From Candidatus Eisenbacteria bacterium (GTDB taxonomy: Bacteria; Orphanbacterota; Orphanbacteria; Orphanbacterales; Orphanbacteraceae): a stretch of DNA of 64,000 nt. How positions within the stretch are numbered: the first letter of the stretch is position 1; each line of letters begins with the position of its first letter. Under the pieces are notes generated by a model. The model was not told the origin of the DNA and did no database searches. It saw only the letters and a program-made list of their open reading frames with translations. The position numbers were made by a program, and so were the translations under genes. Location: contig JAFGGD010000016.1 of assembly GCA_016930695.1 (NCBI GenBank), forward strand, positions 1-64,000, in the 5' to 3' direction. This document shows positions 1-64,000 of this stretch, one piece after another.

Positions 1-88
1 ATCATCAGGAAGCGGCGGCATGATCAAGACACCCGAGTCCACCTTAGCTCAGCCGCCTGACTGTCCAAGGAATAGGGGCCACTTCTCA
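1..88. mobile_element. possible right end of an IS3-family insertion sequence
   Basis: The block around 60-85 (ctgtccaaggaataggggcc and following bases) reads like the terminal inverted repeat of IS3-family elements, whose outer ends commonly look like TGAAGTGGCCCC...GGACAG on the other strand. It directly abuts a GNAT gene that loses its reading frame here. No transposase is visible because the window starts inside. The assignment rests on remembered consensus, so it is tentative; the alternative is unrelated intergenic DNA. Confidence 0.35.
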
Positions 89-356
89 TCAGGGAAAAGG
101 CGTGGGGCAGGCGCTAATTCAGTATGGTCTGAATGAAATGAAAAATCGTTCTGTGACCGTAGCCATCACATATGGAGATCCATCCTTTTATTCAAAGGTG
201 GGGTTTCGGTCACTTTCAGAAAATGTGATTCAGGCTCCGCTAAAGCTTTCAATGCCCTTTGGCTGGCTCGGCCAATCTTTAACGGGAGAGTCAATTCCAA
301 CCATTAATGAGCGTCCCGTGTGCGTTAAGGAATTCAATGATCCCGCTTATTGGTAA
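48..356 (+). pseudogene. truncated GNAT-family N-acetyltransferase (C-terminal part)
   Basis: The open frame starts after a stop at 45-47 and carries the acetyl-CoA binding motif HQGKGVGQAL, then the typical GNAT core ending in DPSFYSKVGF. GNAT enzymes transfer an acetyl group from acetyl-CoA to an amine. About 60 residues before motif A, including the first strands, are missing. A GTG at 102 could start translation but would cut through motif A, so a functional enzyme is unlikely. The gene is less GC-rich than the rest of the window and is followed by an attC-like hairpin, which suggests an integron gene cassette. The missing 5' part may have been removed by an insertion-sequence end at 1-88. 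The substrate cannot be predicted. Confidence 0.7.
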
Positions 357-379
357 AGCACATAGCAATCACATACACT

Positions 380-446
380 CGGACAGCAAAAAGCGCCGCT
401 CTTTTCTCACTCTGCTTTTTGCTGCCGGTACTGTGAAGCGTTAGGT
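380..446. repeat. attC-like recombination site (end of GNAT cassette)
   Basis: An imperfect inverted repeat pairs cggacagcaaaaagc (380-394) with gctttttgctgccg (413-426), leaving one unpaired base as is usual in attC sites. It is followed by GTTAGGT (440-446), which fits the integron core consensus GTTRRRY. The complementary outer core box (RYYYAAC) expected near 350 is not recognisable, so this site may be degenerate. Confidence 0.55.
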
Positions 447-471
447 GACCCCTGGACGGAGGTGTCCGGCA

Positions 472-1119
472 ATGCCGCGTCAGGACTCACCTCGTACTGC
501 GGACCGGACTACGTGGAGTCACGGGTGGTTCTACCACGCCTTCTATGATGGACCGCTGGGGGAGGCACGGCGTGTTGTCGTCGATCTTGTGCCGGAGGGA
601 GCGCGTGTACTTGACATCGCTAGCGGGACCGGTGTCTTGTGCCGCGATCTCCGTGCGGCAAAGCCGTGCAGGGTTGTCGGCGTGGAGCTATCTCGCAAGA
701 TGCTCCGTTTCGCGGAGGCTCACAAGGGGTTCGATGACATCCGGTTCACCTACGGTGATGCCACATGCCTTGATGATTCCGGACTGGGGAAGTTCGACTA
801 TGCGACAATGCTCTTTCTCCTGCACGAGCTTCCCGCCCCACAGCGCGTTCTAGCGCTTGCGGAAGCGTTGCGGCTGGCAGAGCATGTTGTGGTGGTCGAT
901 TCCCACGTTCCGTTTCCGCGGAACGCGCATGCTGCCGTCCTGCACCTCGTTGAGTCGCTGAGCGGGGCAGAGCATCACAGGTGCTTCATGGACTACTTGG
1001 CGCGTGGCGGAATCATGGGGGTCGTGTCTGAACTGGGCAGTCAGGTGTCGGTGACTCACAAGACGACGTTCTGGCATGGGTGCCGCGACGCCGTGGTCCT
1101 TGCGCGACAGGGGGCCTGA
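472..1119 (+). CDS. class I SAM-dependent methyltransferase (probable cassette gene)
   Basis: The 215-residue protein has the Rossmann methyltransferase motif I VLDIASGTG, followed by the acidic strand end VGVELS that binds the ribose of S-adenosylmethionine, then GDAT and a motif IV-like FDYATMLFLLHEL. No substrate-specific domain is visible. I chose ATG 472 because GGAGG at 458-462 lies nine bases upstream; a GTG at 445 is in frame but would lie inside the core site GTTAGGT. The gene sits between GTTAGGT (440-446) and its exact reverse complement ACCTAAC (1135-1141), with no promoter of its own visible. That arrangement is typical of an integron cassette. The function is unknown beyond methyl transfer. 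Confidence 0.8.
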   Translation: MPRQDSPRTADRTTWSHGWFYHAFYDGPLGEARRVVVDLVPEGARVLDIASGTGVLCRDLRAAKPCRVVGVELSRKMLRFAEAHKGFDDIRFTYGDATCLDDSGLGKFDYATMLFLLHELPAPQRVLALAEALRLAEHVVVVDSHVPFPRNAHAAVLHLVESLSGAEHHRCFMDYLARGGIMGVVSELGSQVSVTHKTTFWHGCRDAVVLARQGA

Positions 1120-1134
1120 AGGAGTGGAGGGGCC

Positions 1135-1210
1135 ACCTAACTCTTATAAGGCCCCCGGGGCGCAAGGCAAAAAATCCTCTTGGGTCACCGTCTTTTAAGA
1201 GAGGCGACGA
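1135..1210. repeat. attC-like site of methyltransferase cassette, 3' core lost
   Basis: ACCTAAC (1135-1141) matches the R'' consensus RYYYAAC and is the exact reverse complement of the GTTAGGT at the start of the same cassette (440-446). Arms ctcttataag (near 1141-1150) and cttttaagag (near 1192-1201) can pair around a 40-base loop. The closing GTTRRRY box is missing, so the array seems to end or be broken here. Confidence 0.5.
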
Positions 1211-1407
1211 TGGAGTCCGTTCACTCTCGACGTCCTGACTTCGCTTCCAAGTGGGTGCGGAGATCGGGCTCCGCACCAAACACTTATCGAGGATCTTCAC
1301 CGAGCGCTCGTCCGGTCAGAGACCGGGCGCGATCGGCGGTGCGAGCCGGGATCGACTCGCGTCCTAGAAGCTCGTTCGTGCCCTCATGCCGTCCCATTCA
1401 AGAGTCG
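1142..1407. other. intergenic stretch without a convincing gene
   Basis: No open frame here has a ribosome binding site or family resemblance. The only clear structure is a perfect 8-bp hairpin, GTGCGGAG (1255-1262) with CTCCGCAC (1269-1276) around a 6-base loop, without a T-tract. Confidence 0.5.
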
Positions 1408-1663
1408 GGCTGGAATTCTGGGAATTCTGTGGAATTCTGGAATTCTTGAATTCTTGAATTCTGGGGACACAATACGGAATTCTGCGAATTCTGGGGACAC
1501 AATACGGAATATTTTGAACTCCAGTATCACGGACATGCATGTCTCCGGATTGTTCCGCCGCCCCTGGTGAACCCCACAAAGCCACTCCAGATACAAACCC
1601 CCAAAGAAACGGGGTAATTCCGTATTGTGTCCCCAGAATTACCCGTATTGTGTCCCCAGAATT
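1408..1663. repeat. inverted pair of REP-like 'GGGGACACAATACGG' repeats
   Basis: Two direct copies of a 24-base unit containing GGGGACACAATACGGAAT lie at 1457-1480 and 1487-1510. Two reverse-complement copies lie at 1617-1640 and, shortened to 20 bases, at 1644-1663. They flank about 106 bp (1511-1616). A run of overlapping ggaattctg/aattcttg units precedes the left pair (1411-1460). Similar sequences flank REP-associated tyrosine transposases (IS200-like Y1 family) in many genomes; that link is from memory. No transposase lies between the arms, so this may be a non-autonomous or decayed element. Confidence 0.7.
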
Positions 1664-1765
1664 AAAAAAATCGTGACTGTACCCGTTTATTCGCCGGAGT
1701 CGTTCTCTCCCCGTCAGGTGGTACAATAAACGGCTTCGGGATGCACACGGCGATGGTGGGGCATT

Positions 1766-2920
1766 GTGAACAGAATGGACAAGAGCACCGTGACGGCCAC
1801 AAACGGATACAAGAGGATCGTTCGACTCATCTGGATCTTTTCCTGTGCCATCGGGCTTACGGGCGCCGGAGCGGAGATGTCGGCGGCGGGGGGATGCACC
1901 TCCTTTTGTCTCTGCGGGGATGGGCGGGCGATCGTCGGCAAGAATCTGGACTGGTCGATCGAGGAGGGCGTCTTATGTCTGAATCCCCGAGGTCTGCATA
2001 AAAAGGCGTTTGTGGATTCGACGGAGAGGGCGCTCGAGTGGGTCTCCACCTACGCGAGCGTCTCCTTCAATCAACTGGGACGCGAGTTCCCTCTGGGAGG
2101 GATGAACGAGGCGGGGCTCGTGGTCGAGGAACTGGCGTACTGGCCGAGTCGCTTCCCGCCGCCGGACGAACGGCCGGTCGTCAATGAACTGCAGTGGATT
2201 CAGTACCAGCTGGACGCGCACGCCTCGGTGGCGGAGGTCATCGAGCGCGGACCGGACGTCTCTCCGCGCCCCCTCTTGTTCGGACTGCATTACTTCGTCG
2301 CGGACGCTTCCGGCGACGCGGCGGTCATCGAGTTCCTGAACGGGAAACGAATCGTTCACCACGGTTCCGGCCTGCCGATCCCCGTGCTGACCAACGACAC
2401 GTACAAAAACTCCGTACGTTATCTTTCCAACTTTACGGGATTCGGCGGGACACTCTCCGTGAGTGACGGGCACGAGTCACCGGAACGCTTCGTGCGGGCC
2501 GCGACGATGCTGCGGGAGTTCGAGCGCGGGCGGTCATCGACCGATCCGGTCCCCCATGCGTTCGCCATCCTGGCCTCGACGGCTCAGGAAGACACCCAGT
2601 GGAGCATCGTCTACGACGCCGGAGAGAGAACGGTGCGTTTCAGGACCGCGAGCGTTCCGGCCGAGAGGATCGTCCGCCTCGCGGCGCTCGATCCGGAATG
2701 CGACGGCCCGATCCTCGCGTTGGACCTGAGCGATCCTCGGGATGGGGACATAGGGGAGTATCTCGCGCCGTGGAGCCCGGAGGATCAGGAGCGGCTGGTC
2801 TCGGGAGTGCTCGCACGGCTCGCCGGAGAGAGGATCGTCGAAGATCGCTTGAGGGAGCGCTTTCAGAAGGCGTTGGTGAGGTACGGGAGCGTTGTCCCGC
2901 GATGCGAAGGGGTCCGATAG
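1766..2920 (+). CDS. secreted linear amide C-N hydrolase (choloylglycine hydrolase/penicillin V acylase family)
   Basis: This 384-residue Ntn-hydrolase resembles the bile salt hydrolase/penicillin V acylase family (PF02275), which cleaves linear amides. A hydrophobic signal segment (residues 18-36) ends just before GGCTSF, so Cys44 would become the N-terminal nucleophile after processing. It is followed by GKNLDWS with Asp62. The family normally has Arg in the R-x-L/M-D motif; here it is Lys59. Later motifs include FPLGGMNEAGLVVEEL and LTNDTYKNSVRYL, which fit the family fold. Start GTG 1766 is one option and ATG 1775 is in frame. Export implies a periplasmic role. The natural substrate is unknown; N-acyl homoserine lactones or peptidoglycan-like amides are possible but not shown. 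Confidence 0.85.
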   Translation: MNRMDKSTVTATNGYKRIVRLIWIFSCAIGLTGAGAEMSAAGGCTSFCLCGDGRAIVGKNLDWSIEEGVLCLNPRGLHKKAFVDSTERALEWVSTYASVSFNQLGREFPLGGMNEAGLVVEELAYWPSRFPPPDERPVVNELQWIQYQLDAHASVAEVIERGPDVSPRPLLFGLHYFVADASGDAAVIEFLNGKRIVHHGSGLPIPVLTNDTYKNSVRYLSNFTGFGGTLSVSDGHESPERFVRAATMLREFERGRSSTDPVPHAFAILASTAQEDTQWSIVYDAGERTVRFRTASVPAERIVRLAALDPECDGPILALDLSDPRDGDIGEYLAPWSPEDQERLVSGVLARLAGERIVEDRLRERFQKALVRYGSVVPRCEGVR

Positions 2921-2942
2921 GGCCCATAGAGACGGAGTTCCA

Positions 2943-2972
2943 TTCCGTTCGTTTCGAAGTGTTCTGTATAAT
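2943..2972 (+). promoter_or_regulatory. predicted sigma70-type promoter for the ICMT-like gene
   Basis: An extended -10 box, TG then TATAAT (2967-2972), lies about 97 bases upstream of the ATG at 3069. The -35 region (TTCCGT, near 2943-2948) is weak. The leader can form a ccggc/gccgg hairpin. Confidence 0.4.
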
Positions 2973-3068
2973 GGCGGGCTTTTCCTTTCGGCAACGCACC
3001 GAAGGGAGCTGCCTCCCCGGCTGTTTTGCCGGAACGGGATTGTCGTGTCGGGGAAAACCGGAGTGACA

Positions 3069-3737
3069 ATGACTCGACTCGTGAGCCGATTGCTTCTTCT
3101 GCTGGGGATCCTGGCCGCACTTTTGTTCCTCCCGGCCGGCAGATGGGATTGGCCGCAAGCCTGGGTATTTCTCCTTTCCCTCGGGGTGGTTTTCCTTCTC
3201 TACGCACTTTGGGGGACCTATAAGGATCCGGAACAGCTGCGAGAAAGAAGCCGGATAGCCCGGAATGTGAAACGCTGGGACAAGATTATTCTGGCCGTAT
3301 ACACCGCACTTTTACCGCCTGTATTTATTCTCGCGGGATTCGATGCGGGCCGTTTCCGATGGTCGAAGGTCCCTTTCGGCGTGCAGGTGTCGGCTTGGGC
3401 GGGACTACTCGTTTGCGTAGCGCTGATCTTCTGGACGGTGACGACGAACACCTACTTGTCCCGCCTGGCCCGCATCCAAGAAGAACGGGGACAAGTAGTG
3501 GTCACCTCGGGACCGTACCGGTATATACGCCATCCGATGTATTTGGGGATTTTGATATTTTTTCTTTGTCTGGGTCCGGCGCTGGGTTCCTGGTACACGT
3601 TGATACCGGGCCTGGCGATCGATGTTTTATTTGTCGTGAGAACGGCGAAGGAAGACGAGATGCTGCGAGAAGAGCTGGTCGGTTATGAAGACTATGCCCG
3701 GCGCGTGAGCTATCGGCTGATACCGGGAGTCTGGTAA
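3069..3737 (+). CDS. isoprenylcysteine carboxyl methyltransferase-like membrane protein
   Basis: The 222-residue integral membrane protein has hydrophobic segments near residues 5-20, 30-47, 70-88 and 105-125, then the signature GPYRYIRHPMYLG (about 147-159) and the C-terminal EDEMLREELVGYEDYARRV. Both are typical of the ICMT/PEMT family (PF04140/PF04191), in which the His-Pro motif binds S-adenosylmethionine at the membrane surface. Bacterial members often methylate small lipophilic or phospholipid substrates; the substrate here is unknown. ATG 3069 follows GGAG at 3060-3063. An upstream in-frame extension to 2892 overlaps the preceding gene and has no ribosome binding site. A predicted TATAAT lies about 97 bases upstream. 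Confidence 0.85.
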   Translation: MTRLVSRLLLLLGILAALLFLPAGRWDWPQAWVFLLSLGVVFLLYALWGTYKDPEQLRERSRIARNVKRWDKIILAVYTALLPPVFILAGFDAGRFRWSKVPFGVQVSAWAGLLVCVALIFWTVTTNTYLSRLARIQEERGQVVVTSGPYRYIRHPMYLGILIFFLCLGPALGSWYTLIPGLAIDVLFVVRTAKEDEMLREELVGYEDYARRVSYRLIPGVW

Positions 3738-3753
3738 GACGGAGAGGAGTAGG

Positions 3754-3846
3754 ATGGCGCGCCCCGAAAAGGCGTTTCAAAAGATCGGTTTTTCGCCCTA
3801 CATTCTTTCACCATTCCACTCGGGCGGCCCACTTCGATATTCATAG
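3754..3846 (+). CDS. possible 30-residue small protein
   Basis: A short open frame starts at ATG 3754, preceded by GAGGAG (3744-3749) at ideal spacing, and ends at TAG 3844. The peptide begins MARPEKAFQKIGFSPY and has no membrane segment or recognised motif. It lies between two co-directional genes, 16 bases after one and 26 before the next. The strong ribosome binding site is the only support, so it may instead be a leader or a chance frame. Confidence 0.35.
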   Translation: MARPEKAFQKIGFSPYILSPFHSGGPLRYS

Positions 3847-3872
3847 AGGCGATCAGGAAAGGAGCAAAGGAC

Positions 3873-4100
3873 ATGAACAAGCCGTCCGTGGTGATTCCGA
3901 CGGTCATCATCGTGAACGCCTGCGTCTGGGGCCTGGCAATGGTGATGACGTCGCACAGACTCAGCGGTACCGGCGCGTATCAGGAGATCCAGCATATCCT
4001 CGCCGGCGGGGCGGCGGCTTCTTTGCTCGTGGTGGGCGGCGGATTGGGCGGTTTGGCGAAGACGATGAAGGGGAAAGAAAAGGAAGATACACGCGCCTAG
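3873..4100 (+). CDS. small two-helix membrane protein
   Basis: The 75-residue protein has two hydrophobic segments, VVIPTVIIVNACVWGLAMVM (residues 6-25) and a glycine/alanine-rich ILAGGAAASLLVVGGGLGGL (about 43-62), ending in a charged tail KTMKGKEKEDTRA. A good ribosome binding site (AAAGGAG, near 3858) precedes ATG 3873. It looks like a small inner-membrane protein with a short exposed hairpin. I do not recognise a family. It follows the ICMT-like gene and may share its transcript. Confidence 0.65.
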   Translation: MNKPSVVIPTVIIVNACVWGLAMVMTSHRLSGTGAYQEIQHILAGGAAASLLVVGGGLGGLAKTMKGKEKEDTRA

Positions 4101-4137
4101 AAGTGGAGAGAAAACGAAGCGAGAAGCCGAGAAGGAT

Positions 4138-4163
4138 CCCCTCTCCCGTATATGGGAGGGGGG
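4138..4163. terminator. hairpin between convergent genes
   Basis: CCCCTCTCCC (4138-4147) can pair with GGGAGGGGGG (4154-4163) around GTATAT, with some G-T pairing. It lies between the convergent small membrane gene and thiL, with no clear T-tract. Confidence 0.4.
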
Positions 4164-4240
4164 ATTCATAATAGATAGTGATCCCGATCGCGATTGGGAT
4201 TATTGCGGCGGTACGCGTGCGTGAACGGAAGAGGGCGGGA

Positions 4241-5257
4241 TCAGCCCTCCCCCGCGAAGTGATCGAAGCCGGAGTCGATCAAAGGTTCGCCGTCGCCGCG
4301 GCGGTCGACGAGGAGGATCCCATCCTCGGCCGCCGCGGCGGCGCCGATGCGGGTGGGGACGGGAAGGCCGGCCTCGTCGAAGGCGGCGTAGACTTCCTCC
4401 TCGCGCCCCGGATCGAGCGTGAAGAGTAGTTCGAACTCCTCGCCTCCGTGGAGGGCGAAAAGCTCGCCGGGAACCTGGAGCGCCTCGGCGACGGCGAGCG
4501 CGGAGGGGAGCACGGGCAGCTCCTCCCGCTCGACCCGGAAGCCGACGCGGCTCTCCTCGGCGAGGTGGGCGACATCCGCCGAGAGGCCGTCGCTGATGTC
4601 GATCGCCGACGACGCGCCGAGCCGTGTCGCGAGAAGGCGCCCCTCCGCGATCCGCGCCTCGGGATGAAGGAAACGGAACATCGCCTCGCGGAACGCCTCC
4701 TCGGTGGATCTCTCCGGCGCCTCCCGGAGGAGAAGAATCGCCGCCGCCGGGCCTCCGAGCCTCCCGGTCACATAGAGGTCGTCCCCCTCCGCGGCGCCGG
4801 AGCGGGTGAGCACACTCTCTCCGCACGGCTCGCCGACGGCGGTGAGCGACACGCACAGATCGCTCATCGCCCGGACCGTGTCCCCTCCCACCAGGTCGCA
4901 GTCGTAGCGCTCGCATCCGCGCTTCAACCCCTCGTAGATCGAATGGATCCTGTGCGCCGGCGTCTCGGAAGGCGCGGCGAGGGCGACCGTCAACCAGCGG
5001 GGGACGCACCCCATCGCGGCGCAGTCGCTCACCGTCGCGGTGACCATCTTCTCCCCGAGCTGGTCGGGGGCGATGTGATCCACGCGGAAGTGCACCCACT
5101 CGGAGAAGGCGTCGGTGGTGATCACCAGCGTCGGCGAACCGGTCCGCAGGACCGCCGCGTCGTCGCCGATGCCGAGGAGGGTCCTCTCGCTCGTCTCCGC
5201 GAAGAGTTCGCGGAACGACGCGATCAGCCCGCGCTCGCTGAATTCCGCGGCGTTCAT
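4241..5257 (-). CDS. thiL: thiamine-monophosphate kinase
   Basis: ThiL phosphorylates thiamine monophosphate with ATP to give thiamine pyrophosphate, the last step of cofactor synthesis. The 338-residue length is usual. Family motifs are GIGDDAAVL (residues 29-37), the Mg-binding VTATVSDCAAMG (about 72-83), LVGGDTVRA (122-130) and DISDGLSADVAHL (220-232). ATG 5257 overlaps the nnr stop as ATGA, so the gene is probably translationally coupled to nnr and shares its promoter. Other thiamine genes are not in this window. Confidence 0.93.
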   Translation of the reverse strand: MNAAEFSERGLIASFRELFAETSERTLLGIGDDAAVLRTGSPTLVITTDAFSEWVHFRVDHIAPDQLGEKMVTATVSDCAAMGCVPRWLTVALAAPSETPAHRIHSIYEGLKRGCERYDCDLVGGDTVRAMSDLCVSLTAVGEPCGESVLTRSGAAEGDDLYVTGRLGGPAAAILLLREAPERSTEEAFREAMFRFLHPEARIAEGRLLATRLGASSAIDISDGLSADVAHLAEESRVGFRVEREELPVLPSALAVAEALQVPGELFALHGGEEFELLFTLDPGREEEVYAAFDEAGLPVPTRIGAAAAAEDGILLVDRRGDGEPLIDSGFDHFAGEG

Positions 5258-6816
5258 CGCTCGAGCCCCGCCTTTTTCTCCAGGGGATGCAGGGTCGCCG
5301 GAAGCGCCTCGACGAGGTCGCCGGCGATCATCCCCGCCTCCCCCTTCCGGCCCGCGGCGAGGTCGCCGGCGCGGCCGTGCAGCCAGACCCCGAGACGCGC
5401 CGCGTCCGCCGCGCCGAGCCCCGTCCCCAAAAGGGCGGCGACGATGCCGGTCAGCACGTCGCCGGAGCCGGCGGTCGCCATCCCCGGATTTCCGGTCGTG
5501 TTCAGCGACACGTACCCCTCCGGATCGGCGACGAGCGTCGGGTTCCCCTTGAGCACTAAAATCGCCCCCACCCTCTCCGCCCAGCGGCGGACGAAGCCGA
5601 TCCGGTCCTCGACGATGGCCTCCCGCGTCGCGCCGGTCATCGCTTCCAGCTCGCCGAGGTGCGGCGTCAGAATCACCTTCGCCCGGGAGGCGCGCATGCG
5701 GTCCTCCTTGCCGGCGAGGGTGCGCAGCGCGTCGGCGTCGAAGACCACCGGCCCCTCCCAACGGGCGAGCACCTCGTCGACGAAGGCCTCCTGATCGCCG
5801 CCGCGGCCGAAACCGGGGCCGACGGCGAGGGTGTCGAAGCGCCCCGGATCGTCCAGGAAGATCCGGGCGCCCTCGCCGGTGTGCGTCCCCTCGCGGTCCG
5901 CCAGAGGGAGGGTCATCAGCTCCATCACCCTTGCCGCATAAAGGGATTGAAGCGACGAGGGGACGCCGAGCGTCACCAGCCCGGCGCCGGAGCGGAGCGC
6001 CGCTCGACCCGCCAGAAGAGGCGCGCCGGTCAGACAGGGGGAACCGCCCGCGATCAGAATCCGGCCGAAGTTCCCCTTGTGGGCGTCCCGCCGCCGGAGC
6101 CGGATGAGCGGGGAGGCGCTCTCCTCGTCGAAGAGAAAGGTCTTGGGGCCGACACGCGCGAGCGCGTCGGCGGGGATGCCGATCGGCACGGTGACGATCC
6201 GCCCGGCGTACTCTCGGCCCGGATAGAGGTAGAGCCCCTGCTTGGGACGGCAGAGAGTGACGGTCCAGTCCGCTCGCACCACGTCCCCCTCGACCGCGCC
6301 GTTCGCGCCGTTCACGCCGGAGGGGACGTCGAGCGCGACGATCATACCGGGCCACCGGTGGGTGAGGCGGATCGCCTCGGCGACGCGGCCCCGCGGCGCG
6401 CCGGCGAAACCGGTGCCGAGGAGCGCGTCCACCAGAAGATCCGCTCCGGCGATGCGCTCCGCGGCGAAGCTGTCCCGGGAATCGTCGGGAAGTTCGTGGA
6501 GCGGCACGGGAAGATCGCGAAGGAGGGCGTAGTTGACCGCCGCGTCCCCACGGAGGTCCTCGCCTCGACAGAAGAGGATCACCTCCGCTTCCTGGCCGCG
6601 GGAGGAGAGCCACCGCGCGACCACCATGCCGTCGCCGCCGTTGTTCCCCTTGCCGCAGAGGACCACGACGCGCCCCTGCGTCATGCCCACCCGCTCACGG
6701 ATCGCCCGGCCCACCGCGGAGCCGGCGCACTCCATGAGGTCCAGGCTCGGGATCCCCATCTCCTCGATGGCGACCCGGTCCGTTTCGCGCATCTCCTCGG
6801 GAGAGAGAATTTCCAC
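5254..6816 (-). CDS. nnr: bifunctional NAD(P)H-hydrate repair enzyme (epimerase and dehydratase)
   Basis: This 520-residue fusion repairs damaged NAD(P)H. The N-terminal YjeF_N domain (about 1-215) epimerises NAD(P)HX and contains GKGNNGGDGM (55-64). The C-terminal ribokinase-like domain (about 230-510) dehydrates S-NAD(P)HX using ADP and contains NTTGNPGM (439-446) and AGSGDVLTG (449-457). GTG 6816 is preceded by AGAGGTGA. The stop overlaps the thiL start by four bases. A predicted terminator lies just upstream (6841-6881), so a separate promoter or readthrough from the zinc-ribbon gene must drive it. Confidence 0.95.
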   Translation of the reverse strand: MEILSPEEMRETDRVAIEEMGIPSLDLMECAGSAVGRAIRERVGMTQGRVVVLCGKGNNGGDGMVVARWLSSRGQEAEVILFCRGEDLRGDAAVNYALLRDLPVPLHELPDDSRDSFAAERIAGADLLVDALLGTGFAGAPRGRVAEAIRLTHRWPGMIVALDVPSGVNGANGAVEGDVVRADWTVTLCRPKQGLYLYPGREYAGRIVTVPIGIPADALARVGPKTFLFDEESASPLIRLRRRDAHKGNFGRILIAGGSPCLTGAPLLAGRAALRSGAGLVTLGVPSSLQSLYAARVMELMTLPLADREGTHTGEGARIFLDDPGRFDTLAVGPGFGRGGDQEAFVDEVLARWEGPVVFDADALRTLAGKEDRMRASRAKVILTPHLGELEAMTGATREAIVEDRIGFVRRWAERVGAILVLKGNPTLVADPEGYVSLNTTGNPGMATAGSGDVLTGIVAALLGTGLGAADAARLGVWLHGRAGDLAAGRKGEAGMIAGDLVEALPATLHPLEKKAGLER

Positions 6817-6840
6817 CGATCACCTCTTGATGGTTCGTGT

Positions 6841-6881
6841 AAAAAGAAAAAGGGAAGAGAAGCGCCGCGGCCGCTCTTCCC
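6841..6881 (-). terminator. Rho-independent terminator after the zinc-ribbon gene
   Basis: On the minus strand GGGAAGAG and CTCTTCCC (6852-6859 and 6874-6881 on the plus strand) form a stem, followed by TTTTTCTTTTT. It lies between the zinc-ribbon gene and nnr. Confidence 0.75.
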
Positions 6882-6904
6882 TTCCCCATCCGCAGCAGGG
6901 CGGG

Positions 6905-7096
6905 CTACTTGATCGATTGCCCGAGGCGGCGCCCCAGACTGATCTCCCCGTTGTCGATGCGGATGTTGTAACCGCAGTCCGGGTTGGAACACACCCACGC
7001 CTTGAACTGGATCGTCGCTCCGTCCCGCCCGTAGTCGGAAAGCGGCAAAAGCACGCCTTTGTCGCACTGCTTACAGGACGGAAAGCTCGTCGGCAT
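6905..7096 (-). CDS. small zinc-ribbon protein
   Basis: This 63-residue protein has a CKQC pair near residue 8 and CSNPDC near residue 36, a four-cysteine zinc-ribbon pattern, with the end GYNIRIDNGEISLGRR. ATG 7096 is preceded by GGAGGAGATGGAG; in-frame ATG/GTG codons further upstream lack this spacing. Such small ribbons can act as nucleic-acid or protein adaptors, but nothing here shows which. A predicted promoter (7272-7301) and a terminator (6841-6881) bracket it, so it may be its own short transcript. Confidence 0.7.
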   Translation of the reverse strand: MPTSFPSCKQCDKGVLLPLSDYGRDGATIQFKAWVCSNPDCGYNIRIDNGEISLGRRLGQSIK

Positions 7097-7271
7097 CACT
7101 CCATCTCCTCCCATCACGACCTAGCCACCCCCTCGGGCAACTCGGGATCCCACCGGTCCGCGACGCCTCCTCCGCCGGGCGAAAAACCGACGCTCGGGCG
7201 GGCGCGGTGGAGCCGGTCCGTTCCCCCGGGAATGGGCTCCCGGGAAGCGAATATCCGCAGAACCGGGATGC

Positions 7272-7301
7272 ACGGTAGCACCGGAACTGTAAGAGCGTCA
7301 A
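7272..7301 (-). promoter_or_regulatory. predicted sigma70-type promoter for the zinc-ribbon gene
   Basis: On the minus strand TTGACG (7296-7301) is followed after 18 bases by TACCGT (7272-7277). It overlaps the end of the degenerate kinase gene and leaves a leader of about 170 bases. Confidence 0.45.
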
Positions 7302-8377
7302 CCGGTTTTTTCGACGGAACGCGCGCGGGACGGTTCGGAGTGGTAGGAGATCGGGCCGTGGGCGGGGAGGCGGACGAGCGCCCTGCCGTCCCCCACGCTC
7401 TGCTCGGCGCCCAGTTCGGCCCAGAGGCCGGCGGCGGCCCGGAGGCGTCGATCGGCACGAAGCGCCTCGCCGCCGTCGGAGAGGGAGCCGATATGGAAGC
7501 CGACCCGCACCTGCTCATCGCGGAGAGAGGTTTGGATGTGAATCGCCTTGCCGGCGCCGGCGGTCTCCAGGAAGGCGTCGAGCACGTAGTAGAGCGCCTC
7601 GAAGAGTGTGTTGGGGCGGGAGAGAACCGGAGGGAGGTCGCCCAGGCGGCGCTCGAACCAGGCGCTGCGGGCGCGGTCCTCCGGCATGCTTCGGATCACC
7701 TGCTCCACCACGTCGTTCAGGTCCACGGGCGACCAGTCTTCGCGGATCTCCGCCGTGTCTTCGCCGGAGAGCAGCTGCCGCCGGAGGTCCTCCAGCAGGC
7801 GGCCCGTGTCGTGCTGGACCGATCCGGAGTCCTCCAGAAGGAAGGGGAGGGCCACCACTTTTTCGAAGCGGTGGATTTCCTCGCGCGCCTTCCCGCGATC
7901 CTCCTCGGAGAGGTCGCCGTCCTGAAGAAGACGATAGAGACCGAGGAGGGCGGCCAGATCCTCCCGATACCCGCCGAGGATCTCCAGGTTCTCGGTGATC
8001 CGGCCGAGCAGTTCCTCCGGCGGGAGTAGCCGGGTGCGGTCGACCACGGGCTCGGGCGGCTTGCGGGCGGGAGCGCGAGGGGGAGGAGCGTCCTCGCCGC
8101 GGATGCCGCGCAACGGCCGGCCCATCTCGCCGAGAAAACGCTCGACCTCGTGGCGGAACTCGACGGCGATATGCTCGTCCCGGGACATCGCCCGCCGGCC
8201 CGGCCGGAGCAGCAGGTAGATCAACACGGAGTTGACCAGCCCGCCGAAGACGAGCACCACCGCCGCGGCGCTCCCCTGGTCGGGAATTCCGACGCCGAAG
8301 ACGACCGAGCCGAGCGCCGCCGCGGTGACCAGCACGGCCACGGCGACCAAGAAAATGCGGAACCCGTTCTTGGACAT
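7298..8377 (-). CDS. membrane-anchored degenerate histidine-kinase-like protein
   Basis: The 359-residue protein has two N-terminal membrane helices (about 7-28 and 37-57), a proline-rich linker, then helical and ATPase-like regions. The segment from VDLNDVVEQVIRSMPED to ALYYVLDAFLETAG mirrors the HATPase part of histidine kinases. The phosphoacceptor His motif (HExxxP) is absent, the N-box asparagines are replaced (YVLDAF in place of NLLxNA) and no GTGLGL glycine box is seen. It is therefore likely a pseudokinase or scaffold rather than an active sensor. No response regulator lies next to it. The start ATG 8377 follows GGGGGA. Confidence 0.65.
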   Translation of the reverse strand: MSKNGFRIFLVAVAVLVTAAALGSVVFGVGIPDQGSAAAVVLVFGGLVNSVLIYLLLRPGRRAMSRDEHIAVEFRHEVERFLGEMGRPLRGIRGEDAPPPRAPARKPPEPVVDRTRLLPPEELLGRITENLEILGGYREDLAALLGLYRLLQDGDLSEEDRGKAREEIHRFEKVVALPFLLEDSGSVQHDTGRLLEDLRRQLLSGEDTAEIREDWSPVDLNDVVEQVIRSMPEDRARSAWFERRLGDLPPVLSRPNTLFEALYYVLDAFLETAGAGKAIHIQTSLRDEQVRVGFHIGSLSDGGEALRADRRLRAAAGLWAELGAEQSVGDGRALVRLPAHGPISYHSEPSRARSVEKTG

Positions 8378-8625
8378 GGAGTTCCCCCATCGACCCGGCC
8401 AAAAAACGCACCTCCGGCCGCGGTCTCTCTCCCCAATGATCGGTCAAGAACACGCGCAACTTGAACTTAAGAAGCCGCGGCGGGGACGGATCGCTCCGCG
8501 CGGGGGAGACGGGGAAATCGGCTTGCAACCCCGGCCGGGCGCGGATAGTTTCGACGAAAAGGAGACCATCCGAGGCGGAGAGGAGACGAAAGACGGTGGC
8601 GGCGGCGGCCCGGAAAGAGAGCGCG

Positions 8626-9792
8626 ATGGAATCCGGCGAAGGTCGCGCCCGCGGTCTCCGGCGCTACGCGCCCCTTCTTCTCTTTTTATTTCTTTACGCG
8701 GTTTTGGTCTTCCTGTTCCGCGGTTTCGTCATCGACGACAGCTACATCACCTTCCGCGACGCCGACAACATCGCCCGCGGCGGCGCGCCCAGTTTCAACG
8801 CGGACGACGCGGTCCCCGTCGAGGGATACACCAGCTTCCTCTGGGTCGCCCTCTCCGCGGCGGCGATCCGGTGCGGGATCGATCCTCTGGCGGCGGCGAG
8901 GGCGATCGCGGTCGCCGCCTGCGCGAAGGGGCGGGCCGCGCGGTCCGTGAATGCGCGACGGCCCTTCTTCCCTTTCTCGCCCTCTACCTCCCGTATTTCA
9001 TTTGGCGCTTTTCGACCTACGATCTTCCCTTTCCGAACAGTTACTATGCAAAGAGAATCGCTCACGCCGGCGTTCCCTATCTGAGGGAGCGGGCGATCCA
9101 TCTGGGCCCGATCCTCCTCCTCGCCGCGGCGGCCCTCATTCCGCGGATCGCGCGGCGGAGCGTCCCCCGCTGGGGCGTCCTTCTCTGGGCGATGGCGCTC
9201 ACGGCGGCGCCGGTCCTCTGGAACATGCTCACGGTGATGGCGTGGGACTGGAGGCTCGTGCTGCACCTGCAACCGCTTTTCTATCTGCTCGCCGCCTCGC
9301 CGATCGCGGCGATCGCTTCCGGCGGCGGCCGTGCTCGCCGCGGTACTCCTCCTCTGGGCTCTTCATCCGGAACGTCTCCCGTCGCGGATCGAGCAAGCCC
9401 ACCGGATCGGCGAGGGGCTGCGCGCCGCCCATCTCCGGATCGGACGGTGGCTCCGCGAAGACTTTCCGCCGGAGACGGTGATCGCCGTTCTGGACACCGG
9501 GGCGATCCCCTACGTCTCTCGGCTCCATGCGATCGACATCGCCAACGTGCCTCTGAACAACCGGAGACTGGCGATGGGGGAATACACGCGGGTCGATTTC
9601 TGGAAGGACGATCCGGACCTGATCATCGTGCGCGAGGACGCCGAGGGGCGGCTCGCCTTCCATCCGGTCCGCAAGGTGCTGATTGAGGACGCCGTCCGGA
9701 AGAACTACCGCGGGATCCGCCACGCCAAATACGGCGAGGATTACTTCCTCACCGTCCTCGCCAAGCCGGATGCGATCCCCAGAAAACCCTGA
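8626..9792 (+). pseudogene. broken multi-pass glycosyltransferase (ArnT/AftB-like)
   Basis: Three frame segments together read as a membrane glycosyltransferase that uses a lipid-linked sugar donor. Segment one (8626 to about 8935) has a first membrane helix and FVIDDSYITFRDADNIARGG, with the Asp-Asp pair expected after helix one, then VEGYTSFLWV. Segment two (about 8935-9325) is one frame off and holds YLPYFIWRF, LPFPNSYYAKR and several helices. Segment three (about 9325-9792) returns to the first frame with a soluble tail. Between segments one and two at least 100 residues usual for this family are missing, which points to a deletion and not just a sequencing slip. The second break lies in a GGCGGCGG run and could be an error. 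ATG 8626 follows AGAGAG. Confidence 0.75.
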
Positions 9793-9858
9793 ACCGAGAG
9801 AAGAGACCCCGCGGACCGCGAGCCGGAACCGCGGCGGGAAGTTCGTGCGGGATCCCGC
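9793..9858. repeat. dispersed repeat filling a convergent gene junction (copy 1)
   Basis: The sequence between the two stop codons contains the elements CCGCGGACCGCGAGCCG, CCGCGGCGGGAAG and GATCC...CTAG. It aligns along its whole length with the region 54348-54406, which is also a junction of convergent genes. GC-rich internal palindromes could fold on both strands and act as a bidirectional terminator. Confidence 0.6.
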
Positions 9859-11121
9859 CTAGGTCTTCTGCTCCTTCTTCTTCGCCGCCGGGAAGAGGAT
9901 GTTGTTCAGGATCAGGCGGTAGCCGGGGGAATTGCGATGGAGGGAGAGGTCGGTGGGCGGGTCGCCCACAGCGTGTTGGTAGTCCTCCGGGTCGTGGCCG
10001 CCCAGGAAGGAAAAGGTGCCGCGGCCGAAATTGCCGTGCAGATATTTGATTTCGTCGCTCCCCTCCTTCTCGCCGAGCACGACCACTTCCTTCTTGACGG
10101 TGGAACGCCGGAAAGCGGTGGTCTGCCCCAGAAATCCCTTCACCACCGAAACATGACACTGGGTGAGCATGGAGGCGATCGGGTCGTGCTTGGCGGAGAA
10201 CTCGAAGAGGGTGAAGTAATCCCGCTCCGGATCGGCCTGGGCGTAGTTGGAGACGTCGATGTCGGAGTATTCGTAGACGAGCGGGTTCATGACGAGACGG
10301 AAGTTTTCGAAGGCGAGGGTCTCCGAGAAATCGAGCTTCGCCTGGGCGTTGGGGTCGGGCGGATCGCCGTCGTACATGACGTCGCAGATGTCGGTCTTCC
10401 ACGCCGCGAGGGCGATGTCGTAGGTGTCGGTGGCGGAGCACATGGAGAAGAGAAAGCCCCCCCGGGAGATGAAGTTCCGGATCTTCCGCGCCACCGCCTT
10501 CTTGTGCTCGGAGACCTTGTCGAAACCCGCCTCGCGGGCGCGGCTTTCGTAGAGCGCCTGCTGCCGGCGGTACCAGTCCGTGTTCTGGAAGCTGGCGTAG
10601 AACTTGCCGTACTGGCCGGTGAAGTCCTCGTGGTGCAGGTGGAGCCAGTCGTATTTCTCCAGCTCGCCCGCGAGCACCTCGTCGTCCCAGAGGGTGGAAT
10701 AGGGGATCTCGGCGTAGGTGAGCGCCAGAGTGACCGCGTCGTCCCAGGGCTGTTTGTTCGGCGGCGTGTAGATCGCCACCTTGGGCGCCTTCTCGAGGAG
10801 CACGGCGGCCATGTTCTCCCCTTCGATGCGATCGAGAATCCGCGTTCGTTCCGCCGCGGAGATCTCTTCGATCCGGACCCCCTGCAGGCGCGCCCGGTTC
10901 TCCAGGAAAGCGCCCCCCTCCATCAGAAAGGAGCCGGCCCGATAGTTGAGAAGCCACTGGATTTTCACGCCCTGTTCGAGCGCCCAGTAGGCGACGCCGT
11001 ACGCCTTCAGGTGGTCCGTCTGTGCCAGATCCATCGGGACGAGCCAGATTTCGGCGCGGGCGGGGGCGGCGAGCGCCAGGAGAATCGCGGCCGCTACGAT
11101 CGCTTTGCGTTTAAATCTCAT
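9859..11121 (-). CDS. conserved secreted protein of unknown function ('asparagine synthetase B' mislabel family)
   Basis: The 420-residue protein begins with a signal peptide ending at APARA (about residue 23), followed by EIWLVPMDLAQTDHLKAYGVAYW. Relatives in FCB-type bacteria are often labelled 'asparagine synthetase B' in databases, but no AsnB motifs are present. The middle holds SRGGFLFSMCSATDTYDIAL (about 232-251), which resembles the nucleophile elbow of class I amidotransferase-like folds, and FLGGHDPEDY near the end. Cys, His and Asp are present but a catalytic triad is not proven. It is the last gene of a minus-strand operon; its start overlaps the TPR gene by 11 bases. A periplasmic sensor or hydrolase role is possible. 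Confidence 0.6.
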   Translation of the reverse strand: MRFKRKAIVAAAILLALAAPARAEIWLVPMDLAQTDHLKAYGVAYWALEQGVKIQWLLNYRAGSFLMEGGAFLENRARLQGVRIEEISAAERTRILDRIEGENMAAVLLEKAPKVAIYTPPNKQPWDDAVTLALTYAEIPYSTLWDDEVLAGELEKYDWLHLHHEDFTGQYGKFYASFQNTDWYRRQQALYESRAREAGFDKVSEHKKAVARKIRNFISRGGFLFSMCSATDTYDIALAAWKTDICDVMYDGDPPDPNAQAKLDFSETLAFENFRLVMNPLVYEYSDIDVSNYAQADPERDYFTLFEFSAKHDPIASMLTQCHVSVVKGFLGQTTAFRRSTVKKEVVVLGEKEGSDEIKYLHGNFGRGTFSFLGGHDPEDYQHAVGDPPTDLSLHRNSPGYRLILNNILFPAAKKKEQKT

Positions 11122-12961
11122 TTCGTCCCTCCGCCTTCGCCCTCTTGCGACGCACCTCCTCGGCGAGAATGCTGTTCGGATAGTCCACCAAGAAACGCTC
11201 GTACTGGGCGACGCCGGCGGTCAGGTCGCCGAGCCTTTCGGCGAGGATGTCGCCGATCCGCATCCGTGCGCGGTGCGCGAGGCGCGCCTCGGGGTACTCG
11301 CCGATCAGTTCCTCCAGGATCCGGATCGCGTCCCGGTAGCGGCCCTCCTCCTCCTCGATCCGCGCGAGCTGCCAGGTCAGCTCGTCCCGCAGGTTCGATA
11401 GGAGTAGCGTACCGAGCATCTCCTCGATCCGCGTCCGCGCCTCTTCGTAGCGTCTGTTCTCCATCAGCAGGAGGCACTCGGCGTAGGCGCGGAGCGGTCC
11501 GTCGCCGGCGTCCCGATTGTCGCCGATGAAAATCGACGCCTCGATGGCGTCGTTCAGGTACGCGCCGAGCGGATAGAGATCGATCACCCGGCGGTACTCG
11601 ACGAGGGCGCCTTCGAAATCGCCGGAGAGGAAGAGGGTCCGCCCCTTCTCGAAGATCGCCCGCTCGCGGATCTCGTCGCTCCCGCCGAGCCGCTCCAACG
11701 CCTCGTACTCCGCCAGCGCCCCGGCGAAACCGCCCGAGAGACGGTGCGCCCCGGCGAGAGCGAAACGGATCTCCGTCTCCCCTTCCCCCGGCTCGGCTCC
11801 CTCCAGAAGCGCCTGCAGGATCGGGACGGCGCGCTCCGGCTCGCCCAGGTCCTCGGCGTAGACCGCCGCCTGCTCGAATCGCGCCCGTCGCGCCTCGCGG
11901 GCGTTGCGCGTTTCCCCGGCGATTCTCTCGTAGGTGCCGACCGCCTTTTCCGGGCTCCCCATGCTCCTCTGCACGCGGCCGAGAAGGAAGAGCGCTTCGA
12001 GCAGCGTGGAGGGGCGGTCGCAGCGGTTCACCGTCGCGTCCAGGGCGCGGGCCGCCTCTTCGTAGCATTCTCCCTTTACCGCGCCGCGAGCGAAGGAGAG
12101 AAGGTAGGCGCCGCAGCGCGGCTGCGCTCTCTCCAACTCCTCGTACTCGGCGAGCGCCGGCCCGCAGGCCCCCTCGTCCATGTAGCACGCGGCGAGCACT
12201 TCCCGGAGGGCGGCCCGCGAAGGGATCGAGTCGAGAAGGGCCCGCATCGTGTCGATGGGGTAGCGCGCGACGAGGCCGTTCCCCCGCAGCTCGCGGAGCC
12301 GGCGCAATCCCTCGGCCCCCTTCATCGCGTCCGTCGCCACGGCGCGGACGCACTCGCGCGCCGCCGCGGGTCCGTCGCCGGTGAGATCGTAGAGGTACGC
12401 CAGCTCGGCGGCGAAGAGATAGCCGCCGGCGAGCGCCGCGCGGCCCTCGCGGAGGATGGCGATCGCGTCGATCAACATCCTCCTCTCCGACATGCGGCGG
12501 GCGAGCTCCCGGTATCCGTCTTCGGGATTCTCGAAGAGGGGGAGCGCGGCGCGCCACGCGGCGACGGCGCCGGAGGGATCGCCGGCCGCGGAGCGCACGT
12601 CGCCCAACAGAAGGGCGATCTCCGCGTCTTCGGGCGAGAGGGCCGACCGCGCCTTCACGCCGTCCTCCAAGCCCTCCAATTGATAGGCGGCGATCCTGGC
12701 CCGGACGAATCCGATGAAGGCGTCCCTGTTGCCGGGCCGCTGCTCGAGAAGATCCGCGTAGATCCGCGCGGCCCTCTCCGCGTCCGCCCGGCGGAGCAAA
12801 CGGCCCGCCTCTTCCATCTGACGCTGGTAACGGGCGTCATCGTTCCGGTCGGGCGGATCCGCCGCCGAGACCCGGGCGGCGAACAGGAGAAGCGCCGCGA
12901 AGGCCGCCGCCGCGAATACCTTCCCCCATCCGCCGGAGTCCGCGGATCGCCTCGCCTTCAT
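11111..12961 (-). CDS. exported TPR-repeat protein
   Basis: The 616-residue protein has an N-terminal signal segment (about 14-33, ending at RVSAADPP) and then helical repeats throughout. Examples are AGRLLRRADAERAARIYADLLEQRPGN and, near the end, a GEYPEARLAHRARMRIGDIL repeat with the BamD/YbgF-like pattern. TPR arrays hold protein complexes together, so it is probably a periplasmic scaffold. ATG 12961 follows AAAGGAAAAGGA. The gene lies 14 bases after the DUF2723 protein and overlaps the next gene, so it belongs to the same operon. Confidence 0.8.
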   Translation of the reverse strand: MKARRSADSGGWGKVFAAAAFAALLLFAARVSAADPPDRNDDARYQRQMEEAGRLLRRADAERAARIYADLLEQRPGNRDAFIGFVRARIAAYQLEGLEDGVKARSALSPEDAEIALLLGDVRSAAGDPSGAVAAWRAALPLFENPEDGYRELARRMSERRMLIDAIAILREGRAALAGGYLFAAELAYLYDLTGDGPAAARECVRAVATDAMKGAEGLRRLRELRGNGLVARYPIDTMRALLDSIPSRAALREVLAACYMDEGACGPALAEYEELERAQPRCGAYLLSFARGAVKGECYEEAARALDATVNRCDRPSTLLEALFLLGRVQRSMGSPEKAVGTYERIAGETRNAREARRARFEQAAVYAEDLGEPERAVPILQALLEGAEPGEGETEIRFALAGAHRLSGGFAGALAEYEALERLGGSDEIRERAIFEKGRTLFLSGDFEGALVEYRRVIDLYPLGAYLNDAIEASIFIGDNRDAGDGPLRAYAECLLLMENRRYEEARTRIEEMLGTLLLSNLRDELTWQLARIEEEEGRYRDAIRILEELIGEYPEARLAHRARMRIGDILAERLGDLTAGVAQYERFLVDYPNSILAEEVRRKRAKAEGRNEI

Positions 12962-12975
12962 GAATCCTTTTCCTT

Positions 12976-15579
12976 TCAACGATTCGCCCCCCGGACCGAA
13001 TCGGCTCTTGCCCGCGCGAGCCGCTCCCCCTCCCGGTCGCCCCGCGTCGCCAGAAGATCGGCGAGGTGATCGCACGCCTCCGCCACCGCCATCCAATCGT
13101 AGTGCGGCGTCGTCTCCACGGCGCGGCGAAAGGCGCGCTCCGCTTCGTCGGTCCGGCCGAGCCGGGCGAGGATGAGCCCGCGGGTGTCCTCCGCGTAACC
13201 GATTTCCCTTTCACCGGCGTGCCGGACCGCCCGTTCCGCCCAAAGAAGCGCCTCCCGCGGATCCCTCCCCTGGGAGACGTAGAGATAGGCGAGGGCGTTC
13301 GCCGGACCGGCGAGCGCGCTGTCCGCGCGGGCGGCTCTCTCCAGCTCCTTCTCCGCCTCGCCGGGGCGTCCGAGCCGGATAAGGGCGAGGCCGCTTTTAT
13401 AGGCGAGCGACGCGTCCGTCGGGTCGCGCTCCGCCCCCTCGCGAAAAACGGTGAGCGCCTCCTCGAGCCGCCCGGAGAGTTCCAGCGCGTCGCCCAATTC
13501 TTCATATCGGTCGAATCCTCCGGGGCGCGTCCGGCGAAGCCGCTCCAGCGCCTCCGCCTGCCCGGAATGATCGCCCAATCGGTTGTATCCCGCGGCCGCG
13601 CCGACGAGCGCCGTGCTGTCCCCGTCCCCCGCGTCCATCGCGTCGCGATACGCCTCCGCCGCCTCGTCGCGCCGCCCGTCGACCAAGAGGGCGTTCCCGA
13701 GGTTGAGCCAATCCCCCGCCCGTCCCTCCGCGCGCTCGGCGAGGAGGCGGTACTCCCGGCAGGCACGCTCGTGCTCTCCCCAGGCGAGGAGAAGGTCCGC
13801 CAGGTCCCGGCGGGCCGGCGCGTAATCCGGATCGACGGCGAGGGATCGCTCCAGCTCCGCCACCGCCGCCGCCGTGTCTCCCGACGCGGCGATCCCTTGG
13901 CCGAGGGCGAGATGCGTCTCTCGAAGCCCCCGCCCCGCCTCGGCGATCCGCGCCGCCACGCCCGCCATCCCCTCCCCGTCGCCGACGGTCCGGTAGTGAT
14001 CGTACCAGCGGGAGAGGTAGGATACGGCGAAGCGCCGCGCCGTGTAGTCGCGCCGCGCGTCGAAGCCCTCCTTGTGGAAACGCTCGAGCCGCGTCGGCGC
14101 CGGCGTCTCCCCTTCCTCGAGAAAACGGTAGAGAGGACCGACCGAGACGAGGCGCTTTCCGGCGATCGGGTCGCGGGTGAAGCGCGTGACGGAGTAGACC
14201 GGGCGGCCGGAGGCGACGAGTTTCTCCACGGCGCGATCCCGAACCTCCCGCGTGACCGCTCCGCCCTCGGGGGCGAAACGCCCGGCTCCGATGTTCAGGT
14301 CCCGGTCGAGGAGCGTCACGTCCTCACGCTTCCCCTCGATCCTTTGCTCATAAAAGAGAAGGAAGGTGGCGTTGTCCCCCTCGGTGAGAAGGACGGCGCC
14401 GGGGCCGCAGGCGTCGAGCATCGCCCGGCCGGCGTCCGCGCCGAGCGTGAATCCGCGCGCGTCGGCGGAGCGGATGTTCCAGAGAAGGACCGGAACGAGG
14501 AGGAGGCCGAGGGCCGGCGAGAGGCGGGGAGCCGCTTCCTCGATTCGTAGCGCGATCCGGTGAACGGCGGGCGCGGCGACGGCGAAACCGAGAAGAATCG
14601 CCGGGAGGTAGAAGACCGTCGCGATCGATCCGTCCCGCGCGTCCACGCCGTGGTTCAACAGGAGCAGCAATCCGAGGGAGAAGAGGGCGAAGTGGATCGT
14701 CGTCGCGCGCGCCTCCCGGGAGCCGCCGCGCCAGGCGAGGATCGCGCCGAAGGGGAGAAGGATCGCCGCGGGGAGCATCTCCCGCAGGAAAAGACGGATC
14801 AGGAAGAGGATCTGGCCGGCGAAGAGCGTGAGGGATCGCGGGTGCGCCGAAAGGTCGCCGTACTGGGCGCGGGTCACGTGGGCGATCCACGCGGCGATGT
14901 CGTTCGGCTTCCTCCAGGCGAACAGCTCCGGCCCGTCCGGCCGCGCGAGAAGGAAGAGGTAGAGCGAAAGGCCGCCCGCGAGGGCCGCGGCGGAACGAGC
15001 CGCGGAGGCGGCGCTCCAGGCGCGCCGGCGCGCGTAGAGATAGACCAGTCCGGGCGCGAGAAGCAGGATCGTCTGGTGGTTGGCGGCGGCGAGACCGAGG
15101 AGAAAGAAGACGGCCGAGGGGCGGACGTTCCTTCCCGAAAGGAAGAGAAGGAGCGCCAGTGCGGCGAGGTTCGGCGCGTACACCTCCGCCTTCACTCCCT
15201 CCGACCAGGCGGTGAGGGAGAAGGAGAAGAGGAGCGCGACGAGAACCGCCGTGACCGTTTCGGCTCGACGGGAGAGCGCGCTCTCCCCGCCCGGAGCGCG
15301 CCCCCGCGCGAGCAGGTCGCGGAGCGCGAGAGTGAAGAGCGACGCGGCGGCGCCGGCGGCGATCGCCGAAAGTAGATTGAGACGAAAAGCGACCGTCCCG
15401 AAGGGGAGGAACGACGCCAACCGCCCGAGGAGAACGTAAAGAGGATAGCCGGGCGGATGGGCCACGCCGAGGGTCGCCGCGGCGGTGATCAGTTCCCCCG
15501 AATCGCCCAGGTAGACCGTCGGGCAGAGGGTGACGAGATAGACCAGAAAGACGGCGGCGCCGACGGCGAGGGCGATCAT
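12976..15579 (-). CDS. DUF2723 membrane protein (TMEM260-like O-mannosyltransferase family) with C-terminal TPRs
   Basis: The 867-residue protein starts with a membrane helix and YLGDSGELITAAATLGVAHP (about 23-42), the acidic first-loop signature of DUF2723 (PF11028). Eukaryotic members (TMEM260) are protein O-mannosyltransferases using a lipid-linked sugar. About ten further helices follow to residue 360. A soluble region and then TPR-like repeats (about 560-860) end the protein, as seen in many bacterial members. The start ATG overlaps the DUF4175 stop (15576-15579). It likely glycosylates an exported substrate, but neither donor nor target is shown. Confidence 0.85.
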   Translation of the reverse strand: MIALAVGAAVFLVYLVTLCPTVYLGDSGELITAAATLGVAHPPGYPLYVLLGRLASFLPFGTVAFRLNLLSAIAAGAAASLFTLALRDLLARGRAPGGESALSRRAETVTAVLVALLFSFSLTAWSEGVKAEVYAPNLAALALLLFLSGRNVRPSAVFFLLGLAAANHQTILLLAPGLVYLYARRRAWSAASAARSAAALAGGLSLYLFLLARPDGPELFAWRKPNDIAAWIAHVTRAQYGDLSAHPRSLTLFAGQILFLIRLFLREMLPAAILLPFGAILAWRGGSREARATTIHFALFSLGLLLLLNHGVDARDGSIATVFYLPAILLGFAVAAPAVHRIALRIEEAAPRLSPALGLLLVPVLLWNIRSADARGFTLGADAGRAMLDACGPGAVLLTEGDNATFLLFYEQRIEGKREDVTLLDRDLNIGAGRFAPEGGAVTREVRDRAVEKLVASGRPVYSVTRFTRDPIAGKRLVSVGPLYRFLEEGETPAPTRLERFHKEGFDARRDYTARRFAVSYLSRWYDHYRTVGDGEGMAGVAARIAEAGRGLRETHLALGQGIAASGDTAAAVAELERSLAVDPDYAPARRDLADLLLAWGEHERACREYRLLAERAEGRAGDWLNLGNALLVDGRRDEAAEAYRDAMDAGDGDSTALVGAAAGYNRLGDHSGQAEALERLRRTRPGGFDRYEELGDALELSGRLEEALTVFREGAERDPTDASLAYKSGLALIRLGRPGEAEKELERAARADSALAGPANALAYLYVSQGRDPREALLWAERAVRHAGEREIGYAEDTRGLILARLGRTDEAERAFRRAVETTPHYDWMAVAEACDHLADLLATRGDREGERLARARADSVRGANR

Positions 15580-18500
15580 GGAGCGCCCCTCCGCTCCTCG
15601 AGGGCACGGAAGTAGGCGCGGATCAGCTCCTCGTACTCGGGCGGCGAGACGAAACCGTCCTCACGGAAGGGATCGTCCCGCATCTCTTCGAGCTCGCGTC
15701 CCACCGGGCCGCGCGGGCCGGGCGTCTCGCGGGCCGCCGCCTCCCCAGCCGTCTCGGAGCGCCGGAGTTTCCGGTAACCGCGCTCGCGAAGGGAACGCTG
15801 CGCGTCGAGCATCCGGGAGAGGATCCTCTCCTGCCGCTCCCTCGTCTCCGGCGAGAGGTCCGCGTTCTCCAGCTCTTGCTCCACCTTTCGCATCTCCTCG
15901 GTGATCTCGTCGAGGCGCCCCGCCAGATCGCCCCCCTCCTCCACCTCCTGCATCAGATCCTCCATCCCCTTGCGGACCGCCTGCTGCTCCGCCGCCATGC
16001 GCGAGAGCTGCGCCCTTTCCTGCATCGACAGGGAGGTCGGGTTCGCCGAGGGAGTGGGGAGCTGTTGGCTCGCGTCGTTCAACTGCCTCTGCCTCTCCGT
16101 CATCTGCTGCATGCGCGGCATCCCGCCCTGGCCGCTCGGGTTCTGACAGGAGGCGCTGTGGCTCTCCATCGATCGGAGCAGCTCGACGACGGAGCGGTTC
16201 ATGTGGAGCATCGCCTCCCGTCCGCTGTTGTTCGCGAGGCTCAGGTTCCCCTGCTCGATCTCGCCGATCGCGCCCTCGGCGTGCCGGCGCGCGCGGCGGA
16301 GAAGATCGAGCACCTGCGACGAGAGGAGAGGCACGTCGCGCCCGACGTCGCGCACCTTCTCCATCACGCGGCCGATCCCGGAGACCACGTCCTGCTGACG
16401 CTCCGCCAGGGAGCGCCGCGCGTCCATCGGCGAGCGCCGGCTCCATTCGTCTCCGCCGAGAATCTCCTCCTGGCGCTTCGAGAGATAGAGGAGGTCCTGC
16501 ACGCTCTCGCCGAATGCGGCGCTCGATTTCTGTTTGGAACAGGAACAGATGCTGTCCACCGTCTCGCGGAGACGGAAGGAGAGATCGAAGAGGTCCTTTT
16601 CGGCCTGCTTCTGCGCCGACGTCGCCTCCGTCCCGTCCTGATCGCGCATCTCGTCGGAGGCGCGGTCCATCTTCTCGCCGATTCGCCGCTCCTTCGTCTC
16701 CCGGCTCGCCTCCTTCATCTCCTCGGAGAGCTGGTCCCCCCGCTCGGCGCTTCTCTCGGCGAGTTCCTCCATCTCGCCGCTCATCTTCTCGAAATCCTCC
16801 TTGAGCGCCTCCTGCTCCTCGGCGAGCCGCTCCAGTTCCTCCCCTTCGGCGCTCTCGGTCCGCTCGCGCAGCTCCCTCTGCTTCTCCGCCATCTGGCGAA
16901 GCCCCTCGGCGAGGGCGTCCATGTCCTGGAGATCCTTGAAGCGTTTCAGCGCATCGATGGCCCGATCGAGCTGCTCCAGAAAATCCTCCTGGGAGAGTTC
17001 CAGATTCTCCATCGCCCGGTCGAGTTCCTCCCGGTCGAGGCTCTCCATCGCCTTTTGCATCTCCCGAAGCGCCTCGCGCATCTCGTCGGTCGCCACCTCC
17101 TCGAGAAGGCGGGAGAGCTCCATCATCCGCTCCACCGTCTCGGGCGTGATCAGCCGGTCCGTCTCGAGCCGCTCCGTCGCCCGATCGATCTCCGCCGCCG
17201 CCTCCCGGAGCGCCTCCTCGATCTCCTTCTGCTTCCGGAGGGCGTTCTCGATCTTCTGTTTCTCGTCCCAGGAGACGTTTTCGCTCTCCTTGATTTCGCG
17301 GGCCAGCTCGTCCAGCTTCTCCTCCAACGAACGGCTCTCGGTGTAGATCTCCTCCAGGTCCTCGATCTCCTCCTCCTGCCCGCCGGTGACCTCCGCGAAG
17401 ATCTCCGCCAGCGAAGGCATGCGGAGGGTGAATGTGCGGCTCACGCCCCGCTTGGGACCGCTCACCGCGTCGTTGTCCCACGCCTCGAGGCGGTAGCGGA
17501 TCGTCTCCTGCGGAAGGAGCGGCTCGCCGGAAAGGTCCCATTCGCGTCCCCGCTCCACCCGGGCGATCCGGTGCTCGGTGGCGAAAAGGCTCTCCCGGCT
17601 CTCTTCGCCCTCGTTCTTCCACCAGACCAGGTCGACGCGGGAGACGCCGAAGTCGTCGAGGGCGGCGAAATCGAGGGGCACCTTCATCTCGCGGTCCAGC
17701 TCGATGTCCTCGCCGGGACGGACCACGCGAACGAAGGGCTTCTCGTCTTCCACCGGGACGACCTCGTAACGGATCGGGTCCTCGTTGCGGTTCCCCCGCC
17801 CGTCGACGAGAACGATCGTGTAGGCGAAGGGCTCTTCAACCGTAAACGATCCGGCGAGGGAGTCGCCGGCCACGCGGAGCGGGAGCGCCTCTCCGCCCTC
17901 GATCTCCATGCGCGCCTCCCGGACCGGTCCGCGGACGCGCCCCTCCAGGATCACCTCGGTGCCGACGAGCGCCCGGACGTTTCCGTGGTTCTCGTCGATC
18001 CGCTCCTCGGCGAGACCGGCGTACGCGGGGCGGCGGAGGCGGTAGGCGATCCCGGCGAGCACCGGCGGGCGGACCAGGGTGATCCGGAAGAGGGGGCTCT
18101 CGCCGCCGTCGAAACGAATCCGGTAAAAAGCGTCCCGCTCCACCGCCGGGATCCGCCCTTCGAAGAGGCGGCCCGTCGCGGCGGCGCGCTCGCCCATCGG
18201 ATAGACGCTCCAGCTCTCTCCCCCGTCGGGGCGGACGAAGAGGCGCGCGTCGCCGCCGTCGTAGCGGTCGAACCGCGCCTCCACGGCGACCTCCTCCCCC
18301 TCGCGGACGTCGCAGTCCCCCGGCGCGACGCGGAGCCCCATCTCGGCGAGGATCTTCTTCGCGTCGAAGGGGCCGATGGATCGAAAGACGACGCCGGTTC
18401 TGTCCGGTAAAAGGAAAAGGAGCGCGGCCGTCGCGGCCGCCGCGAAGGGGAGGATCGGCAGGGCGCGCCGGAGCCGCTCCCAGCCGACCACCCGGCGCCG

Positions 18501-18926
18501 ACGAATCGCCGCGGAGTCGCGGAGCGCCCGGTCGATCAGCGCGCCGACCAGCGGGAGGGAGTAGCCGTGGGCGGCCAGATCGCCGCGCCCGCCGAGGTCG
18601 AGGGCGCCGCGAATGAGATCCCCCCGCAGCTCCGGCGCCGAGTGTTCCGCCTCGGCGGCGATCCGGTCGAGACGCGGGCGGCCGCGGACGAGGGCGCCGG
18701 CACCGACCGACGCGGCGAGGAGAAGGAGACCGAGGGAGCCGGTGGCGAGGGCGTGGCGCGCCGGCGGCGGGAGAGGGGCGAAGCCGATCAACACGTTCAG
18801 CGCCAGCAGGGCGGCGGCGACGCCGGCGAGCCTGAGGAGCAGCACCGCCGCCTCCATGGCGACGAGGCCGCGCCGCAGGCGGGTCAGCTTCGTCCGCAGC
18901 ATCCGATAGGCGCGATCGTTTTCCAT
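15576..18926 (-). CDS. DUF4175 family membrane protein with long coiled coil
   Basis: The 1116-residue protein has two N-terminal helices (about 23-45 and 55-77), a third near 155-172, then a large periplasmic beta-rich part with Ig-like repeats (about 200-490). A highly charged Glu/Arg coiled coil follows (about 500-750), then a Gln/Met-rich helical part. This layout matches DUF4175 (PF13779). Members usually sit near MoxR/DUF58/BatA or DUF4159 genes, and here it is directly downstream of a DUF4159 gene. The function is unknown; a large envelope tether or stress scaffold is an inference. Confidence 0.85.
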   Translation of the reverse strand: MENDRAYRMLRTKLTRLRRGLVAMEAAVLLLRLAGVAAALLALNVLIGFAPLPPPARHALATGSLGLLLLAASVGAGALVRGRPRLDRIAAEAEHSAPELRGDLIRGALDLGGRGDLAAHGYSLPLVGALIDRALRDSAAIRRRRVVGWERLRRALPILPFAAAATAALLFLLPDRTGVVFRSIGPFDAKKILAEMGLRVAPGDCDVREGEEVAVEARFDRYDGGDARLFVRPDGGESWSVYPMGERAAATGRLFEGRIPAVERDAFYRIRFDGGESPLFRITLVRPPVLAGIAYRLRRPAYAGLAEERIDENHGNVRALVGTEVILEGRVRGPVREARMEIEGGEALPLRVAGDSLAGSFTVEEPFAYTIVLVDGRGNRNEDPIRYEVVPVEDEKPFVRVVRPGEDIELDREMKVPLDFAALDDFGVSRVDLVWWKNEGEESRESLFATEHRIARVERGREWDLSGEPLLPQETIRYRLEAWDNDAVSGPKRGVSRTFTLRMPSLAEIFAEVTGGQEEEIEDLEEIYTESRSLEEKLDELAREIKESENVSWDEKQKIENALRKQKEIEEALREAAAEIDRATERLETDRLITPETVERMMELSRLLEEVATDEMREALREMQKAMESLDREELDRAMENLELSQEDFLEQLDRAIDALKRFKDLQDMDALAEGLRQMAEKQRELRERTESAEGEELERLAEEQEALKEDFEKMSGEMEELAERSAERGDQLSEEMKEASRETKERRIGEKMDRASDEMRDQDGTEATSAQKQAEKDLFDLSFRLRETVDSICSCSKQKSSAAFGESVQDLLYLSKRQEEILGGDEWSRRSPMDARRSLAERQQDVVSGIGRVMEKVRDVGRDVPLLSSQVLDLLRRARRHAEGAIGEIEQGNLSLANNSGREAMLHMNRSVVELLRSMESHSASCQNPSGQGGMPRMQQMTERQRQLNDASQQLPTPSANPTSLSMQERAQLSRMAAEQQAVRKGMEDLMQEVEEGGDLAGRLDEITEEMRKVEQELENADLSPETRERQERILSRMLDAQRSLRERGYRKLRRSETAGEAAARETPGPRGPVGRELEEMRDDPFREDGFVSPPEYEELIRAYFRALEERRGAP

Positions 18927-18936
18927 CGTCCCCTCT

Positions 18937-19650
18937 CTAATGGCTCACCGAGTAGGTCACGATGTTGATCGCCATCCGAAGCGCCGCCTCCCGCTTCTCC
19001 GGCGGATCCTTGTGCACGTCCTCGTCCTCGAGCCCGTCGCCGATGTCCGTCTCATAGGTATAAAAAACAACGAGCCTCCCGTCGTGAAAGATCCCGTACC
19101 CCCGGGGGAATTTGCCGTCGTGCTCGTGGATCTTGGGGAGCCCCTCCGGGAAATCATAGAAGCAATGGTAGATCGGATGGTCGAAGGGAAGCTCCACCAT
19201 CTCCGCTTCGGGAAAGACCGCGCGGATCTCGCGGCGGAAGTGTTCGTCCATCCCGTAGTTGTCGTCCGCCCACAGAAAACCGCCGTGGACGAGATGGTAA
19301 CGGAGGCGTTCCGCTTCGAACGGGGAGAAACGGATTTGGCCGTGGCCGGTCATGTAGAGGAAGGGATGGCGGAAAAGCTCCTCGTCCGCGATCTCCACGC
19401 GCGCTTCCCGGGACTGGACGATCAGGCCGGTCCTCTCCCGGAGTCCGCTCAGCAGATTCGGCAGCGACGTGGGATCGGAGTACCAGTCGCCGCCGCCGCC
19501 GTAGCGGATCCGGGCGACGGTGAAACCCGCCTCCTCGTCACGGGCGTCGCCGAGAGCGCACGGCGCGGCCGCGAGAAGGAGAAGGAGCGCCGCCGCCGCG
19601 GACAACGCGATCCGTCCCGCGCGCGGGCGCGATCGGTTCGTGAGACTCAC
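18937..19650 (-). CDS. secreted DUF4159 family protein
   Basis: The 237-residue protein begins with a signal peptide (about 10-33, ending ALGDA) and contains FLYMTGHGQIRFSPFE and GGFLWADDNYG, both hallmarks of DUF4159 (PF13709), a class I amidotransferase-like fold. GTG 19650 fits GGAGGAAT upstream; a longer in-frame extension runs into the kinase gene and is unlikely. It lies 67 bases after the NtrY-like kinase and 10 bases before DUF4175. The family is usually found with DUF4175 and MoxR-type genes, but its biochemical role is not established. Confidence 0.85.
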   Translation of the reverse strand: MSLTNRSRPRAGRIALSAAAALLLLLAAAPCALGDARDEEAGFTVARIRYGGGGDWYSDPTSLPNLLSGLRERTGLIVQSREARVEIADEELFRHPFLYMTGHGQIRFSPFEAERLRYHLVHGGFLWADDNYGMDEHFRREIRAVFPEAEMVELPFDHPIYHCFYDFPEGLPKIHEHDGKFPRGYGIFHDGRLVVFYTYETDIGDGLEDEDVHKDPPEKREAALRMAINIVTYSVSH

Positions 19651-19717
19651 CGGTGATTCCTCCCTCCGGGTCCGGAAACCCGATCGGAACAGAGTAACAC
19701 AAGGGACGAGGATCCGC

Positions 19718-22700
19718 TTAGCGGGCCGGAGGGACCGGAAGGGAGACGATCGCCGCCGTCCCCCGCCCCGGCGTGGAGCCGATGACGATCGACCCGCCGT
19801 AGTCGCCGGCGATGGCCCGACAGATGGCGAGCCCCAAACCGGTTCCGTCGGTCTTGGTGGAGAAGTTGGGCTCGAAGAGCTTGCCCCGGGCCGCGTCGGA
19901 GACCCCCGGCCCGTCGTCGCGTACGCGGATCTCGACCATCCGCCCCTCCAAACGCCGCTCGACGGTCGACTCCCAGATCTCCCACCCCTCATCGTTGGAC
20001 GGGGATCCATCGGCGACGCCGGCGGTGAGCCGGACCGTCCCGCCGTCGCCGGCGGCATGCACGGCGTTTTCCAGCAGATTGATGAGGAGACGGCGCACCT
20101 CCTCCCGATCCACCTGAAGCACCGGGAGATCCTCCGGCACCTCCCACTCGATGCGCCCCTCGCCGAGGCGTTCCGCGTAGAGACGCACCGCCTCGCCGAT
20201 CACCGCCGCCGCCGGCACCGGCCGGATCTCGCGACGCGGCATCCGCGCGAAAGTGGAGAACTCGGTGGCGATCCTCTGCAGGCTGTCGATCTCCTCGATG
20301 ATCAGGTCCGCCGACTCGTCCAGCAGATCCGGGAAACGGGCGTCGCCGTCGTGGAAGGCTTGGCGGAGATGCTGCACCGACAGTTTCATCGGCGTCAGGG
20401 GGTTCTTGATCTCGTGCGCCACCTGCCGCGCCATCTCCCCCCAGGCGAGCAGCTTCTTCGACTGGATCAGCGCCGTCAGGTCTTCGAAGACGATCACTTT
20501 GCCGAGGGCGCGCCCCTCCTCGTCGGCGAGCGCCGTCGCCACCACGCGCACCGTCATCTTCCCCTCCCCCCGCGCGATCTCCGCCTCCTCCTCCCGGGGG
20601 CGGTCCCGGTCCACCCGCACCCTCTCGACGATCCTCTGGAGCGGCGCGAACCGCCCGCCCGCCACGCGGTCCAGCCGCCCGCCGTCGATCTCGCCCGGCT
20701 CCGTTTCCAGGATCTGCAGCGCCGCGCGATTGGCGCTCGCCACCTTCCCTTCCGGATCGAAGGCGATCACGCCGGCGCCGACGCTCCCGAGGACCGTCTC
20801 GATGTAGCGGGTCCTCTCGGTCAGCGTGTCCTGGCTCCTCTTCAGCTCCCGGGTCATCCGGTTAAAGGCGGCGGTCAGCCTGCCGATCTCGCCGCCCGAC
20901 CGCACCGGCAGCGTCAGCTCCAGGTCCCCCTCGCGGATCCGGTCCATCCCCCTCGCCATCTCGCCGATGGGACGGGCGATCCGGCGACCCATTCCCTCCG
21001 CCACGCCGACGATCACCACGACTGTGAAGAAGGTGAGGTAGGTGATCGCCGCGTAGGCCCGTTCCAGATTGCGGCGCGCCTCTCTCTCCCGGAAGAGGAG
21101 CGGCACCGCCAGCGTCCCCACGGGCCGTCCGTCGAAGTCGAGGAGCGAGCGATAGCCGACCAGGTACCGGGTCGCCGCCACCCGCTCGTCGGCGAAGCGC
21201 ATCTTCTCACCCTTTAACTCCAAAGGAACGAAGACGCCGGCGGGGAGGCGCGGCGCGAGGATGCCGGCCTGGTAGAGCTCGTAGCGCGTGGAGGCCCGGA
21301 TCGCGCCCCCCTCGAAGAAGGAGACGTCCCGGCCGATTCTCTCGCCGAGCCGGGCGGTCCACTCCTCGTCGATGGGCCGCGAGAGGAGGAGGATCCCCTC
21401 GAGCCGCTCCTCCAGCCCCTCCATGGCGATCCCCACCATCGCCGTCACCGCCAGGCCGTCGGCGCGCTGGAAGGCGGTCACCGGCGTCCTCCGCTCCCGC
21501 GCCTCCCGGAGCGCCTCGCGGTTCACCGGCCCGATCTTTCCGTTCTGAAGGATCAGCTCCCCCTCGGGGGAGAAGAGGGCGAACCGTTTGAGCGACAGCT
21601 CCAGGTCGACCATCTCCTCGTCCTCACGGATGCCGAGCACGCGCCGCCGGACGAGCGTGCTCTGGGCCATCTCCTCCGCCTCGCGGATCACGTCCTGGTC
21701 GAGGGCGTGCCGGACCGCCTGCAGCGCCGTCCGCGCCTCGCTCTCTCCCGCCTCGCGCAGCTGCTCCGCCACCATCCTTCTCCCCGCCAGGCCGAGCAGG
21801 ATCGCCGGAAGGAGCGCCACGAGAAGAAAGGCGAGCACCAGTTTGTCCTGGAAGGTGGGTTCGAAGCGGAGCCGCGCGCCGCCGCGCAGGGAGAGGGCGG
21901 CCAGAAGAGGAAGATGCACGAGGAGGACCGCCACCGCCAGGAGGAGATCGGTGAGCACCACGTGGATCAAGGCGCGAAGGTGGTCGGACCAGTCGGCGAC
22001 AGGAAGGGCGAAGGCGAGCACGCCGCCCCGCTCCGGGTCGCGGCGCGCGGTGTGGAACGCCCGGTATTCCCGCCCGCCGATCCGCACCGGCGCCCAGACG
22101 TTCCCCCCGCCGGCCATCGCGGCGACGACGGTCGAATCGAGCGCGGTCTCCTCCGGATAGACGTCGCCGGAGGTCCGCGCGATCTCCCCGTTCTCGTAGA
22201 GGAGCACCTGGATCGTCTCCCCCTCGTCGACCAGCGTCCTCTCCAGTGTGCTGTAGTTGCGAAAGATCTCGTAGGAAGTGGCGGGGAGCTTGGAGGCGTA
22301 CTCCAGGTTTTCATAGAAGTAGGGGATCCGGATCAGCACGGCGCCGACCAGCTTTCCCTCGGCGTAGAGGGGAGCCGCGCCGGTGTAAATCTCCACCGCC
22401 TCCCCCGCCACGCGCCGCCGCCCTTCGTAAATGCGCCTCTTCTCGGCGGCCCGCACGTCCCGGAACACGAAGGCGGACCGGACCGCCGACTCGGGAGGCA
22501 TGTCCATGGCGAACTGGCTCACCACCGCCCCCTGCCTGTCGAGGATCCGGATCTCCACGCTGTAGTCGTAGAGGCCGAGCCCGCTCCTCACCCAGGCGAG
22601 AAAGGCCTCCCTTTCCATGTCCGGCGTCGGGTCCGCGGCGAGCTTCTCCGCCAGAAGAGGATCGGTCTCGAAGAAATGCAGCGTCTCCTCGAGGAGGAAG

Positions 22701-24511
22701 CGCTTCCACTCGTCCGTCGGCTCGGCGAACCGGAGCGCCCTCTCTTCGATCCCGAGGCGGGTCGTCTCCTCCTGGGCGACGCGGATCGGCGGATAAGAAA
22801 CGATCGCCACGGCGATGACGAAGGCGAGGCCGTTCCAAATCCGCCAGCCCCGTCCCCGGAGAAGATAGAGAAGGAGGAGCCCGGTGCAGAGGGTCGCGGC
22901 CGGGGCGAGCAGCAGCCATTCCCCTCCCCGGATCATCAGGCGGGAAAAGAGGAGCACCGCGCCGCCGAGCAGGACCCCGACCAAGATCCGGGGCGCCACG
23001 GCGAGACGGGAGGCGCGGTCCGCCCCGAGCGCGCCGGCGCCGGCGGAGCGGGCGAACCCGGCGTCCACGAGAAGAAGGTAGGCCGCGCCGAGCAGGAGAA
23101 GGGAGACCTCCAACACCATCGAGGGGAGGGACCCGACCGGATTCGGTCCGTCATAAAGGGTCAGATTGCAGGAGAGAAGGATCTCCCGAATCAGGAGGCT
23201 GAAACCGATCGTGGCCGCGGAAAGGAGGACCAGGGTCGCCGCGAAGAACGCCGGGCGGAAGGAGCGCTTCCCCTCCCCTTGCCGTCGTTCCGCCGCGACC
23301 GCCCTTTCCCGAAGGACCAGACAGACCAAAAAGAGGACCGCGACGGTGAGGAAGAGATCCGCGGGCGACCGGAAAGCGCCGAAGAGCAGCGGTGACGCGA
23401 AGTAATCCGGACCGACCAGATCCCCCCTCGGCGCGAAGGGGTGAGGAAAACGGAAGAGAAGCAGGATCACCCGGAGGGCGAGGAGCGAGAGGACCGGGGT
23501 CCGGCGCACGATTCCGCGCAGGGAAACTCGGTCCGACGGAGCGGCCGCCCCGTCCCCGGCGCGCCTCCACGGAAGAAACAACACCCAGAAGAAGAGGAGA
23601 AGAAGGCCGCCTCCCTCCCGAAGAAGACGGGAGAACGACTCGGATCGGGAACCGGCCGGAGGAAAAACCACCCGAACCGAACCGATGACCGTCCCGGCCG
23701 GCGAACGGATCGCCTCCCCCTCGTCCCCCTCACCCGGACGGAAGAGGACCCTGCCGCCGATCTCGCGACCGAGACGGTCCGCGAAGGGGACGGGCCTCTC
23801 GAGGCGTCCCTCCAATTCGGGGTTCGGCCCGATCGGGCAGACGAGACGGACCAGGCCGGCCGGCGTGCGCCTCCCGGCCGCGCGGACAGGCGACTCCACC
23901 ACGAGAAGGACGCGGAAGGGATCGGTGGCGAGACGGATCAGCCCATCCCCATCGGTGTCCCCGCGCTCCGGGACATCTCCCCACCAGGCGAGCGCCGGTT
24001 CGTCCCGCTCCCGATAGAGATCGACGGCGAGCCCCTCCCCCTCAGGCCCGGAGGAGAAACGCGCGCCGTAGCCGGCGATGAGGTCGAAGAGGGTCTCCCT
24101 CTCCCGGGAGCGATCCCCCGCCCGGATCCGTGTGGCGACTTCCCGGTCCGAGGCGATCCTGTCCGCCCAAAGGGCGAGAGAGTCGATCCGGACGGCCAGC
24201 GCCTCCCGCGCCCTCTCCACACTCCTCTCCCGCTTCCCCTCTTCCTCTCCCTCACCGGGGACCGGAAGGAGCCCGGAACGGACCGCCGCCGACCCGGCGA
24301 AGAGGAGCACGGCGAGGAGCAGAATCGCGGCTCGAAACGATCGGCGGCGAAGGAGAAGAAGGAGGAGCGGCGGGAGCGCGGCGACCGCGAGATAGGGGAG
24401 TGGGATACGGGAGGGATCGGCGCCCGGGAGAAGAAAGGCGACGGTGCCCGCCGCCGCCAGGAGCGCGGTGATCCCAAAGGACGTTCTGTCGCCGCGGATG
24501 GCGGGAGACAT
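19718..24511 (-). CDS. giant NtrY-like membrane sensor histidine kinase
   Basis: At 1597 residues this is roughly twice the length of typical NtrY. Three N-terminal helices (about 12-77) precede a periplasmic region. A block of some eight more helices follows (about 290-620), then a second extracytoplasmic region, a helix pair around 840-900 and a third sensor region. After the last helix (about 1154-1170) come a HAMP linker (about 1173-1225), a PAS domain (about 1238-1345), the H-box QVAHEIKNPLTPMKLSVQHL with His1366, N-box NLLENAVHAA (Asn1482), DDGPG (about 1542) and GTGLGL (1556-1561). All kinase residues are intact. It leads the operon; no response regulator is in the window. Start ATG 24511. 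Confidence 0.88.
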   Translation of the reverse strand: MSPAIRGDRTSFGITALLAAAGTVAFLLPGADPSRIPLPYLAVAALPPLLLLLLRRRSFRAAILLLAVLLFAGSAAVRSGLLPVPGEGEEEGKRERSVERAREALAVRIDSLALWADRIASDREVATRIRAGDRSRERETLFDLIAGYGARFSSGPEGEGLAVDLYRERDEPALAWWGDVPERGDTDGDGLIRLATDPFRVLLVVESPVRAAGRRTPAGLVRLVCPIGPNPELEGRLERPVPFADRLGREIGGRVLFRPGEGDEGEAIRSPAGTVIGSVRVVFPPAGSRSESFSRLLREGGGLLLLFFWVLFLPWRRAGDGAAAPSDRVSLRGIVRRTPVLSLLALRVILLLFRFPHPFAPRGDLVGPDYFASPLLFGAFRSPADLFLTVAVLFLVCLVLRERAVAAERRQGEGKRSFRPAFFAATLVLLSAATIGFSLLIREILLSCNLTLYDGPNPVGSLPSMVLEVSLLLLGAAYLLLVDAGFARSAGAGALGADRASRLAVAPRILVGVLLGGAVLLFSRLMIRGGEWLLLAPAATLCTGLLLLYLLRGRGWRIWNGLAFVIAVAIVSYPPIRVAQEETTRLGIEERALRFAEPTDEWKRFLLEETLHFFETDPLLAEKLAADPTPDMEREAFLAWVRSGLGLYDYSVEIRILDRQGAVVSQFAMDMPPESAVRSAFVFRDVRAAEKRRIYEGRRRVAGEAVEIYTGAAPLYAEGKLVGAVLIRIPYFYENLEYASKLPATSYEIFRNYSTLERTLVDEGETIQVLLYENGEIARTSGDVYPEETALDSTVVAAMAGGGNVWAPVRIGGREYRAFHTARRDPERGGVLAFALPVADWSDHLRALIHVVLTDLLLAVAVLLVHLPLLAALSLRGGARLRFEPTFQDKLVLAFLLVALLPAILLGLAGRRMVAEQLREAGESEARTALQAVRHALDQDVIREAEEMAQSTLVRRRVLGIREDEEMVDLELSLKRFALFSPEGELILQNGKIGPVNREALREARERRTPVTAFQRADGLAVTAMVGIAMEGLEERLEGILLLSRPIDEEWTARLGERIGRDVSFFEGGAIRASTRYELYQAGILAPRLPAGVFVPLELKGEKMRFADERVAATRYLVGYRSLLDFDGRPVGTLAVPLLFREREARRNLERAYAAITYLTFFTVVVIVGVAEGMGRRIARPIGEMARGMDRIREGDLELTLPVRSGGEIGRLTAAFNRMTRELKRSQDTLTERTRYIETVLGSVGAGVIAFDPEGKVASANRAALQILETEPGEIDGGRLDRVAGGRFAPLQRIVERVRVDRDRPREEEAEIARGEGKMTVRVVATALADEEGRALGKVIVFEDLTALIQSKKLLAWGEMARQVAHEIKNPLTPMKLSVQHLRQAFHDGDARFPDLLDESADLIIEEIDSLQRIATEFSTFARMPRREIRPVPAAAVIGEAVRLYAERLGEGRIEWEVPEDLPVLQVDREEVRRLLINLLENAVHAAGDGGTVRLTAGVADGSPSNDEGWEIWESTVERRLEGRMVEIRVRDDGPGVSDAARGKLFEPNFSTKTDGTGLGLAICRAIAGDYGGSIVIGSTPGRGTAAIVSLPVPPAR

Positions 24512-24643
24512 GGTGCGATCCCCCTCGTTCGGGCCGGCCCATCATGCAAGCGGGGCGGCGTCCCGCCCCCCGGCTCCGTCATCGACGCGGCCCATTCTAC
24601 ACCGCCCGGCCGCCGCGGTCCCCTCTTTCCCGCCGGCGCCGCC

Positions 24644-25117
24644 TCAGGAGGAGCGAGGCGCCTTCGGACCCGGCTCCGGTCCCGGCGTCCCCTTCATCTC
24701 CGCCAGCATCCAGCGCCCCTCCTCGCGAACCAGCGAGATGAAGACCATCTCCCGCTCCGGCGCGCCGTCCGCGCCGAGGCGGATCCTCTCGGCCACGCCG
24801 CTCGGGCGCCCCTCTCCGCCGTCCAGATTGCGATAGCGGAGGAAGGCGAAGCGGACCGTGCCCGGCTCCCGCAGGAGGTCCTCCAGCAGGAAAAGAGCCT
24901 GGTTGGCGGAGTAACGCCCCTCCGGCGCGCGACCTGCGAAAGAGAGGCGCAAGCCCCGGCGCCCCAGGTGCGGGGCGATGCGGGCCGGGTCTCCGGAGCG
25001 CCACGCCTCGGCCACGTCCTCGAACACGGCGAGAGGATCGGCCGCGCCCGGCGACGGGCCCGCGCCGGCCGCCGGGACCAGCGCCAGAAACGCCAACAGA
25101 GCCAGGACTCGTCTCAT
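24644..25117 (-). CDS. secreted NTF2-like protein (DUF4783-like)
   Basis: The 157-residue protein has a signal peptide ending near AAGAGP (about 20) and then DPLAVFEDVAEAWRSGDPAR and an NTF2-like alpha+beta pattern ending EEGRWMLAEMKG. This matches small secreted DUF4783/SnoaL-like proteins that often act as accessory domains. It lies 132 bases upstream of the kinase operon and downstream of the secDF terminator. The function is unknown. Confidence 0.6.
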   Translation of the reverse strand: MRRVLALLAFLALVPAAGAGPSPGAADPLAVFEDVAEAWRSGDPARIAPHLGRRGLRLSFAGRAPEGRYSANQALFLLEDLLREPGTVRFAFLRYRNLDGGEGRPSGVAERIRLGADGAPEREMVFISLVREEGRWMLAEMKGTPGPEPGPKAPRSS

Positions 25118-25265
25118 CCTTCGGCCGCCTCCGCGGACCGCCGCATGGAGCGTGCGGCCCCTCTTTTCGGGGATTTACGTAGGGAATCGCAAGGGCCGTG
25201 CCACGACCCCCGTGAGGGTCATGGCCGTAACGTCTTCAAATGAGGTAGGATAGCCCCGCGCAGGC

Positions 25266-25317
25266 AAAAAAAGCTCCGGCGGGTGTCCCGTTTCCGAGAA
25301 AAACGTACCCGCCGGAG
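25266..25317 (-). terminator. Rho-independent terminator after secF
   Basis: CTCCGGCGGGT (25274-25284) pairs with ACCCGCCGGAG (25307-25317). On the minus strand the stem is followed by a run of seven T after one C (25266-25272). It marks the end of the secDF transcript. Confidence 0.85.
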
Positions 25318-25327
25318 GACGGAAGTT

Positions 25328-26242
25328 TTATTTCATTCGCTTCGACTTCGACCGCGCCGAAGCCCAACCGAACCACTCCACGAGGATCGGGCTCGCCACG
25401 TAGATGGACGAGTAGGTACCGATCACGACGCCCACCGTGAGGGCGATGGAGAAATCGCGGATCACGCTCCCCCCCACGAAGAGGAGAAAGAGCACCACGA
25501 CCAGCGTCGTGGTGGACGTGAGGATCGTCCGCGAGAGGGTCCGATTGATCGCCGTGTTCAACACCCGGTCGTAAGGCTGCCGCGAATAGAGCCGCAGATC
25601 CTCCCGGATCCGGTCGAACACCACGATCGTGTCGTTCAGCGAATACCCCACGATGGTGAGGAAGGCGGCGATCACCGCCAGGGAGATCTCCATGTTGAAG
25701 AGCGAGAAAGCGCCGAGGGTGATGAGCACGTCGTGGATGAGCGCGATCACCGCGGCCACGGCGAAGCGGAACTCGAAACGGAAGGAGATGTAGATCAGAA
25801 TGCCGAGCAGGGCGAAGAGAATCGCCAGGAAGGCCTTCTTCCGAAGTTCCGCGCCGATGCGCGGCCCCACGCTCTCCTCGCGCCGCAACTCCGCCTTCCG
25901 ATCGGGAAAATCGCGCTGGAAGGCCGCGAGCAGCGTGCTCCCCAGCTCGCCCGATTCGCTCGACTTCTCCACCCGGATCAGGATCTCCCGGGGATCGCCG
26001 AATTTCTGCACCTCGAAAGTGCCCACGCCGGTGGAGGCGACGGAGGAACGGATGTCGCCCGTCGGAACCGGCTCGTCGAAACGCACCTCCAGAATCGATC
26101 CGCCGACGAAATCGATGGAATAGTTCAGGCCCTTATGGAACAGGATCGAAAAGAGCCCGATCGCGATCAGGATCGCGGACACCACGAACGCCTTGCGGCG
26201 GTGGTTGATGAACTCGAAGTTCGTGTTCGTTAGGAACTGCAT
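25328..26242 (-). CDS. secF: protein translocase subunit SecF
   Basis: SecF works with SecD to pull exported proteins through SecYEG using the proton gradient. The 304-residue length is normal. A first helix (about 17-35) precedes NYSIDFVGGSILEVRF, the conserved FxGG-type motif, then the periplasmic loop and five C-terminal helices with LIHDVLITLGAFSLF and YSLNDTIVVFDRIRE. ATG 26242 lies 24 bases downstream of secD, so the two are co-transcribed. A strong terminator follows. Confidence 0.97.
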   Translation of the reverse strand: MQFLTNTNFEFINHRRKAFVVSAILIAIGLFSILFHKGLNYSIDFVGGSILEVRFDEPVPTGDIRSSVASTGVGTFEVQKFGDPREILIRVEKSSESGELGSTLLAAFQRDFPDRKAELRREESVGPRIGAELRKKAFLAILFALLGILIYISFRFEFRFAVAAVIALIHDVLITLGAFSLFNMEISLAVIAAFLTIVGYSLNDTIVVFDRIREDLRLYSRQPYDRVLNTAINRTLSRTILTSTTTLVVVLFLLFVGGSVIRDFSIALTVGVVIGTYSSIYVASPILVEWFGWASARSKSKRMK

Positions 26243-26266
26243 CGGTGAAACTCCTCCCCGCCCACG

Positions 26267-27943
26267 CTATATGCTCAGATTCTTCACGGAGAAACGATCC
26301 ACGATGAAGTCGAAGATCAGCCGTGTAAGAACCAGCGCGGTAAACATGGAAGAGACGATCCCCACGCTCAGGGTCACCGCGAATCCCTTGATACTGGCGG
26401 TGCCGAACTGGAGAAGCACGAAAGCCGTGATCAACGTCGTGAGGTTCGCGTCGAAGATCGTCCGGAACGCCCGGCTGTAGCCGCTCTCGATGGCGGCGCG
26501 CACGGTCTTCTTGTTCCGGAGTTCCTCGCGAATCCTCTCGAAAATCAACACATTGGCGTCTACCGCCATGCCGATGGTCAGGATGATGCCCGCGATGCCC
26601 GGGAGGGTCAGCGTCGCCCGGAGCCCGGCCATCACCGCCATCAGGAACAAGAGATTCAACAGAAGCGCGACGTTGGCGATCACGCCGGCGCCCCGGTAGT
26701 ACAGGATCATGAAGAAGACCACCACGAGACCGCCGAGAAGAGCGGCCCGCACGCCCATGTTGATCGAGTCGCGGCCCAGCGACGGACCGACGGTCCTCTC
26801 CTCGATGAAACTGAGGTCCGCGGGCAAAGCGCCCGCCCGAAGGACGATCTTCAGGACCTTGGCGTCGTCGAAGTCGAAGTTGCCGGTGATGGAGGCGCGG
26901 CCGTGGCGGATCTTGTCCATGATGGTCGGCGCGGATTGCACCTTGCCGTCCAGCACGATCGCCAGCCGCCGTCCCACGTTGGCGCCGCTCACGCGGGAGA
27001 AGATGTGGCTCCCCTCGCCGGTCATGGTGAGCGTCACGCCCGGGACGTTCGGCCGGTTCGGATCGAGACCGGTCTGCACCTCCGCGTTGGCCAGCATGGC
27101 GCCGGTGAACTCGGGGCGATCGTTGAGCAGATAGAGGGCGCGCATCATCTGGCCGCCGTAGTCCACGTCTTCCATCCCCCAGGCGAAGGCGGCGCCGAAG
27201 GGGATGAGCCCCTTCACGCCGGGAACCTGGAGCAGGGAATCCACGGCGAGGACCATCTCCACCGGCACCCAGGCGTTGTCCTGCTCGCCGGTCCGGAAGA
27301 AGCGGAGCTTGGAGGTGAGAGGCGCCTTGGAGACCACATCCTCTTCGGGCATCTCGTCGGCGAAGAGATCCTCCACCGCGCCGCTGTCGGCGCCCGCCGA
27401 ATCGGCGTCGGCGATCTCCTCCTCCGTCTCGCCGGCCTCTTCGGCGGCGGCCCTCTGCGTCTCGGCGCGGGTGTAGAGAAAATCATCGACCCGGCGGAGC
27501 GTTTCGGTGAACTCCGCCGCGGAGCGGGCCAGCTTGAACTCGAGCAGCGCCGTCTGGCCGATCAGCTTCTTCGCCTGCACCGCGTCCTGCACGCCGGGCA
27601 GCTGCACCAGGATCCGGTCCTGCCCCTGCTTCTGAATCGAAGGCTCGGCGACGCCGAACTGGTCGACGCGGTTGCTGATGATCTCCAACGCCCGGTCGAC
27701 GGCGTCCTCGGCGTCCTCCTCGCTCAGCTTCGATTTGTCCACCTCCAGGACGAGATGCATCCCCCCCTGAAGATCCAACCCGAGACGGAGCGCCTTCGAG
27801 CGCAACGCCTCCTGCTCCTCCTCGGACATCGCGGCCCGTCCCTCCTTGCCGAGGGTGACGAGCCGGATGGTCGGGTACACGTACCAGGCGCTCAATACGA
27901 GCGCCACGACTACCAGCAGCAGTCTGAACCGGTTCTTACCCAT
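26267..27943 (-). CDS. secD: protein translocase subunit SecD
   Basis: The 558-residue SecD has a first helix (about 6-25), the conserved LRLGLDLQGGMHLVLEVD motif (about 52-69), P1 head regions including VAEPSIQKQGQDRILVQLPG, and six C-terminal helices with GMAVDANVLIFERIREEL. SecD binds emerging substrate on the periplasmic side and helps complete export. An acidic insert (about 168-200, ETEEEIADADSAGADSGAVE) is longer than in many relatives. ATG 27943 follows AGGAAGCACC. It lies 43 bases after the polysaccharide deacetylase gene. Confidence 0.97.
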   Translation of the reverse strand: MGKNRFRLLLVVVALVLSAWYVYPTIRLVTLGKEGRAAMSEEEQEALRSKALRLGLDLQGGMHLVLEVDKSKLSEEDAEDAVDRALEIISNRVDQFGVAEPSIQKQGQDRILVQLPGVQDAVQAKKLIGQTALLEFKLARSAAEFTETLRRVDDFLYTRAETQRAAAEEAGETEEEIADADSAGADSGAVEDLFADEMPEEDVVSKAPLTSKLRFFRTGEQDNAWVPVEMVLAVDSLLQVPGVKGLIPFGAAFAWGMEDVDYGGQMMRALYLLNDRPEFTGAMLANAEVQTGLDPNRPNVPGVTLTMTGEGSHIFSRVSGANVGRRLAIVLDGKVQSAPTIMDKIRHGRASITGNFDFDDAKVLKIVLRAGALPADLSFIEERTVGPSLGRDSINMGVRAALLGGLVVVFFMILYYRGAGVIANVALLLNLLFLMAVMAGLRATLTLPGIAGIILTIGMAVDANVLIFERIREELRNKKTVRAAIESGYSRAFRTIFDANLTTLITAFVLLQFGTASIKGFAVTLSVGIVSSMFTALVLTRLIFDFIVDRFSVKNLSI

Positions 27944-27986
27944 CCGGTGCTTCCTCCGGTCGTTCGTTCCCGCTCCGCCGACGGGG

Positions 27987-28835
27987 CTACCGGACCACGG
28001 CGGCGGCCGCTGCCGCGGCGCCTCGATGATCCGATCCGCCCCCCCCTTCGTTCGGAGCGGCGTTTCTCGCGGCGATCCTTTGCCCGTGGATCAGCTCCGC
28101 GAGCGGGACCAGCCGGATGCCGAGCGCTTCCAGCTCGGGCAGTTTCTCTCGCAACACCTCTAAGGTGACCGGGCGGGGGTGGCCGATGCCGACCGCGAAG
28201 CCCCTTTCCAGGGCGACGCGGGCGAGCCGGTCGAGCCCCTCCGCGATCTCCTCCCTCGTGCTGTACCCGGTGTCCCAGAACAGGTCGTTCTCGAGGCAGG
28301 GGACGCCGGCCGCCGCCGCCGTTCTCCGGCCGACCCGGCAGGCCACCGTCTTCGAGTCGAGAAAGAAGAGGTTCCGGTCCCCGATCTCCTCCATGACGAT
28401 CCGCACCAGCCGTCGATCCTGCATGGCGCGAGATCCCATGTGATTGTTCGCCCCGTCGAGCCGGTGGAAGGAATCCAGGGCGCGCCGAACCCGGGCGCGG
28501 ATCTCCGCGTCACTCTGGTTCGTGAAGAGCGCGTCCGGCCCGGGATCCTTCTCCGGGTAGTCGATCGGCTCCATGGGGAGGTGGGCCAAAAGGCCCTTCT
28601 CCGCCCCGCGGATCTCCCCGGCGATCCGTTCGGAAAAGGGGAGACCCGGAATCACCGACATGGTGAGGGACGCGTCGACCGCTAAAAAACCGCGCACCGT
28701 GTCGTCGTAAAAGTAGCCGAAATCGTCGACGATCAAGGCGAGCTTCGGCGGTTCACCGTCCGGAGAGTCGCCCCGAACCGCCGCGCCCGGCGCCAACAGA
28801 AACAGGGCCGCCAGGATGCAGGCGAAACCTCTCAT
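27987..28835 (-). CDS. divergent polysaccharide deacetylase family protein (YibQ-like)
   Basis: The 282-residue protein has a signal peptide (about 1-22), then KLALIVDDFGYFYDDTVRGF (about 31-50), HLPMEPIDYPE, NNHMGSRAMQD and GIGHPRPVTLEVL, the family motifs of PF04748. The fold resembles NodB-type deacetylases, and the Asp-Asp and His residues suggest metal-dependent activity on an envelope polymer. The C-terminal 25 residues are low-complexity Gly/Ala and may be dispensable. ATG 28835 is the best start. A predicted promoter lies at 28933-28962. Confidence 0.85.
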   Translation of the reverse strand: MRGFACILAALFLLAPGAAVRGDSPDGEPPKLALIVDDFGYFYDDTVRGFLAVDASLTMSVIPGLPFSERIAGEIRGAEKGLLAHLPMEPIDYPEKDPGPDALFTNQSDAEIRARVRRALDSFHRLDGANNHMGSRAMQDRRLVRIVMEEIGDRNLFFLDSKTVACRVGRRTAAAAGVPCLENDLFWDTGYSTREEIAEGLDRLARVALERGFAVGIGHPRPVTLEVLREKLPELEALGIRLVPLAELIHGQRIAARNAAPNEGGGGSDHRGAAAAAAAVVR

Positions 28836-28932
28836 GACCGGTCCCGTTCTCCCTTCGGACGATCGGCGCCGGCGGCGCCCGCGAAGCCGCGGGGCCGCTC
28901 TCCGGCGCCCCCGTACTCGACGGAAAGAGTAC

Positions 28933-28962
28933 ACGATACCGGCGGAACGGCTCAGGTGTCAA
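28933..28962 (-). promoter_or_regulatory. predicted sigma70-type promoter for the deacetylase-secDF transcript
   Basis: On the minus strand TTGACA (28957-28962) is followed after 18 bases by TATCGT (28933-28938). The start codon lies about 90 bases downstream of the expected transcription start. Confidence 0.6.
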
Positions 28963-29066
28963 CGCCTTTCCCGACGCCCGGAAGAGGTTGCGGCGGGGAT
29001 CGCCGGGAGGGAGGGGAGAATCGGAACCGGATTCTCTTTTCGCGCGTCGAAAAGGTGTCCGGCCCC

Positions 29067-29096
29067 AAAAAGAAGGGCGGCTCCGCGGAGCCGCCC
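29067..29096 (-). terminator. Rho-independent terminator of lipoprotein gene
   Basis: A perfect palindrome with arms GGGCGGCTCCG and CGGAGCCGCCC (29075-29096) is followed on the minus strand by TTCTTTTT. It ends the transcript of the lipoprotein at 29134-29751. The rest of 28963-29133 shows nothing else. Confidence 0.85.
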
Positions 29097-29133
29097 CCAG
29101 GCGAGTTGCTCGATCGGTCGGTCGCCTGACGAA

Positions 29134-29751
29134 CTAGTTATACCCTTCTTTATCGTACTGCCGGAAGATCGTCCAGAGCCCCTCTTCGTTCGGATCCGGG
29201 CGGGCGATCCACTCCTGGTCCGAGGCGACCAGGAAGAGGGTGACACCGTCCGGCGACTGCGGATTCTCCACCTCCACGCGGAGGTCGACGGAGGCGGTGA
29301 CCCGCCACCACGTCTCGCCCGGGGGCGGGAGATCGGGACCGAAGCTGGTGTTGTCCTGCTGCTTATAGATGTTCGTGAGAGAGAGGCTGATGTTGTTCAC
29401 CCTCTGTCCGTCCGCGTTGGTCCAGGCGTCGAACATGCGGCCGGCGATCCGGAGCTCGTCCACCCTGTCCCACCACTCTATAGAGTCCTGTTCGACGCCG
29501 CCGGGAATCAGCTCGAAGACGTACATCGAATCGAGGCACTCTTCGTATTTGGCGCTGTCCCCCTCGTTATATGCGTTCTGCAGGAAGAGAATCAGGCTGT
29601 CCGGCGCGGAACGGTTGTAGGTGACCGGCGGCTTGATAATCGGGTCATCATCATCGCTCGGGCTCAGGGCGCAGCCGTAGAGGAAGAGGCCGATCACGGC
29701 CGCCAGGATGATCACCTTGGGGATCATCCCCTTTTTCGTTTTAGGAAGCAT
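29134..29751 (-). CDS. lipoprotein of unknown function, NTF2-like
   Basis: The 205-residue protein has a helix (about 11-25) ending in the lipobox-like LYGC (Cys27), then an acidic linker SPSDDDDPI. The mature part reads SLILFLQNAYNEGDSAKYEECLDSMYVFEL and later TWWRVTASVDLRVEV, an NTF2-like pattern. It resembles the neighbouring lipoprotein at 29996-30673 in length, charge pattern and the Lx2Fx(4)Yx(3-5)Y opening, so the two are likely distant paralogs. ATG 29751 follows GGGAGGAAT. A strong predicted promoter (29862-29890) and terminator bracket it as a single-gene transcript. The function is unknown. Confidence 0.7.
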   Translation of the reverse strand: MLPKTKKGMIPKVIILAAVIGLFLYGCALSPSDDDDPIIKPPVTYNRSAPDSLILFLQNAYNEGDSAKYEECLDSMYVFELIPGGVEQDSIEWWDRVDELRIAGRMFDAWTNADGQRVNNISLSLTNIYKQQDNTSFGPDLPPPGETWWRVTASVDLRVEVENPQSPDGVTLFLVASDQEWIARPDPNEEGLWTIFRQYDKEGYN

Positions 29752-29861
29752 CTGGAGATTCCTCCCGCTTTCATCGTCAATCCGACTTGGAAAACATTCG
29801 ATCCGGCATCCGCGCGGGGACGCGGCAGGGGATGATTCGCAGGCACCCGTAGGACGTCTTA

Positions 29862-29890
29862 ACAATACCATATGGGGGGCCCGCTGTCAA
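29862..29890 (-). promoter_or_regulatory. predicted sigma70-type promoter
   Basis: On the minus strand TTGACA (29885-29890) is followed after 17 bases by TATTGT (29862-29867), close to consensus. It would give a leader of about 100 bases before the lipoprotein ATG at 29751. Confidence 0.65.
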
Positions 29891-29995
29891 CTCGCTCCCG
29901 CGGCCCGTTCGGAGCCGTTCTTACCACGTATCGGCTTTCCATCCAGGGGGTTTAGCCCTCCCGCGCCGGAAGCGCGACCGAGGGTGAATCCGGTC

Positions 29996-30673
29996 TTACG
30001 GACAATAATCCTGCCCCCCCGCCACCTGTCCCTTGTAATAGCCCCATGTGGAGAGGTTCCCCTTGCGGAAATCGTCCCAGCGATAGATGCGGAACGCGTC
30101 CCCCTCGTCGTGGATATAGAGTCTCAATGAGCCGTCGAAGACGAGGCTGTCATCGGCGGCGGCCGCGATGTCAAAATAGTAAATGCCTACGCGATAATCA
30201 CTTTCGTAGGTGGAATAGCCGCTCACCGAGGAATCCGTGGTGACGGGATCGCCGGTGTATTCCAGAATCATATAGCCGATTCTCTCCGAACCGCTGTTGA
30301 AGCAGGAGAGCAGGCGGTTGAAGGTGTCGATCTCTTCGTAGTTCCCCCAGGGGGCGAGATAACCGGTGACGCCGGCGTCGGCCAGCTCGCTCGAGTCGGT
30401 CCGGTCCGGGTGGAAGGCGAAATCCACCGACAGGAGGACCTGGTACTGCGCCTCGTAGAACTTCTCGTAGGAGACCTGCAGGAGGGTGAGCACCTCCTCC
30501 TTGGTTTTGGCCGGTTCGACGGCGGATTCGCCCGTGGAAGCCTCCTCGGCGTCCCGGGGGGAGAAGAAACAGCCCCCCGCGAGGAGAACCGCCGCGAGAA
30601 GGACCGCCGCCCCGGCGGCGCGCGCGGCGCGGCGCCCGCTTTTCGCGTCCTTCCCATTCCGTTTCCGCGTCAT
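29996..30673 (-). CDS. lipoprotein of unknown function, paralog of neighbour
   Basis: The 225-residue protein has an Ala-rich helix (about 18-33) and lipobox LAGGC (Cys35), then a Glu-rich linker. The mature part contains TLLQVSYEKFYEAQYQVLLS, similar to the start of the NTF2-like core of its neighbour, and ends GYYKGQVAGGQDYCP. ATG 30673 follows GGAGGGGAGG. It lies 20 bases after the outer-membrane barrel gene, so it may be the last gene of the long ftsEX-ksgA operon. The function is unknown. Confidence 0.7.
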   Translation of the reverse strand: MTRKRNGKDAKSGRRAARAAGAAVLLAAVLLAGGCFFSPRDAEEASTGESAVEPAKTKEEVLTLLQVSYEKFYEAQYQVLLSVDFAFHPDRTDSSELADAGVTGYLAPWGNYEEIDTFNRLLSCFNSGSERIGYMILEYTGDPVTTDSSVSGYSTYESDYRVGIYYFDIAAAADDSLVFDGSLRLYIHDEGDAFRIYRWDDFRKGNLSTWGYYKGQVAGGQDYCP

Positions 30674-30693
30674 GCCTCCCCTCCTTCCCCGTC

Positions 30694-32784
30694 CTACATC
30701 TCGATGGTGAACGTCCCCTGCAGCTCCCATTCGGTTCGGTGCGTCTCGTCCCGGAGAACGCCGGTGCGCGTGAAAAGCGGGATGGCGGCGTCCTGGCTCT
30801 GCTTCGCCTGGATCACCAGTCTCGACCAACCGGTGACGGACCGCCGCCAGGAGACCTGGTTGTAGATCTGCAACTTCCTGTCGTGCTGCTCCAGCGTCTT
30901 CCCCTCGTTCAGGCTGTACCGTTTCACCACCTCGACGAACTGGCCCGATTCGATCCGCATATCACCCGGCAGTGTGTAGGAGACCCGCAGGGTCAGCTTC
31001 TGATTCGAGTCCTCCCGGTCCCGGGCGAAACGCCGGGTGGACCCCTCTTTCTCGAAGCTGCCGCTCTCGTTCAGCTTGAAGCGATACTCGAAATCGAAGG
31101 AGCCGCCCCTGGCGAAAGCCCATCCGGCGGTGGAGCGCAGCTCCGAGATCCGGGTCATGGTGTTCAGGTCCTCGTCGACGTCCTTGAAAATGTAAACCAG
31201 CGACATGCGATAGGAGCTGCGGAACTTCAGCGACGGGATCGGAGCGTACTCGACCGTGGGCGCCACCATCCATGTCTGCCGGGTCTGGTTGTTCGAGGCG
31301 CGCGAGCTGTGGATGTTGACCGTGCGGTTCTCGTCGAGGGAGAACTGGGCGCCCCCCCGCAGCTTCCCCTCCGGTTCGTAGTTGAGATCGAAAGAGACCC
31401 GGCTGATCAGGTCGTCCTTGTCCTGGGTGGAATCGACGAAGGACCGGCTGGTCATCTGCAGACTGCCGGCGGCGCGGAGGCGCGTGTTATTCCAGAGAGT
31501 CCTGGAGAGGTTCAGGACCATGGAGCCGTTGTCCGCCTTGCCGGTGCGGTCCGGCATCCCCGCGTCGGGATAGTAGGTGTCCTCGCCGACGGAGCGTTTC
31601 AACACCAGCCTGCTCCGGACGCGGGCGGGGAGGCTCTGGTTCAGCGCCACCTCCGCGCCGTAGTCGAGCAGGTCCGAGGACTGCCCTTTGTCGATCCGAT
31701 AACGCCGGCTCGCGGCGGAGTAGCGCGCATTGGCTTCGTACCCCGTCGCCTCGGTGACGTCGCCGGAAAGCTGGACATCGAAGGAGCGGCGCCACTCGTC
31801 CACGGTCTCCACCTCGCCGGTGGCCGTTCCGGCGCCGGTGCTTTTCGCGAAGGACTGTTGTTTGTCGTCCGCGGAGGCGTTCACTTTCACATGGCACAAT
31901 TCGTACTTGTCGAAGCGGAGCCGGAAGGTCGCGTTGTCGGTCCGGTCGTTGTTGTCCGGGTTCTCCTTTTCCTCGACGTTGGTCCCCGACGTGGTGAGCG
32001 AGAATCCCTTTCGCTGGAAATCTCCGGAAAACTCGACGTCGAGATCCGGCGAGGGGGAATAATTGAGCAGCACGTTGGCGTTCTTCGAGTTTCCCCTCTT
32101 CTCCTCCTTCCGCTGGCTCCCATCGGCCTTGGTGTCCGTCGTCTTGTTCCGGTTCTCCACGCCCCCGTTCATGTTCAACGTCAGCCGGATCCCCCGCCAG
32201 AGATCGCGCGAATAGATCGCGCGTAAAAGAATCATGTCCCGCACCAGGTCGATGGTCTGCCGCTGGTCGTCGTCGTTGCTCGTTCTGCGGTTCCAGCCGA
32301 GCCCCAATTTCATGTTTCCGTGAAACAAATATTGAACGTCGTTCTTCCACTCCTGTGAGGAGCTGGTCCGGTCCGCTCGGCCGGACCGCCTCCTTTCGAG
32401 GGTGACTTGGTTCTTGTAGATCATGTTGTCGCGAAGCGCGTAATCCAGCTTGAACTCGTTGGAGAGGTTGCTGTTTCCGCGGATGTCGCTGGCGCGAACC
32501 GTCCAGGAGGGATGGAAGCCCTCTTTCACTTTCGCGATGGAGACGGAGGGGATGGCGGCCAGCGATTCCTGCACCACGTAGGCGCGGATCGAATCGGCGC
32601 TGAGGGAATCGACCCAGAGCGAGTCCCCCTCCAGGTCGAGGATCCAGATCGAATCGGTGCGGACCTCCTCGAACTCCTCGTCCCCCGAAGCGGTTTGGGC
32701 GGCGGTGAGCGGGGGGAAGCAGAAAAGGGCGAGTGCCGCCGCCAGCAGAATCACCCCTCTCGTCGCCGCGCCCGTTCCGCTCAT
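30694..32784 (-). CDS. predicted outer-membrane beta-barrel protein
   Basis: The 696-residue protein has a signal peptide (about 9-29, ending TAAQT). It then shows long alternating beta strands, for example IRLTLNMNGGVENRN, ATFRLRFDKYELCHVKVN and LKFRSSYRMSLVYIF, and ends TEWELQGTFTIEM. Acidic loops with repeated RDRED/DNNDR motifs separate the strands. This is the layout of a 20+ strand barrel, broadly like LptD/SprA-type or outer-membrane biogenesis barrels, but I recognise no exact family. ATG 32784 overlaps the ksgA stop by four bases, so it is translationally coupled. Its place after ksgA in an envelope-rich operon hints at an assembly role; this is inference. Confidence 0.7.
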   Translation of the reverse strand: MSGTGAATRGVILLAAALALFCFPPLTAAQTASGDEEFEEVRTDSIWILDLEGDSLWVDSLSADSIRAYVVQESLAAIPSVSIAKVKEGFHPSWTVRASDIRGNSNLSNEFKLDYALRDNMIYKNQVTLERRRSGRADRTSSSQEWKNDVQYLFHGNMKLGLGWNRRTSNDDDQRQTIDLVRDMILLRAIYSRDLWRGIRLTLNMNGGVENRNKTTDTKADGSQRKEEKRGNSKNANVLLNYSPSPDLDVEFSGDFQRKGFSLTTSGTNVEEKENPDNNDRTDNATFRLRFDKYELCHVKVNASADDKQQSFAKSTGAGTATGEVETVDEWRRSFDVQLSGDVTEATGYEANARYSAASRRYRIDKGQSSDLLDYGAEVALNQSLPARVRSRLVLKRSVGEDTYYPDAGMPDRTGKADNGSMVLNLSRTLWNNTRLRAAGSLQMTSRSFVDSTQDKDDLISRVSFDLNYEPEGKLRGGAQFSLDENRTVNIHSSRASNNQTRQTWMVAPTVEYAPIPSLKFRSSYRMSLVYIFKDVDEDLNTMTRISELRSTAGWAFARGGSFDFEYRFKLNESGSFEKEGSTRRFARDREDSNQKLTLRVSYTLPGDMRIESGQFVEVVKRYSLNEGKTLEQHDRKLQIYNQVSWRRSVTGWSRLVIQAKQSQDAAIPLFTRTGVLRDETHRTEWELQGTFTIEM

Positions 32785-33632
32785 GCCGTTGATCCCACCG
32801 CGTCCGCGAGGCGGCACCACGCCGCCACGTCCAGCTCCTCCGGCCGCGAGGCCAGGGAGACCCCGCTCTTCTTTTCGACCGATCGAATTTGCTCGGGAGT
32901 GAAGGAACCGAAACGGCGCAGGCCGGTTCGGATCATCTTGCGGCGCCCGCCGAAGAGCGCGCGGGCGAGGCGGAAGAGGAGATCCTCGTCCTTCGCACGA
33001 AACGGCGGCGGGTCGTAGAAACGGAGGCGGATCACCGCCGATTCCACACGGGGGCGCGGACGGAAGGCGGCGGGGCCGACGCGGAAGAGGGGCTCCACCG
33101 CGGCCCGGTAGCGCACCGCCAGGGAGAGACGTCCGAAGGCGCGCGAACCGGGAGCGGCGGCGATCCGCTCCGCCGTCTCCCTCTGGAGGCAGAGGACGGC
33201 CCGGTCGATCCGGTCCGCCCAGCCCAGCAGGCGCTCCAAGATCGGCGACGTCGCATGATAGGGGATGTTGCCGACCACGACCAGACGGCCTCCCTCCTCG
33301 GCCGCGCCCGGGTCGAAATCGAGGAAATCCACGCAATGGAAGCGGACGTTGGTTACACCCGCGAGAAAGCGCTGTTGTTCCTCCATCAACCGCCGGTCGA
33401 TTTCGACGGAGTCGACCCGGGCCGCCCGTTCCGCCAGAAGGGCGGTCAGCGTTCCCGGTCCGGAACCGATCTCCAGCACCCTCTCCCGTCCGGTCGGATC
33501 CGCCGCGTCCGCGATCTTGCGGAGCAGGTTCGGATCGACGAGGAAGTTCTGGCCCAGGCTCTTGCTCGGCCGGTGCCCCGCCTCCCGGAGCGCCCGCGCC
33601 GCGCCGGCCGGTGTCCGCCGCTCCTCCGCCAA
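32781..33632 (-). CDS. rsmA: 16S rRNA (adenine1518/1519-N6)-dimethyltransferase
   Basis: RsmA (KsgA) dimethylates two adjacent adenines in helix 45 of 16S rRNA late in 30S assembly. The 283-residue protein has KSLGQNFLVD, VLEIGSGPGTLTALL (motif I), FLDFDP, and the catalytic VVVGNIPYHATSPIL (NIPY), then FRPRPRVESAVIRL and a C-terminal helical domain. I placed the start at TTG 33632 because GGAGGAG sits five bases upstream and the tatD stop is two bases before it; the first residues LAEERRTPAG precede the core normally. Upstream ATG-like extensions overlap tatD heavily. Confidence 0.93.
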   Translation of the reverse strand: MAEERRTPAGAARALREAGHRPSKSLGQNFLVDPNLLRKIADAADPTGRERVLEIGSGPGTLTALLAERAARVDSVEIDRRLMEEQQRFLAGVTNVRFHCVDFLDFDPGAAEEGGRLVVVGNIPYHATSPILERLLGWADRIDRAVLCLQRETAERIAAAPGSRAFGRLSLAVRYRAAVEPLFRVGPAAFRPRPRVESAVIRLRFYDPPPFRAKDEDLLFRLARALFGGRRKMIRTGLRRFGSFTPEQIRSVEKKSGVSLASRPEELDVAAWCRLADAVGSTA

Positions 33633-33633
33633 C

Positions 33634-34413
33634 TCACTCCTCCAGGCGAAACAAACGCCGCGTGTTGGCGGCGGTGATTCGGTCCATCTCCTCGACGCCC
33701 CGCTCCCGGACGGCGGCGACACGCTCCAGCACGAAACGGACGAAGGCGGGCTCGTTCAAACCGCGGCCGCGATGCGGCTCCGGCGTGAGCCAGGGGCAGT
33801 CCGTCTCGATGAGGAGGCGGTCCTCCGGGCAGAGACGGGCCACGCGCTCCAGCCTCCCCCCGGGCTTCTTGGCGAAGGTGATCGGTCCGGGGATGGAGAT
33901 GAAAAAGCCGAGGTCCACGGCGCGTTCCAGCTCCGCCTCGCCGCCGGAGAAGCAGTGCATCACCCCGCCGGCGAGGTCCCCCGATCGCTCCCGCAGGATC
34001 GCGAGCACGTCGTCGTGCGCTTCCCGGTCGTGAATCACCACCGGCTTTCCGGCCCGCGCCGCCGTTTCGAGCTGCCTCTCGAAGAGGCGGCGCTGGTTCC
34101 CATGGTCCGCGTAGTCGCGGTAGTAGTCGAGGCCCAACTCGCCGACGGCGACCACCCGCGGGTCGGCGACCAGTTCCTCGATTCGCGCCAGGTCCCCGTC
34201 CGTCACACGGTCCGCCTCGTGGGGGTGAATGCCGACCACGGCGCTCGTGCGCGGCTCCCGGGCGGCGAGGGCGACCACCTCCTCGTTGGAGGCGATGTCG
34301 TAGGGGACGCAGATCACGTGCTCCACGCCCGCCGCGCCCGCCCGATCCAGCAGCATCTCCGGCGCGTCCGCGCCGTATTCCGGAAAGGTCAGGTGGGCGT
34401 GGCTGTCGATCAA
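33634..34413 (-). CDS. tatD: TatD-family metal-dependent DNase
   Basis: The 259-residue TIM-barrel hydrolase opens with LIDSHAHLTF (metal-binding HxH), then VGIHPHEADRV, VGELGLDYYRDY, PVVIHDREAHDDVL, HCFSGGEAEL and LIETDCPWLTPEPHRGR, all family signatures. TatD-type proteins act as 3'-5' exonucleases in DNA repair and quality control. The start is TTG 34413, which overlaps the metG stop as TTGA and follows a GGAGGGGGAGG stretch. It lies in the order metG-tatD-ksgA, also seen in Firmicutes (metS-yabD-ksgA). Confidence 0.94.
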   Translation of the reverse strand: MIDSHAHLTFPEYGADAPEMLLDRAGAAGVEHVICVPYDIASNEEVVALAAREPRTSAVVGIHPHEADRVTDGDLARIEELVADPRVVAVGELGLDYYRDYADHGNQRRLFERQLETAARAGKPVVIHDREAHDDVLAILRERSGDLAGGVMHCFSGGEAELERAVDLGFFISIPGPITFAKKPGGRLERVARLCPEDRLLIETDCPWLTPEPHRGRGLNEPAFVRFVLERVAAVRERGVEEMDRITAANTRRLFRLEE

Positions 34414-35957
34414 GTGGCCTCCCCCTCCACCTCGATCCGGGGGAAGAGCGGCCTCTCCACGCGGAAGGAGCGCCCCTCGCCCGGCTCGTCCCGCCAGGGG
34501 ATATCCCGTTCGAAACGCATGCCGCCGGCGCTTTGGGGAACGCCGAGCGCCGCCGCCAACTCCTCCGCCTTCGCCGGCATCACCGGCGAGACGAGCACCG
34601 CGGTGATCCGGAGCGCCTCGGCGACGTTGTAGAGCACCGTCTCCAGACGGGCCCGGCTCTCCGGTTCCTTGGCGAGTTTCCAGGGAGCGGACTCCTCGAT
34701 GTAGCGGTTCGCCCGCCGGATCAGATCCCAGACGGCGGCGAGGGCGTTGTGGAACTCGAAGCGGTCCATCGCGCCGGCGTACCGCTCCGCCGCGGCGGCC
34801 GCCTCGTCCCGCAACACACGGTCGTCCTCGCCCGCGCTCGGCGTGGGGAACACCCCGTCGCCCAGGTATTTCCGCGCCATGCCGGCGGTCCGGTTCAGCA
34901 GGTTGCCGAGGTCGTTGGCCAGGTCCGCGTTGTGCCGCCCCACCAGCTGGCCGACGGAAAAGTCGCCGTCCCGCTCGAAGCTCACCTCGCGGAGCAGATA
35001 GTAGCGGACCGTGTCGGCGCCGAAACGCTCCACCATCTCCCTCGGATCGATCACGTTGCCGAGGGACTTGGAGAGCTTCTTCCCCTCCACGGAGATGAAG
35101 CCGTGGGCGTACACGGTGCGCGGCAGGGGAACGCCGGCGGAGAGGAGCATGGCGGGCCAGATGACGCAGTGGAAGCGCGTGATGTCCTTGCCGATCACGT
35201 GGAGGTCCGCCGGCCAGTAGCGCTCGTAGGTTTCCCGGTCCGAGGGGAAGCCGACGGCGGTGAGGTAATTGATCAGCGCGTCGAACCAGACGTAAACCAC
35301 GTGGGACGGGTCGGCGGGGAGCGGAATCCCCCATCCCCGGCTCGACCGGGAGACGGAGACGTCCAACAGCCCCCCCTTCAGCACGTTCACGATCTCGTTC
35401 CGCCGGATCTCCGGGAGGATGAACTCCGGATAGGCTTCGATGTGCGCCAGGAGAGGGTCCCGGTATCGGGTGAGGCGGAAGAAGAAGTTCTCCTCCTCGA
35501 TGGCGTCCGGCTCGGTTCCGTGGACGGGGCAGCAGCCGTCGACGAGATCCTTCTCCTGTAAAAAGTTCTCGCAGCTGACGCAGTAGAGGCCGCGGTAGAC
35601 GTCGCGGTAGACGTCCCCCTTCTCCTCGATCCGCCGGAAGAGTTCCCGAACCGCCAGGGCGTGGGCCGGCTCGGTGGTCCGGACGAAGCGGTCGTAGGAG
35701 AGGTTCAGCATCGACCAGATCGACTCGAACTCCTCCGCCATCCGCCCGCAGTAGACCAACGGGTCGAGCCCGCGCGCGCGCGCCTCCTTCTCCACGTTCT
35801 GGCTGTGCTCGTCGTTCCCCATGGAGAAGAAAACGTCCGCGCCGCGGAGCCGCTTGGTGCGGGCCACGCAGTCCGCCGCGATTTTCTCGAAGGCCGTCCC
35901 GATGTGGGGCCGGCTGTTTACGTAGTCGATCGCCGTGGTGAGATAATAGCGTTCCAT
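34410..35957 (-). CDS. metG: methionyl-tRNA synthetase
   Basis: The 515-residue class I synthetase has HIGH-type RPHIGTAF (16-23), a CP insert with one zinc knuckle (Cys126, Cys129, Cys142/143, His146), the catalytic GKDITRFH (about 256-263) and KLSKS (294-298). The anticodon-binding domain is present and the protein ends without the C-terminal Trbp111-like dimer domain, so the length fits the short form. It charges tRNA-Met. ATG 35957 lies 74 bases downstream of ricT. Confidence 0.97.
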   Translation of the reverse strand: MERYYLTTAIDYVNSRPHIGTAFEKIAADCVARTKRLRGADVFFSMGNDEHSQNVEKEARARGLDPLVYCGRMAEEFESIWSMLNLSYDRFVRTTEPAHALAVRELFRRIEEKGDVYRDVYRGLYCVSCENFLQEKDLVDGCCPVHGTEPDAIEEENFFFRLTRYRDPLLAHIEAYPEFILPEIRRNEIVNVLKGGLLDVSVSRSSRGWGIPLPADPSHVVYVWFDALINYLTAVGFPSDRETYERYWPADLHVIGKDITRFHCVIWPAMLLSAGVPLPRTVYAHGFISVEGKKLSKSLGNVIDPREMVERFGADTVRYYLLREVSFERDGDFSVGQLVGRHNADLANDLGNLLNRTAGMARKYLGDGVFPTPSAGEDDRVLRDEAAAAAERYAGAMDRFEFHNALAAVWDLIRRANRYIEESAPWKLAKEPESRARLETVLYNVAEALRITAVLVSPVMPAKAEELAAALGVPQSAGGMRFERDIPWRDEPGEGRSFRVERPLFPRIEVEGEAT

Positions 35958-36031
35958 CGGTCCGTCCTATCGGTGCCGGGATCGGAATCGGCTCCGCCGC
36001 GAAGCGGGGGATGCGGGCGCGGGCCGGCGGC

Positions 36032-36877
36032 CTAGCGCGGCCCGGTCTTCCGGGGGATCCAGCGATCGTGCCGCAGCTCCTCTCGGATCGCCTCGAGGGG
36101 AACCCGCACCTCCTTGTCCTCGGAGGTGCGAACGGTCACGGTCCGGGTGAAGATGTCCGCCTTGAGCGCCTTCCCCTCCATGTCCTCGGTGCGGACCCGC
36201 GTGCCCACCTTGGGGAACTCGGAGAGAGCCCGCAGATACTCTTCTCTCTCGTAGGCGAGACAGCACATGAGCCGCCCGCAAACGCCGGAGATCTTGTTCG
36301 GCGCGAGGGCGAGGTGCTGATCCCGAGCCATGCGGAGCGTCACCGGGCTGAAGCCGCGCAGGAAACCGGAGCAGCAGAGCCTCCGGCCGCAGGGCCCGCA
36401 GCCGTCCAACCGCTTCGCCTCGTCCCGCACGCCGATCTGCCTGAGCTCGATTCGCGTCTTGAAGGTCGACGCCAGATCCTTCACCAGCTCGCGAAAGTCG
36501 ATCCGCTTCTCGGCGGTGAAGTAGAAGGTGATCTTGTTCCCGTCGAACTGCATCTCCACGTCGACCAGTTTCATCTCCAGCTTGCGCGCCTCGATCCGCG
36601 TGACGCAGATCTCCCGCGCCTCTTCTTCGCGCGTGCGGTTCCGCATGCGTGCCTCTTCGTCCCTCGCGTCGACGGGACGAACCACCTCGAAGAGGCTCTC
36701 CTCCTCGCCGGGCGGAAGGATCGGCGTCTCGGCGCGGTGCACCACCCGGCCCATGTCCTCCCCCCGATCGGCGCGGACCACGACCAGGTCGCCCACCTCG
36801 ACGGCGACCCCCTCGGGGTTGGCGTACCACTGTTGCCGGCCCCTTTTGAACCGGATTTCCATGTAATCGCAGGTCAT
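36032..36877 (-). CDS. ricT: PSP1-domain protein RicT (YaaT-like)
   Basis: The 281-residue protein carries the PSP1 C-terminal domain (PF04468) with RIDFRELVKDLASTFKTRIE, a cysteine-rich CGPCGRRLCCSGFL (about 148-161) and ISGVCGRLMCCLAYE (about 183-197). In Bacillus, YaaT/RicT joins RicA and RicF in an Fe-S complex that aids RNase Y-dependent mRNA processing. The four paired cysteines needed for cluster binding are present. It overlaps the envC stop by four bases and precedes metG. No RicA or RicF partner is visible here. Confidence 0.92.
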   Translation of the reverse strand: MTCDYMEIRFKRGRQQWYANPEGVAVEVGDLVVVRADRGEDMGRVVHRAETPILPPGEEESLFEVVRPVDARDEEARMRNRTREEEAREICVTRIEARKLEMKLVDVEMQFDGNKITFYFTAEKRIDFRELVKDLASTFKTRIELRQIGVRDEAKRLDGCGPCGRRLCCSGFLRGFSPVTLRMARDQHLALAPNKISGVCGRLMCCLAYEREEYLRALSEFPKVGTRVRTEDMEGKALKADIFTRTVTVRTSEDKEVRVPLEAIREELRHDRWIPRKTGPR

Positions 36878-38028
36878 CGGATTTCCCTCAGAAAGCGCAA
36901 GGGGTCCAACGGTTCGGTCCCCTTCCGGATCTCGAAATGAAAAGAGCCGCCGGTCGCCGAGCCGCTCCCGCCGACGGTGGCGAGAACGTCTCCCTGGGCG
37001 ACGCGCGCCCCCGCCGCGACCAACACCTCCGACGCGTGCGCGTAGAGGGTGTAGTACCCTCCGCTGTGCCGCACAATAATACAGTTTCCATAGCCGGGAA
37101 GGGTACTTACGTACTCCACTTTCCCCGGCGCGACCGACCGGATCTCCGCCCCGCCGGAAGCGTCGATGTCGATCCCGTTGTTCCGCACCACCGTGCCGAA
37201 CTCGGGATGGCGGCGGCTCCCGAAGCCGCGCACCACCGATCCACCCACCGGCCAGGGGAGACGGGCCGCCCCGCCGTCGAAGAGCGAGGGGCCGCCGATC
37301 TCCTCGGCGTCGCGCACCCGGGAGGCGATGATCCTCTCCAACTCCCGGGAGGCTTCCTCCATCTCGGCGATCAGCCGCTCGTGGCTCTCCTTCTCCCCCC
37401 GAACGTCCTGCAACAGCTTTCGCCGGCCCGCCTGGCTCTGCAAAAGCGCGCGCCTCTCCCGCGCCCGTTCCGCCTCGATGGACCGGATCTCCCGGTCCCG
37501 CTCCGCCAGCTCGTCCCGGGCGCGGCGGACCCGCTCCCGGTCGTCCAGAACGGCGCGGTAGAGATTGTCGTCGCGGCTCACGATCCGGACCATGTTCTCG
37601 AAGCGCCCCACCAGCTCCGTCACGGAACGGGAGCTGAAGAGGATCTCGAACTCGTGATAACCGCCGTACTGGTAGAGCGCCCGCAGCCTATCACGGAGAA
37701 GGGAGCGCCGCCGCCCGAGTTCCTCTTCCGCCTCCCGCGCGTCCTCTGTCAATTCTTCCAGGCCGGACTCGATGTTCCGCCGCCGCTGTTCGAGGCCGGA
37801 GAGAAGGCGGTTGGTGAGGGCGAGGTCCTCGTCGAGCTTCATCAGATTCGTCAGAATACCGCTCTCCTTGCCCGCGAGCTGCTCCACTTCGGAGCGGGTC
37901 TCCCGGATCCGCCGCCGGAGTTTCTCCATCTCCTCCTCCTCCGAGGCGGCGAGGAGAGCCGGCACGCCCGCGGCGAGAAGAAACGCCGCCGCCCAAGGGA
38001 GAAAACGGGCGATCCGCCGCGCCTTCAT
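36874..38028 (-). CDS. envC: murein hydrolase activator EnvC-like (degenerate LytM)
   Basis: The 384-residue protein has a signal peptide (about 10-28), a long coiled coil (about 32-255) and a C-terminal M23/LytM domain (about 268-380) with GSRRHPEFG, NNGIDIDASGG and YTLYAHASEVLV. EnvC-type proteins do not cut peptidoglycan; FtsEX recruits them to activate amidases at the septum. The zinc ligands of active M23 enzymes (HxxxD, HxH) are only partly present: the HPEFG His remains, but the D and HxH are replaced by DID and YAHAS. That fits an activator. It lies directly after ftsX, with overlapping codons, as expected. Confidence 0.92.
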   Translation of the reverse strand: MKARRIARFLPWAAAFLLAAGVPALLAASEEEEMEKLRRRIRETRSEVEQLAGKESGILTNLMKLDEDLALTNRLLSGLEQRRRNIESGLEELTEDAREAEEELGRRRSLLRDRLRALYQYGGYHEFEILFSSRSVTELVGRFENMVRIVSRDDNLYRAVLDDRERVRRARDELAERDREIRSIEAERARERRALLQSQAGRRKLLQDVRGEKESHERLIAEMEEASRELERIIASRVRDAEEIGGPSLFDGGAARLPWPVGGSVVRGFGSRRHPEFGTVVRNNGIDIDASGGAEIRSVAPGKVEYVSTLPGYGNCIIVRHSGGYYTLYAHASEVLVAAGARVAQGDVLATVGGSGSATGGSFHFEIRKGTEPLDPLRFLREIR

Positions 38029-38900
38029 CGCTTCACCCGCAGATAGCGGTGGAGGGAGAGCAGGCTCCCGCAACCGCCGAGCACGGCGCCGAACAGGAGA
38101 AACGCCGCCGCGCCGCCGCCGCCGAGAAAGAGGACGCCCGAGAGCCGCTCCACGGCGAAGCGCCAGCTCCTGTCGAGCAGGAAGAGGGCGATCGCCGCGG
38201 CGAGCAGGCCGAGAAGCGCTCCTTCCATCAGGAAGGGGAGCCGGATCTGCCAGGGCCGCGCGCCGACGAGGCGGAGCACCTGGATCGCGTCGCGCCTTCC
38301 CTCGATGGCGAGCTTCATCGTGTTTCCGACGACGAGCAGAGTGGAGACGCCGAGCGCCGCGCCGAGAAAGAGGTCCATGGCGACGAAGAAGTAGATCCAG
38401 CGCTCCAGCGATTCCACCCAGCTCTCCCCCCAAACCACCACGTCCACGCCGGGCATTCGACGGATCTCCTCCGCCATGGCGCCCATCCGGTCGGCGAACT
38501 TCCAATCGTCGTACAGATCCAGCTCGAAAGAGGCGGGGAGCGGATTCCCCTCCACTCCCTCGAGCAGATACGCCCGGCTGCCGAGGGTCGCCCGGAACGA
38601 CTCGAGCGCCTCCTCCTTGGTGCGGTAGCGAACGGCCCGCACGCCGCCGAGTCTGGAGAGCACCTCCTCCAGCTCCGCCCGGTCCGCCTCGTCCGCGTCG
38701 TCGCGGAGATAGATGGCGATCCCCACTCGCTCCTGAGCGATCCGGATCGTCTCGCGGAGGTTGACGGTGCCGATCACGAAGAGGCCGAAGACGAAGAGCG
38801 CCGACGCCATCAGGGTCACCGGCGCCAGGTGGCTTCGGAGGTTCCGACGGAGCCCGTAGAGCAGCTCGCGGAACACGTGCTCGATCTGCGTGAGCGTCAC
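38025..38900 (-). CDS. ftsX: cell-division permease FtsX
   Basis: The 291-residue FtsX has an N-terminal cytoplasmic helix, a first membrane helix (about 25-45), an extracytoplasmic loop that binds EnvC (about 46-165) and three further helices (about 168-190, 213-235, 258-282), the type VII ABC topology. GTG 38900 follows AGGGAGA, 20 bases after ftsE. FtsEX transmits ATPase cycles to septal hydrolases. The length and order ftsE-ftsX-envC match the family. Confidence 0.95.
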   Translation of the reverse strand: MTLTQIEHVFRELLYGLRRNLRSHLAPVTLMASALFVFGLFVIGTVNLRETIRIAQERVGIAIYLRDDADEADRAELEEVLSRLGGVRAVRYRTKEEALESFRATLGSRAYLLEGVEGNPLPASFELDLYDDWKFADRMGAMAEEIRRMPGVDVVVWGESWVESLERWIYFFVAMDLFLGAALGVSTLLVVGNTMKLAIEGRRDAIQVLRLVGARPWQIRLPFLMEGALLGLLAAAIALFLLDRSWRFAVERLSGVLFLGGGGAAAFLLFGAVLGGCGSLLSLHRYLRVKR

Positions 38901-38920
38901 CGTCTCTCCCTGCGCGGGCC

Positions 38921-39643
38921 TCAGCCCTCCAACGGGGTGCGCGGCGGGGCGGCGGGATCGGAGGGGAACCGCCGGAGCGGCGGCGGCGAGGGCTCCGGCG
39001 CGAGCCTCCCCTTTTCGAGCCGGATGATCCGGTGTCCGCTCGCCCGGGCGCGGCCCTGGTCGTGGGTCGCCACAAGCACCGCCGCGCCGCCGATGTTCAC
39101 ACGTTCCAGAAGATCATAGATGCCGGCGGCCGTCTCCGGGTCCAGGTTCCCCGTCGGCTCGTCGGCGAGGAGCAGGAAGGGCTGGTTCACCAGCGCCCGG
39201 GCGATGGCCACCCTCTGCATCTCCCCGCCCGAAAGCTCGTCCGCCCGGTCCCCCATGCGGCCCATCAGCCCGACCTGTCCGAGCGTCTCCTGCACCCGCC
39301 TCTGGATCGCGCGGCGGGGGGCGCCGGTCACGCGAAGGACGAGGGCGACGTTCTCGAAAACGCTGCGGTCGCCGATCAGGCGAAAATCCTGGTAGACGAA
39401 ACCGATGTGACGGCGCAGTTCGGGGATCTCGGACCGGCGGATGGCGTCGCTGCGAAAGCGGCCCACCGCCACCGTCCCCGCGGACGGAAAGATCTGGTGG
39501 TGGATCAGCTTGAGCAGCGTCGTTTTCCCCGCGCCGCTCGGACCGATCAGGAAGACGAACTCCCCCCGTTCGATCCGAAAGGTGACGTCGCGGACCGCCG
39601 CGCCGGCCGCGTAGGATTTCGATGCGTTGATGAGGGATACCAC
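38921..39643 (-). CDS. ftsE: cell-division ATP-binding protein FtsE
   Basis: The 240-residue ABC ATPase carries Walker A GPSGAGKTT (about 34-42), ABC signature LSGGEMQRVAIARAL (about 138-152), Walker B LLLADEPTGNLD (about 157-168) and the H-loop VATHDQGRA. These residues are intact. It pairs with FtsX in septal peptidoglycan remodelling. GTG 39643 starts the operon part that is specific to division; it lies 47 bases downstream of the surA-like gene. Confidence 0.96.
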   Translation of the reverse strand: MVSLINASKSYAAGAAVRDVTFRIERGEFVFLIGPSGAGKTTLLKLIHHQIFPSAGTVAVGRFRSDAIRRSEIPELRRHIGFVYQDFRLIGDRSVFENVALVLRVTGAPRRAIQRRVQETLGQVGLMGRMGDRADELSGGEMQRVAIARALVNQPFLLLADEPTGNLDPETAAGIYDLLERVNIGGAAVLVATHDQGRARASGHRIIRLEKGRLAPEPSPPPLRRFPSDPAAPPRTPLEG

Positions 39644-39690
39644 CGTTCTGCGTCCCTACCCCGTGGGGGAACCGGTCGGCGCCCGGCCGG

Positions 39691-41025
39691 TCAATCCCGC
39701 GATGCGGGGGGCGCTTCCGCCCCCGCCGCGGCGTCCTCGGTCCCGTCCTTGATCTCCACGTAGTAACTCTTCTTCAGATTTTCCACGAAGCGATCATAGG
39801 CTTTCTGTTGTTTTTCCGCGCGGGCGGCCTGGCGGAGTTCCCTCTCCACCTCCCCGAAGCCCGGCTTCCCGGCTTCGTATCGATTCTTGAGGAGGAAAAT
39901 ATGCACGCCGTCCTCCGTCTCCAACGGCTCGCTGTACTCCCCCGGCTTCAGTTCCGAGAGCACGCGCCGCATCTCGCCGGTCACGTCGCTGAAGGCGAAA
40001 ACGCCGACGTCGCCGCGCCGGGCCGCCGTCTCGCGGTCATCGGAGTGTCGCATCGCCAGACCGCCGAAATCGGCGCCCCCCCGGAGCGAGTCCATGATCG
40101 CGGCGGCGCGCCCGCGCGCCTCGTCCCATCCACCCTCGCCGGCGGGAACGATCTTCAGGATGTGCCGCGCGCGGACCCGTTCCCCGTCCCGGGCGACGAG
40201 CTGGATCAGGTGGAAGCCGAAGCGGGAGCGGATCACGCCGCTCATCCCCCCCGGTTCGGCGATGGCGAAAGTCGCCTCCTCGAAGGCGGGGTCCATGTCC
40301 CCCCGGCCGAACCAGCCGAGGTCGCCGCCGTTCGGCGCGGAGGGACCCTCGGAGTGCGCCACCGCCAGGTCGGGGAAGGACTCGCCGGCGAGCACGCGCC
40401 CGCGCAGCTCCTCGAGGGCGGCGATGATGCCCCCCTCGGCCGAGCTGTCCGCGTTCGGTTTCAGGAAGATCTGCGCGATCCCGTAACGCTCCGGCAGATC
40501 GGGCAGATCCGCCAGGTGGTCGTCGTAGAAACGGCGCACCTCCGCGTCGGTCGCTTCCGTTTTCCAGCGAACCTCGCGGTCCACCGCCATGCGCACGGTG
40601 AGTGATTTCTCCACCTCTTCCCTGTACCGGCGCCGGAGTTCGCCGAGGGTGAGATTCTCCGAAGCGAGCGCGGCGAGGAAGTCCTCCTCCGTCGGGAACT
40701 GGGAGCGCATGCGGTCCAGGCTCCCCTCCAGAGCTTCCTCCACCTCCTCTTCGGAGGGGCGGATTCCCTGGTCCTCGGCATGGGCCAGAAAGAGACGGTC
40801 CTCCACCAGTTTATTCAGAGCCATGCGTCTGAGTTCGTCCGGCGGGAGCCGTTTCAGGGAGGGCTCCGCCGCGTAAACGGCCAGTTCCTCCCTCAGCTCG
40901 CTCGCCAGCACCGGCGTCTCCCCGACAACGGCCACGATCCGGTCCACCTCCTGGGAGAGGACCGGACCTGCGGCCGCCGCGAGAAAGAGCGCCAGGGCGA
41001 CGGACACGGCGGCTCGGTTGTTCAT
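39691..41025 (-). CDS. SurA-like periplasmic peptidyl-prolyl isomerase chaperone
   Basis: The 444-residue protein has a signal peptide (about 1-24, ending GPVLS), a SurA N-terminal chaperone region (about 27-160) and a parvulin PPIase domain (about 170-275) with YGIAQIFLKPNADS and HSEGPSAPNGGDLGWFGRGDM. A second, more divergent PPIase-like part follows (RARHILKIVPAGEGG...RETAARRGDVGVF). SurA helps fold outer-membrane proteins in transit. It follows the other foldase by one base, so they are translated together. Confidence 0.88.
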   Translation of the reverse strand: MNNRAAVSVALALFLAAAAGPVLSQEVDRIVAVVGETPVLASELREELAVYAAEPSLKRLPPDELRRMALNKLVEDRLFLAHAEDQGIRPSEEEVEEALEGSLDRMRSQFPTEEDFLAALASENLTLGELRRRYREEVEKSLTVRMAVDREVRWKTEATDAEVRRFYDDHLADLPDLPERYGIAQIFLKPNADSSAEGGIIAALEELRGRVLAGESFPDLAVAHSEGPSAPNGGDLGWFGRGDMDPAFEEATFAIAEPGGMSGVIRSRFGFHLIQLVARDGERVRARHILKIVPAGEGGWDEARGRAAAIMDSLRGGADFGGLAMRHSDDRETAARRGDVGVFAFSDVTGEMRRVLSELKPGEYSEPLETEDGVHIFLLKNRYEAGKPGFGEVERELRQAARAEKQQKAYDRFVENLKKSYYVEIKDGTEDAAAGAEAPPASRD

Positions 41026-41026
41026 C

Positions 41027-42712
41027 CTAGGGCTCCTCGGTTTCCGCCTCCTCGACGATCAAGTTGAGAGACTCGGGGAAGATTTCCACGCCAACCTCCT
41101 CCCGCTTCGCCAGGATCCACTCGGCGAAAACGGAGTCCTGCGTGGCGGCGAGCAGCATGCCGCGGAGTTCCGGCTCCGATTCTTCATAGGTCATGGGGTG
41201 CTCCCGTTCCAACGCGACGAGCTTCGCCACGAAGTAGCCCTGCCGGTGCGGGACCACGTCGCTCACCTGACCGGGGCGGAGCCGGCCGAAGGCGTAAGGA
41301 ATGAGTTCCGGAGCGATGTTCGATCGGAGACGCATCCCCATGTCCCCGCCCAGCTCACGGAGGGCGCCTTCGTTATACTCCTTGGAGACCTCCTCGAAGG
41401 GGACGCCGCGACGAAGTTTGTCGCGAGCTTCCTTGGCCATCTCTACATCGGGGGTGTTGATGATCATCAGGTGAGCGCGGTCGGGCATGATCAGCGCCGC
41501 CTTCTGCTCCTCGTAAAGCTCACGCACCTTCTCGTCCGGCACGACGGCGTCCTTCACCAGATCGTCGTGCAGCAATTCGAGAAGACGCTCCTGCTCCTTG
41601 CGGTCCACGGCGCGGATCGTTTCGTCCAATCGGTCCAGGCCGCGCCGCTTCGCCTCGTCGTAGTTCCACTTGTTGACGATCGCCGCCTCGGACACCCTGT
41701 AAATCATGTCCGCGTCCTCCGACCGGAAAGGGAGACCGCCGACGTCCGGGCCGTACTGGCCGAGGAACTCACCGACGGTCCACGTCCCCCCGGCGTACTC
41801 CGCGAGAACCCGAGCCCGGAAGGCGTCGTCCATCTTCTGATACCAATCGCTCGACTGGGCATTCTCCCGTGGCGGAAGCGCGTCGTTGAAGGCGTGCACG
41901 TTCTCGTCGTTGAACCGAATGTCCAGGCGGGACTCGACCTCGGCGAGGTAGGTGCTCCAGTTCTCGTTCCGCCGGCGGGAGCGCAGCTCCGCCGCGCAGG
42001 CGTGCCGCTGTTCCTCGAAATCATCCATGCTCGGCTCGATTTTTTCTTGTACCTGAAGGATGTGGAAGCCCAGCGCGGTTCGAACCGGTTCGGAGATCTC
42101 GCCCGGGTTCAGGCTGAAAACAGCCCGCTCCAAGGGCGGATCGAGCTGGCCGTGGTCGACGACCCCCAGTTCTCCACCGAGGGCGCGGCTCGCCTCGTCG
42201 ATCGAATTCGCCCGCGCGAGGACGGCGAAGTCTTCGCCCTTTTCGAGCTTGCGGCGGATCTCCTCGGCGGCGGGGAGAGTCCCCACCAGGATCTGCCGCG
42301 CCCGCACCTGCGAGCGCGCGCGGCGGTAGTAGTCCTCCACTTCCGCCAGCGTGATCTGCATGTCCGCCTCGGCGACTTCCTTGAACAGGGTGCGGATGCA
42401 CTGCTCCATCAACCAGTTCTCGCGCGCCTTTTGCAGAAGCGGATCCCGGTCCAGTCCGCGACTCTTCGCCTCCGTGACCAGGATCTCCTTGTTGATCAGC
42501 GTTTGCAGAAACGCCTCGGCGTCCTCGTAGGTCACCAAGGGGGGCCGGTTGAAGATGGTGATCGCCTTGTAGGCGATGTTGAAATCGCCGAGGGTGATTC
42601 CGTGATCCCCCACCTTCGCCACGACCGGGTCTTTCGGCCCGCCGCAGGAGAAAACGAGCAGCGCCGCGATCACGGCCAGACCGATGATCCCGTACATCGT
42701 TCCGCGGGACAT
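41027..42712 (-). CDS. lipid-anchored parvulin-type foldase (PpiD/PrsA-like)
   Basis: The 561-residue protein has a hydrophobic N-terminus with lipobox VFSC (Cys about 22), then a SurA_N-like region and two parvulin PPIase domains (about 130-250 with RQILVGTLP and GGELGVVDHGQLD, and about 340-450 with RAHLMIINTPDVEM and GGDMGMRLRSN). Such foldases assist exported protein folding. ATG 42712 follows AAAGGAG at ideal spacing; ATG 42739 has no such site. A promoter is predicted at 42760-42787, making this the first gene of the ten- or eleven-gene operon. Confidence 0.88.
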   Translation of the reverse strand: MSRGTMYGIIGLAVIAALLVFSCGGPKDPVVAKVGDHGITLGDFNIAYKAITIFNRPPLVTYEDAEAFLQTLINKEILVTEAKSRGLDRDPLLQKARENWLMEQCIRTLFKEVAEADMQITLAEVEDYYRRARSQVRARQILVGTLPAAEEIRRKLEKGEDFAVLARANSIDEASRALGGELGVVDHGQLDPPLERAVFSLNPGEISEPVRTALGFHILQVQEKIEPSMDDFEEQRHACAAELRSRRRNENWSTYLAEVESRLDIRFNDENVHAFNDALPPRENAQSSDWYQKMDDAFRARVLAEYAGGTWTVGEFLGQYGPDVGGLPFRSEDADMIYRVSEAAIVNKWNYDEAKRRGLDRLDETIRAVDRKEQERLLELLHDDLVKDAVVPDEKVRELYEEQKAALIMPDRAHLMIINTPDVEMAKEARDKLRRGVPFEEVSKEYNEGALRELGGDMGMRLRSNIAPELIPYAFGRLRPGQVSDVVPHRQGYFVAKLVALEREHPMTYEESEPELRGMLLAATQDSVFAEWILAKREEVGVEIFPESLNLIVEEAETEEP

Positions 42713-42759
42713 GTCCACACTCCTTTCCCGGACCCCCAACGCGGGCCCATGGATAGACG

Positions 42760-42787
42760 AATATCCTAAAGTGTTTCATTCTAGCAA
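42760..42787 (-). promoter_or_regulatory. predicted promoter of the foldase-ftsEX-metG-ksgA operon
   Basis: On the minus strand TTGCTA (42782-42787) is followed after 16 bases by GATATT (42760-42765), in a locally AT-rich gap just after mfd. The leader to ATG 42712 would be about 40 bases. Confidence 0.4.
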
Positions 42788-42788
42788 A

Positions 42789-45700
42789 CTAGACAAGGCC
42801 CGCCAAGACTTTCGTGGCCCTTTCCGCCGGGTCGGCGCCCGGGGGCAGATCGATCTCGATCAGGAGGCCGCGGCTGGCGTCGAAGCGGAGCGGCTCCGCC
42901 GACGAACGGACCAGGGCGCGCACCTTTTCCGGCGGCACCGGCGCCCCTTCGGGGAAGCGGATCCGGATCCGCCGCGGATCGAGCCGGATCGTCTCGGCAC
43001 CCGCCGCCTCGCCCAGGAGCTTCACCCCGCGCAGGTCGAAGAGGTTCTTCGCCTCCGGCGGCAGCCGTCCGAAGCGGTCCTCCGCCTCGTCCCGGATCCT
43101 CTCCACTTCCTCGACGGAGGAGGTCTCGGCGAGACGCCGGTACAGGATGACCTTCAGGTCCGGGTCCCCCACGTAGTCGTCCGGCAGATAGCTGTCGGCG
43201 CTCGCCTCCAGGCGCGTTTCGCGGCGGGCCGGGCCCTCTTCGCCGCGCAGCTCCCGCACCGCTTCCTCGAGCAGTTTGCAGTACATCTCGAAACCGACCG
43301 ACGCGGCGAAACCGTGCTGCTCCGCGCCGAGCAGGTTCCCCGCCCCCCGGATCTCCAAGTCCTTCCTGGCGATCCGGTAGCCGGAGCCGAGATCGGTGTA
43401 GGTGGCGATCGCTTCGAGCCGCTTGCGGGCGTCCTCGGTCACCGCCCGCTCCTTCGGCACGAGCAGATAGGTGTAGGCTCTGTGCCGCGACCGTCCCACC
43501 CGGCCCCGCAGCTGATAGAGCTGGGCGAGGCCGAAGCGGTCCGCGCGATTGACGAGCATGGTGTTCACGCTCGGAATGTCCAGGCCCGACTCGATGATCA
43601 TGGTGGAGACGAGCACGTCGATCTTCCGCTCCAGGAAATCGAGCATCACCCCCTCGAGCTGGCGCTCCGCCATCTGCCCGTGGCCGACGCCGATCCGCGC
43701 CTCCGGCACGAGGCGCCCCAGGAACGCGGCCATGGCGCCGATGGATCGGACCCGGTTGTGGACGAAATAGACCTGCCCGCCCCGGTCCAACTCCCGCAGG
43801 ATCGCCGCGCTGATCACGTTCGGGTCGAATTCGATCACCTCGGTGATGATCGGCAGCCGGTCCTTGGGGGGCGTGTCGATGATGGAGATATCCCGGGCGC
43901 CGGCGAGGCCCATGTAGAGGGTGCGCGGGATCGGCGTGGCGGTCAGGGTGAGCACGTCCACCGTCTCCCGCAGCCTCTTCAGCTTCTCTTTCTGGGCGAC
44001 GCCGAAGCGCTGCTCCTCGTCCACCACGATCAGGCCCAGGTCGCGGAAGACGATGTCCTTCTGCAGCAGGCGGTGCGTGCCGATCACCACGTCCACGCTC
44101 CCCCGCGCGAGCCCCTCCCGGACCTCCCGCGTCTCGGCGGGGCGGCGGAACCGGGAGAGCGCCTCCACACGCACCGGGAAACCGGCGAAGCGGTCGCTGA
44201 AAGTGCGGAGGTGCTGGTGGGCGAGAAGCGTGGTCGGCACGAGCACCGCCACCTGCCTGCCGTCGAGCACCGCCTTGAACGCGGCCCGGACCGCCACTTC
44301 CGTCTTGCCGTACCCCACGTCGCCGCAGACCAGCCGGTCCATCGGCCCGGTGGACTCCATGTCCCGTTTCACCTCGCGCACCGCCCGGGCCTGGTGCTCC
44401 GTCTCTTCATATAAGAAGGAATCTTCCAGCTCCCGTTGCCAGACTCCGTCCGCCGAGAAGGCGAAACCGGGGCGCGCCCGGCGGGTCGCGTAGAGACGGA
44501 GCAGCTCCTTGGCGAGGTGGCGGACGGCGCGCTTCGCCTTCGCCCGCGTCTTTTCCCAGCCCGTGCCGCCGATCCGGTCGACGGAGGGCCGCGCCGCGTC
44601 GGCGCCGCTGTACTTTTGCAGCAGGTTCATCTGATCGACGGGGACGTAGAGGCGGTCGCCGCCGGCGTAGGCGAGGACGACGCAGTCCCGCCCGGTCCCC
44701 TCCACCTCGATCCTCTCGATCCCCTGGAACCGCCCGATGCCGTGGCCGGCATGGACCACGTAATCCCCCGTCTTCAGGGAGAGGTAGCTATCGATCACCG
44801 TGCCGCGGGGGCGGCGGCGATCGAGGCGGCGGCGGCGGAGCCGCCGGAAGATCTCGTGATCGGCGAGGACGACGATCCTCTCGCCGGGAAGGAGGAATCC
44901 CCGCCGGAGCCGGCCGAGGCCGACCGCGATCATCCCCTCGAACGGCTCCAGAATCTCGGCGAGACGGTCCGCCTGCCCCTGGTTGTCGCAGAGGATCCAG
45001 ACGCGGTTCCCCTTGTCCAGAAAACCCCGTAATTCCGACTGGAGGAGATCGGTCCGGCCGAGGAAGGGAGGCGACGGGATGGCGCCGACGGCGACCGCGT
45101 CCGCTCCGCCGCCGTGGGAGCCGCGGCGCGCCGAAAGGAGCGGGAAGGAGCGGATTCTCTCTTCGAGGGAGCGCGCGTCCAGGAAGGCGGCGGCCGGCGG
45201 CGGGGGAGACTCCGGGCCGGCGTCCTTCCCGAAAAACCGCTCCGCCTCTTCCCACATCTCCAGCGCGGCGCCCATCGCCTCCCTCTCCTCGAGAAGAACC
45301 ACGCGGGCCTCCGCGGGCAGATAATCGAAGAGGGTTTCCGCGTCCGGAAAGAGGAGGGGAAGCCAACGTTCGATCCCTTCGAAGTGGGCCCCCCGGCCGA
45401 GCAGGTCCCCCTCCTCGCCGGGCGGGGCGGCCTCCTGCGCGCGCCGCACGGCCTCGTCGGGGAGGGGGAACTCGCGCTGCGGCGCCAGCTCCACGGCGTC
45501 CAGATCCCGGATGGAACGCTGCGATTCCGGGTCGTATTCGCGGATCGAATCGATCTCGTCGCCGAACATCTCGACGCGAAACGGCATGCGGCTCCCGGCC
45601 GGGAAGACGTCCAGTATGCCGCCGCGGCGGGCGAACGCCCCCGCGTCTTCGGCGACGGGCGCCCGCGTGAAACCCATCTGAACAAGCCGCTCGCTCAGGC

Positions 45701-46157
45701 GATCGAGGTCGATCTCGCCGCCTCGGCTGATTTCGACCCGGTACTCTGCGGTCACCCGCCGGGGGGCGACGCGGATCTGGAGCGCCCGGGGGGCGGCGAT
45801 CACCACGCCGGGGCCGCCGCGGATCAGGTGGGCGAGGGCGCGCTGGCGCATGGCGGTGAGATGCAGGCCGGGGGAATGCTTCTCGTAGGGGAGCAGTTCC
45901 CATGAGGGATAAAGGAAAACGCGGTCCTCGCCGAGCATCCCCTCCAGTTCCTCGGCGAAAAGCTCCGCGTCGTCCGGCCGGGGAAGGACGAGGAGCACCG
46001 ACGCGTCGCTTCCTTCCACCATATCGGCGACGGCGAAGGAGAGGACCGACGCTCCGGCCCCTTCGACGGGCACCACGCGCGCCCCCTCCGCGAATCGGCG
46101 CCGGATCTCCCGAAAGGGCCGCGTGTCGTGGAGAATTCCGCGTAGGTCGGTCAGCAT
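42789..46157 (-). CDS. mfd: transcription-repair coupling factor Mfd
   Basis: Mfd removes RNA polymerase stalled at DNA lesions and recruits UvrA. The 1122-residue protein has the UvrB-like N-terminal region (about 15-350), the RNAP-interacting domain (about 460-530, [18 protein letters not shown]), helicase Walker [10 protein letters not shown] (612-620), VVDEEQRFG (about 706-714), [14 protein letters not shown] and the TRCF C-terminal domain. All motor motifs are intact. ATG 46157 shares one base with the BatA-type stop. It lies 76 bases upstream of the foldase operon. Confidence 0.97.
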
Positions 46158-48268
46158 CAGTCGTCCCGCGGGATCGGAGCGGAGCGGCGCAGCCCGCGGC
46201 CGAGCACCAGCTCCGCCACGGCGACGAAGAAGGCGAGCCAGAGCAGTTCCCGCCGGAGTTCCCGGCCGTACCTCGCCTGAAGGACGGGCCGGTCCGGGCG
46301 CTGCTTCTCCGGGATCACCGTGAAGCGGTCCGTGCCGAGACGCTCCTCCCACTCCGACTCCGGAAGGGGGGCGAGGTCCGACTCTTCCGTCTCCGGGTTG
46401 ACCGCGAAGAGATCGTCGAACCCCTCCGACTCGATCCGATAAAAACCGGGGAGACCGGTACCGTCGAACTCGAGGAGCAGCCTGTCCCCCTCGCTTCTCG
46501 GCTGGAGCGCCACCTCCTCCCGCGGGGTGCGGCAGAGGACCTCCTCTCCGAGGACGAGCCCGGTGACGTCCTTCCGGTAAGAGCGGCCCACGGCGAGGCT
46601 TCCCATGTGCAGGGCGCCGCCGGAGTAAAGATAGCGGACCGTCTCGTGCACGAGGGGGAGGAAGAAGGGGCGCGTCGGGAGATCGCTCCACTCCGGGTCG
46701 GCGCCGACCGCCCAGAGAAAGACGCGGCCCGCCCCGCGCCGCGCCTCCACCAGGAGCGGGTCGCCGTCGGCGATGCGCGCGACCGCCCGGGCGGCGGCGT
46801 CCGTTTCGATGCGGAGGTGGCGGTAGATGCGCAGGTCGCGGAGCGCCCGGTCGAGCCCCTGGCGGAACACCGTGAAGAGCGGATGTTCGGCGTCGAAACG
46901 ATCGACGCCGGCGGGCAGCCCGCCCGGGGAAGAGGCCACCGGCCCGAAACGGACGTTTCCCGCGAGACGGGGGAGGAGGACGCGGTTATAAAAGCCCACG
47001 TCGATTCCGTCGCCGGGGACGATCACCACGCCGCCGCCGCCGAGAACGTATTCCTCCAGGGGTGCGACCACCCCCTCGTCCCGCACGGCCGGCCCGGCAA
47101 GAAACACGGCGTGAAAACGGTCGAGGCGGATCGAACGGAGTTCACTCGGGTCGGCGGTTTGGACGTGAATCATCCCCCCCTCCCCTTCGGCGCCCTCGTT
47201 CCCGTCCGGGTCGAGGGCGTTTCTCAGATAGCGCGTCCCCTCGCCGGAAGGATCGCCGACGAGAAGCACCTCCAGCCGGTCGGGCCGGTGGAATGTGAAG
47301 AAGAAGGCGTCGTCTCGAGGAAGGGGATCGTCGTCGAGACGGATTTCCCCCGCGTGCGTCCCGCCGCCCCGGAGAAGGACCGAGAAAAGAACCGACTCGG
47401 TTCCTCCCGGCTCGAGGCGGATCGGCGACGTGCCCCGGCGCTCGCCGTCGAGCAGCAGGGTGACGAGCCCCTCGGTCGGTTCTTCGCCGTAATTGATCGC
47501 CGTCGCCCGAATTCGCAGGGTCTCGCCGAAACGCCTCGGCTCGTAAAGCTCCGCGCCGGTCACCGCCCGGTTCGGGCGCGCCCCCTCCCCCACCGGGAGA
47601 AGAAAGAGCCGGATGCCCGCCTCGGCGATCGCCGCTCCCGCCGCGCCGGCGTCGGCGAATCCGATTCTCTGCATGTCGCTGACGAGATAGATCTCGCGGT
47701 TGGCGTTCCTCGATCCCTCCAGCGCGCGCGCCGCTTCCAGAAGAGAGAGGGAAAAATCGGTCCCGCGCGCGCCGAGAACCGCCCGATCGATCTCCGCATC
47801 GAGAAGACGGAAGTTATGGGTCGGGCGCTCGAAGCGCGATTCGGGCGAAGAGGAGGCGAGAAGCAGAAGCGCCTCGTCCCCCTCCTGCAGCAGATCGGCC
47901 GCGCTCCGGGCCCGTTCCTTGGCACGGTCGAAAAGGGTACGGTCCCCCTCCCCGTACCCCATGCTGTAGCTCGCGTCCAGCACGATGCAGGCGGAAGTGC
48001 GCGCCCGCCCGCCGATGCCGGCGGCGGCGCCGCGAAGCGCCGGTCTGGCGAAGGCGAGGGCGAGGAGCGCGATCAGCGCGACCCGGAGAAGGAGGAGCAG
48101 GATCTCGCGGAATCGGATCCTGCGGGACTTCTTGATCTGCAGGCGCCGGATGAACTCGAGCGTGCTGAAACGCACCACCCGAGCCCGGGGGCGGTTCAGA
48201 AGGTGGATCAACACCGGAATGAGCGCGGCGGCCAACCCGGCCAGAAAGATCGATTGCAGAAAAGTCAT
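46157..48268 (-). CDS. BatA-like membrane protein with vWA domain
   Basis: The 703-residue protein begins with the BatA N-terminal domain (PF07584): two helices (about 3-20, 58-76) flanking LIHLLNRPRARVVRFSTLEF. A vWA domain follows (about 88-230) with the MIDAS-type VLDASYSMGYGEGD. Then come a beta-rich region and a class I amidotransferase-like part (about 370-480, ending VVIVPGDGIDVGF). A C-terminal helix (about 675-695) anchors it again. Such proteins usually cluster with MoxR and DUF58 genes; here they are 3.3 kb upstream, separated by inserted genes. ATG 48268 follows GGTGGA. The function is probably envelope-stress or surface assembly. Confidence 0.88.
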   Translation of the reverse strand: MTFLQSIFLAGLAAALIPVLIHLLNRPRARVVRFSTLEFIRRLQIKKSRRIRFREILLLLLRVALIALLALAFARPALRGAAAGIGGRARTSACIVLDASYSMGYGEGDRTLFDRAKERARSAADLLQEGDEALLLLASSSPESRFERPTHNFRLLDAEIDRAVLGARGTDFSLSLLEAARALEGSRNANREIYLVSDMQRIGFADAGAAGAAIAEAGIRLFLLPVGEGARPNRAVTGAELYEPRRFGETLRIRATAINYGEEPTEGLVTLLLDGERRGTSPIRLEPGGTESVLFSVLLRGGGTHAGEIRLDDDPLPRDDAFFFTFHRPDRLEVLLVGDPSGEGTRYLRNALDPDGNEGAEGEGGMIHVQTADPSELRSIRLDRFHAVFLAGPAVRDEGVVAPLEEYVLGGGGVVIVPGDGIDVGFYNRVLLPRLAGNVRFGPVASSPGGLPAGVDRFDAEHPLFTVFRQGLDRALRDLRIYRHLRIETDAAARAVARIADGDPLLVEARRGAGRVFLWAVGADPEWSDLPTRPFFLPLVHETVRYLYSGGALHMGSLAVGRSYRKDVTGLVLGEEVLCRTPREEVALQPRSEGDRLLLEFDGTGLPGFYRIESEGFDDLFAVNPETEESDLAPLPESEWEERLGTDRFTVIPEKQRPDRPVLQARYGRELRRELLWLAFFVAVAELVLGRGLRRSAPIPRDD

Positions 48269-48442
48269 TTTCCACCAAAGGGATACGGGAAAACACCGGC
48301 CACGGGCCGGCCCGCATTGCACACCGAAATAATCCGCCCGGGTCCGACCGCCGGGGCTCGAACCGGTTCAATCTAACACGACGGAAGGGAAGGGGGAAGA
48401 CGGGGGGCAAGGAGGGAAGAAACCGGCCGGGATTCACGGAGT
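48269..48442. other. intergenic region without a recognised feature
   Basis: The gap between batA and the XRE-cupin gene (48269-48996) holds no convincing gene. This first part shows GC-rich simple sequence only; the repeats further right are listed separately. Confidence 0.4.
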
Positions 48443-48730
48443 GGATTCCGAGAGGGATTACCCGTCCGTCCCTCTCCCCACACCGTGCCCCGGAGGGAGA
48501 GCCGGGGGTGGAAGGAAAGGCACCCTCACCCTCTCCCGCCATCCTCTCCGCTTCTTTCCCGGACGGACGGCGTGATCCTTCGAGGAGAAGGGGCGGGACG
48601 GGGGCCCCCACCTCTCGAGGTGCGTGAAAAATGGCCGCGCGAGGTCGCACCCTTGTGGGAACTCCGTGGCGATCACGAACCCACCCAGGGGGCGGCACGC
48701 CCCGGACTCCGAGAAGGATTACCCGTCCGT
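48443..48730. repeat. 27-bp direct repeat, two copies
   Basis: Copies at 48443-48469 and 48704-48730 share GGATTACCCGTCCGT and differ at two of 27 positions. The 234 bp between them holds no gene; it includes GGTGCG...CGCACC, a short inverted pair. Confidence 0.6.
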
Positions 48731-48818
48731 TCGGTTTCCACCGCCCTTGATTTTCCCTCTTTCGGTTCGGAGGAGCGGAGGGGAATTCGTCACGACGTTC
48801 GCGATTCCGCACGAAACA

Positions 48819-48998
48819 GATTCGGGGATCGAAATCGGATCCGTACATGAGGCGCGGGAGCGCGGAGCGAGACCGGTTTCGGACAAGCCCGCTCCCGGAG
48901 TCGTAGCCCGAGCTACGATGAGGAAGCGGGCGACGGAGAAACCGGATCGCAGCCCGCGATCACGCGTCGCAATAGGATCCGATTTCGATCCCCGAATC
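48819..48998. repeat. 180-bp near-perfect palindrome with 24-bp terminal inverted repeats
   Basis: The outer 24 bases (48819-48842) are the exact reverse complement of 48975-48998. Inner pairs share the same centre (about 48909): CCGGTTTC (48873-48880) with GAAACCGG (48938-48945), CCCGCT (48888-48893) with AGCGGG (48925-48930), and TCGTAGC (48901-48907) with GCTACGA (48912-48918) around a CCGA loop. The right arm ends inside the stop codon of the XRE-cupin gene. It could be a MITE-like element, a structured RNA or an unusual terminator. Confidence 0.85.
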
Positions 48999-49554
48999 AG
49001 AAGAGGGGGACGGCCGTTCCCACCCAGATCGCCTCGGCGCCGTGGCGGTTGGATGCGTAGAAATAATGCGGTTGGTCCGATTTGTAGTGGATGCTGTCCC
49101 CCGCCTTGAGGCGGTACCGCTCCTCGCCGATGACGACCTCCAGGCTCCCCTTGAGGACGGTGATCGCCTCTTCCCCCGCATGGGAGCGCGGGGTAGGCGG
49201 CTTGGCGCCCGGCTCGGCGACGAGATGATAAAAGTGGAGCATCCCGCCCGGAATGCCGTTGGAGAGGCTCTCGAGACGAACGCCGTGCTCCTCGTTGGAG
49301 AGGATCGACCGGTCCGGCTTGCAAACCCGGCAGGTTTCCTCGAGCGCGTTCTCCTCGATAAAAAAGCTGGCGGTCTTGTCGAGCGCCCGAGCGAGTTTTT
49401 CGAGGGCGCCGACGGTGGGCGAGGTCATCCCCCGCTCGATCTGCGAGGTGTGCGTCATCGAGACGCCGGAGAGAAGCTCGACTTCCTTCAGGGTCAAACC
49501 TTTTTCGAGCCGAACGGACTTGATCCTTTTTCCGAGTTCCTCTCTCGACGGCAT
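48997..49554 (-). CDS. XRE-family regulator with C-terminal cupin domain
   Basis: The 185-residue protein has an N-terminal HTH (about 6-62) with TLKEVELLSGVSMTHTSQIE and TSPTVGALEKLARAL, then a cupin domain (about 100-180) with HAGEEAITVLKGSLEVVIGE and LKAGDSIHYKSDQPHY. This architecture (PuuR-like) usually senses a small molecule in the cupin barrel and controls catabolic or osmotic genes. The His and Glu metal-type residues of the cupin are partly present. ATG 49554 is the best start; a promoter is predicted at 49712-49741. Its 3' end lies in one arm of the giant palindrome. The target is unknown. Confidence 0.88.
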   Translation of the reverse strand: MPSREELGKRIKSVRLEKGLTLKEVELLSGVSMTHTSQIERGMTSPTVGALEKLARALDKTASFFIEENALEETCRVCKPDRSILSNEEHGVRLESLSNGIPGGMLHFYHLVAEPGAKPPTPRSHAGEEAITVLKGSLEVVIGEERYRLKAGDSIHYKSDQPHYFYASNRHGAEAIWVGTAVPLF

Positions 49555-49711
49555 ACCCAGCACCCCCTGCCCGCCGACGTACGCGACGAGCCGGTCACGA
49601 GAAGCGGACGATGACCCTTTCGTTGTGCGAACCGAAACGCTCTTCCGTCGCCCTCCTCCGGTCAGCCTTCGGGATCCGCCGAACGCGACGCGATACCCGG
49701 AATACGCGCGA

Positions 49712-49741
49712 AACGTAGCATGTCGACGCAAGGCGTGTCAA
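49712..49741 (-). promoter_or_regulatory. predicted sigma70-type promoter of the XRE-cupin gene
   Basis: On the minus strand TTGACA (49736-49741) is followed after 18 bases by TACGTT (49712-49717). The leader to ATG 49554 would be about 150 bases and may be autoregulated. Confidence 0.45.
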
Positions 49742-49876
49742 GCAAACGCCTCTCTCCGCACCGGCGCGACCGGCGACGGCCGCCGCCGGCCCGGCCGCAC
49801 AATCCCCTGGCCGCGGAGAATGGCGCCCGCTATATTCTGCCCGTCCGGGAGAGACGTTCGCGAGCGGAGGACTCAC

Positions 49877-51610
49877 TTGAAAAAAACCGGGAACAAGAGA
49901 ACGCCCGGTCGGCAGGTTCACCGGAAGATCGCCCGCGATCCCCGGGGCGTTTCCCTTTCGTGGACGGGCCGGCGGAACGGGGACGAAGCGGAGGAGACGA
50001 GCCGTCCGGTTCTCCGCTTCCGGGAGCGGGAGCGCTACGGCGGGCGCGCCCGCCGACCCAATCTCTTGATCCGCGGGGACAACCTGCCCGTTCTGGACGC
50101 GCTCCTGAACCGTTATCGCGGGCGCGTCGACATGGTCTACATCGATCCCCCCTTCGCCACCGGGACGGACTTCCGAGTCCCCGCGCCCTCCGGCGCCGGC
50201 CCGCGCTCCGGCGCGCGCGCCTACCGGGACGGCCGTGCCCGCGGCCTCCCCGCCTATCTCACACGGATGGAGGAACGCCTCCTCCGAATTCGGGAGCTGC
50301 TCTCTCCGAGGGGCGCCCTTTACGTGCACGTCGACTATCGGGTCGCCGCCCCGCTCCGCCTGATGCTCGACTCGGTTTTCGGCGCCTCTTCCTTCGTCAA
50401 CGAGATCATTTGGTTCTACAAGACCGGCGGCGCGCCGGACCGCCTCGGCTTCGGCCGCAAGCACGACAACATACTTTTTTACGTAAAGGATCCCGCCCGG
50501 GCGACCTGGAACCCGCAAAAAGAAAAATCCTACCTGATGCACCGGTACGGCTTCTCCAACGTGGAGATCCACGACGACGGCGGCGGACGGTTCACCTGGG
50601 TGCGTTGCCGGGACGTGTTCGACATTCCCGCCCTCCGGGGGAACCAGCCGGAACGCCTGGACTATCCGACACAGAAACCGGAGGCGCTCCTGGAGAGGAT
50701 GATCCTCGCCTCGACGAATCCGGGCGACCTGGTGGCGGATCTCTTCTGCGGATCCGGAACGACGGCGGCGACGGCGGAGCGCCTCGGCCGCCGCTGGATC
50801 GCCTGCGACCGGAGCCCCGCCGCGATTCGGGTGACGCGGAAACGCCTCCTCGCCGCGGACCGGGTCCCCCCCTTCCGCCTGCTCGACCTGGACGGGGCGG
50901 ACCGCGCCCTCTGGACGCTGGAGCGTTTCGGCGCGAACGGCTCCTCGCCGGAAGAAGCGAACCGCGACTACCGGCGCTTCCTCCTCGAGCGGTACGGCGC
51001 CGAGCCGGCGGAGAACGCCGACCCCTTCCACGGCCGGACGGGGAACGCGGTGGTTCGTGTCTTCGGCCCCGAGGAGCGGCCCGGCCCCGAGGCGATTCGG
51101 CGCGCGGCCCGCGCCCGCGGAAAGGGGGGAGCGCACCTCCTCGCATGGGAGTTCCTCCCGGGATCGGCGGAGGAGGCGGAGCGTCTCTCCGCCGCGGGCC
51201 CGCCCGTGCTCCTCGTCCCGATTCCCACCGATCTGATGGACGAACAGGAGGAGAACGGCGGCGCGACCTCTTTTCCGCCGCTGCCGTCGCTTCGCGCCTC
51301 CCTCCGCCGCGCGCCGGGGCGGGCGCGGACGATCCGCCTGGACGGTTACGATCCGGGCGCGGAGGAGGGATCGGACGCGCGGGAATGTTCCTGGACGGAC
51401 GGAATCGATCAGTGGGCCGTCGATTGGGATTGGGACGGGGAGACCTTCGCGCCCGGATGGACGGCGGAGAGGACCGGCCGCTCCCGGGCCTTGCCTCTGG
51501 AGAGCGCCCCCCACATCTACAACGGACCGGGCCGGCGCCGAGTGTTGGTGCGCGCGGTGGACACGGCCGGCCGCGAGGCCTACCGCCTGCTCTTTCCCCG
51601 CGTTCGCTGA
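49877..51610 (+). CDS. orphan site-specific DNA methyltransferase (Mod-like, N4/N6)
   Basis: The 577-residue protein has motif IV as VYIDPPFATG (DPPF, 90-93) before motif I DLFCGSGTTAATA (FCGSGTT, 289-295), with DYPTQKPEALLERMI between. That order marks a beta-class amino-methyltransferase (PF01555), as in type III Mod proteins. The C-terminal DQWAVDWDWDGETFAPGW resembles a tail seen in Mod-like methylases that partner with helicase nucleases. No restriction gene lies beside it, so it is an orphan or a remnant. TTG 49877 follows GGAGG with six-base spacing; upstream in-frame codons lack this. It faces the XRE-cupin gene divergently. The base and site methylated are unknown. Confidence 0.85.
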   Translation: MKKTGNKRTPGRQVHRKIARDPRGVSLSWTGRRNGDEAEETSRPVLRFRERERYGGRARRPNLLIRGDNLPVLDALLNRYRGRVDMVYIDPPFATGTDFRVPAPSGAGPRSGARAYRDGRARGLPAYLTRMEERLLRIRELLSPRGALYVHVDYRVAAPLRLMLDSVFGASSFVNEIIWFYKTGGAPDRLGFGRKHDNILFYVKDPARATWNPQKEKSYLMHRYGFSNVEIHDDGGGRFTWVRCRDVFDIPALRGNQPERLDYPTQKPEALLERMILASTNPGDLVADLFCGSGTTAATAERLGRRWIACDRSPAAIRVTRKRLLAADRVPPFRLLDLDGADRALWTLERFGANGSSPEEANRDYRRFLLERYGAEPAENADPFHGRTGNAVVRVFGPEERPGPEAIRRAARARGKGGAHLLAWEFLPGSAEEAERLSAAGPPVLLVPIPTDLMDEQEENGGATSFPPLPSLRASLRRAPGRARTIRLDGYDPGAEEGSDARECSWTDGIDQWAVDWDWDGETFAPGWTAERTGRSRALPLESAPHIYNGPGRRRVLVRAVDTAGREAYRLLFPRVR

Positions 51611-51628
51611 CCCCGGAACCCCGCCCCG

Positions 51629-52531
51629 CTAACCGAGCCGCGCCCGCTTCGCCAGATAGGCATAGAGCGCCGTGTCGTAGGGCGTGGTGGTCTCGATGAA
51701 GTTGTAGTCGATGCGATGCTCGCCGCACTCGCGCCGGTAGCGGTCCCGCCAGCGCTCCACCTCCCGGGCGTACTCCCTCTGAATCCGCCAGGGCTGGGCG
51801 AGCAGGCGGTCCTCTCTCTCCATGTCCTCGAAACGCGCCTCGCGGGTAAAGTCGAAGCGGACCTCTTTCGGATCGAGGATGTGGAAGACCACCACCTCGT
51901 GCTTCTTGTGGCGGAAGTAGCGGAGCGCCGTCAGCACCTGGTCCGGGTCGTCCATCAGGTCCGAGAGGAGAATCACCAGGCCGCGGCGGCGGATCCGTTC
52001 GGTCAGGCGGCGGAGCGCGCCCGCCGTGTTCGTCTCCTCCGACGGCGACGCCCCTTCCAGCTCCCGCAGGATCCGGTGCAGGTGGACGCCGGAGGCGCGG
52101 GGCGCCAGAAAGCGGCGCACCTCCTTGTCGAAGAGGACCAGACCCACCGAGTCGCGCTGGCGGAGCATCAAATAGGAGAGGGCCGCGGCGAGCTGCGCGG
52201 CATAGACGAACTTGGTGACCGCCCCGGAGCCGTAGCCCATGGAGCCGCTCGCGTCGAGGAGCAGATAAGCGCGGAGATTGGTTTCTTCCTCGTACTCCTT
52301 GACGTAAAACTTGTCCGACTTGGCGTAGACCTTCCAGTCCACGTGGCGGAGGGGATCGCCCGGCATGTACTGGCGGTGCTCGGCGAACTCGACGCTGAAG
52401 CCGCGGTAGGGGCTCTTGTGGAGGCCCGCGACGAAGCCCTCCACCACCAGCCGCGCCTTGATGTCCATGCGCGAGAGCCGCGCCGCCACCTCCGGATCGA
52501 GGAAGCGCCGGCTCTCGCGGTCCGTCTTCAT
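51629..52531 (-). CDS. DUF58 domain protein
   Basis: The 300-residue protein contains SRMDIKARLVVEGFVAGLHKSPYRG, FAEHRQYMPGDPLRHVDWKVYAKSD and a vWA-like LLLDASGSMGYGSG (MIDAS), with LVILLSDLMDDPD. These are DUF58 (PF01882) signatures. DUF58 proteins act with MoxR ATPases in envelope or metalloprotein maturation; details are unclear. The start ATG overlaps the moxR stop by four bases. BatA would be expected next, but the DNA methyltransferase lies there instead. Confidence 0.92.
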   Translation of the reverse strand: MKTDRESRRFLDPEVAARLSRMDIKARLVVEGFVAGLHKSPYRGFSVEFAEHRQYMPGDPLRHVDWKVYAKSDKFYVKEYEEETNLRAYLLLDASGSMGYGSGAVTKFVYAAQLAAALSYLMLRQRDSVGLVLFDKEVRRFLAPRASGVHLHRILRELEGASPSEETNTAGALRRLTERIRRRGLVILLSDLMDDPDQVLTALRYFRHKKHEVVVFHILDPKEVRFDFTREARFEDMEREDRLLAQPWRIQREYAREVERWRDRYRRECGEHRIDYNFIETTTPYDTALYAYLAKRARLG

Positions 52532-53565
52532 CGCTCGTCCCGCGGGACCGCTTCGATCAGGCGGCGCACGATGTCGAGCGCCTCCACTCCCTCCGCTTCG
52601 GCGGTGAAGTTGGTCACGATCCGATGCCGGAGCACGGCGGGGGCCACCTCGATCACGTCCTCCACGGAAGGAGCGTACCGTCCGTCCAGCACGGCGCGCG
52701 TCTTGGCGCCGAGAAGGAGGTACTGGGAGGCGCGCGGTCCGGCGCCCCAACTCACCCAATCGCGCACGAAATCGGGCGATCCCGGAAGGACGGGGCGGGT
52801 CGCCCGGGCGAGCCGCACCGCGTAGCGGACCGTGTGGGAGGGGGCGGGCACGCGGCGCACCAGCCGCTGCAGGTCGTTGATCTCGGCGGCGGAGAGCACA
52901 CGCTTGAGGTCCGCCTCATAGGCGCTGGTGGTCGTCTCGGCGATGGTCCGCTCCTCGTCCTCCTTAGGGTAGTCGACCCAAAGGTTGAACATGAAACGAT
53001 CGAGCTGCGCCTCGGGAAGCGGATAGGTCCCCTCCTGCTCGATCGGGTTCTGCGTGGCGAGCACGAAGAAGGGGGGCTCCAAGTCGTAGGTCCGCCCGCC
53101 GGCAGTGACCTCGTGCTCCTGCATCGCCTGGAGGAGCGCCGCCTGCGTCTTCGGCGGCGTTCGGTTGATCTCGTCGGCGAGAACGATGTTGGCGAAGACC
53201 GGGCCGCGGATGAAGGTGAAGCTTCTCCGGTTCGTCCCCCGGTCCTCTTCGAGAATGTCCGTGCCGGTGATGTCGCTCGGCATCAGGTCCGGCGTAAACT
53301 GAATCCGGTTGAATTCGAGGTCGAGCACCTTCGCGAGCGTACTGATGAGAAGCGTCTTGGCGAGACCGGGCACGCCGACGAGCAGGCAGTGCCCGTCCGC
53401 CAGGAGGCAGGTGAGGAGGCCGTCCACCACCGTCTGCTGCCCCACGATCACCTTCCGCACCTCGGCCAGGATCTTCTCCCGCGCCTCCTTCAGCCGTTCC
53501 ACAGCCTGCAGGTCCGCGTCCAACGTCATCTCCTTATGTCGAAGGGGAGCCTTGCCGCCGCTCAC
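52528..53565 (-). CDS. MoxR-type AAA+ ATPase
   Basis: The 345-residue protein has Walker A GVPGLAKTLLI (about 60-70), Walker B IVLADEINRTPPKTQAALLQ (about 125-144), sensor FVLATQNPIEQEGTYPLPEAQ and an AAA_3/lid C-terminal domain. MoxR ATPases act as chaperones for partners that have vWA domains, such as the DUF58 and BatA proteins nearby. GTG 53565 is the likely start; ATG 53529 has an AGGAG site placed too close. The operon continues into DUF58. Confidence 0.93.
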   Translation of the reverse strand: MSGGKAPLRHKEMTLDADLQAVERLKEAREKILAEVRKVIVGQQTVVDGLLTCLLADGHCLLVGVPGLAKTLLISTLAKVLDLEFNRIQFTPDLMPSDITGTDILEEDRGTNRRSFTFIRGPVFANIVLADEINRTPPKTQAALLQAMQEHEVTAGGRTYDLEPPFFVLATQNPIEQEGTYPLPEAQLDRFMFNLWVDYPKEDEERTIAETTTSAYEADLKRVLSAAEINDLQRLVRRVPAPSHTVRYAVRLARATRPVLPGSPDFVRDWVSWGAGPRASQYLLLGAKTRAVLDGRYAPSVEDVIEVAPAVLRHRIVTNFTAEAEGVEALDIVRRLIEAVPRDER

Positions 53566-53681
53566 ACCCGGCCGGTCCGGCCGGGGTTCCCGAGAATAAC
53601 AACGGTCCCCGCGCCCGTCAACGAAGCCTCGGCGACCGGTTTTCGCGCTAGAATGGGCGGGCGGCGAAAAAGGAGCCTCCC

Positions 53682-54347
53682 GTGATCGACGAGAGAAACA
53701 TCGACGGCGTGCTTTCCGCGCTCCGCCGGGACCGGCCGAACTGGAAGGACCCGGTGCACGGAGACGGAACGGAGCGGCGGCGGGAGCGCGATCCCTTCCG
53801 GACGCTGATCGGGTGCGTCCTCTCCCTCCGCACCAAGGACGAGACCACCGAGGGCGCGGCGGAGAGGCTCTTCGCGATCGCGCCTTCGCCGGAGGCGATG
53901 GTCCGCCTTCGGACGGCGGCGATCGAAAAGGCGATCTACCCGGTCGGCTTCTACCGGAACAAGGCGCGGACGGTGCGTGAGATCGCGCGGATCCTGATCG
54001 AACGACACGGCGGCCGGGTCCCGGATCGGATGAAGGAGCTCCTCGCCCTCCCCGGCGTGGGACGAAAAACGGCGAATCTGGTTCTCATCCGCGCCCATGA
54101 CAAGGCGGGGATCTGCGTGGACGTCCACGTTCATCGGATCGTGAACCGCTGGGGCTACGTCGCGACCCGCTCCCCCGACGAGACGGAGGCGGCGCTCCGG
54201 GCGAAGCTCCCCCGCCGCCACTGGAAAACACTGAACGGTCTATTGATCGTCTTCGGCCGGCAGGTCTGCAAACCGGTCTCCCCCTTCTGCTCCCTCTGCG
54301 TCGTGGAGGCGCTCTGCCCGCGGATCGGCGTCACGCGCTCCCGCTGA
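53682..54347 (+). CDS. nth: endonuclease III
   Basis: Nth removes oxidised pyrimidines and nicks the abasic site. The 221-residue protein has the helix-hairpin-helix LLALPGVGRKTANLVL with catalytic Lys129, VDVHVHRI with Asp147, and a [4Fe-4S] loop Cys196-x6-Cys203-x2-Cys206-x5-Cys212. GTG 53682 follows AAGGAG at six-base spacing. The protein has a slightly longer N-terminus than E. coli Nth. It converges on the COG3014-like gene with a repeat-filled junction. Confidence 0.96.
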   Translation: MIDERNIDGVLSALRRDRPNWKDPVHGDGTERRRERDPFRTLIGCVLSLRTKDETTEGAAERLFAIAPSPEAMVRLRTAAIEKAIYPVGFYRNKARTVREIARILIERHGGRVPDRMKELLALPGVGRKTANLVLIRAHDKAGICVDVHVHRIVNRWGYVATRSPDETEAALRAKLPRRHWKTLNGLLIVFGRQVCKPVSPFCSLCVVEALCPRIGVTRSR

Positions 54348-54406
54348 AAAAGGACTCCGCGGTCCGCGGGCCGAACCCGCGGCGGAAAGCGCGCGCGCGA
54401 TCCGGG
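54348..54406. repeat. dispersed repeat filling a convergent gene junction (copy 2)
   Basis: This region aligns with 9793-9858 along its length (CCGCGGTCCGCG, GCCG, CCGCGGCGGAAAG, GATCC, CTAG) and both copies begin right after a plus-strand TGA and end at the minus-strand TAG stop. It likely forms a hairpin on either strand and could end both transcripts. Confidence 0.6.
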
Positions 54407-55816
54407 CTAGTAAAGCGTCCTGTGATAGAGAAAGAGCGTCTCGCCGGGGCGGAGGGTCCATTCGCCCAGACCGACGGTTTCGATCTTGCGCCCGTCGGGG
54501 GCGTAGATGTCGGCGGAGAGCGGGAAGGGGAGATCGGGCGGCACGAGAACGCGGGCGATCCGGAATTGCGCCGGCAGCGTTTCCCAGCTCCGGAGGTCCG
54601 CCTGCTCGTTGGCGCTGTTCACCAGGTTCAGAAGGAAGCCGAGAATCTCGTTCTTCTGCTTCACCTGCTCCGACGCGACCGTCTTCGCCGCCACGCGGGC
54701 GATCTCCTTGGCGACCACGCGGCCGTAGCGGTCCCGGAGATCCTTGACGGCGATGGAGGAGACGTCCTCCACAAGCTCGTCCCCGGCGGCGCGCTCCCCC
54801 GCGCGGAGCACGCTCCGGCCGACCTCGGGGGGGATCACCCGATACTTGGGGAAGGCGATGGAGAGAACGGTGGGGGCGCCGTCCTCCTCGCCCGCGACGG
54901 CGTCGAAGCGCGCCTGCTCCTTCACCGGCGCCTGGCCCGTCTCGAGGACGAAAACCACCTCGGCCATCGCGCGCCTCTCCGGCCAGGGGACCCACTTCAC
55001 GTCCGGCCAACGCTCCCGGAAGGCGTCCACCAGATGGCCCATCTCCTGCGCCTCGGCGAGCCGGAGAAGGGACGCCTGAAGAGACGGCGGGTAGGGGGTT
55101 CCGTATTTTCGTCCGTAGCCGACGAAGGCGGAATCGGCCAGCCGGTAGTCGACGAGCGCGTCGTTCCGGTTCCCCTGAGACTCGTAGATGATTCCCGAGA
55201 GATAGCGCGCGAAGGCGTCGTCGTTGTAGACGCTCTCTCCTCCGTGCCGTTCGTTGATCTCCACCAGCCGGTTGTTGAGGGCGCGGCACTCCACAAGCGC
55301 CGCGTCGGGATCGTTCAGGGCGAGATAGTTGAGCGCCTTGAAGGGATGGACCAGGACCTTCTCGAAGTCCTCTCCTTTATAAGCGATGCGATAATCATTG
55401 ACGAGAAAAGAGGACGCCTGATCGGAAACGTCGGTGACGTCCAGCTCGAAGATGTAGTCCTCGGCCCTCGCGAAGGAACGGTTGGAGTCCTCCGGCCTGC
55501 CCGAGGTGTGGGCGATCACCCCCCGGTCGAGGGCGTAGAGGAGACGGTTTTTATCGTCCGTCGAGTCGGCGAGCGCCGCCGCCGCCCCCTCCATGTCGCC
55601 GTTGTAAAAAAGGGTGTAGCCGGCGCGCCGCTTCTGGAGGCCCGAGACGCCGCAACCGGCGAGCAGGAGCGGCGCGAGAAGCGCGAGGAGGACGGCGGAC
55701 CGGGCCCGAAAAAGGCGCGGACCCGGCCGCCGTGCGAAAAGTCGCGGGGATTCGGAGATCAGAATTTGGTCCCCCGCGCTTCGAAGTGCTTCACCATTTC
55801 CACGTCGTCGGTCCAT
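54407..55816 (-). CDS. COG3014-like lipoprotein with TPR-type helices
   Basis: The 469-residue protein resembles COG3014 lipoproteins. A hydrophobic stretch ends in the lipobox LLAGC (Cys about 55), followed by helical TPR-like repeats with LLYALDRGVIAHTSGRPEDS and VHPFKALNYLALNDPDAALVECRALNNRL. The C-terminal half is beta-rich and ends LRPGETLFLYHRTLY. Relatives sit beside LpoB in several phyla; here it directly follows LpoB and overlaps its end. The start is uncertain: ATG 55816 lies inside lpoB (58-base overlap). Start codons right after the lpoB stop would be rare types. A role with peptidoglycan synthase activation is possible. Confidence 0.8.
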   Translation of the reverse strand: MDRRRGNGEALRSAGDQILISESPRLFARRPGPRLFRARSAVLLALLAPLLLAGCGVSGLQKRRAGYTLFYNGDMEGAAAALADSTDDKNRLLYALDRGVIAHTSGRPEDSNRSFARAEDYIFELDVTDVSDQASSFLVNDYRIAYKGEDFEKVLVHPFKALNYLALNDPDAALVECRALNNRLVEINERHGGESVYNDDAFARYLSGIIYESQGNRNDALVDYRLADSAFVGYGRKYGTPYPPSLQASLLRLAEAQEMGHLVDAFRERWPDVKWVPWPERRAMAEVVFVLETGQAPVKEQARFDAVAGEEDGAPTVLSIAFPKYRVIPPEVGRSVLRAGERAAGDELVEDVSSIAVKDLRDRYGRVVAKEIARVAAKTVASEQVKQKNEILGFLLNLVNSANEQADLRSWETLPAQFRIARVLVPPDLPFPLSADIYAPDGRKIETVGLGEWTLRPGETLFLYHRTLY

Positions 55817-56370
55817 TCGATGATCGCGCTTTCGAGGTTAGTCAGTTCCAGCGTCGTCTTGTAGGTGACGATTCGTTTCTTGTCCAGCGTCGACTGAATC
55901 GAGGCGATGGCGCCGGTGAGGATATACATCGCCCCCTCCTGCCGGCCGGTCCGCACCGCACGCGAGGGATCGACCACGCCGGAGTGCTGGTACTTGTATT
56001 CCTCGAGAATCGAGTCGCGGGATTCCTTGTTCAAGAAGCGGACCCTCTGCGATTTGACCAGTCTCGTCCGGATCAGGTCGGTGAGGGATTCCACGTCGAT
56101 GTGCTCCGCGGTGGCGTTCTTCACGTCGTCCACGATCACCACCGGCCGCTCTCCCTGGTTGAGCGCGGTGAACTCGGCGATCCAGGGAGCGTTCAGCATC
56201 GACTCCACCAGCTCGTCCGCCACCTTCTGGTTGTCCACGTGGGACCACTTGGTGTTGTACTGCAGGTCGGTGGTCGGATCGAGACGCTCCATCTCGATCG
56301 ACTTGCCGCATCCGGTCAGCGCGATCCCGAGGATCAGCGCCGCCGCGATCGTCCCCATGACTCCTCTCAT
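55759..56370 (-). CDS. lpoB: penicillin-binding protein activator LpoB-like lipoprotein
   Basis: The 203-residue lipoprotein has lipobox ALTGC (Cys about 21) and the LpoB/COG3417 pattern DLQYNTKWSHVDNQKVADELVESML, RPVVIVDDVKNATAEHI, then AMYILTGAIASIQS and TTLELTNLESAIIEWTDDVEMVKH. LpoB reaches through the cell wall to activate PBP1B in E. coli. No bifunctional PBP gene is in the window. ATG 56370 follows GGAGGAGG. It is expressed with the COG3014-like gene. Confidence 0.85.
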   Translation of the reverse strand: MRGVMGTIAAALILGIALTGCGKSIEMERLDPTTDLQYNTKWSHVDNQKVADELVESMLNAPWIAEFTALNQGERPVVIVDDVKNATAEHIDVESLTDLIRTRLVKSQRVRFLNKESRDSILEEYKYQHSGVVDPSRAVRTGRQEGAMYILTGAIASIQSTLDKKRIVTYKTTLELTNLESAIIEWTDDVEMVKHFEARGTKF

Positions 56371-56567
56371 CTTCGCCTCCTCCGTGCATCGAAACGACCA
56401 CATTCCCTGTGTCGATCGGTCACGTCGCCCGCCGGGGGCGCTGGGTGTCCTTACCGTAACTCTATGTGTTCCATATGGTTTCAAGGTGGCGGCCCAAGCA
56501 GGCCGTCCCCTCTCCCCCTCCTGATCCTCTCTCTTGCAAGAAGGAGTCCCGGCCGCCCCGCCGCTTC

Positions 56568-56981
56568 TCAATCGCCGGTGGAATCGGCGGGGGGGCGGCA
56601 GCGGAAGAGAACCGCCTCCGAGGAGACCAGCTTTTTGCCGAGAGCGCCCCGCGCGGTGATCCTGTAGAAAAAGGTTTCTCCCCCCCGCACGCGCTCCTCC
56701 AACTCCGCCGGGAAGAGGATCGACTCCCGGTCGGCGGGTCCTTTCCACAATAACTGTTGCCGGGCGTCCATGATTTCCACGCCATAGGAGCGCGCCCCGC
56801 GGACCGGATTCCAGAGGATCTCCTCGGGCGGCCGGTCGAGCACTCCCACCGGTCCCCGGGGGACCAAAATGCCGTCGGTCCCCCTCTCGTCGGAGGGGGC
56901 GGGCGCGAAAACGACGAAAACCGCCACGCCCGCGATCACCAAGAAAGCCAGAACGCCGAGCAGAATCCAACGGTTGATCAA
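56568..56981 (-). CDS. single-pass membrane protein with fibronectin III-like domain
   Basis: The 137-residue protein has one N-terminal helix (WILLGVLAFLVIAGVAVFVV, about residues 5-24) and then an FN3-like domain with EILWNPVRGARSYGVEIMD, QQLLWKGP and TFFYRITARGALG. FN3 domains bind proteins or glycans at the surface. TTG 56981 follows AAGGAGG with seven-base spacing, which decides the start; no ATG fits. It lies upstream of lpoB by about 200 bases and faces htrA divergently. Confidence 0.65.
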   Translation of the reverse strand: MINRWILLGVLAFLVIAGVAVFVVFAPAPSDERGTDGILVPRGPVGVLDRPPEEILWNPVRGARSYGVEIMDARQQLLWKGPADRESILFPAELEERVRGGETFFYRITARGALGKKLVSSEAVLFRCRPPADSTGD

Positions 56982-57285
56982 CGCGAGTCCTCCTTCTTTC
57001 CTTCCGCCCGGATTGTATGAAGAATGAAGACGGCGATCCAGGGTGTTCTGCCGGCGGACGGGAGAAGGATGCCGCGGCGGTGCCCGCGCGGGCCGGAGGA
57101 GGGCGGGCGCAACGCCGCGCCGGAGAAGGCGTTCCGGCGCGCGGGAGGGGCCGGTTTGTCCGAGCCGGGGACCGGTTCTATCTTTTATGGGAACCGCGCA
57201 TCCCCCCGCCGGTGAAAACAGACGAACAAGAGGGGCGAGCCCCTTCCCTCGAAAAATCACAAACGGTACGGAAAGGAGAGATGAA
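56982..57285. other. divergent intergenic region with htrA promoter
   Basis: This 304-bp gap separates the FN3-like gene and htrA. Apart from the predicted htrA promoter at 57156-57184 and the htrA ribosome binding site I see no gene, repeat or structure. Confidence 0.5.
57156..57184 (+). promoter_or_regulatory. predicted promoter of the htrA gene
   Basis: TTGTCC (57156-57161) and TATCTT (57179-57184) are separated by 17 bases. The leader to ATG 57286 would be about 95 bases. Confidence 0.45.
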
Positions 57286-58788
57286 ATGAACAGCAACGGA
57301 CGGAGGAGGAGGGCCGGATTGTACGTCGCGGCGCTCGTCCTGGCGGCGGCTCTGGGCGCCGCCTTCGGGAGCGGCGCGTTCGGGCTCCGAGACGCCGTCG
57401 TGACGCCGGCCGGCGCGATGGAGCCGGCGGATCGCGAGGCGGTCGAGGCGGCCAAGAACATGAGCCGAGCCTTCACGGCGGTGGCGCGGGAGGTTGTCCC
57501 CTCGGTGGTCACCGTCACCAGCAGCCGCGTGATCCGGCCCGCCCAATCCCTCGGGCCGAACGGCGGCGACATGGAGCAGTTCTTCCGGTTCTTCGGCCAA
57601 CCCCGTTCCCCCTGGGGCGGGGAAGAAGAGATGGTGCAGCGCGGCCTCGGCTCCGGCGTGATCGCCACGGAGGACGGCTACATCATCACCAACAACCACG
57701 TCGTGGCGGACGCCCGTGACATCGCGGTCCTTCTCTCCAATGGAGAAGAGTACGAGGCGGAGGTGATCGGCGCGGATCCCAAGACGGACGTGGCGGTGAT
57801 CCGCATCGACGCGAAAGGGCTGCCGGCGGCGCGCTTCGGCGACTCGGACGCCCTCGAAGTGGGCGAGTGGGTGATCGCCGTGGGCTCCCCCTTCAGCCAG
57901 TCGCTGAACCACACCGTCACCACGGGGATCGTCTCGGCGAAGAGCCGGACCGCCGTCGGCCTGGCGGACTACGAGGATTTCATTCAGACCGACGCGGCGA
58001 TCAACCCGGGGAACTCCGGCGGCGCGCTGGTGAACCTGGACGGCGAGGTGGTCGGAATCAACACCGCCATCGCCTCGCGCTCCGGCGGCTCCCAGGGGGT
58101 CGGTTTCGCCATTCCCATCAACATGGCGCGCCGGATCCAGAGTTCCCTCATCGAGACGGGAACGGTCACGCGCGGCTGGATCGGGATCGGCATCCAGGGA
58201 GTGACCAAGGAGATCCAGGAGGCGCTCGACCTTCCGGACCGGGACGGCGTTCTCGTCTCGAACATCATGGAGAAGAGCCCCGCCGAGGAGGCCGGCCTCG
58301 AACGGCAGGACGTGATCGTCCGGCTGAACGGCCGCAAGGTGGACGGGATGCGCACATTCCGGAACGAGATCGCCTCCACGCCCCCCGGCACGAACGTGGA
58401 TCTGGGCGTCCTCCGCGACGGGAAGGAACGCACCCTCAGCCTCGAACTGGGGCGGATGCCGGGAGATGACGAGTCCCCCCGCGTCGCCTCGGAGAAGAGC
58501 GAGGAACGGCTCGGCCTCGAGGTGCGGCCGATCACGCAGGAACTGCGCCGTAGTTTCGAGTTGGATCGGGGCGACGGCGTGGTGGTCGTGAACGTGCGGC
58601 GCGGCTCGGCGGCGGCGCGGAACGGCATACGGGAGGGGGACGTGATCCTGGAGGTCAACCGGGAGGAGATCGAGACCGTGGCCGATTACGGCCGGGCGCT
58701 CGACGGTCTGGAAACGGGCGACGTGGCGCTTCTCCTCGTGGAGAGACAGGGAAACACGTTCTACGTCGCGGTGCGGCTCCCGGAGTAG
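57286..58788 (+). CDS. periplasmic serine protease/chaperone, Do family (DegP/HtrA-like)
   Basis: The 500-residue protein has an N-terminal anchor or signal (about 11-29), a trypsin-like domain with the triad His138 (TNNHVV), Asp168 (KTDVAVI) and Ser244 (NPGNSGGAL), then two PDZ domains (about 290-375 and 405-490). DegP-type proteases degrade misfolded envelope proteins and can also act as chaperones. The extra loop LGPNGGDMEQFFRFFGQ (about 89-105) is typical of DegP/DegQ oligomerising LA loops. ATG 57286 follows AAAGGAG. A terminator follows the gene. Confidence 0.95.
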   Translation: MNSNGRRRRAGLYVAALVLAAALGAAFGSGAFGLRDAVVTPAGAMEPADREAVEAAKNMSRAFTAVAREVVPSVVTVTSSRVIRPAQSLGPNGGDMEQFFRFFGQPRSPWGGEEEMVQRGLGSGVIATEDGYIITNNHVVADARDIAVLLSNGEEYEAEVIGADPKTDVAVIRIDAKGLPAARFGDSDALEVGEWVIAVGSPFSQSLNHTVTTGIVSAKSRTAVGLADYEDFIQTDAAINPGNSGGALVNLDGEVVGINTAIASRSGGSQGVGFAIPINMARRIQSSLIETGTVTRGWIGIGIQGVTKEIQEALDLPDRDGVLVSNIMEKSPAEEAGLERQDVIVRLNGRKVDGMRTFRNEIASTPPGTNVDLGVLRDGKERTLSLELGRMPGDDESPRVASEKSEERLGLEVRPITQELRRSFELDRGDGVVVVNVRRGSAAARNGIREGDVILEVNREEIETVADYGRALDGLETGDVALLLVERQGNTFYVAVRLPE

Positions 58789-58823
58789 AGGCGCGGGCGA
58801 GAGGAACAGACGACGAAAACGAA

Positions 58824-58860
58824 CGGGCGGGGGAAACGGGATCCCCCGCCCGCGTCTTTT
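58824..58860 (+). terminator. Rho-independent terminator after htrA
   Basis: CGGGCGGGGGA (58824-58834) pairs with TCCCCCGCCCG (58842-58852) and is followed by CGTCTTTT. It lies between htrA and the convergent lipoprotein gene. Confidence 0.8.
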
Positions 58861-58883
58861 GAATCGCTTTCGCGCCGGACCGG

Positions 58884-59429
58884 CTAGATCTCCACGTTGA
58901 TGGTGGCGATCAGCTTGAAGTCCTCGTACTTGACCAAGGTGTTCTGATCGGTCACGCCGTAGAGATAGATCTCGCCGTCCTTGATCGCCTCGTCGATGTC
59001 GTCGAAGTTCTCGATGTAATCCTGGGACATCTCGAAGGTGATGTTCCGGAACTCGCCCGGATCGATCGGGTCGCTCACGTAGAAGATGCGCGGGATCTTC
59101 GCCGCCAGTATGTCGTCCCGGTCGGTCGGCAGAGGGGTGATCGGGCTCAAGGAGAGATACCCCTCGCCGCGGGCTGCGATGTTCCCCCCGTTGGTGATCT
59201 TCACGACGAAGCCGAACGCCTCGAGCGATTTGATCTTGTCCTTGTGGTCGGCGTAGTCGTCGTTCTCGTTCAGGTCGACGGACAGGTAGTACACCTGCGA
59301 GGCGGCGGCGCCGCTGTCGTCGTCGAACTCCTGCACGATGGTGATCTGGCCGCTCACCAGGAGGCAGCCGGCGAAAAGTCCCGCCGCGACGAGCGCGGCG
59401 AGGGCGATACGAACATTCTTATTCATCAT
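58884..59429 (-). CDS. small lipoprotein of unknown function
   Basis: The 181-residue protein has a signal helix and lipobox LFAGC (Cys about 22). The mature part is acidic with beta-type stretches QVYYLSVDLNENDDYAD, GFVVKITNGGNIAARGEGYLSL and GEIYLYGVTDQNTLVKYEDF. I recognise no family. ATG 59429 follows GGAGGG; ATG 59426 is an alternative. It lies 17 bases after the barrel gene, so the two are probably co-expressed. Confidence 0.7.
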   Translation of the reverse strand: MMNKNVRIALAALVAAGLFAGCLLVSGQITIVQEFDDDSGAAASQVYYLSVDLNENDDYADHKDKIKSLEAFGFVVKITNGGNIAARGEGYLSLSPITPLPTDRDDILAAKIPRIFYVSDPIDPGEFRNITFEMSQDYIENFDDIDEAIKDGEIYLYGVTDQNTLVKYEDFKLIATINVEI

Positions 59430-59446
59430 CCGACCCTCCTCCCCTC

Positions 59447-60007
59447 TCATAACCCGAAGTAGAAATCGGCGCCCGCGTAGATGCCGACGCTCTTCCGCGA
59501 GCCGCCGCCGTCCAGGGTGATCACGTGCAGGCGGGCGCTCACGTCGATGTCGAACTTGGGCGACGCTTTGTACACGAAACCGGCGCCCGCGTTGAATCCG
59601 AAACGGCTCTCGTCTTCCAGGTAGGGCGCGTCCGGACTCAGGGAGTACATGCCGATCCCCCCGGTGCCGTAGAAGCCGACGCCCGGCTCGGTTTTGTAGG
59701 AGCCGCCCAGGTTGGCGTTCAGCGCGAAGGCCTGGATCGAGCCGCCGGATTGGGTGAAGGCCCCCACCTCGTCGTCCTCGTTCTCTTTGTCTCCGACGCT
59801 GATGAAGGTGATCGACGGCTCCAAGACCACCACCGGGATTCCGTCGATCTTCGCCTTCAGCCCGAAGAGGGCTCCGTGATCCGAGTCGTCCTGAATGATG
59901 GTGAAGTTGTACCCGCCGTACGCCCCGATGGCGACGCCGGCCCACGCCGGCGCGGCGAGCGCGGGCAGGAGCAGCATGGCGAGCGCCAAAGCCCGGTATC
60001 CTCTCAT
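59447..60007 (-). CDS. small outer-membrane beta-barrel protein (OmpA/porin-like)
   Basis: The 186-residue protein has a signal peptide (about 1-23, ending PAWAG) then alternating strands VAIGAYGGYNFTIIQDDSD, FYGTGGIGMYSLSPDAP, RFGFNAGAGFVYKA and KFDIDVSARLHVITL, ending GIYAGADFYFGL. The terminal aromatic residue and eight-strand-like layout fit small barrels of the OMP_b-brl type. ATG 60007 follows AAAAGGGGGG. The function is unknown. It lies 41 bases from the ETF-QO gene in the same direction. Confidence 0.75.
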   Translation of the reverse strand: MRGYRALALAMLLLPALAAPAWAGVAIGAYGGYNFTIIQDDSDHGALFGLKAKIDGIPVVVLEPSITFISVGDKENEDDEVGAFTQSGGSIQAFALNANLGGSYKTEPGVGFYGTGGIGMYSLSPDAPYLEDESRFGFNAGAGFVYKASPKFDIDVSARLHVITLDGGGSRKSVGIYAGADFYFGL

Positions 60008-60048
60008 TCGTCCCCCCTTTTCTGGCCGAAGCCCGCGGACGGCCGAGC

Positions 60049-61740
60049 CTACATGTTCTTGTAGGCAGGCCCCCCGCCCCCTTCGGGCGTGGTCCACTCG
60101 ATGTTCTCGTACGGATCCATGATATCGCATGTCTTGCAATGAACACAGTTCGAGAAATTGATCCGGATCCCCTTGAAGACGCCGTCCTCCTCGATCGCCT
60201 CGTACACCTCGGCGGGGCAGAAGCGGGTGCAGGGAGCGCCGTACTTCTCCATGCACTCGCGCACGCACAGCTCCGGATCGAGGATCTTGAGATGCGCCGG
60301 CTGGTCCTCGGCGTGCTCGGTGCCGGACCGATAGACGTCGGTCGGCTTATCGAAGAGATACGCGTTGTCCGGCGGCGGCGGCGATGGCGGCTCGGGGCGC
60401 GCGCCGTAGTAATCGCGCACCGACTTCATCCGGGTGTGGCCGGGGCTCGCGCCCATCCGGTGCTTGATCCCCCGCCCGCCGGTCGCCATCTGCAGCCCGG
60501 CGTGAATCATCCCCATCCAGAGGCCGTGGTCGAAACCTTGGTGGAAGTTGCGCGAGCGGCGCAGTTCCTCGCGGATCCAGCTCGACCGGATCGCGCGATC
60601 GAAGGCGGCGAGCGACTCGGCGCCCGTGTCGTTCTTGAGGAGCGCCCCCAGGATCGTCTCGGCGGCGAGCATCCCCGATTTCATCGCCGTGTGGATCCCC
60701 TTGAGGCGGATCGGGTTGAGGAACGACGCGCTGTCGCCCGCGAGGAGGGCGCCGTTCATGGAGAGGCGCGGTATCGACCAGTAGCCGCCGAGCGGCATCG
60801 TCTTGGCGCCGTACCCTTCCATCTCCCCCCCCTCCAGAATGGAACGGACGAGGGGGTGGGTCTTCCACGCCTGAAAGGCGTCGTGGGGATCGAGGTAAGG
60901 ATCGTGGTAGTCGAGGCCGACGACGAGGCCGGCGCTCACGCGCCCCTCCCCCATCCCGTAGATCCAGCCGCCGCCGTAGGTGTCCTTGTTCAGAGGGAAG
61001 CCGAGTGTGTGGATCACGCGGCCGGGGGTGATGCGACCGTCGGGGACCTTCCACACCTCTTTGACGCCGGCGCCGTAAACCTGCGGGTTGCGTCCCTCGA
61101 CCAGTTCGGGGCGCTCGCGGAAGAGTTTTTTGGCGAGGCTGCCGCGCGGCCCTTCGGCGAAGACGGTCACCTTGGCGCGGAAGTCCGCTCCGGGCTGGAA
61201 GTTGGGCTTTTCCTTCCCCTCCTTGTCCCGCCCCTTGTCGGCGGTGCGGACGCCCGCGACGCGACCCTCCTCGAGGATCGGCTCGGCGCCGGGAAAAGTG
61301 GGGAAGATCTCCACCCCCTCCTCTTCGGCGATCCCCGCGAGCCAGGCGTTGAAGCGGCCGAGGCTGATGACGTAGTTGCCGTGGTTGCGCATCGCCGGCG
61401 GGAGGAAGGGGGCGCGGATCTTGCCCGAGTGGGTGAGGAAGAAGAGGTCGTCCCCTTCGACCATCGCTTCGAGGGGACATCCGCGCTCCAGATAGTCGGG
61501 GAGGAGCTGTTTGAGGGCGCGCGGGTCGAGGACCGCGCCGGAGAGGCCGTGGCTGTGCGCCTCCTTCCCCTTCTCGATGACGGCGATGAAGGGCTCCTCG
61601 ATCGAGGGCCCGCCCGATTCGGCGGCCGCCTCGTTCCGGGCGCGGATGAGATGGGCGAGGTGGATCGCGCCGGCGAGGGACGCCGGACCGGCGCCGACGA
61701 ACAGCACGTCCACATCCAGGACTTCCCTCTCCACCGGCAT
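60049..61740 (-). CDS. electron transfer flavoprotein-ubiquinone oxidoreductase
   Basis: ETF-QO passes electrons from ETF to the quinone pool. The 563-residue protein has an N-terminal FAD site with VLFVGAGPASLAG (about 11-23), GGYWSIPRLSMNGALLAGDSA (FAD-binding ending), and a C-terminal [4Fe-4S] region with CTRFCPAEVYE and NCVHCKTCDIMDPYENIEW. The four cluster cysteines and the quinone-site helix region are present. ATG 61740 follows GAGGAGG. ETF subunits are not in this window. A promoter is predicted at 61813-61842. Confidence 0.95.
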   Translation of the reverse strand: MPVEREVLDVDVLFVGAGPASLAGAIHLAHLIRARNEAAAESGGPSIEEPFIAVIEKGKEAHSHGLSGAVLDPRALKQLLPDYLERGCPLEAMVEGDDLFFLTHSGKIRAPFLPPAMRNHGNYVISLGRFNAWLAGIAEEEGVEIFPTFPGAEPILEEGRVAGVRTADKGRDKEGKEKPNFQPGADFRAKVTVFAEGPRGSLAKKLFRERPELVEGRNPQVYGAGVKEVWKVPDGRITPGRVIHTLGFPLNKDTYGGGWIYGMGEGRVSAGLVVGLDYHDPYLDPHDAFQAWKTHPLVRSILEGGEMEGYGAKTMPLGGYWSIPRLSMNGALLAGDSASFLNPIRLKGIHTAMKSGMLAAETILGALLKNDTGAESLAAFDRAIRSSWIREELRRSRNFHQGFDHGLWMGMIHAGLQMATGGRGIKHRMGASPGHTRMKSVRDYYGARPEPPSPPPPDNAYLFDKPTDVYRSGTEHAEDQPAHLKILDPELCVRECMEKYGAPCTRFCPAEVYEAIEEDGVFKGIRINFSNCVHCKTCDIMDPYENIEWTTPEGGGGPAYKNM

Positions 61741-61812
61741 GCCCGCCTCCTCCTCTCGCGGTTCCATCGAAAAGCGGCTCGTCCCTTCCGGCGGCCGCCC
61801 TCGCGACGACAC

Positions 61813-61842
61813 ACGATACCGACAGAAGGGCTTGCGGCGCAA
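61813..61842 (-). promoter_or_regulatory. predicted promoter of the ETF-QO gene
   Basis: On the minus strand TTGCGC (61837-61842) is followed after 18 bases by TATCGT (61813-61818). The same -10 sequence appears in the promoter predicted at 28933-28962. Confidence 0.4.
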
Positions 61843-61937
61843 CAGAAAAGGGGACGCGGAAGCGCGCGCGGGCTTGGGGAGCCTTCTTCATTTTCAGGAC
61901 CGGCGGGGGGCGCCGGACGGTATTCGCTTCCTGTTCC

Positions 61938-63077
61938 TTATTCCACTCCGCCCATGCGCCGTATCCAAGCCCGGAAGAAGCGATCGATGATCGTGAATGA
62001 GCCGTTCTCTCTATCGATGATATCCCTCTCCAAGAGACCCTCGGCGGCTCGCTGCGCGTTGGAGGCCGATCGGAGGCGATAGCGCCCGATGAAATCCGCG
62101 CTGAAGGGGCGGACCCCCGGAGGTTCCGTTGCGAGTCCCGTGGTGAAGCGTCTCTGATTCTGCGCGAAAGATTCCCAAAGGGCCGTGTAGGCGTAGCTCT
62201 CTCGATCGAGGAGAAGATCGAAGGCTTTGTCGATGAGGGACCGATCGACGCGGCCGCCCGGTTCGCAGAGTTCCCAAACGGCGTGGCAGAGGTGCTGCGT
62301 GTAGAAAGGATGTCCCCCGGTGAGGCCGCAGATGATCCGTATTTGCTCGGCGCCTATTCCCTTGTCCGATCGCTTGAATCGGTTCCTGACGAAAGGAATC
62401 CAATGTTCCTCGGAAATCGGGCCGAGAGGGTAATGCCCGCCTGAACGGAAGAGAGGCCGGCTTTGATCGAGAAACATACGTTGGATCATGTGCTTGCGGC
62501 TGCCGAGAAAGAAATAGGCGACATGGGTGTGTTCTTGAATGACGCTTCGCAGAGTACGCTCGACCATGTCGCCGCCGTATTCGAGGACGCGCTGGAATTC
62601 ATCGAAGACGACGACCACCCTCTTTTTCCTGCGCCGCGCGATCTCTTCCGGCGCCGCGAGAACATCTCGGAGTCCGCTCGCCTTGATCGAGGATCCCCTT
62701 ACGCCGAAGGAGAGCTGGGGCGCTCCCTGCGGATCGAGGGACACGGATGGAGCGAGGCCTCCGAAGAAACGCTTGGCTGTTTCCAGCAGACGGTCCGCGC
62801 TGGAAGCCAAACCGCCGGAGATGGAGCCCGCCATGGCCGCTGCGAAGGATTCCTCGCTCTCCGTCGGCCAGAGATCGACGTAGGCGCCGATATATTTTTT
62901 CGCGTCCAGGTTGTGCAACATCCGCAGGGCGAGAGAGGTCTTGCCAAAACGGCGCTCCCCGTACAGAAAGACGCGGTCGCCGTTCTCCGCCGCCCGGACC
63001 AGGTCCTCCAGCTCCCTCTTGCGGTTGCAGAAGGACTCCCGGCCGACCACCCCTCCGTATCGAAATGGATTCGCCAT
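61938..63077 (-). CDS. AAA+ ATPase of the archaeal-type ATPase family (PF01637-like)
   Basis: The 379-residue protein starts MANPFRYGGVVGRESFCNR, a lead often seen in this family, then Walker A GERRFGKT (40-47), Walker B VVVVFDEF (Asp159, Glu160) and HPFYTQHLCHAVWE (about 277-290), and ends in a winged-helix-like domain (SADFIGRYRLRSASNAQRAAEGL). These STAND-like ATPases often act as switches; the partner is unknown. ATG 63077 follows GAGGTG. A near-consensus promoter overlaps a 17-bp palindrome, so transcription is probably controlled. The neighbours do not suggest a system. Confidence 0.85.
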   Translation of the reverse strand: MANPFRYGGVVGRESFCNRKRELEDLVRAAENGDRVFLYGERRFGKTSLALRMLHNLDAKKYIGAYVDLWPTESEESFAAAMAGSISGGLASSADRLLETAKRFFGGLAPSVSLDPQGAPQLSFGVRGSSIKASGLRDVLAAPEEIARRRKKRVVVVFDEFQRVLEYGGDMVERTLRSVIQEHTHVAYFFLGSRKHMIQRMFLDQSRPLFRSGGHYPLGPISEEHWIPFVRNRFKRSDKGIGAEQIRIICGLTGGHPFYTQHLCHAVWELCEPGGRVDRSLIDKAFDLLLDRESYAYTALWESFAQNQRRFTTGLATEPPGVRPFSADFIGRYRLRSASNAQRAAEGLLERDIIDRENGSFTIIDRFFRAWIRRMGGVE

Positions 63078-63112
63078 AATTACGCACCTCGCGTTACGCA
63101 TCATGCGTAATT
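63078..63112. promoter_or_regulatory. palindromic operator over the AAA+ gene promoter
   Basis: TTACGCATCATGCGTAA (63094-63110) is a perfect palindrome with one central base. It covers the -10 box CATGAT. A further half site, AATTACGCA (63078-63086), abuts the start codon and is the reverse complement of 63104-63112. Three TTACGCA half sites therefore lie within 35 bases. This looks like a repressor or autoregulator site. Confidence 0.75.
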
Positions 63113-63128
63113 TCAAACAGACTGTCAA
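63100..63128 (-). promoter_or_regulatory. predicted promoter of the AAA+ gene
   Basis: TTGACA (63123-63128 on the plus strand as TGTCAA) and CATGAT (63100-63105) are separated by 17 bases. The transcript would start near 63093 and have a very short leader to ATG 63077. Confidence 0.65.
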
Positions 63129-63254
63129 GCCCGTTCTTGTCGGGAGACGCGGGATTCGGTGACGATACCGGCGCAGATCGCGGTGTACGTATCGGGAGCT
63201 TGGGAGGTTCATCCGTTTCGTCTGCGGAGATTCCGGCGCCGAGAGCGCGCGCCG

Positions 63255-64000
63255 TCAGCGCCCGGAGAAGCGGAAGGCGAGGATCTTCATCGCGAGCTTG
63301 GCGGCGAGGATGTCGCAGCCGGGAGGATGGGGGGAGGGAATGAACTCCACCACGTCGGCGCCGATCCAGCGCGCCTCGGGCGCTCCGGCGAGGGCGCGGA
63401 AGATCGCCATCCCCTGCCGCCAGGTGAGGCCGTCCGGCTGCGGGGTGCCGGTGCTCGGGATCACCGAGGGATCGAAACCGTCCACGTCGAAAGTGAGATA
63501 AACCGGCCCGCGCAGGGCGCGGACGCCAGCGAGCGCCTCCTCCCAGCGGCCTTCCAGCTCATACGCGTAAAAGGTCTTCACGCCGTCGTCCGAATCGGCG
63601 ATGTCGTACTCCTCCCGGGCGAGGCTCCTCACGCCGATCTGGAGGATGCGGCAACCCTTCTCGCGGAGGCGGCGCATCACCGTCCCGTGGGACCAGGTCC
63701 GGCCGTCCAGCTCGTTGATCAGGTCGGCGTGCGCGTCGATCTGCACGATCGTGAGGTCCGAAGGACCGACGCGCGCTCCGGCCGCGGCGCCGAGGGCCGC
63801 GCCGTAGGTGACCGTGTGTTCGCCGCCCAGCGAAAGAACGAACCGCCCGCCGAAGCCGGCGACGCGCTCGCGCGCGCGCTCCAGATAGTCGGTGAGCCCC
63901 TCTGCCGCCGCCGGCGCGAGAGAGGGGGCGGTGTGGATCCGCGGAGGCCCCTCCTCGAAATCGACGCGCGTCTCCTCGTCGTACAGCTCCACCTGGAAAC
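63255..64000 (-). CDS. agmatinase/arginase family ureohydrolase (partial at right end)
   Basis: The visible 245+ residues contain the binuclear manganese ligands GGEHTV (His), DAHADL (Asp, His, Asp) and DVDGFDP (Asp, Asp). Together with SHGTVMRRL and PSTGTPQPDGLTW they place it in the ureohydrolase family, close to agmatinase SpeB, which makes putrescine and urea from agmatine. The reading frame continues off the right edge (FQVELYDEETRV at the edge), so the N-terminal part is missing and the GTG at 63992 is not the start. All metal residues seen are intact. Substrate assignment (agmatine or other guanidino compound) is inference. Confidence 0.9.
   Translation of the reverse strand, partial: FQVELYDEETRVDFEEGPPRIHTAPSLAPAAAEGLTDYLERARERVAGFGGRFVLSLGGEHTVTYGAALGAAAGARVGPSDLTIVQIDAHADLINELDGRTWSHGTVMRRLREKGCRILQIGVRSLAREEYDIADSDDGVKTFYAYELEGRWEEALAGVRALRGPVYLTFDVDGFDPSVIPSTGTPQPDGLTWRQGMAIFRALAGAPEARWIGADVVEFIPSPHPPGCDILAAKLAMKILAFRFSGR

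Follow-up and report, generated by a model that had tools for sequence, protein, structure and literature searches.

The window analysed here, a stretch of 64,000 nucleotides, contains a 180-base block that folds back upon itself along its whole length and runs into the end of a gene for an XRE-cupin regulator. What is this palindrome, and does it serve the gene that it adjoins? An earlier note on the same DNA had offered a MITE, a long structured RNA or attenuator for the regulator, and a site bound by the regulator as possible answers. The features concerned are as follows.

48819–48998, + strand (the strand inferred to fold): hairpin element, recognized by arm identity, RNA fold and covariance model match
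48819–48842, + strand: left outer arm, perfect over 24 bp by arm comparison
48975–48998, + strand: right outer arm, perfect over 24 bp, which takes in two bases of the XRE stop codon
48900–48919, + strand: apical stem-loop TCGTAGC-CCGA-GCTACGA, the helix most strongly conserved within the family
48760–48797, + strand: probable remnant of a further left arm, carrying the loop-1 motif (ATTCGTCACGA) and lying 5' of the hairpin; comparable left-half duplications occur elsewhere
48997–49554, − strand: XRE-cupin regulator (185 aa); the hairpin adjoins its stop codon
46157–48265, − strand: BatA/VWA protein, the next gene; the XRE–BatA order is kept in relatives without the hairpin
48482–48734, + strand: separate dispersed repeat with 75 matches in its own genome

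The outer arms (48819–48842 and 48975–48998) are 24 nt long and 100% complementary, as the note had claimed, and the chance expectation for such arm pairs in 64 kb is ~1e-6. The long hairpin that it foresaw was also recovered: the whole 180-base block is predicted to form a single 182-nt rod with an apical stem GTAGC-CCGA-GCTAC centred at 48909.5, and the RNA minimum free energy of 48800–49020 was −131.5 kcal/mol, compared with −83.8 ± 4.4 kcal/mol for shuffled sequences (z −10.9; 0/200 shuffles). The proposal that the inner arms share one centre holds for the apical stem, but the inner part is not a single perfect palindrome; it consists of helices split by asymmetric internal loops, and these loops are conserved across copies. 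The TGA stop codon of the XRE-cupin gene (− strand) occupies 48997–48999, so that the right arm covers two of its three bases and the block does end within that codon.

The gene order XRE then BatA is kept in six relatives, in which the two genes lie ~35–150 bp apart without a hairpin between them. In the genome under study the spacer measures 731 bp and holds the hairpin, the probable left-arm remnant and the dispersed repeat. Since the hairpin is absent from the orthologous place in all six relatives, the window copy is a lineage-specific insertion between XRE and BatA and no ancestral part of the regulator. This bears directly on the suggestion that the hairpin is an attenuator of, or an operator for, the adjacent XRE-cupin regulator, which has the adjacency itself in its favour. 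The relatives maintain the gene pair without a hairpin and other copies of the element abut unrelated genes, so that neither an XRE-specific attenuator nor a binding site for the regulator is supported; dispersal already contradicts this reading, and we consider it barely credible. With regard to the rest of the spacer, ~15 of the 75 own-genome matches to the repeat at 48482–48734 span 130–250 bp at 90–98% identity; many matches lie at contig ends, and several, oriented alike, are found immediately to the left of giant hairpins. TRF found no tandem array in the window copy's own left flank.

The earlier note had advised a search for further copies, and this placed the block in a family. BLAST with the 180-base block gave ~20 partial copies in its own genome, and when the flanks of these matches were inspected nearly all proved to be complete hairpins of ~182 nt, every full copy having nearly the same length (~182 bp). 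The arms are unlike between copies and nevertheless pair with themselves within each copy, and the unpaired motifs between the helices are constant. A covariance model located ~28 loci in the genome and 32, 60 and 1 copies in three relatives from the same family; it found no copies in three other family members or in 34 genomes outside the family. When an exact core pattern was run across 84,980 species genomes, a scan from which own-genome records may be left out, the only matches came from a MAG with the label Gemmatimonadetes bacterium DeMMO4_6. In the window + orientation the 5' half of the element reads arm A, CGTNRCGAGG, arm B, GAGGCGAGAG, arm C, TTCGGACGAG, arm D; the apex follows as CCGGA-NCGTAGC-NNNN-GCTACGA-TGAGGA, and the 3' half reads D', GAAGGAGAA, C', CTCGCAGCCC, B', CCGCAGYAGG, A'. 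The internal loops are purine-rich and conserved across the family. The block is therefore one copy of a dispersed, non-coding, MITE-like family of palindromic elements. It is neither unique to its contig nor lacking in structural conservation, and an assembly artefact at a palindromic junction, which the note had entertained, finds no support in view of the many independent copies together with the pairs of empty and filled sites in relatives described below. As Rfam gave no match above gathering score, the hairpin is not a known Rfam family, and no description of it was found in the literature.

Many own-genome copies are found no more than ~650 bp from the end of a contig, or directly at it (e.g. 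L011, L018 and L013), and two are broken inside the hairpin, so that copy number and arrays are probably underestimated. One copy is nested inside the apical loop of another (L016, 1404–1644), and at another locus (L003, 1381–1736) a truncated tRNA-Pro duplicate lies at one edge of a hairpin with a complete tRNA-Pro on the other side.

Evidence that the fold itself is maintained comes from covariation. When 19 copies were aligned by sequence alone, double compensatory change was seen at 45 of 53 pairs; with 44 copies aligned to the model the figure rose to 47 of 53, and on every measure 0/500 shuffles did as well. This is covariation beyond chance, as expected of a functional structured RNA. 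It is also strand-specific. At the variable pairs of older copies, read on the window + strand, G.U outnumbers A.C by 76 to 15, G.A outnumbers C.T by 47 to 2 and GG outnumbers CC by 18 to 3; of 29 older copies, 27 fold more stably as the + strand than as its complement, with a mean gain of 12.5 kcal/mol; and the covariance model R1, which matches the window copy at 48834–48983, scored 142.5 bits on the + strand versus 40 bits on the − strand. The window + strand folds as a 182-nt rod of variable, covarying helices and conserved purine-rich internal loops. The asymmetry of the substitutions points to selection on one strand, which may act as RNA or as single-stranded DNA. Decaying young copies are also G.U-rich (12 versus 4 A.C), and mutational bias may thus contribute to the strand signal.

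The suggestion of a structured RNA is to this extent upheld, with a strand-specific conserved fold and strong covariation, but most copies have their folding strand in antisense to the gene next to them. A possible reading would be an independent small structured RNA gene that lies antisense to its neighbour's 3' end and has spread as a mobile element, and the conserved purine-rich loops, the covariation and the RNA-typical strand asymmetry would all agree with it. No sigma-70-like promoter was found in the window region in a search limited to that promoter type, however, no shared upstream promoter was noticed and Rfam offers no counterpart; we regard such a gene as improbable.

The mobility of the family is seen most clearly in the younger copies, which were separated from older ones by divergence. 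Two relatives, G003 and G006, carry a high-identity young subfamily with termini TAGCCTGGATTATGCACGCGTTTTCGTC, whose insertion duplicates a target of 4 bp that is typically YTAR and in many cases a stop codon. All four G006 insertions considered have a continuous empty orthologue in G003, in which the tetramer is present once, whereas it stands on each side of the element at the filled site. The tetramer is CTAG or TTAA in two of the four cases and changed in two; in one G006 case CTAG contains the TAG stop codon of a gene. The elements are small, non-coding and dispersed in multiple copies with terminal inverted repeats, and target duplication with empty sites was found in the young subfamily only. 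The option of a MITE is accordingly supported, and the look for target-site duplications that the note proposed gave four of four empty sites in the young subfamily. The family also includes deletion derivatives as short as 57 bp and composites of ~312 bp; the latter, exemplified by L110–L114 in G003, have taken up extra hairpins at the apex and within the right half.

A search for an autonomous partner with the termini of the young subfamily found no transposon-sized pair of termini at ≤2 mismatches in these fragmented assemblies. A resemblance between termini had suggested an IS1380-type transposase as the mobilizer, but this was rejected since such a transposase is absent from the copy-rich genomes, in which PF13701 was not found. 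Y1 genes are present in the four hairpin carriers and absent in three non-carriers, a co-occurrence that is suggestive of a RAYT/Y1 role. It is weakened because the genome's own RAYT carries a different REP and because no full hairpin flanks the Y1 genes, as the cognate REP of a REP/REPIN–RAYT system would. This single RAYT-like Y1 transposase (L167, 930–1532) lies between its own REP hairpins, GTAACCAGATACCTTTTC..GAAAAGGTATCTGGTTAC.

The older copies lie at gene ends in a single orientation. Genes around the copies were called by a crude finder based on codon usage. By these calls, a gene on the right and on the opposite strand ends with its stop codon ≤10 nt from the right edge of 15 older (diverged) copies, and 7 more have the 3' end of a tRNA (Gln, Leu or Gly) at that edge; for one copy the right-hand neighbour is SRP RNA at 7 nt and for another 5S rRNA at ~47 nt. 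Older copies thus abut gene 3' ends with the folding strand antisense to the gene concerned, on the right side in 24 cases and on the left in none (binomial p ~5e-7 for 22:0 right versus left). The neighbouring proteins, identified by inspection, include a ferredoxin, an aminoacyl-tRNA synthetase, RNase G, PdxS, sigma54-type regulators and others in addition to the XRE protein. The SRP-linked copy is not conserved, the SRP loci of relatives being without a full hairpin, and this speaks against the boundary role proposed below. Of 40 further copies, most of them from the young subfamily, 23 have a stop codon abutting on the right and 7 on the left, one of these copies on both. The sense (left-stop) copies lie in tight operons, with a median of 20 nt to the next start versus 127.5 nt for antisense copies (p=0.001), so that read-through into a close downstream gene goes with a sense folding strand.

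Our current working hypothesis, which we hold with about even confidence and which is read from sequence comparison, is that the hairpin is a MITE that has been retained as a directional 3'-boundary element. At a gene end it would be kept as the directional boundary of a transcription unit and would stop or destabilize transcripts, possibly aided by Rho or RNase III; the strand evidence would favour transcripts that enter from downstream; read-through into a close downstream gene would be tolerated only where the folding strand is sense; and the arms would stay matched through selection and, from time to time, through template switching that copies the left arm onto the right. On the + strand, a modest excess of pyrimidines marks the 25 nt to the left of older copies (0.63 versus 0.51 at young copies, p=0.001), which is compatible with, though no proof of, Rho loading on transcripts approaching from downstream. 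A U-tract (≥5 T in 8) follows in the gene sense at 1 of 28 copies and in the antisense direction at 0 of 28, and terminator prediction called none at the window hairpin; an intrinsic terminator was therefore rejected, and any termination would need a factor. The same counts bear on the more conventional reading of a terminator or 3'-end stabilizer in the neighbouring gene's own mRNA. The exact position at stop codons and after tRNA, SRP RNA and 5S rRNA genes would be in keeping with such a function, but the near absence of a U-tract in the gene sense, the poorer folding of the gene-sense strand and a folding strand antisense to the gene all fit it badly, and we consider it very unlikely.

A different question is whether any host function need be invoked. 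Orthologous tRNA genes help to separate compensatory evolution in place from copying of one arm onto the other, which few palindromic repeats allow. In the tRNA-Gln copies, five changes between G006 and G003 are double-compensated, four are G.U changes and no pair is broken; the tRNA-Leu copies have 22 pairs kept and 3 broken. The two older copies followed in place thus kept their pairing, with 31 pairs kept and 3 broken, compared with 15 kept and 18 broken at four orthologous young insertions together, where a few of the broken pairs may be alignment slips (Fisher p=6e-5). Own-genome copies at tRNA-Gln and tRNA-Leu also retain pairing, although the tRNA-Leu copies do not certainly share descent across genera. 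Several older copies bear left-side tandem duplications in which the unit comprises flank plus left half only (87 bp × 3.5 in L070; ~88–160 bp elsewhere). In the G003 array at tRNA-Leu two left arms occur in alternation, one of which serves in the hairpin; in G006 the arm of the G003 hairpin is left only as an upstream remnant, both hairpin arms carrying the other, so that the adjacent left arm was apparently the template from which the right arm was renewed. Template switching at quasipalindromes is expected to recopy arms in this manner (PMC7202029, PMC8604942). Such recopying can keep the outer arms matched without selection, but would erase asymmetric inner loops.

The strongest challenge to the boundary hypothesis is a plain palindromic MITE without host function, in which the fold is kept because transposition depends on the folded strand, quasipalindrome correction matches the arms, and the YTAR/stop-codon target plus the purging of harmful insertions yields the gene-end positions. 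The target duplication and empty sites, the decay of pairing in young copies, the deletion derivatives and the apparent recopying at tRNA-Leu are all as this would have it. A symmetric target and near-symmetric termini leave the 24:0 orientation of older copies unexplained, however, as does arm copying the persistence of the asymmetric loops, and the tRNA-Gln copies changed in place without one broken pair; we judge a purely selfish element possible but somewhat doubtful.

The palindromic MITEs ERIC/IRU, Correia/NEMIS, RUP and YPAL (PMC2229807, PMC2267715) resemble the hairpin in being 100–200 bp long, non-coding, intergenic, paired end to end and flanked by a target duplication, and an orientation-dependent effect of ERIC on adjacent transcripts, reported previously, provides a precedent (PMC2229807). 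Leaving aside sequence relation, the hairpin differs from ERIC, Correia, RUP and YPAL in that its arms diverge almost limitlessly while pairing and inner loops stay, in its fixed antisense placement at gene 3' ends, including those of rRNA, SRP and tRNA genes, and in its left-half tandem duplications. Intrinsic terminators under compensatory evolution (PMC5381666) likewise follow stop codons and keep their pairing by compensatory and G.U changes; the hairpin, unlike these, is mobile, ~182 nt long and without a U-tract, and has conserved internal loops. Integron attC sites offer a general analogy only, a folded strand with conserved unpaired bases. A tentative and rather unlikely proposition goes further: across the genome, protein, tRNA, rRNA and SRP RNA genes would have recruited as their directional 3' boundary a 182-nt fold that derives from a transposon, is strand-specific and has conserved loops. 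Its arms would be renewed by copying of upstream left half-arms onto the right arm, and it would constitute an undescribed kind of gene-end element. The undescribed structured repeat family itself, with its very strong covariation, comes from a poorly sampled bacterial family, and because close relatives hold both young mobile copies and old ones that are oriented and conserved in pairing, the transition from mobile hairpin to gene-end element is directly testable.

REP/REPIN sequences with their RAYT (Y1) transposases (PMC3733652) are also dispersed palindromes near gene ends, and Y1 genes occur in hairpin carriers; the hairpin is far longer, has a 4-bp target duplication instead, and is not the REP that flanks the genome's own RAYT. 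A REP-like palindrome of another kind is present in the window at 1448–1672, where a cluster of inverted repeats with 25-bp perfect arms is built on AATTCTGGGGACACAATACGGAATT.
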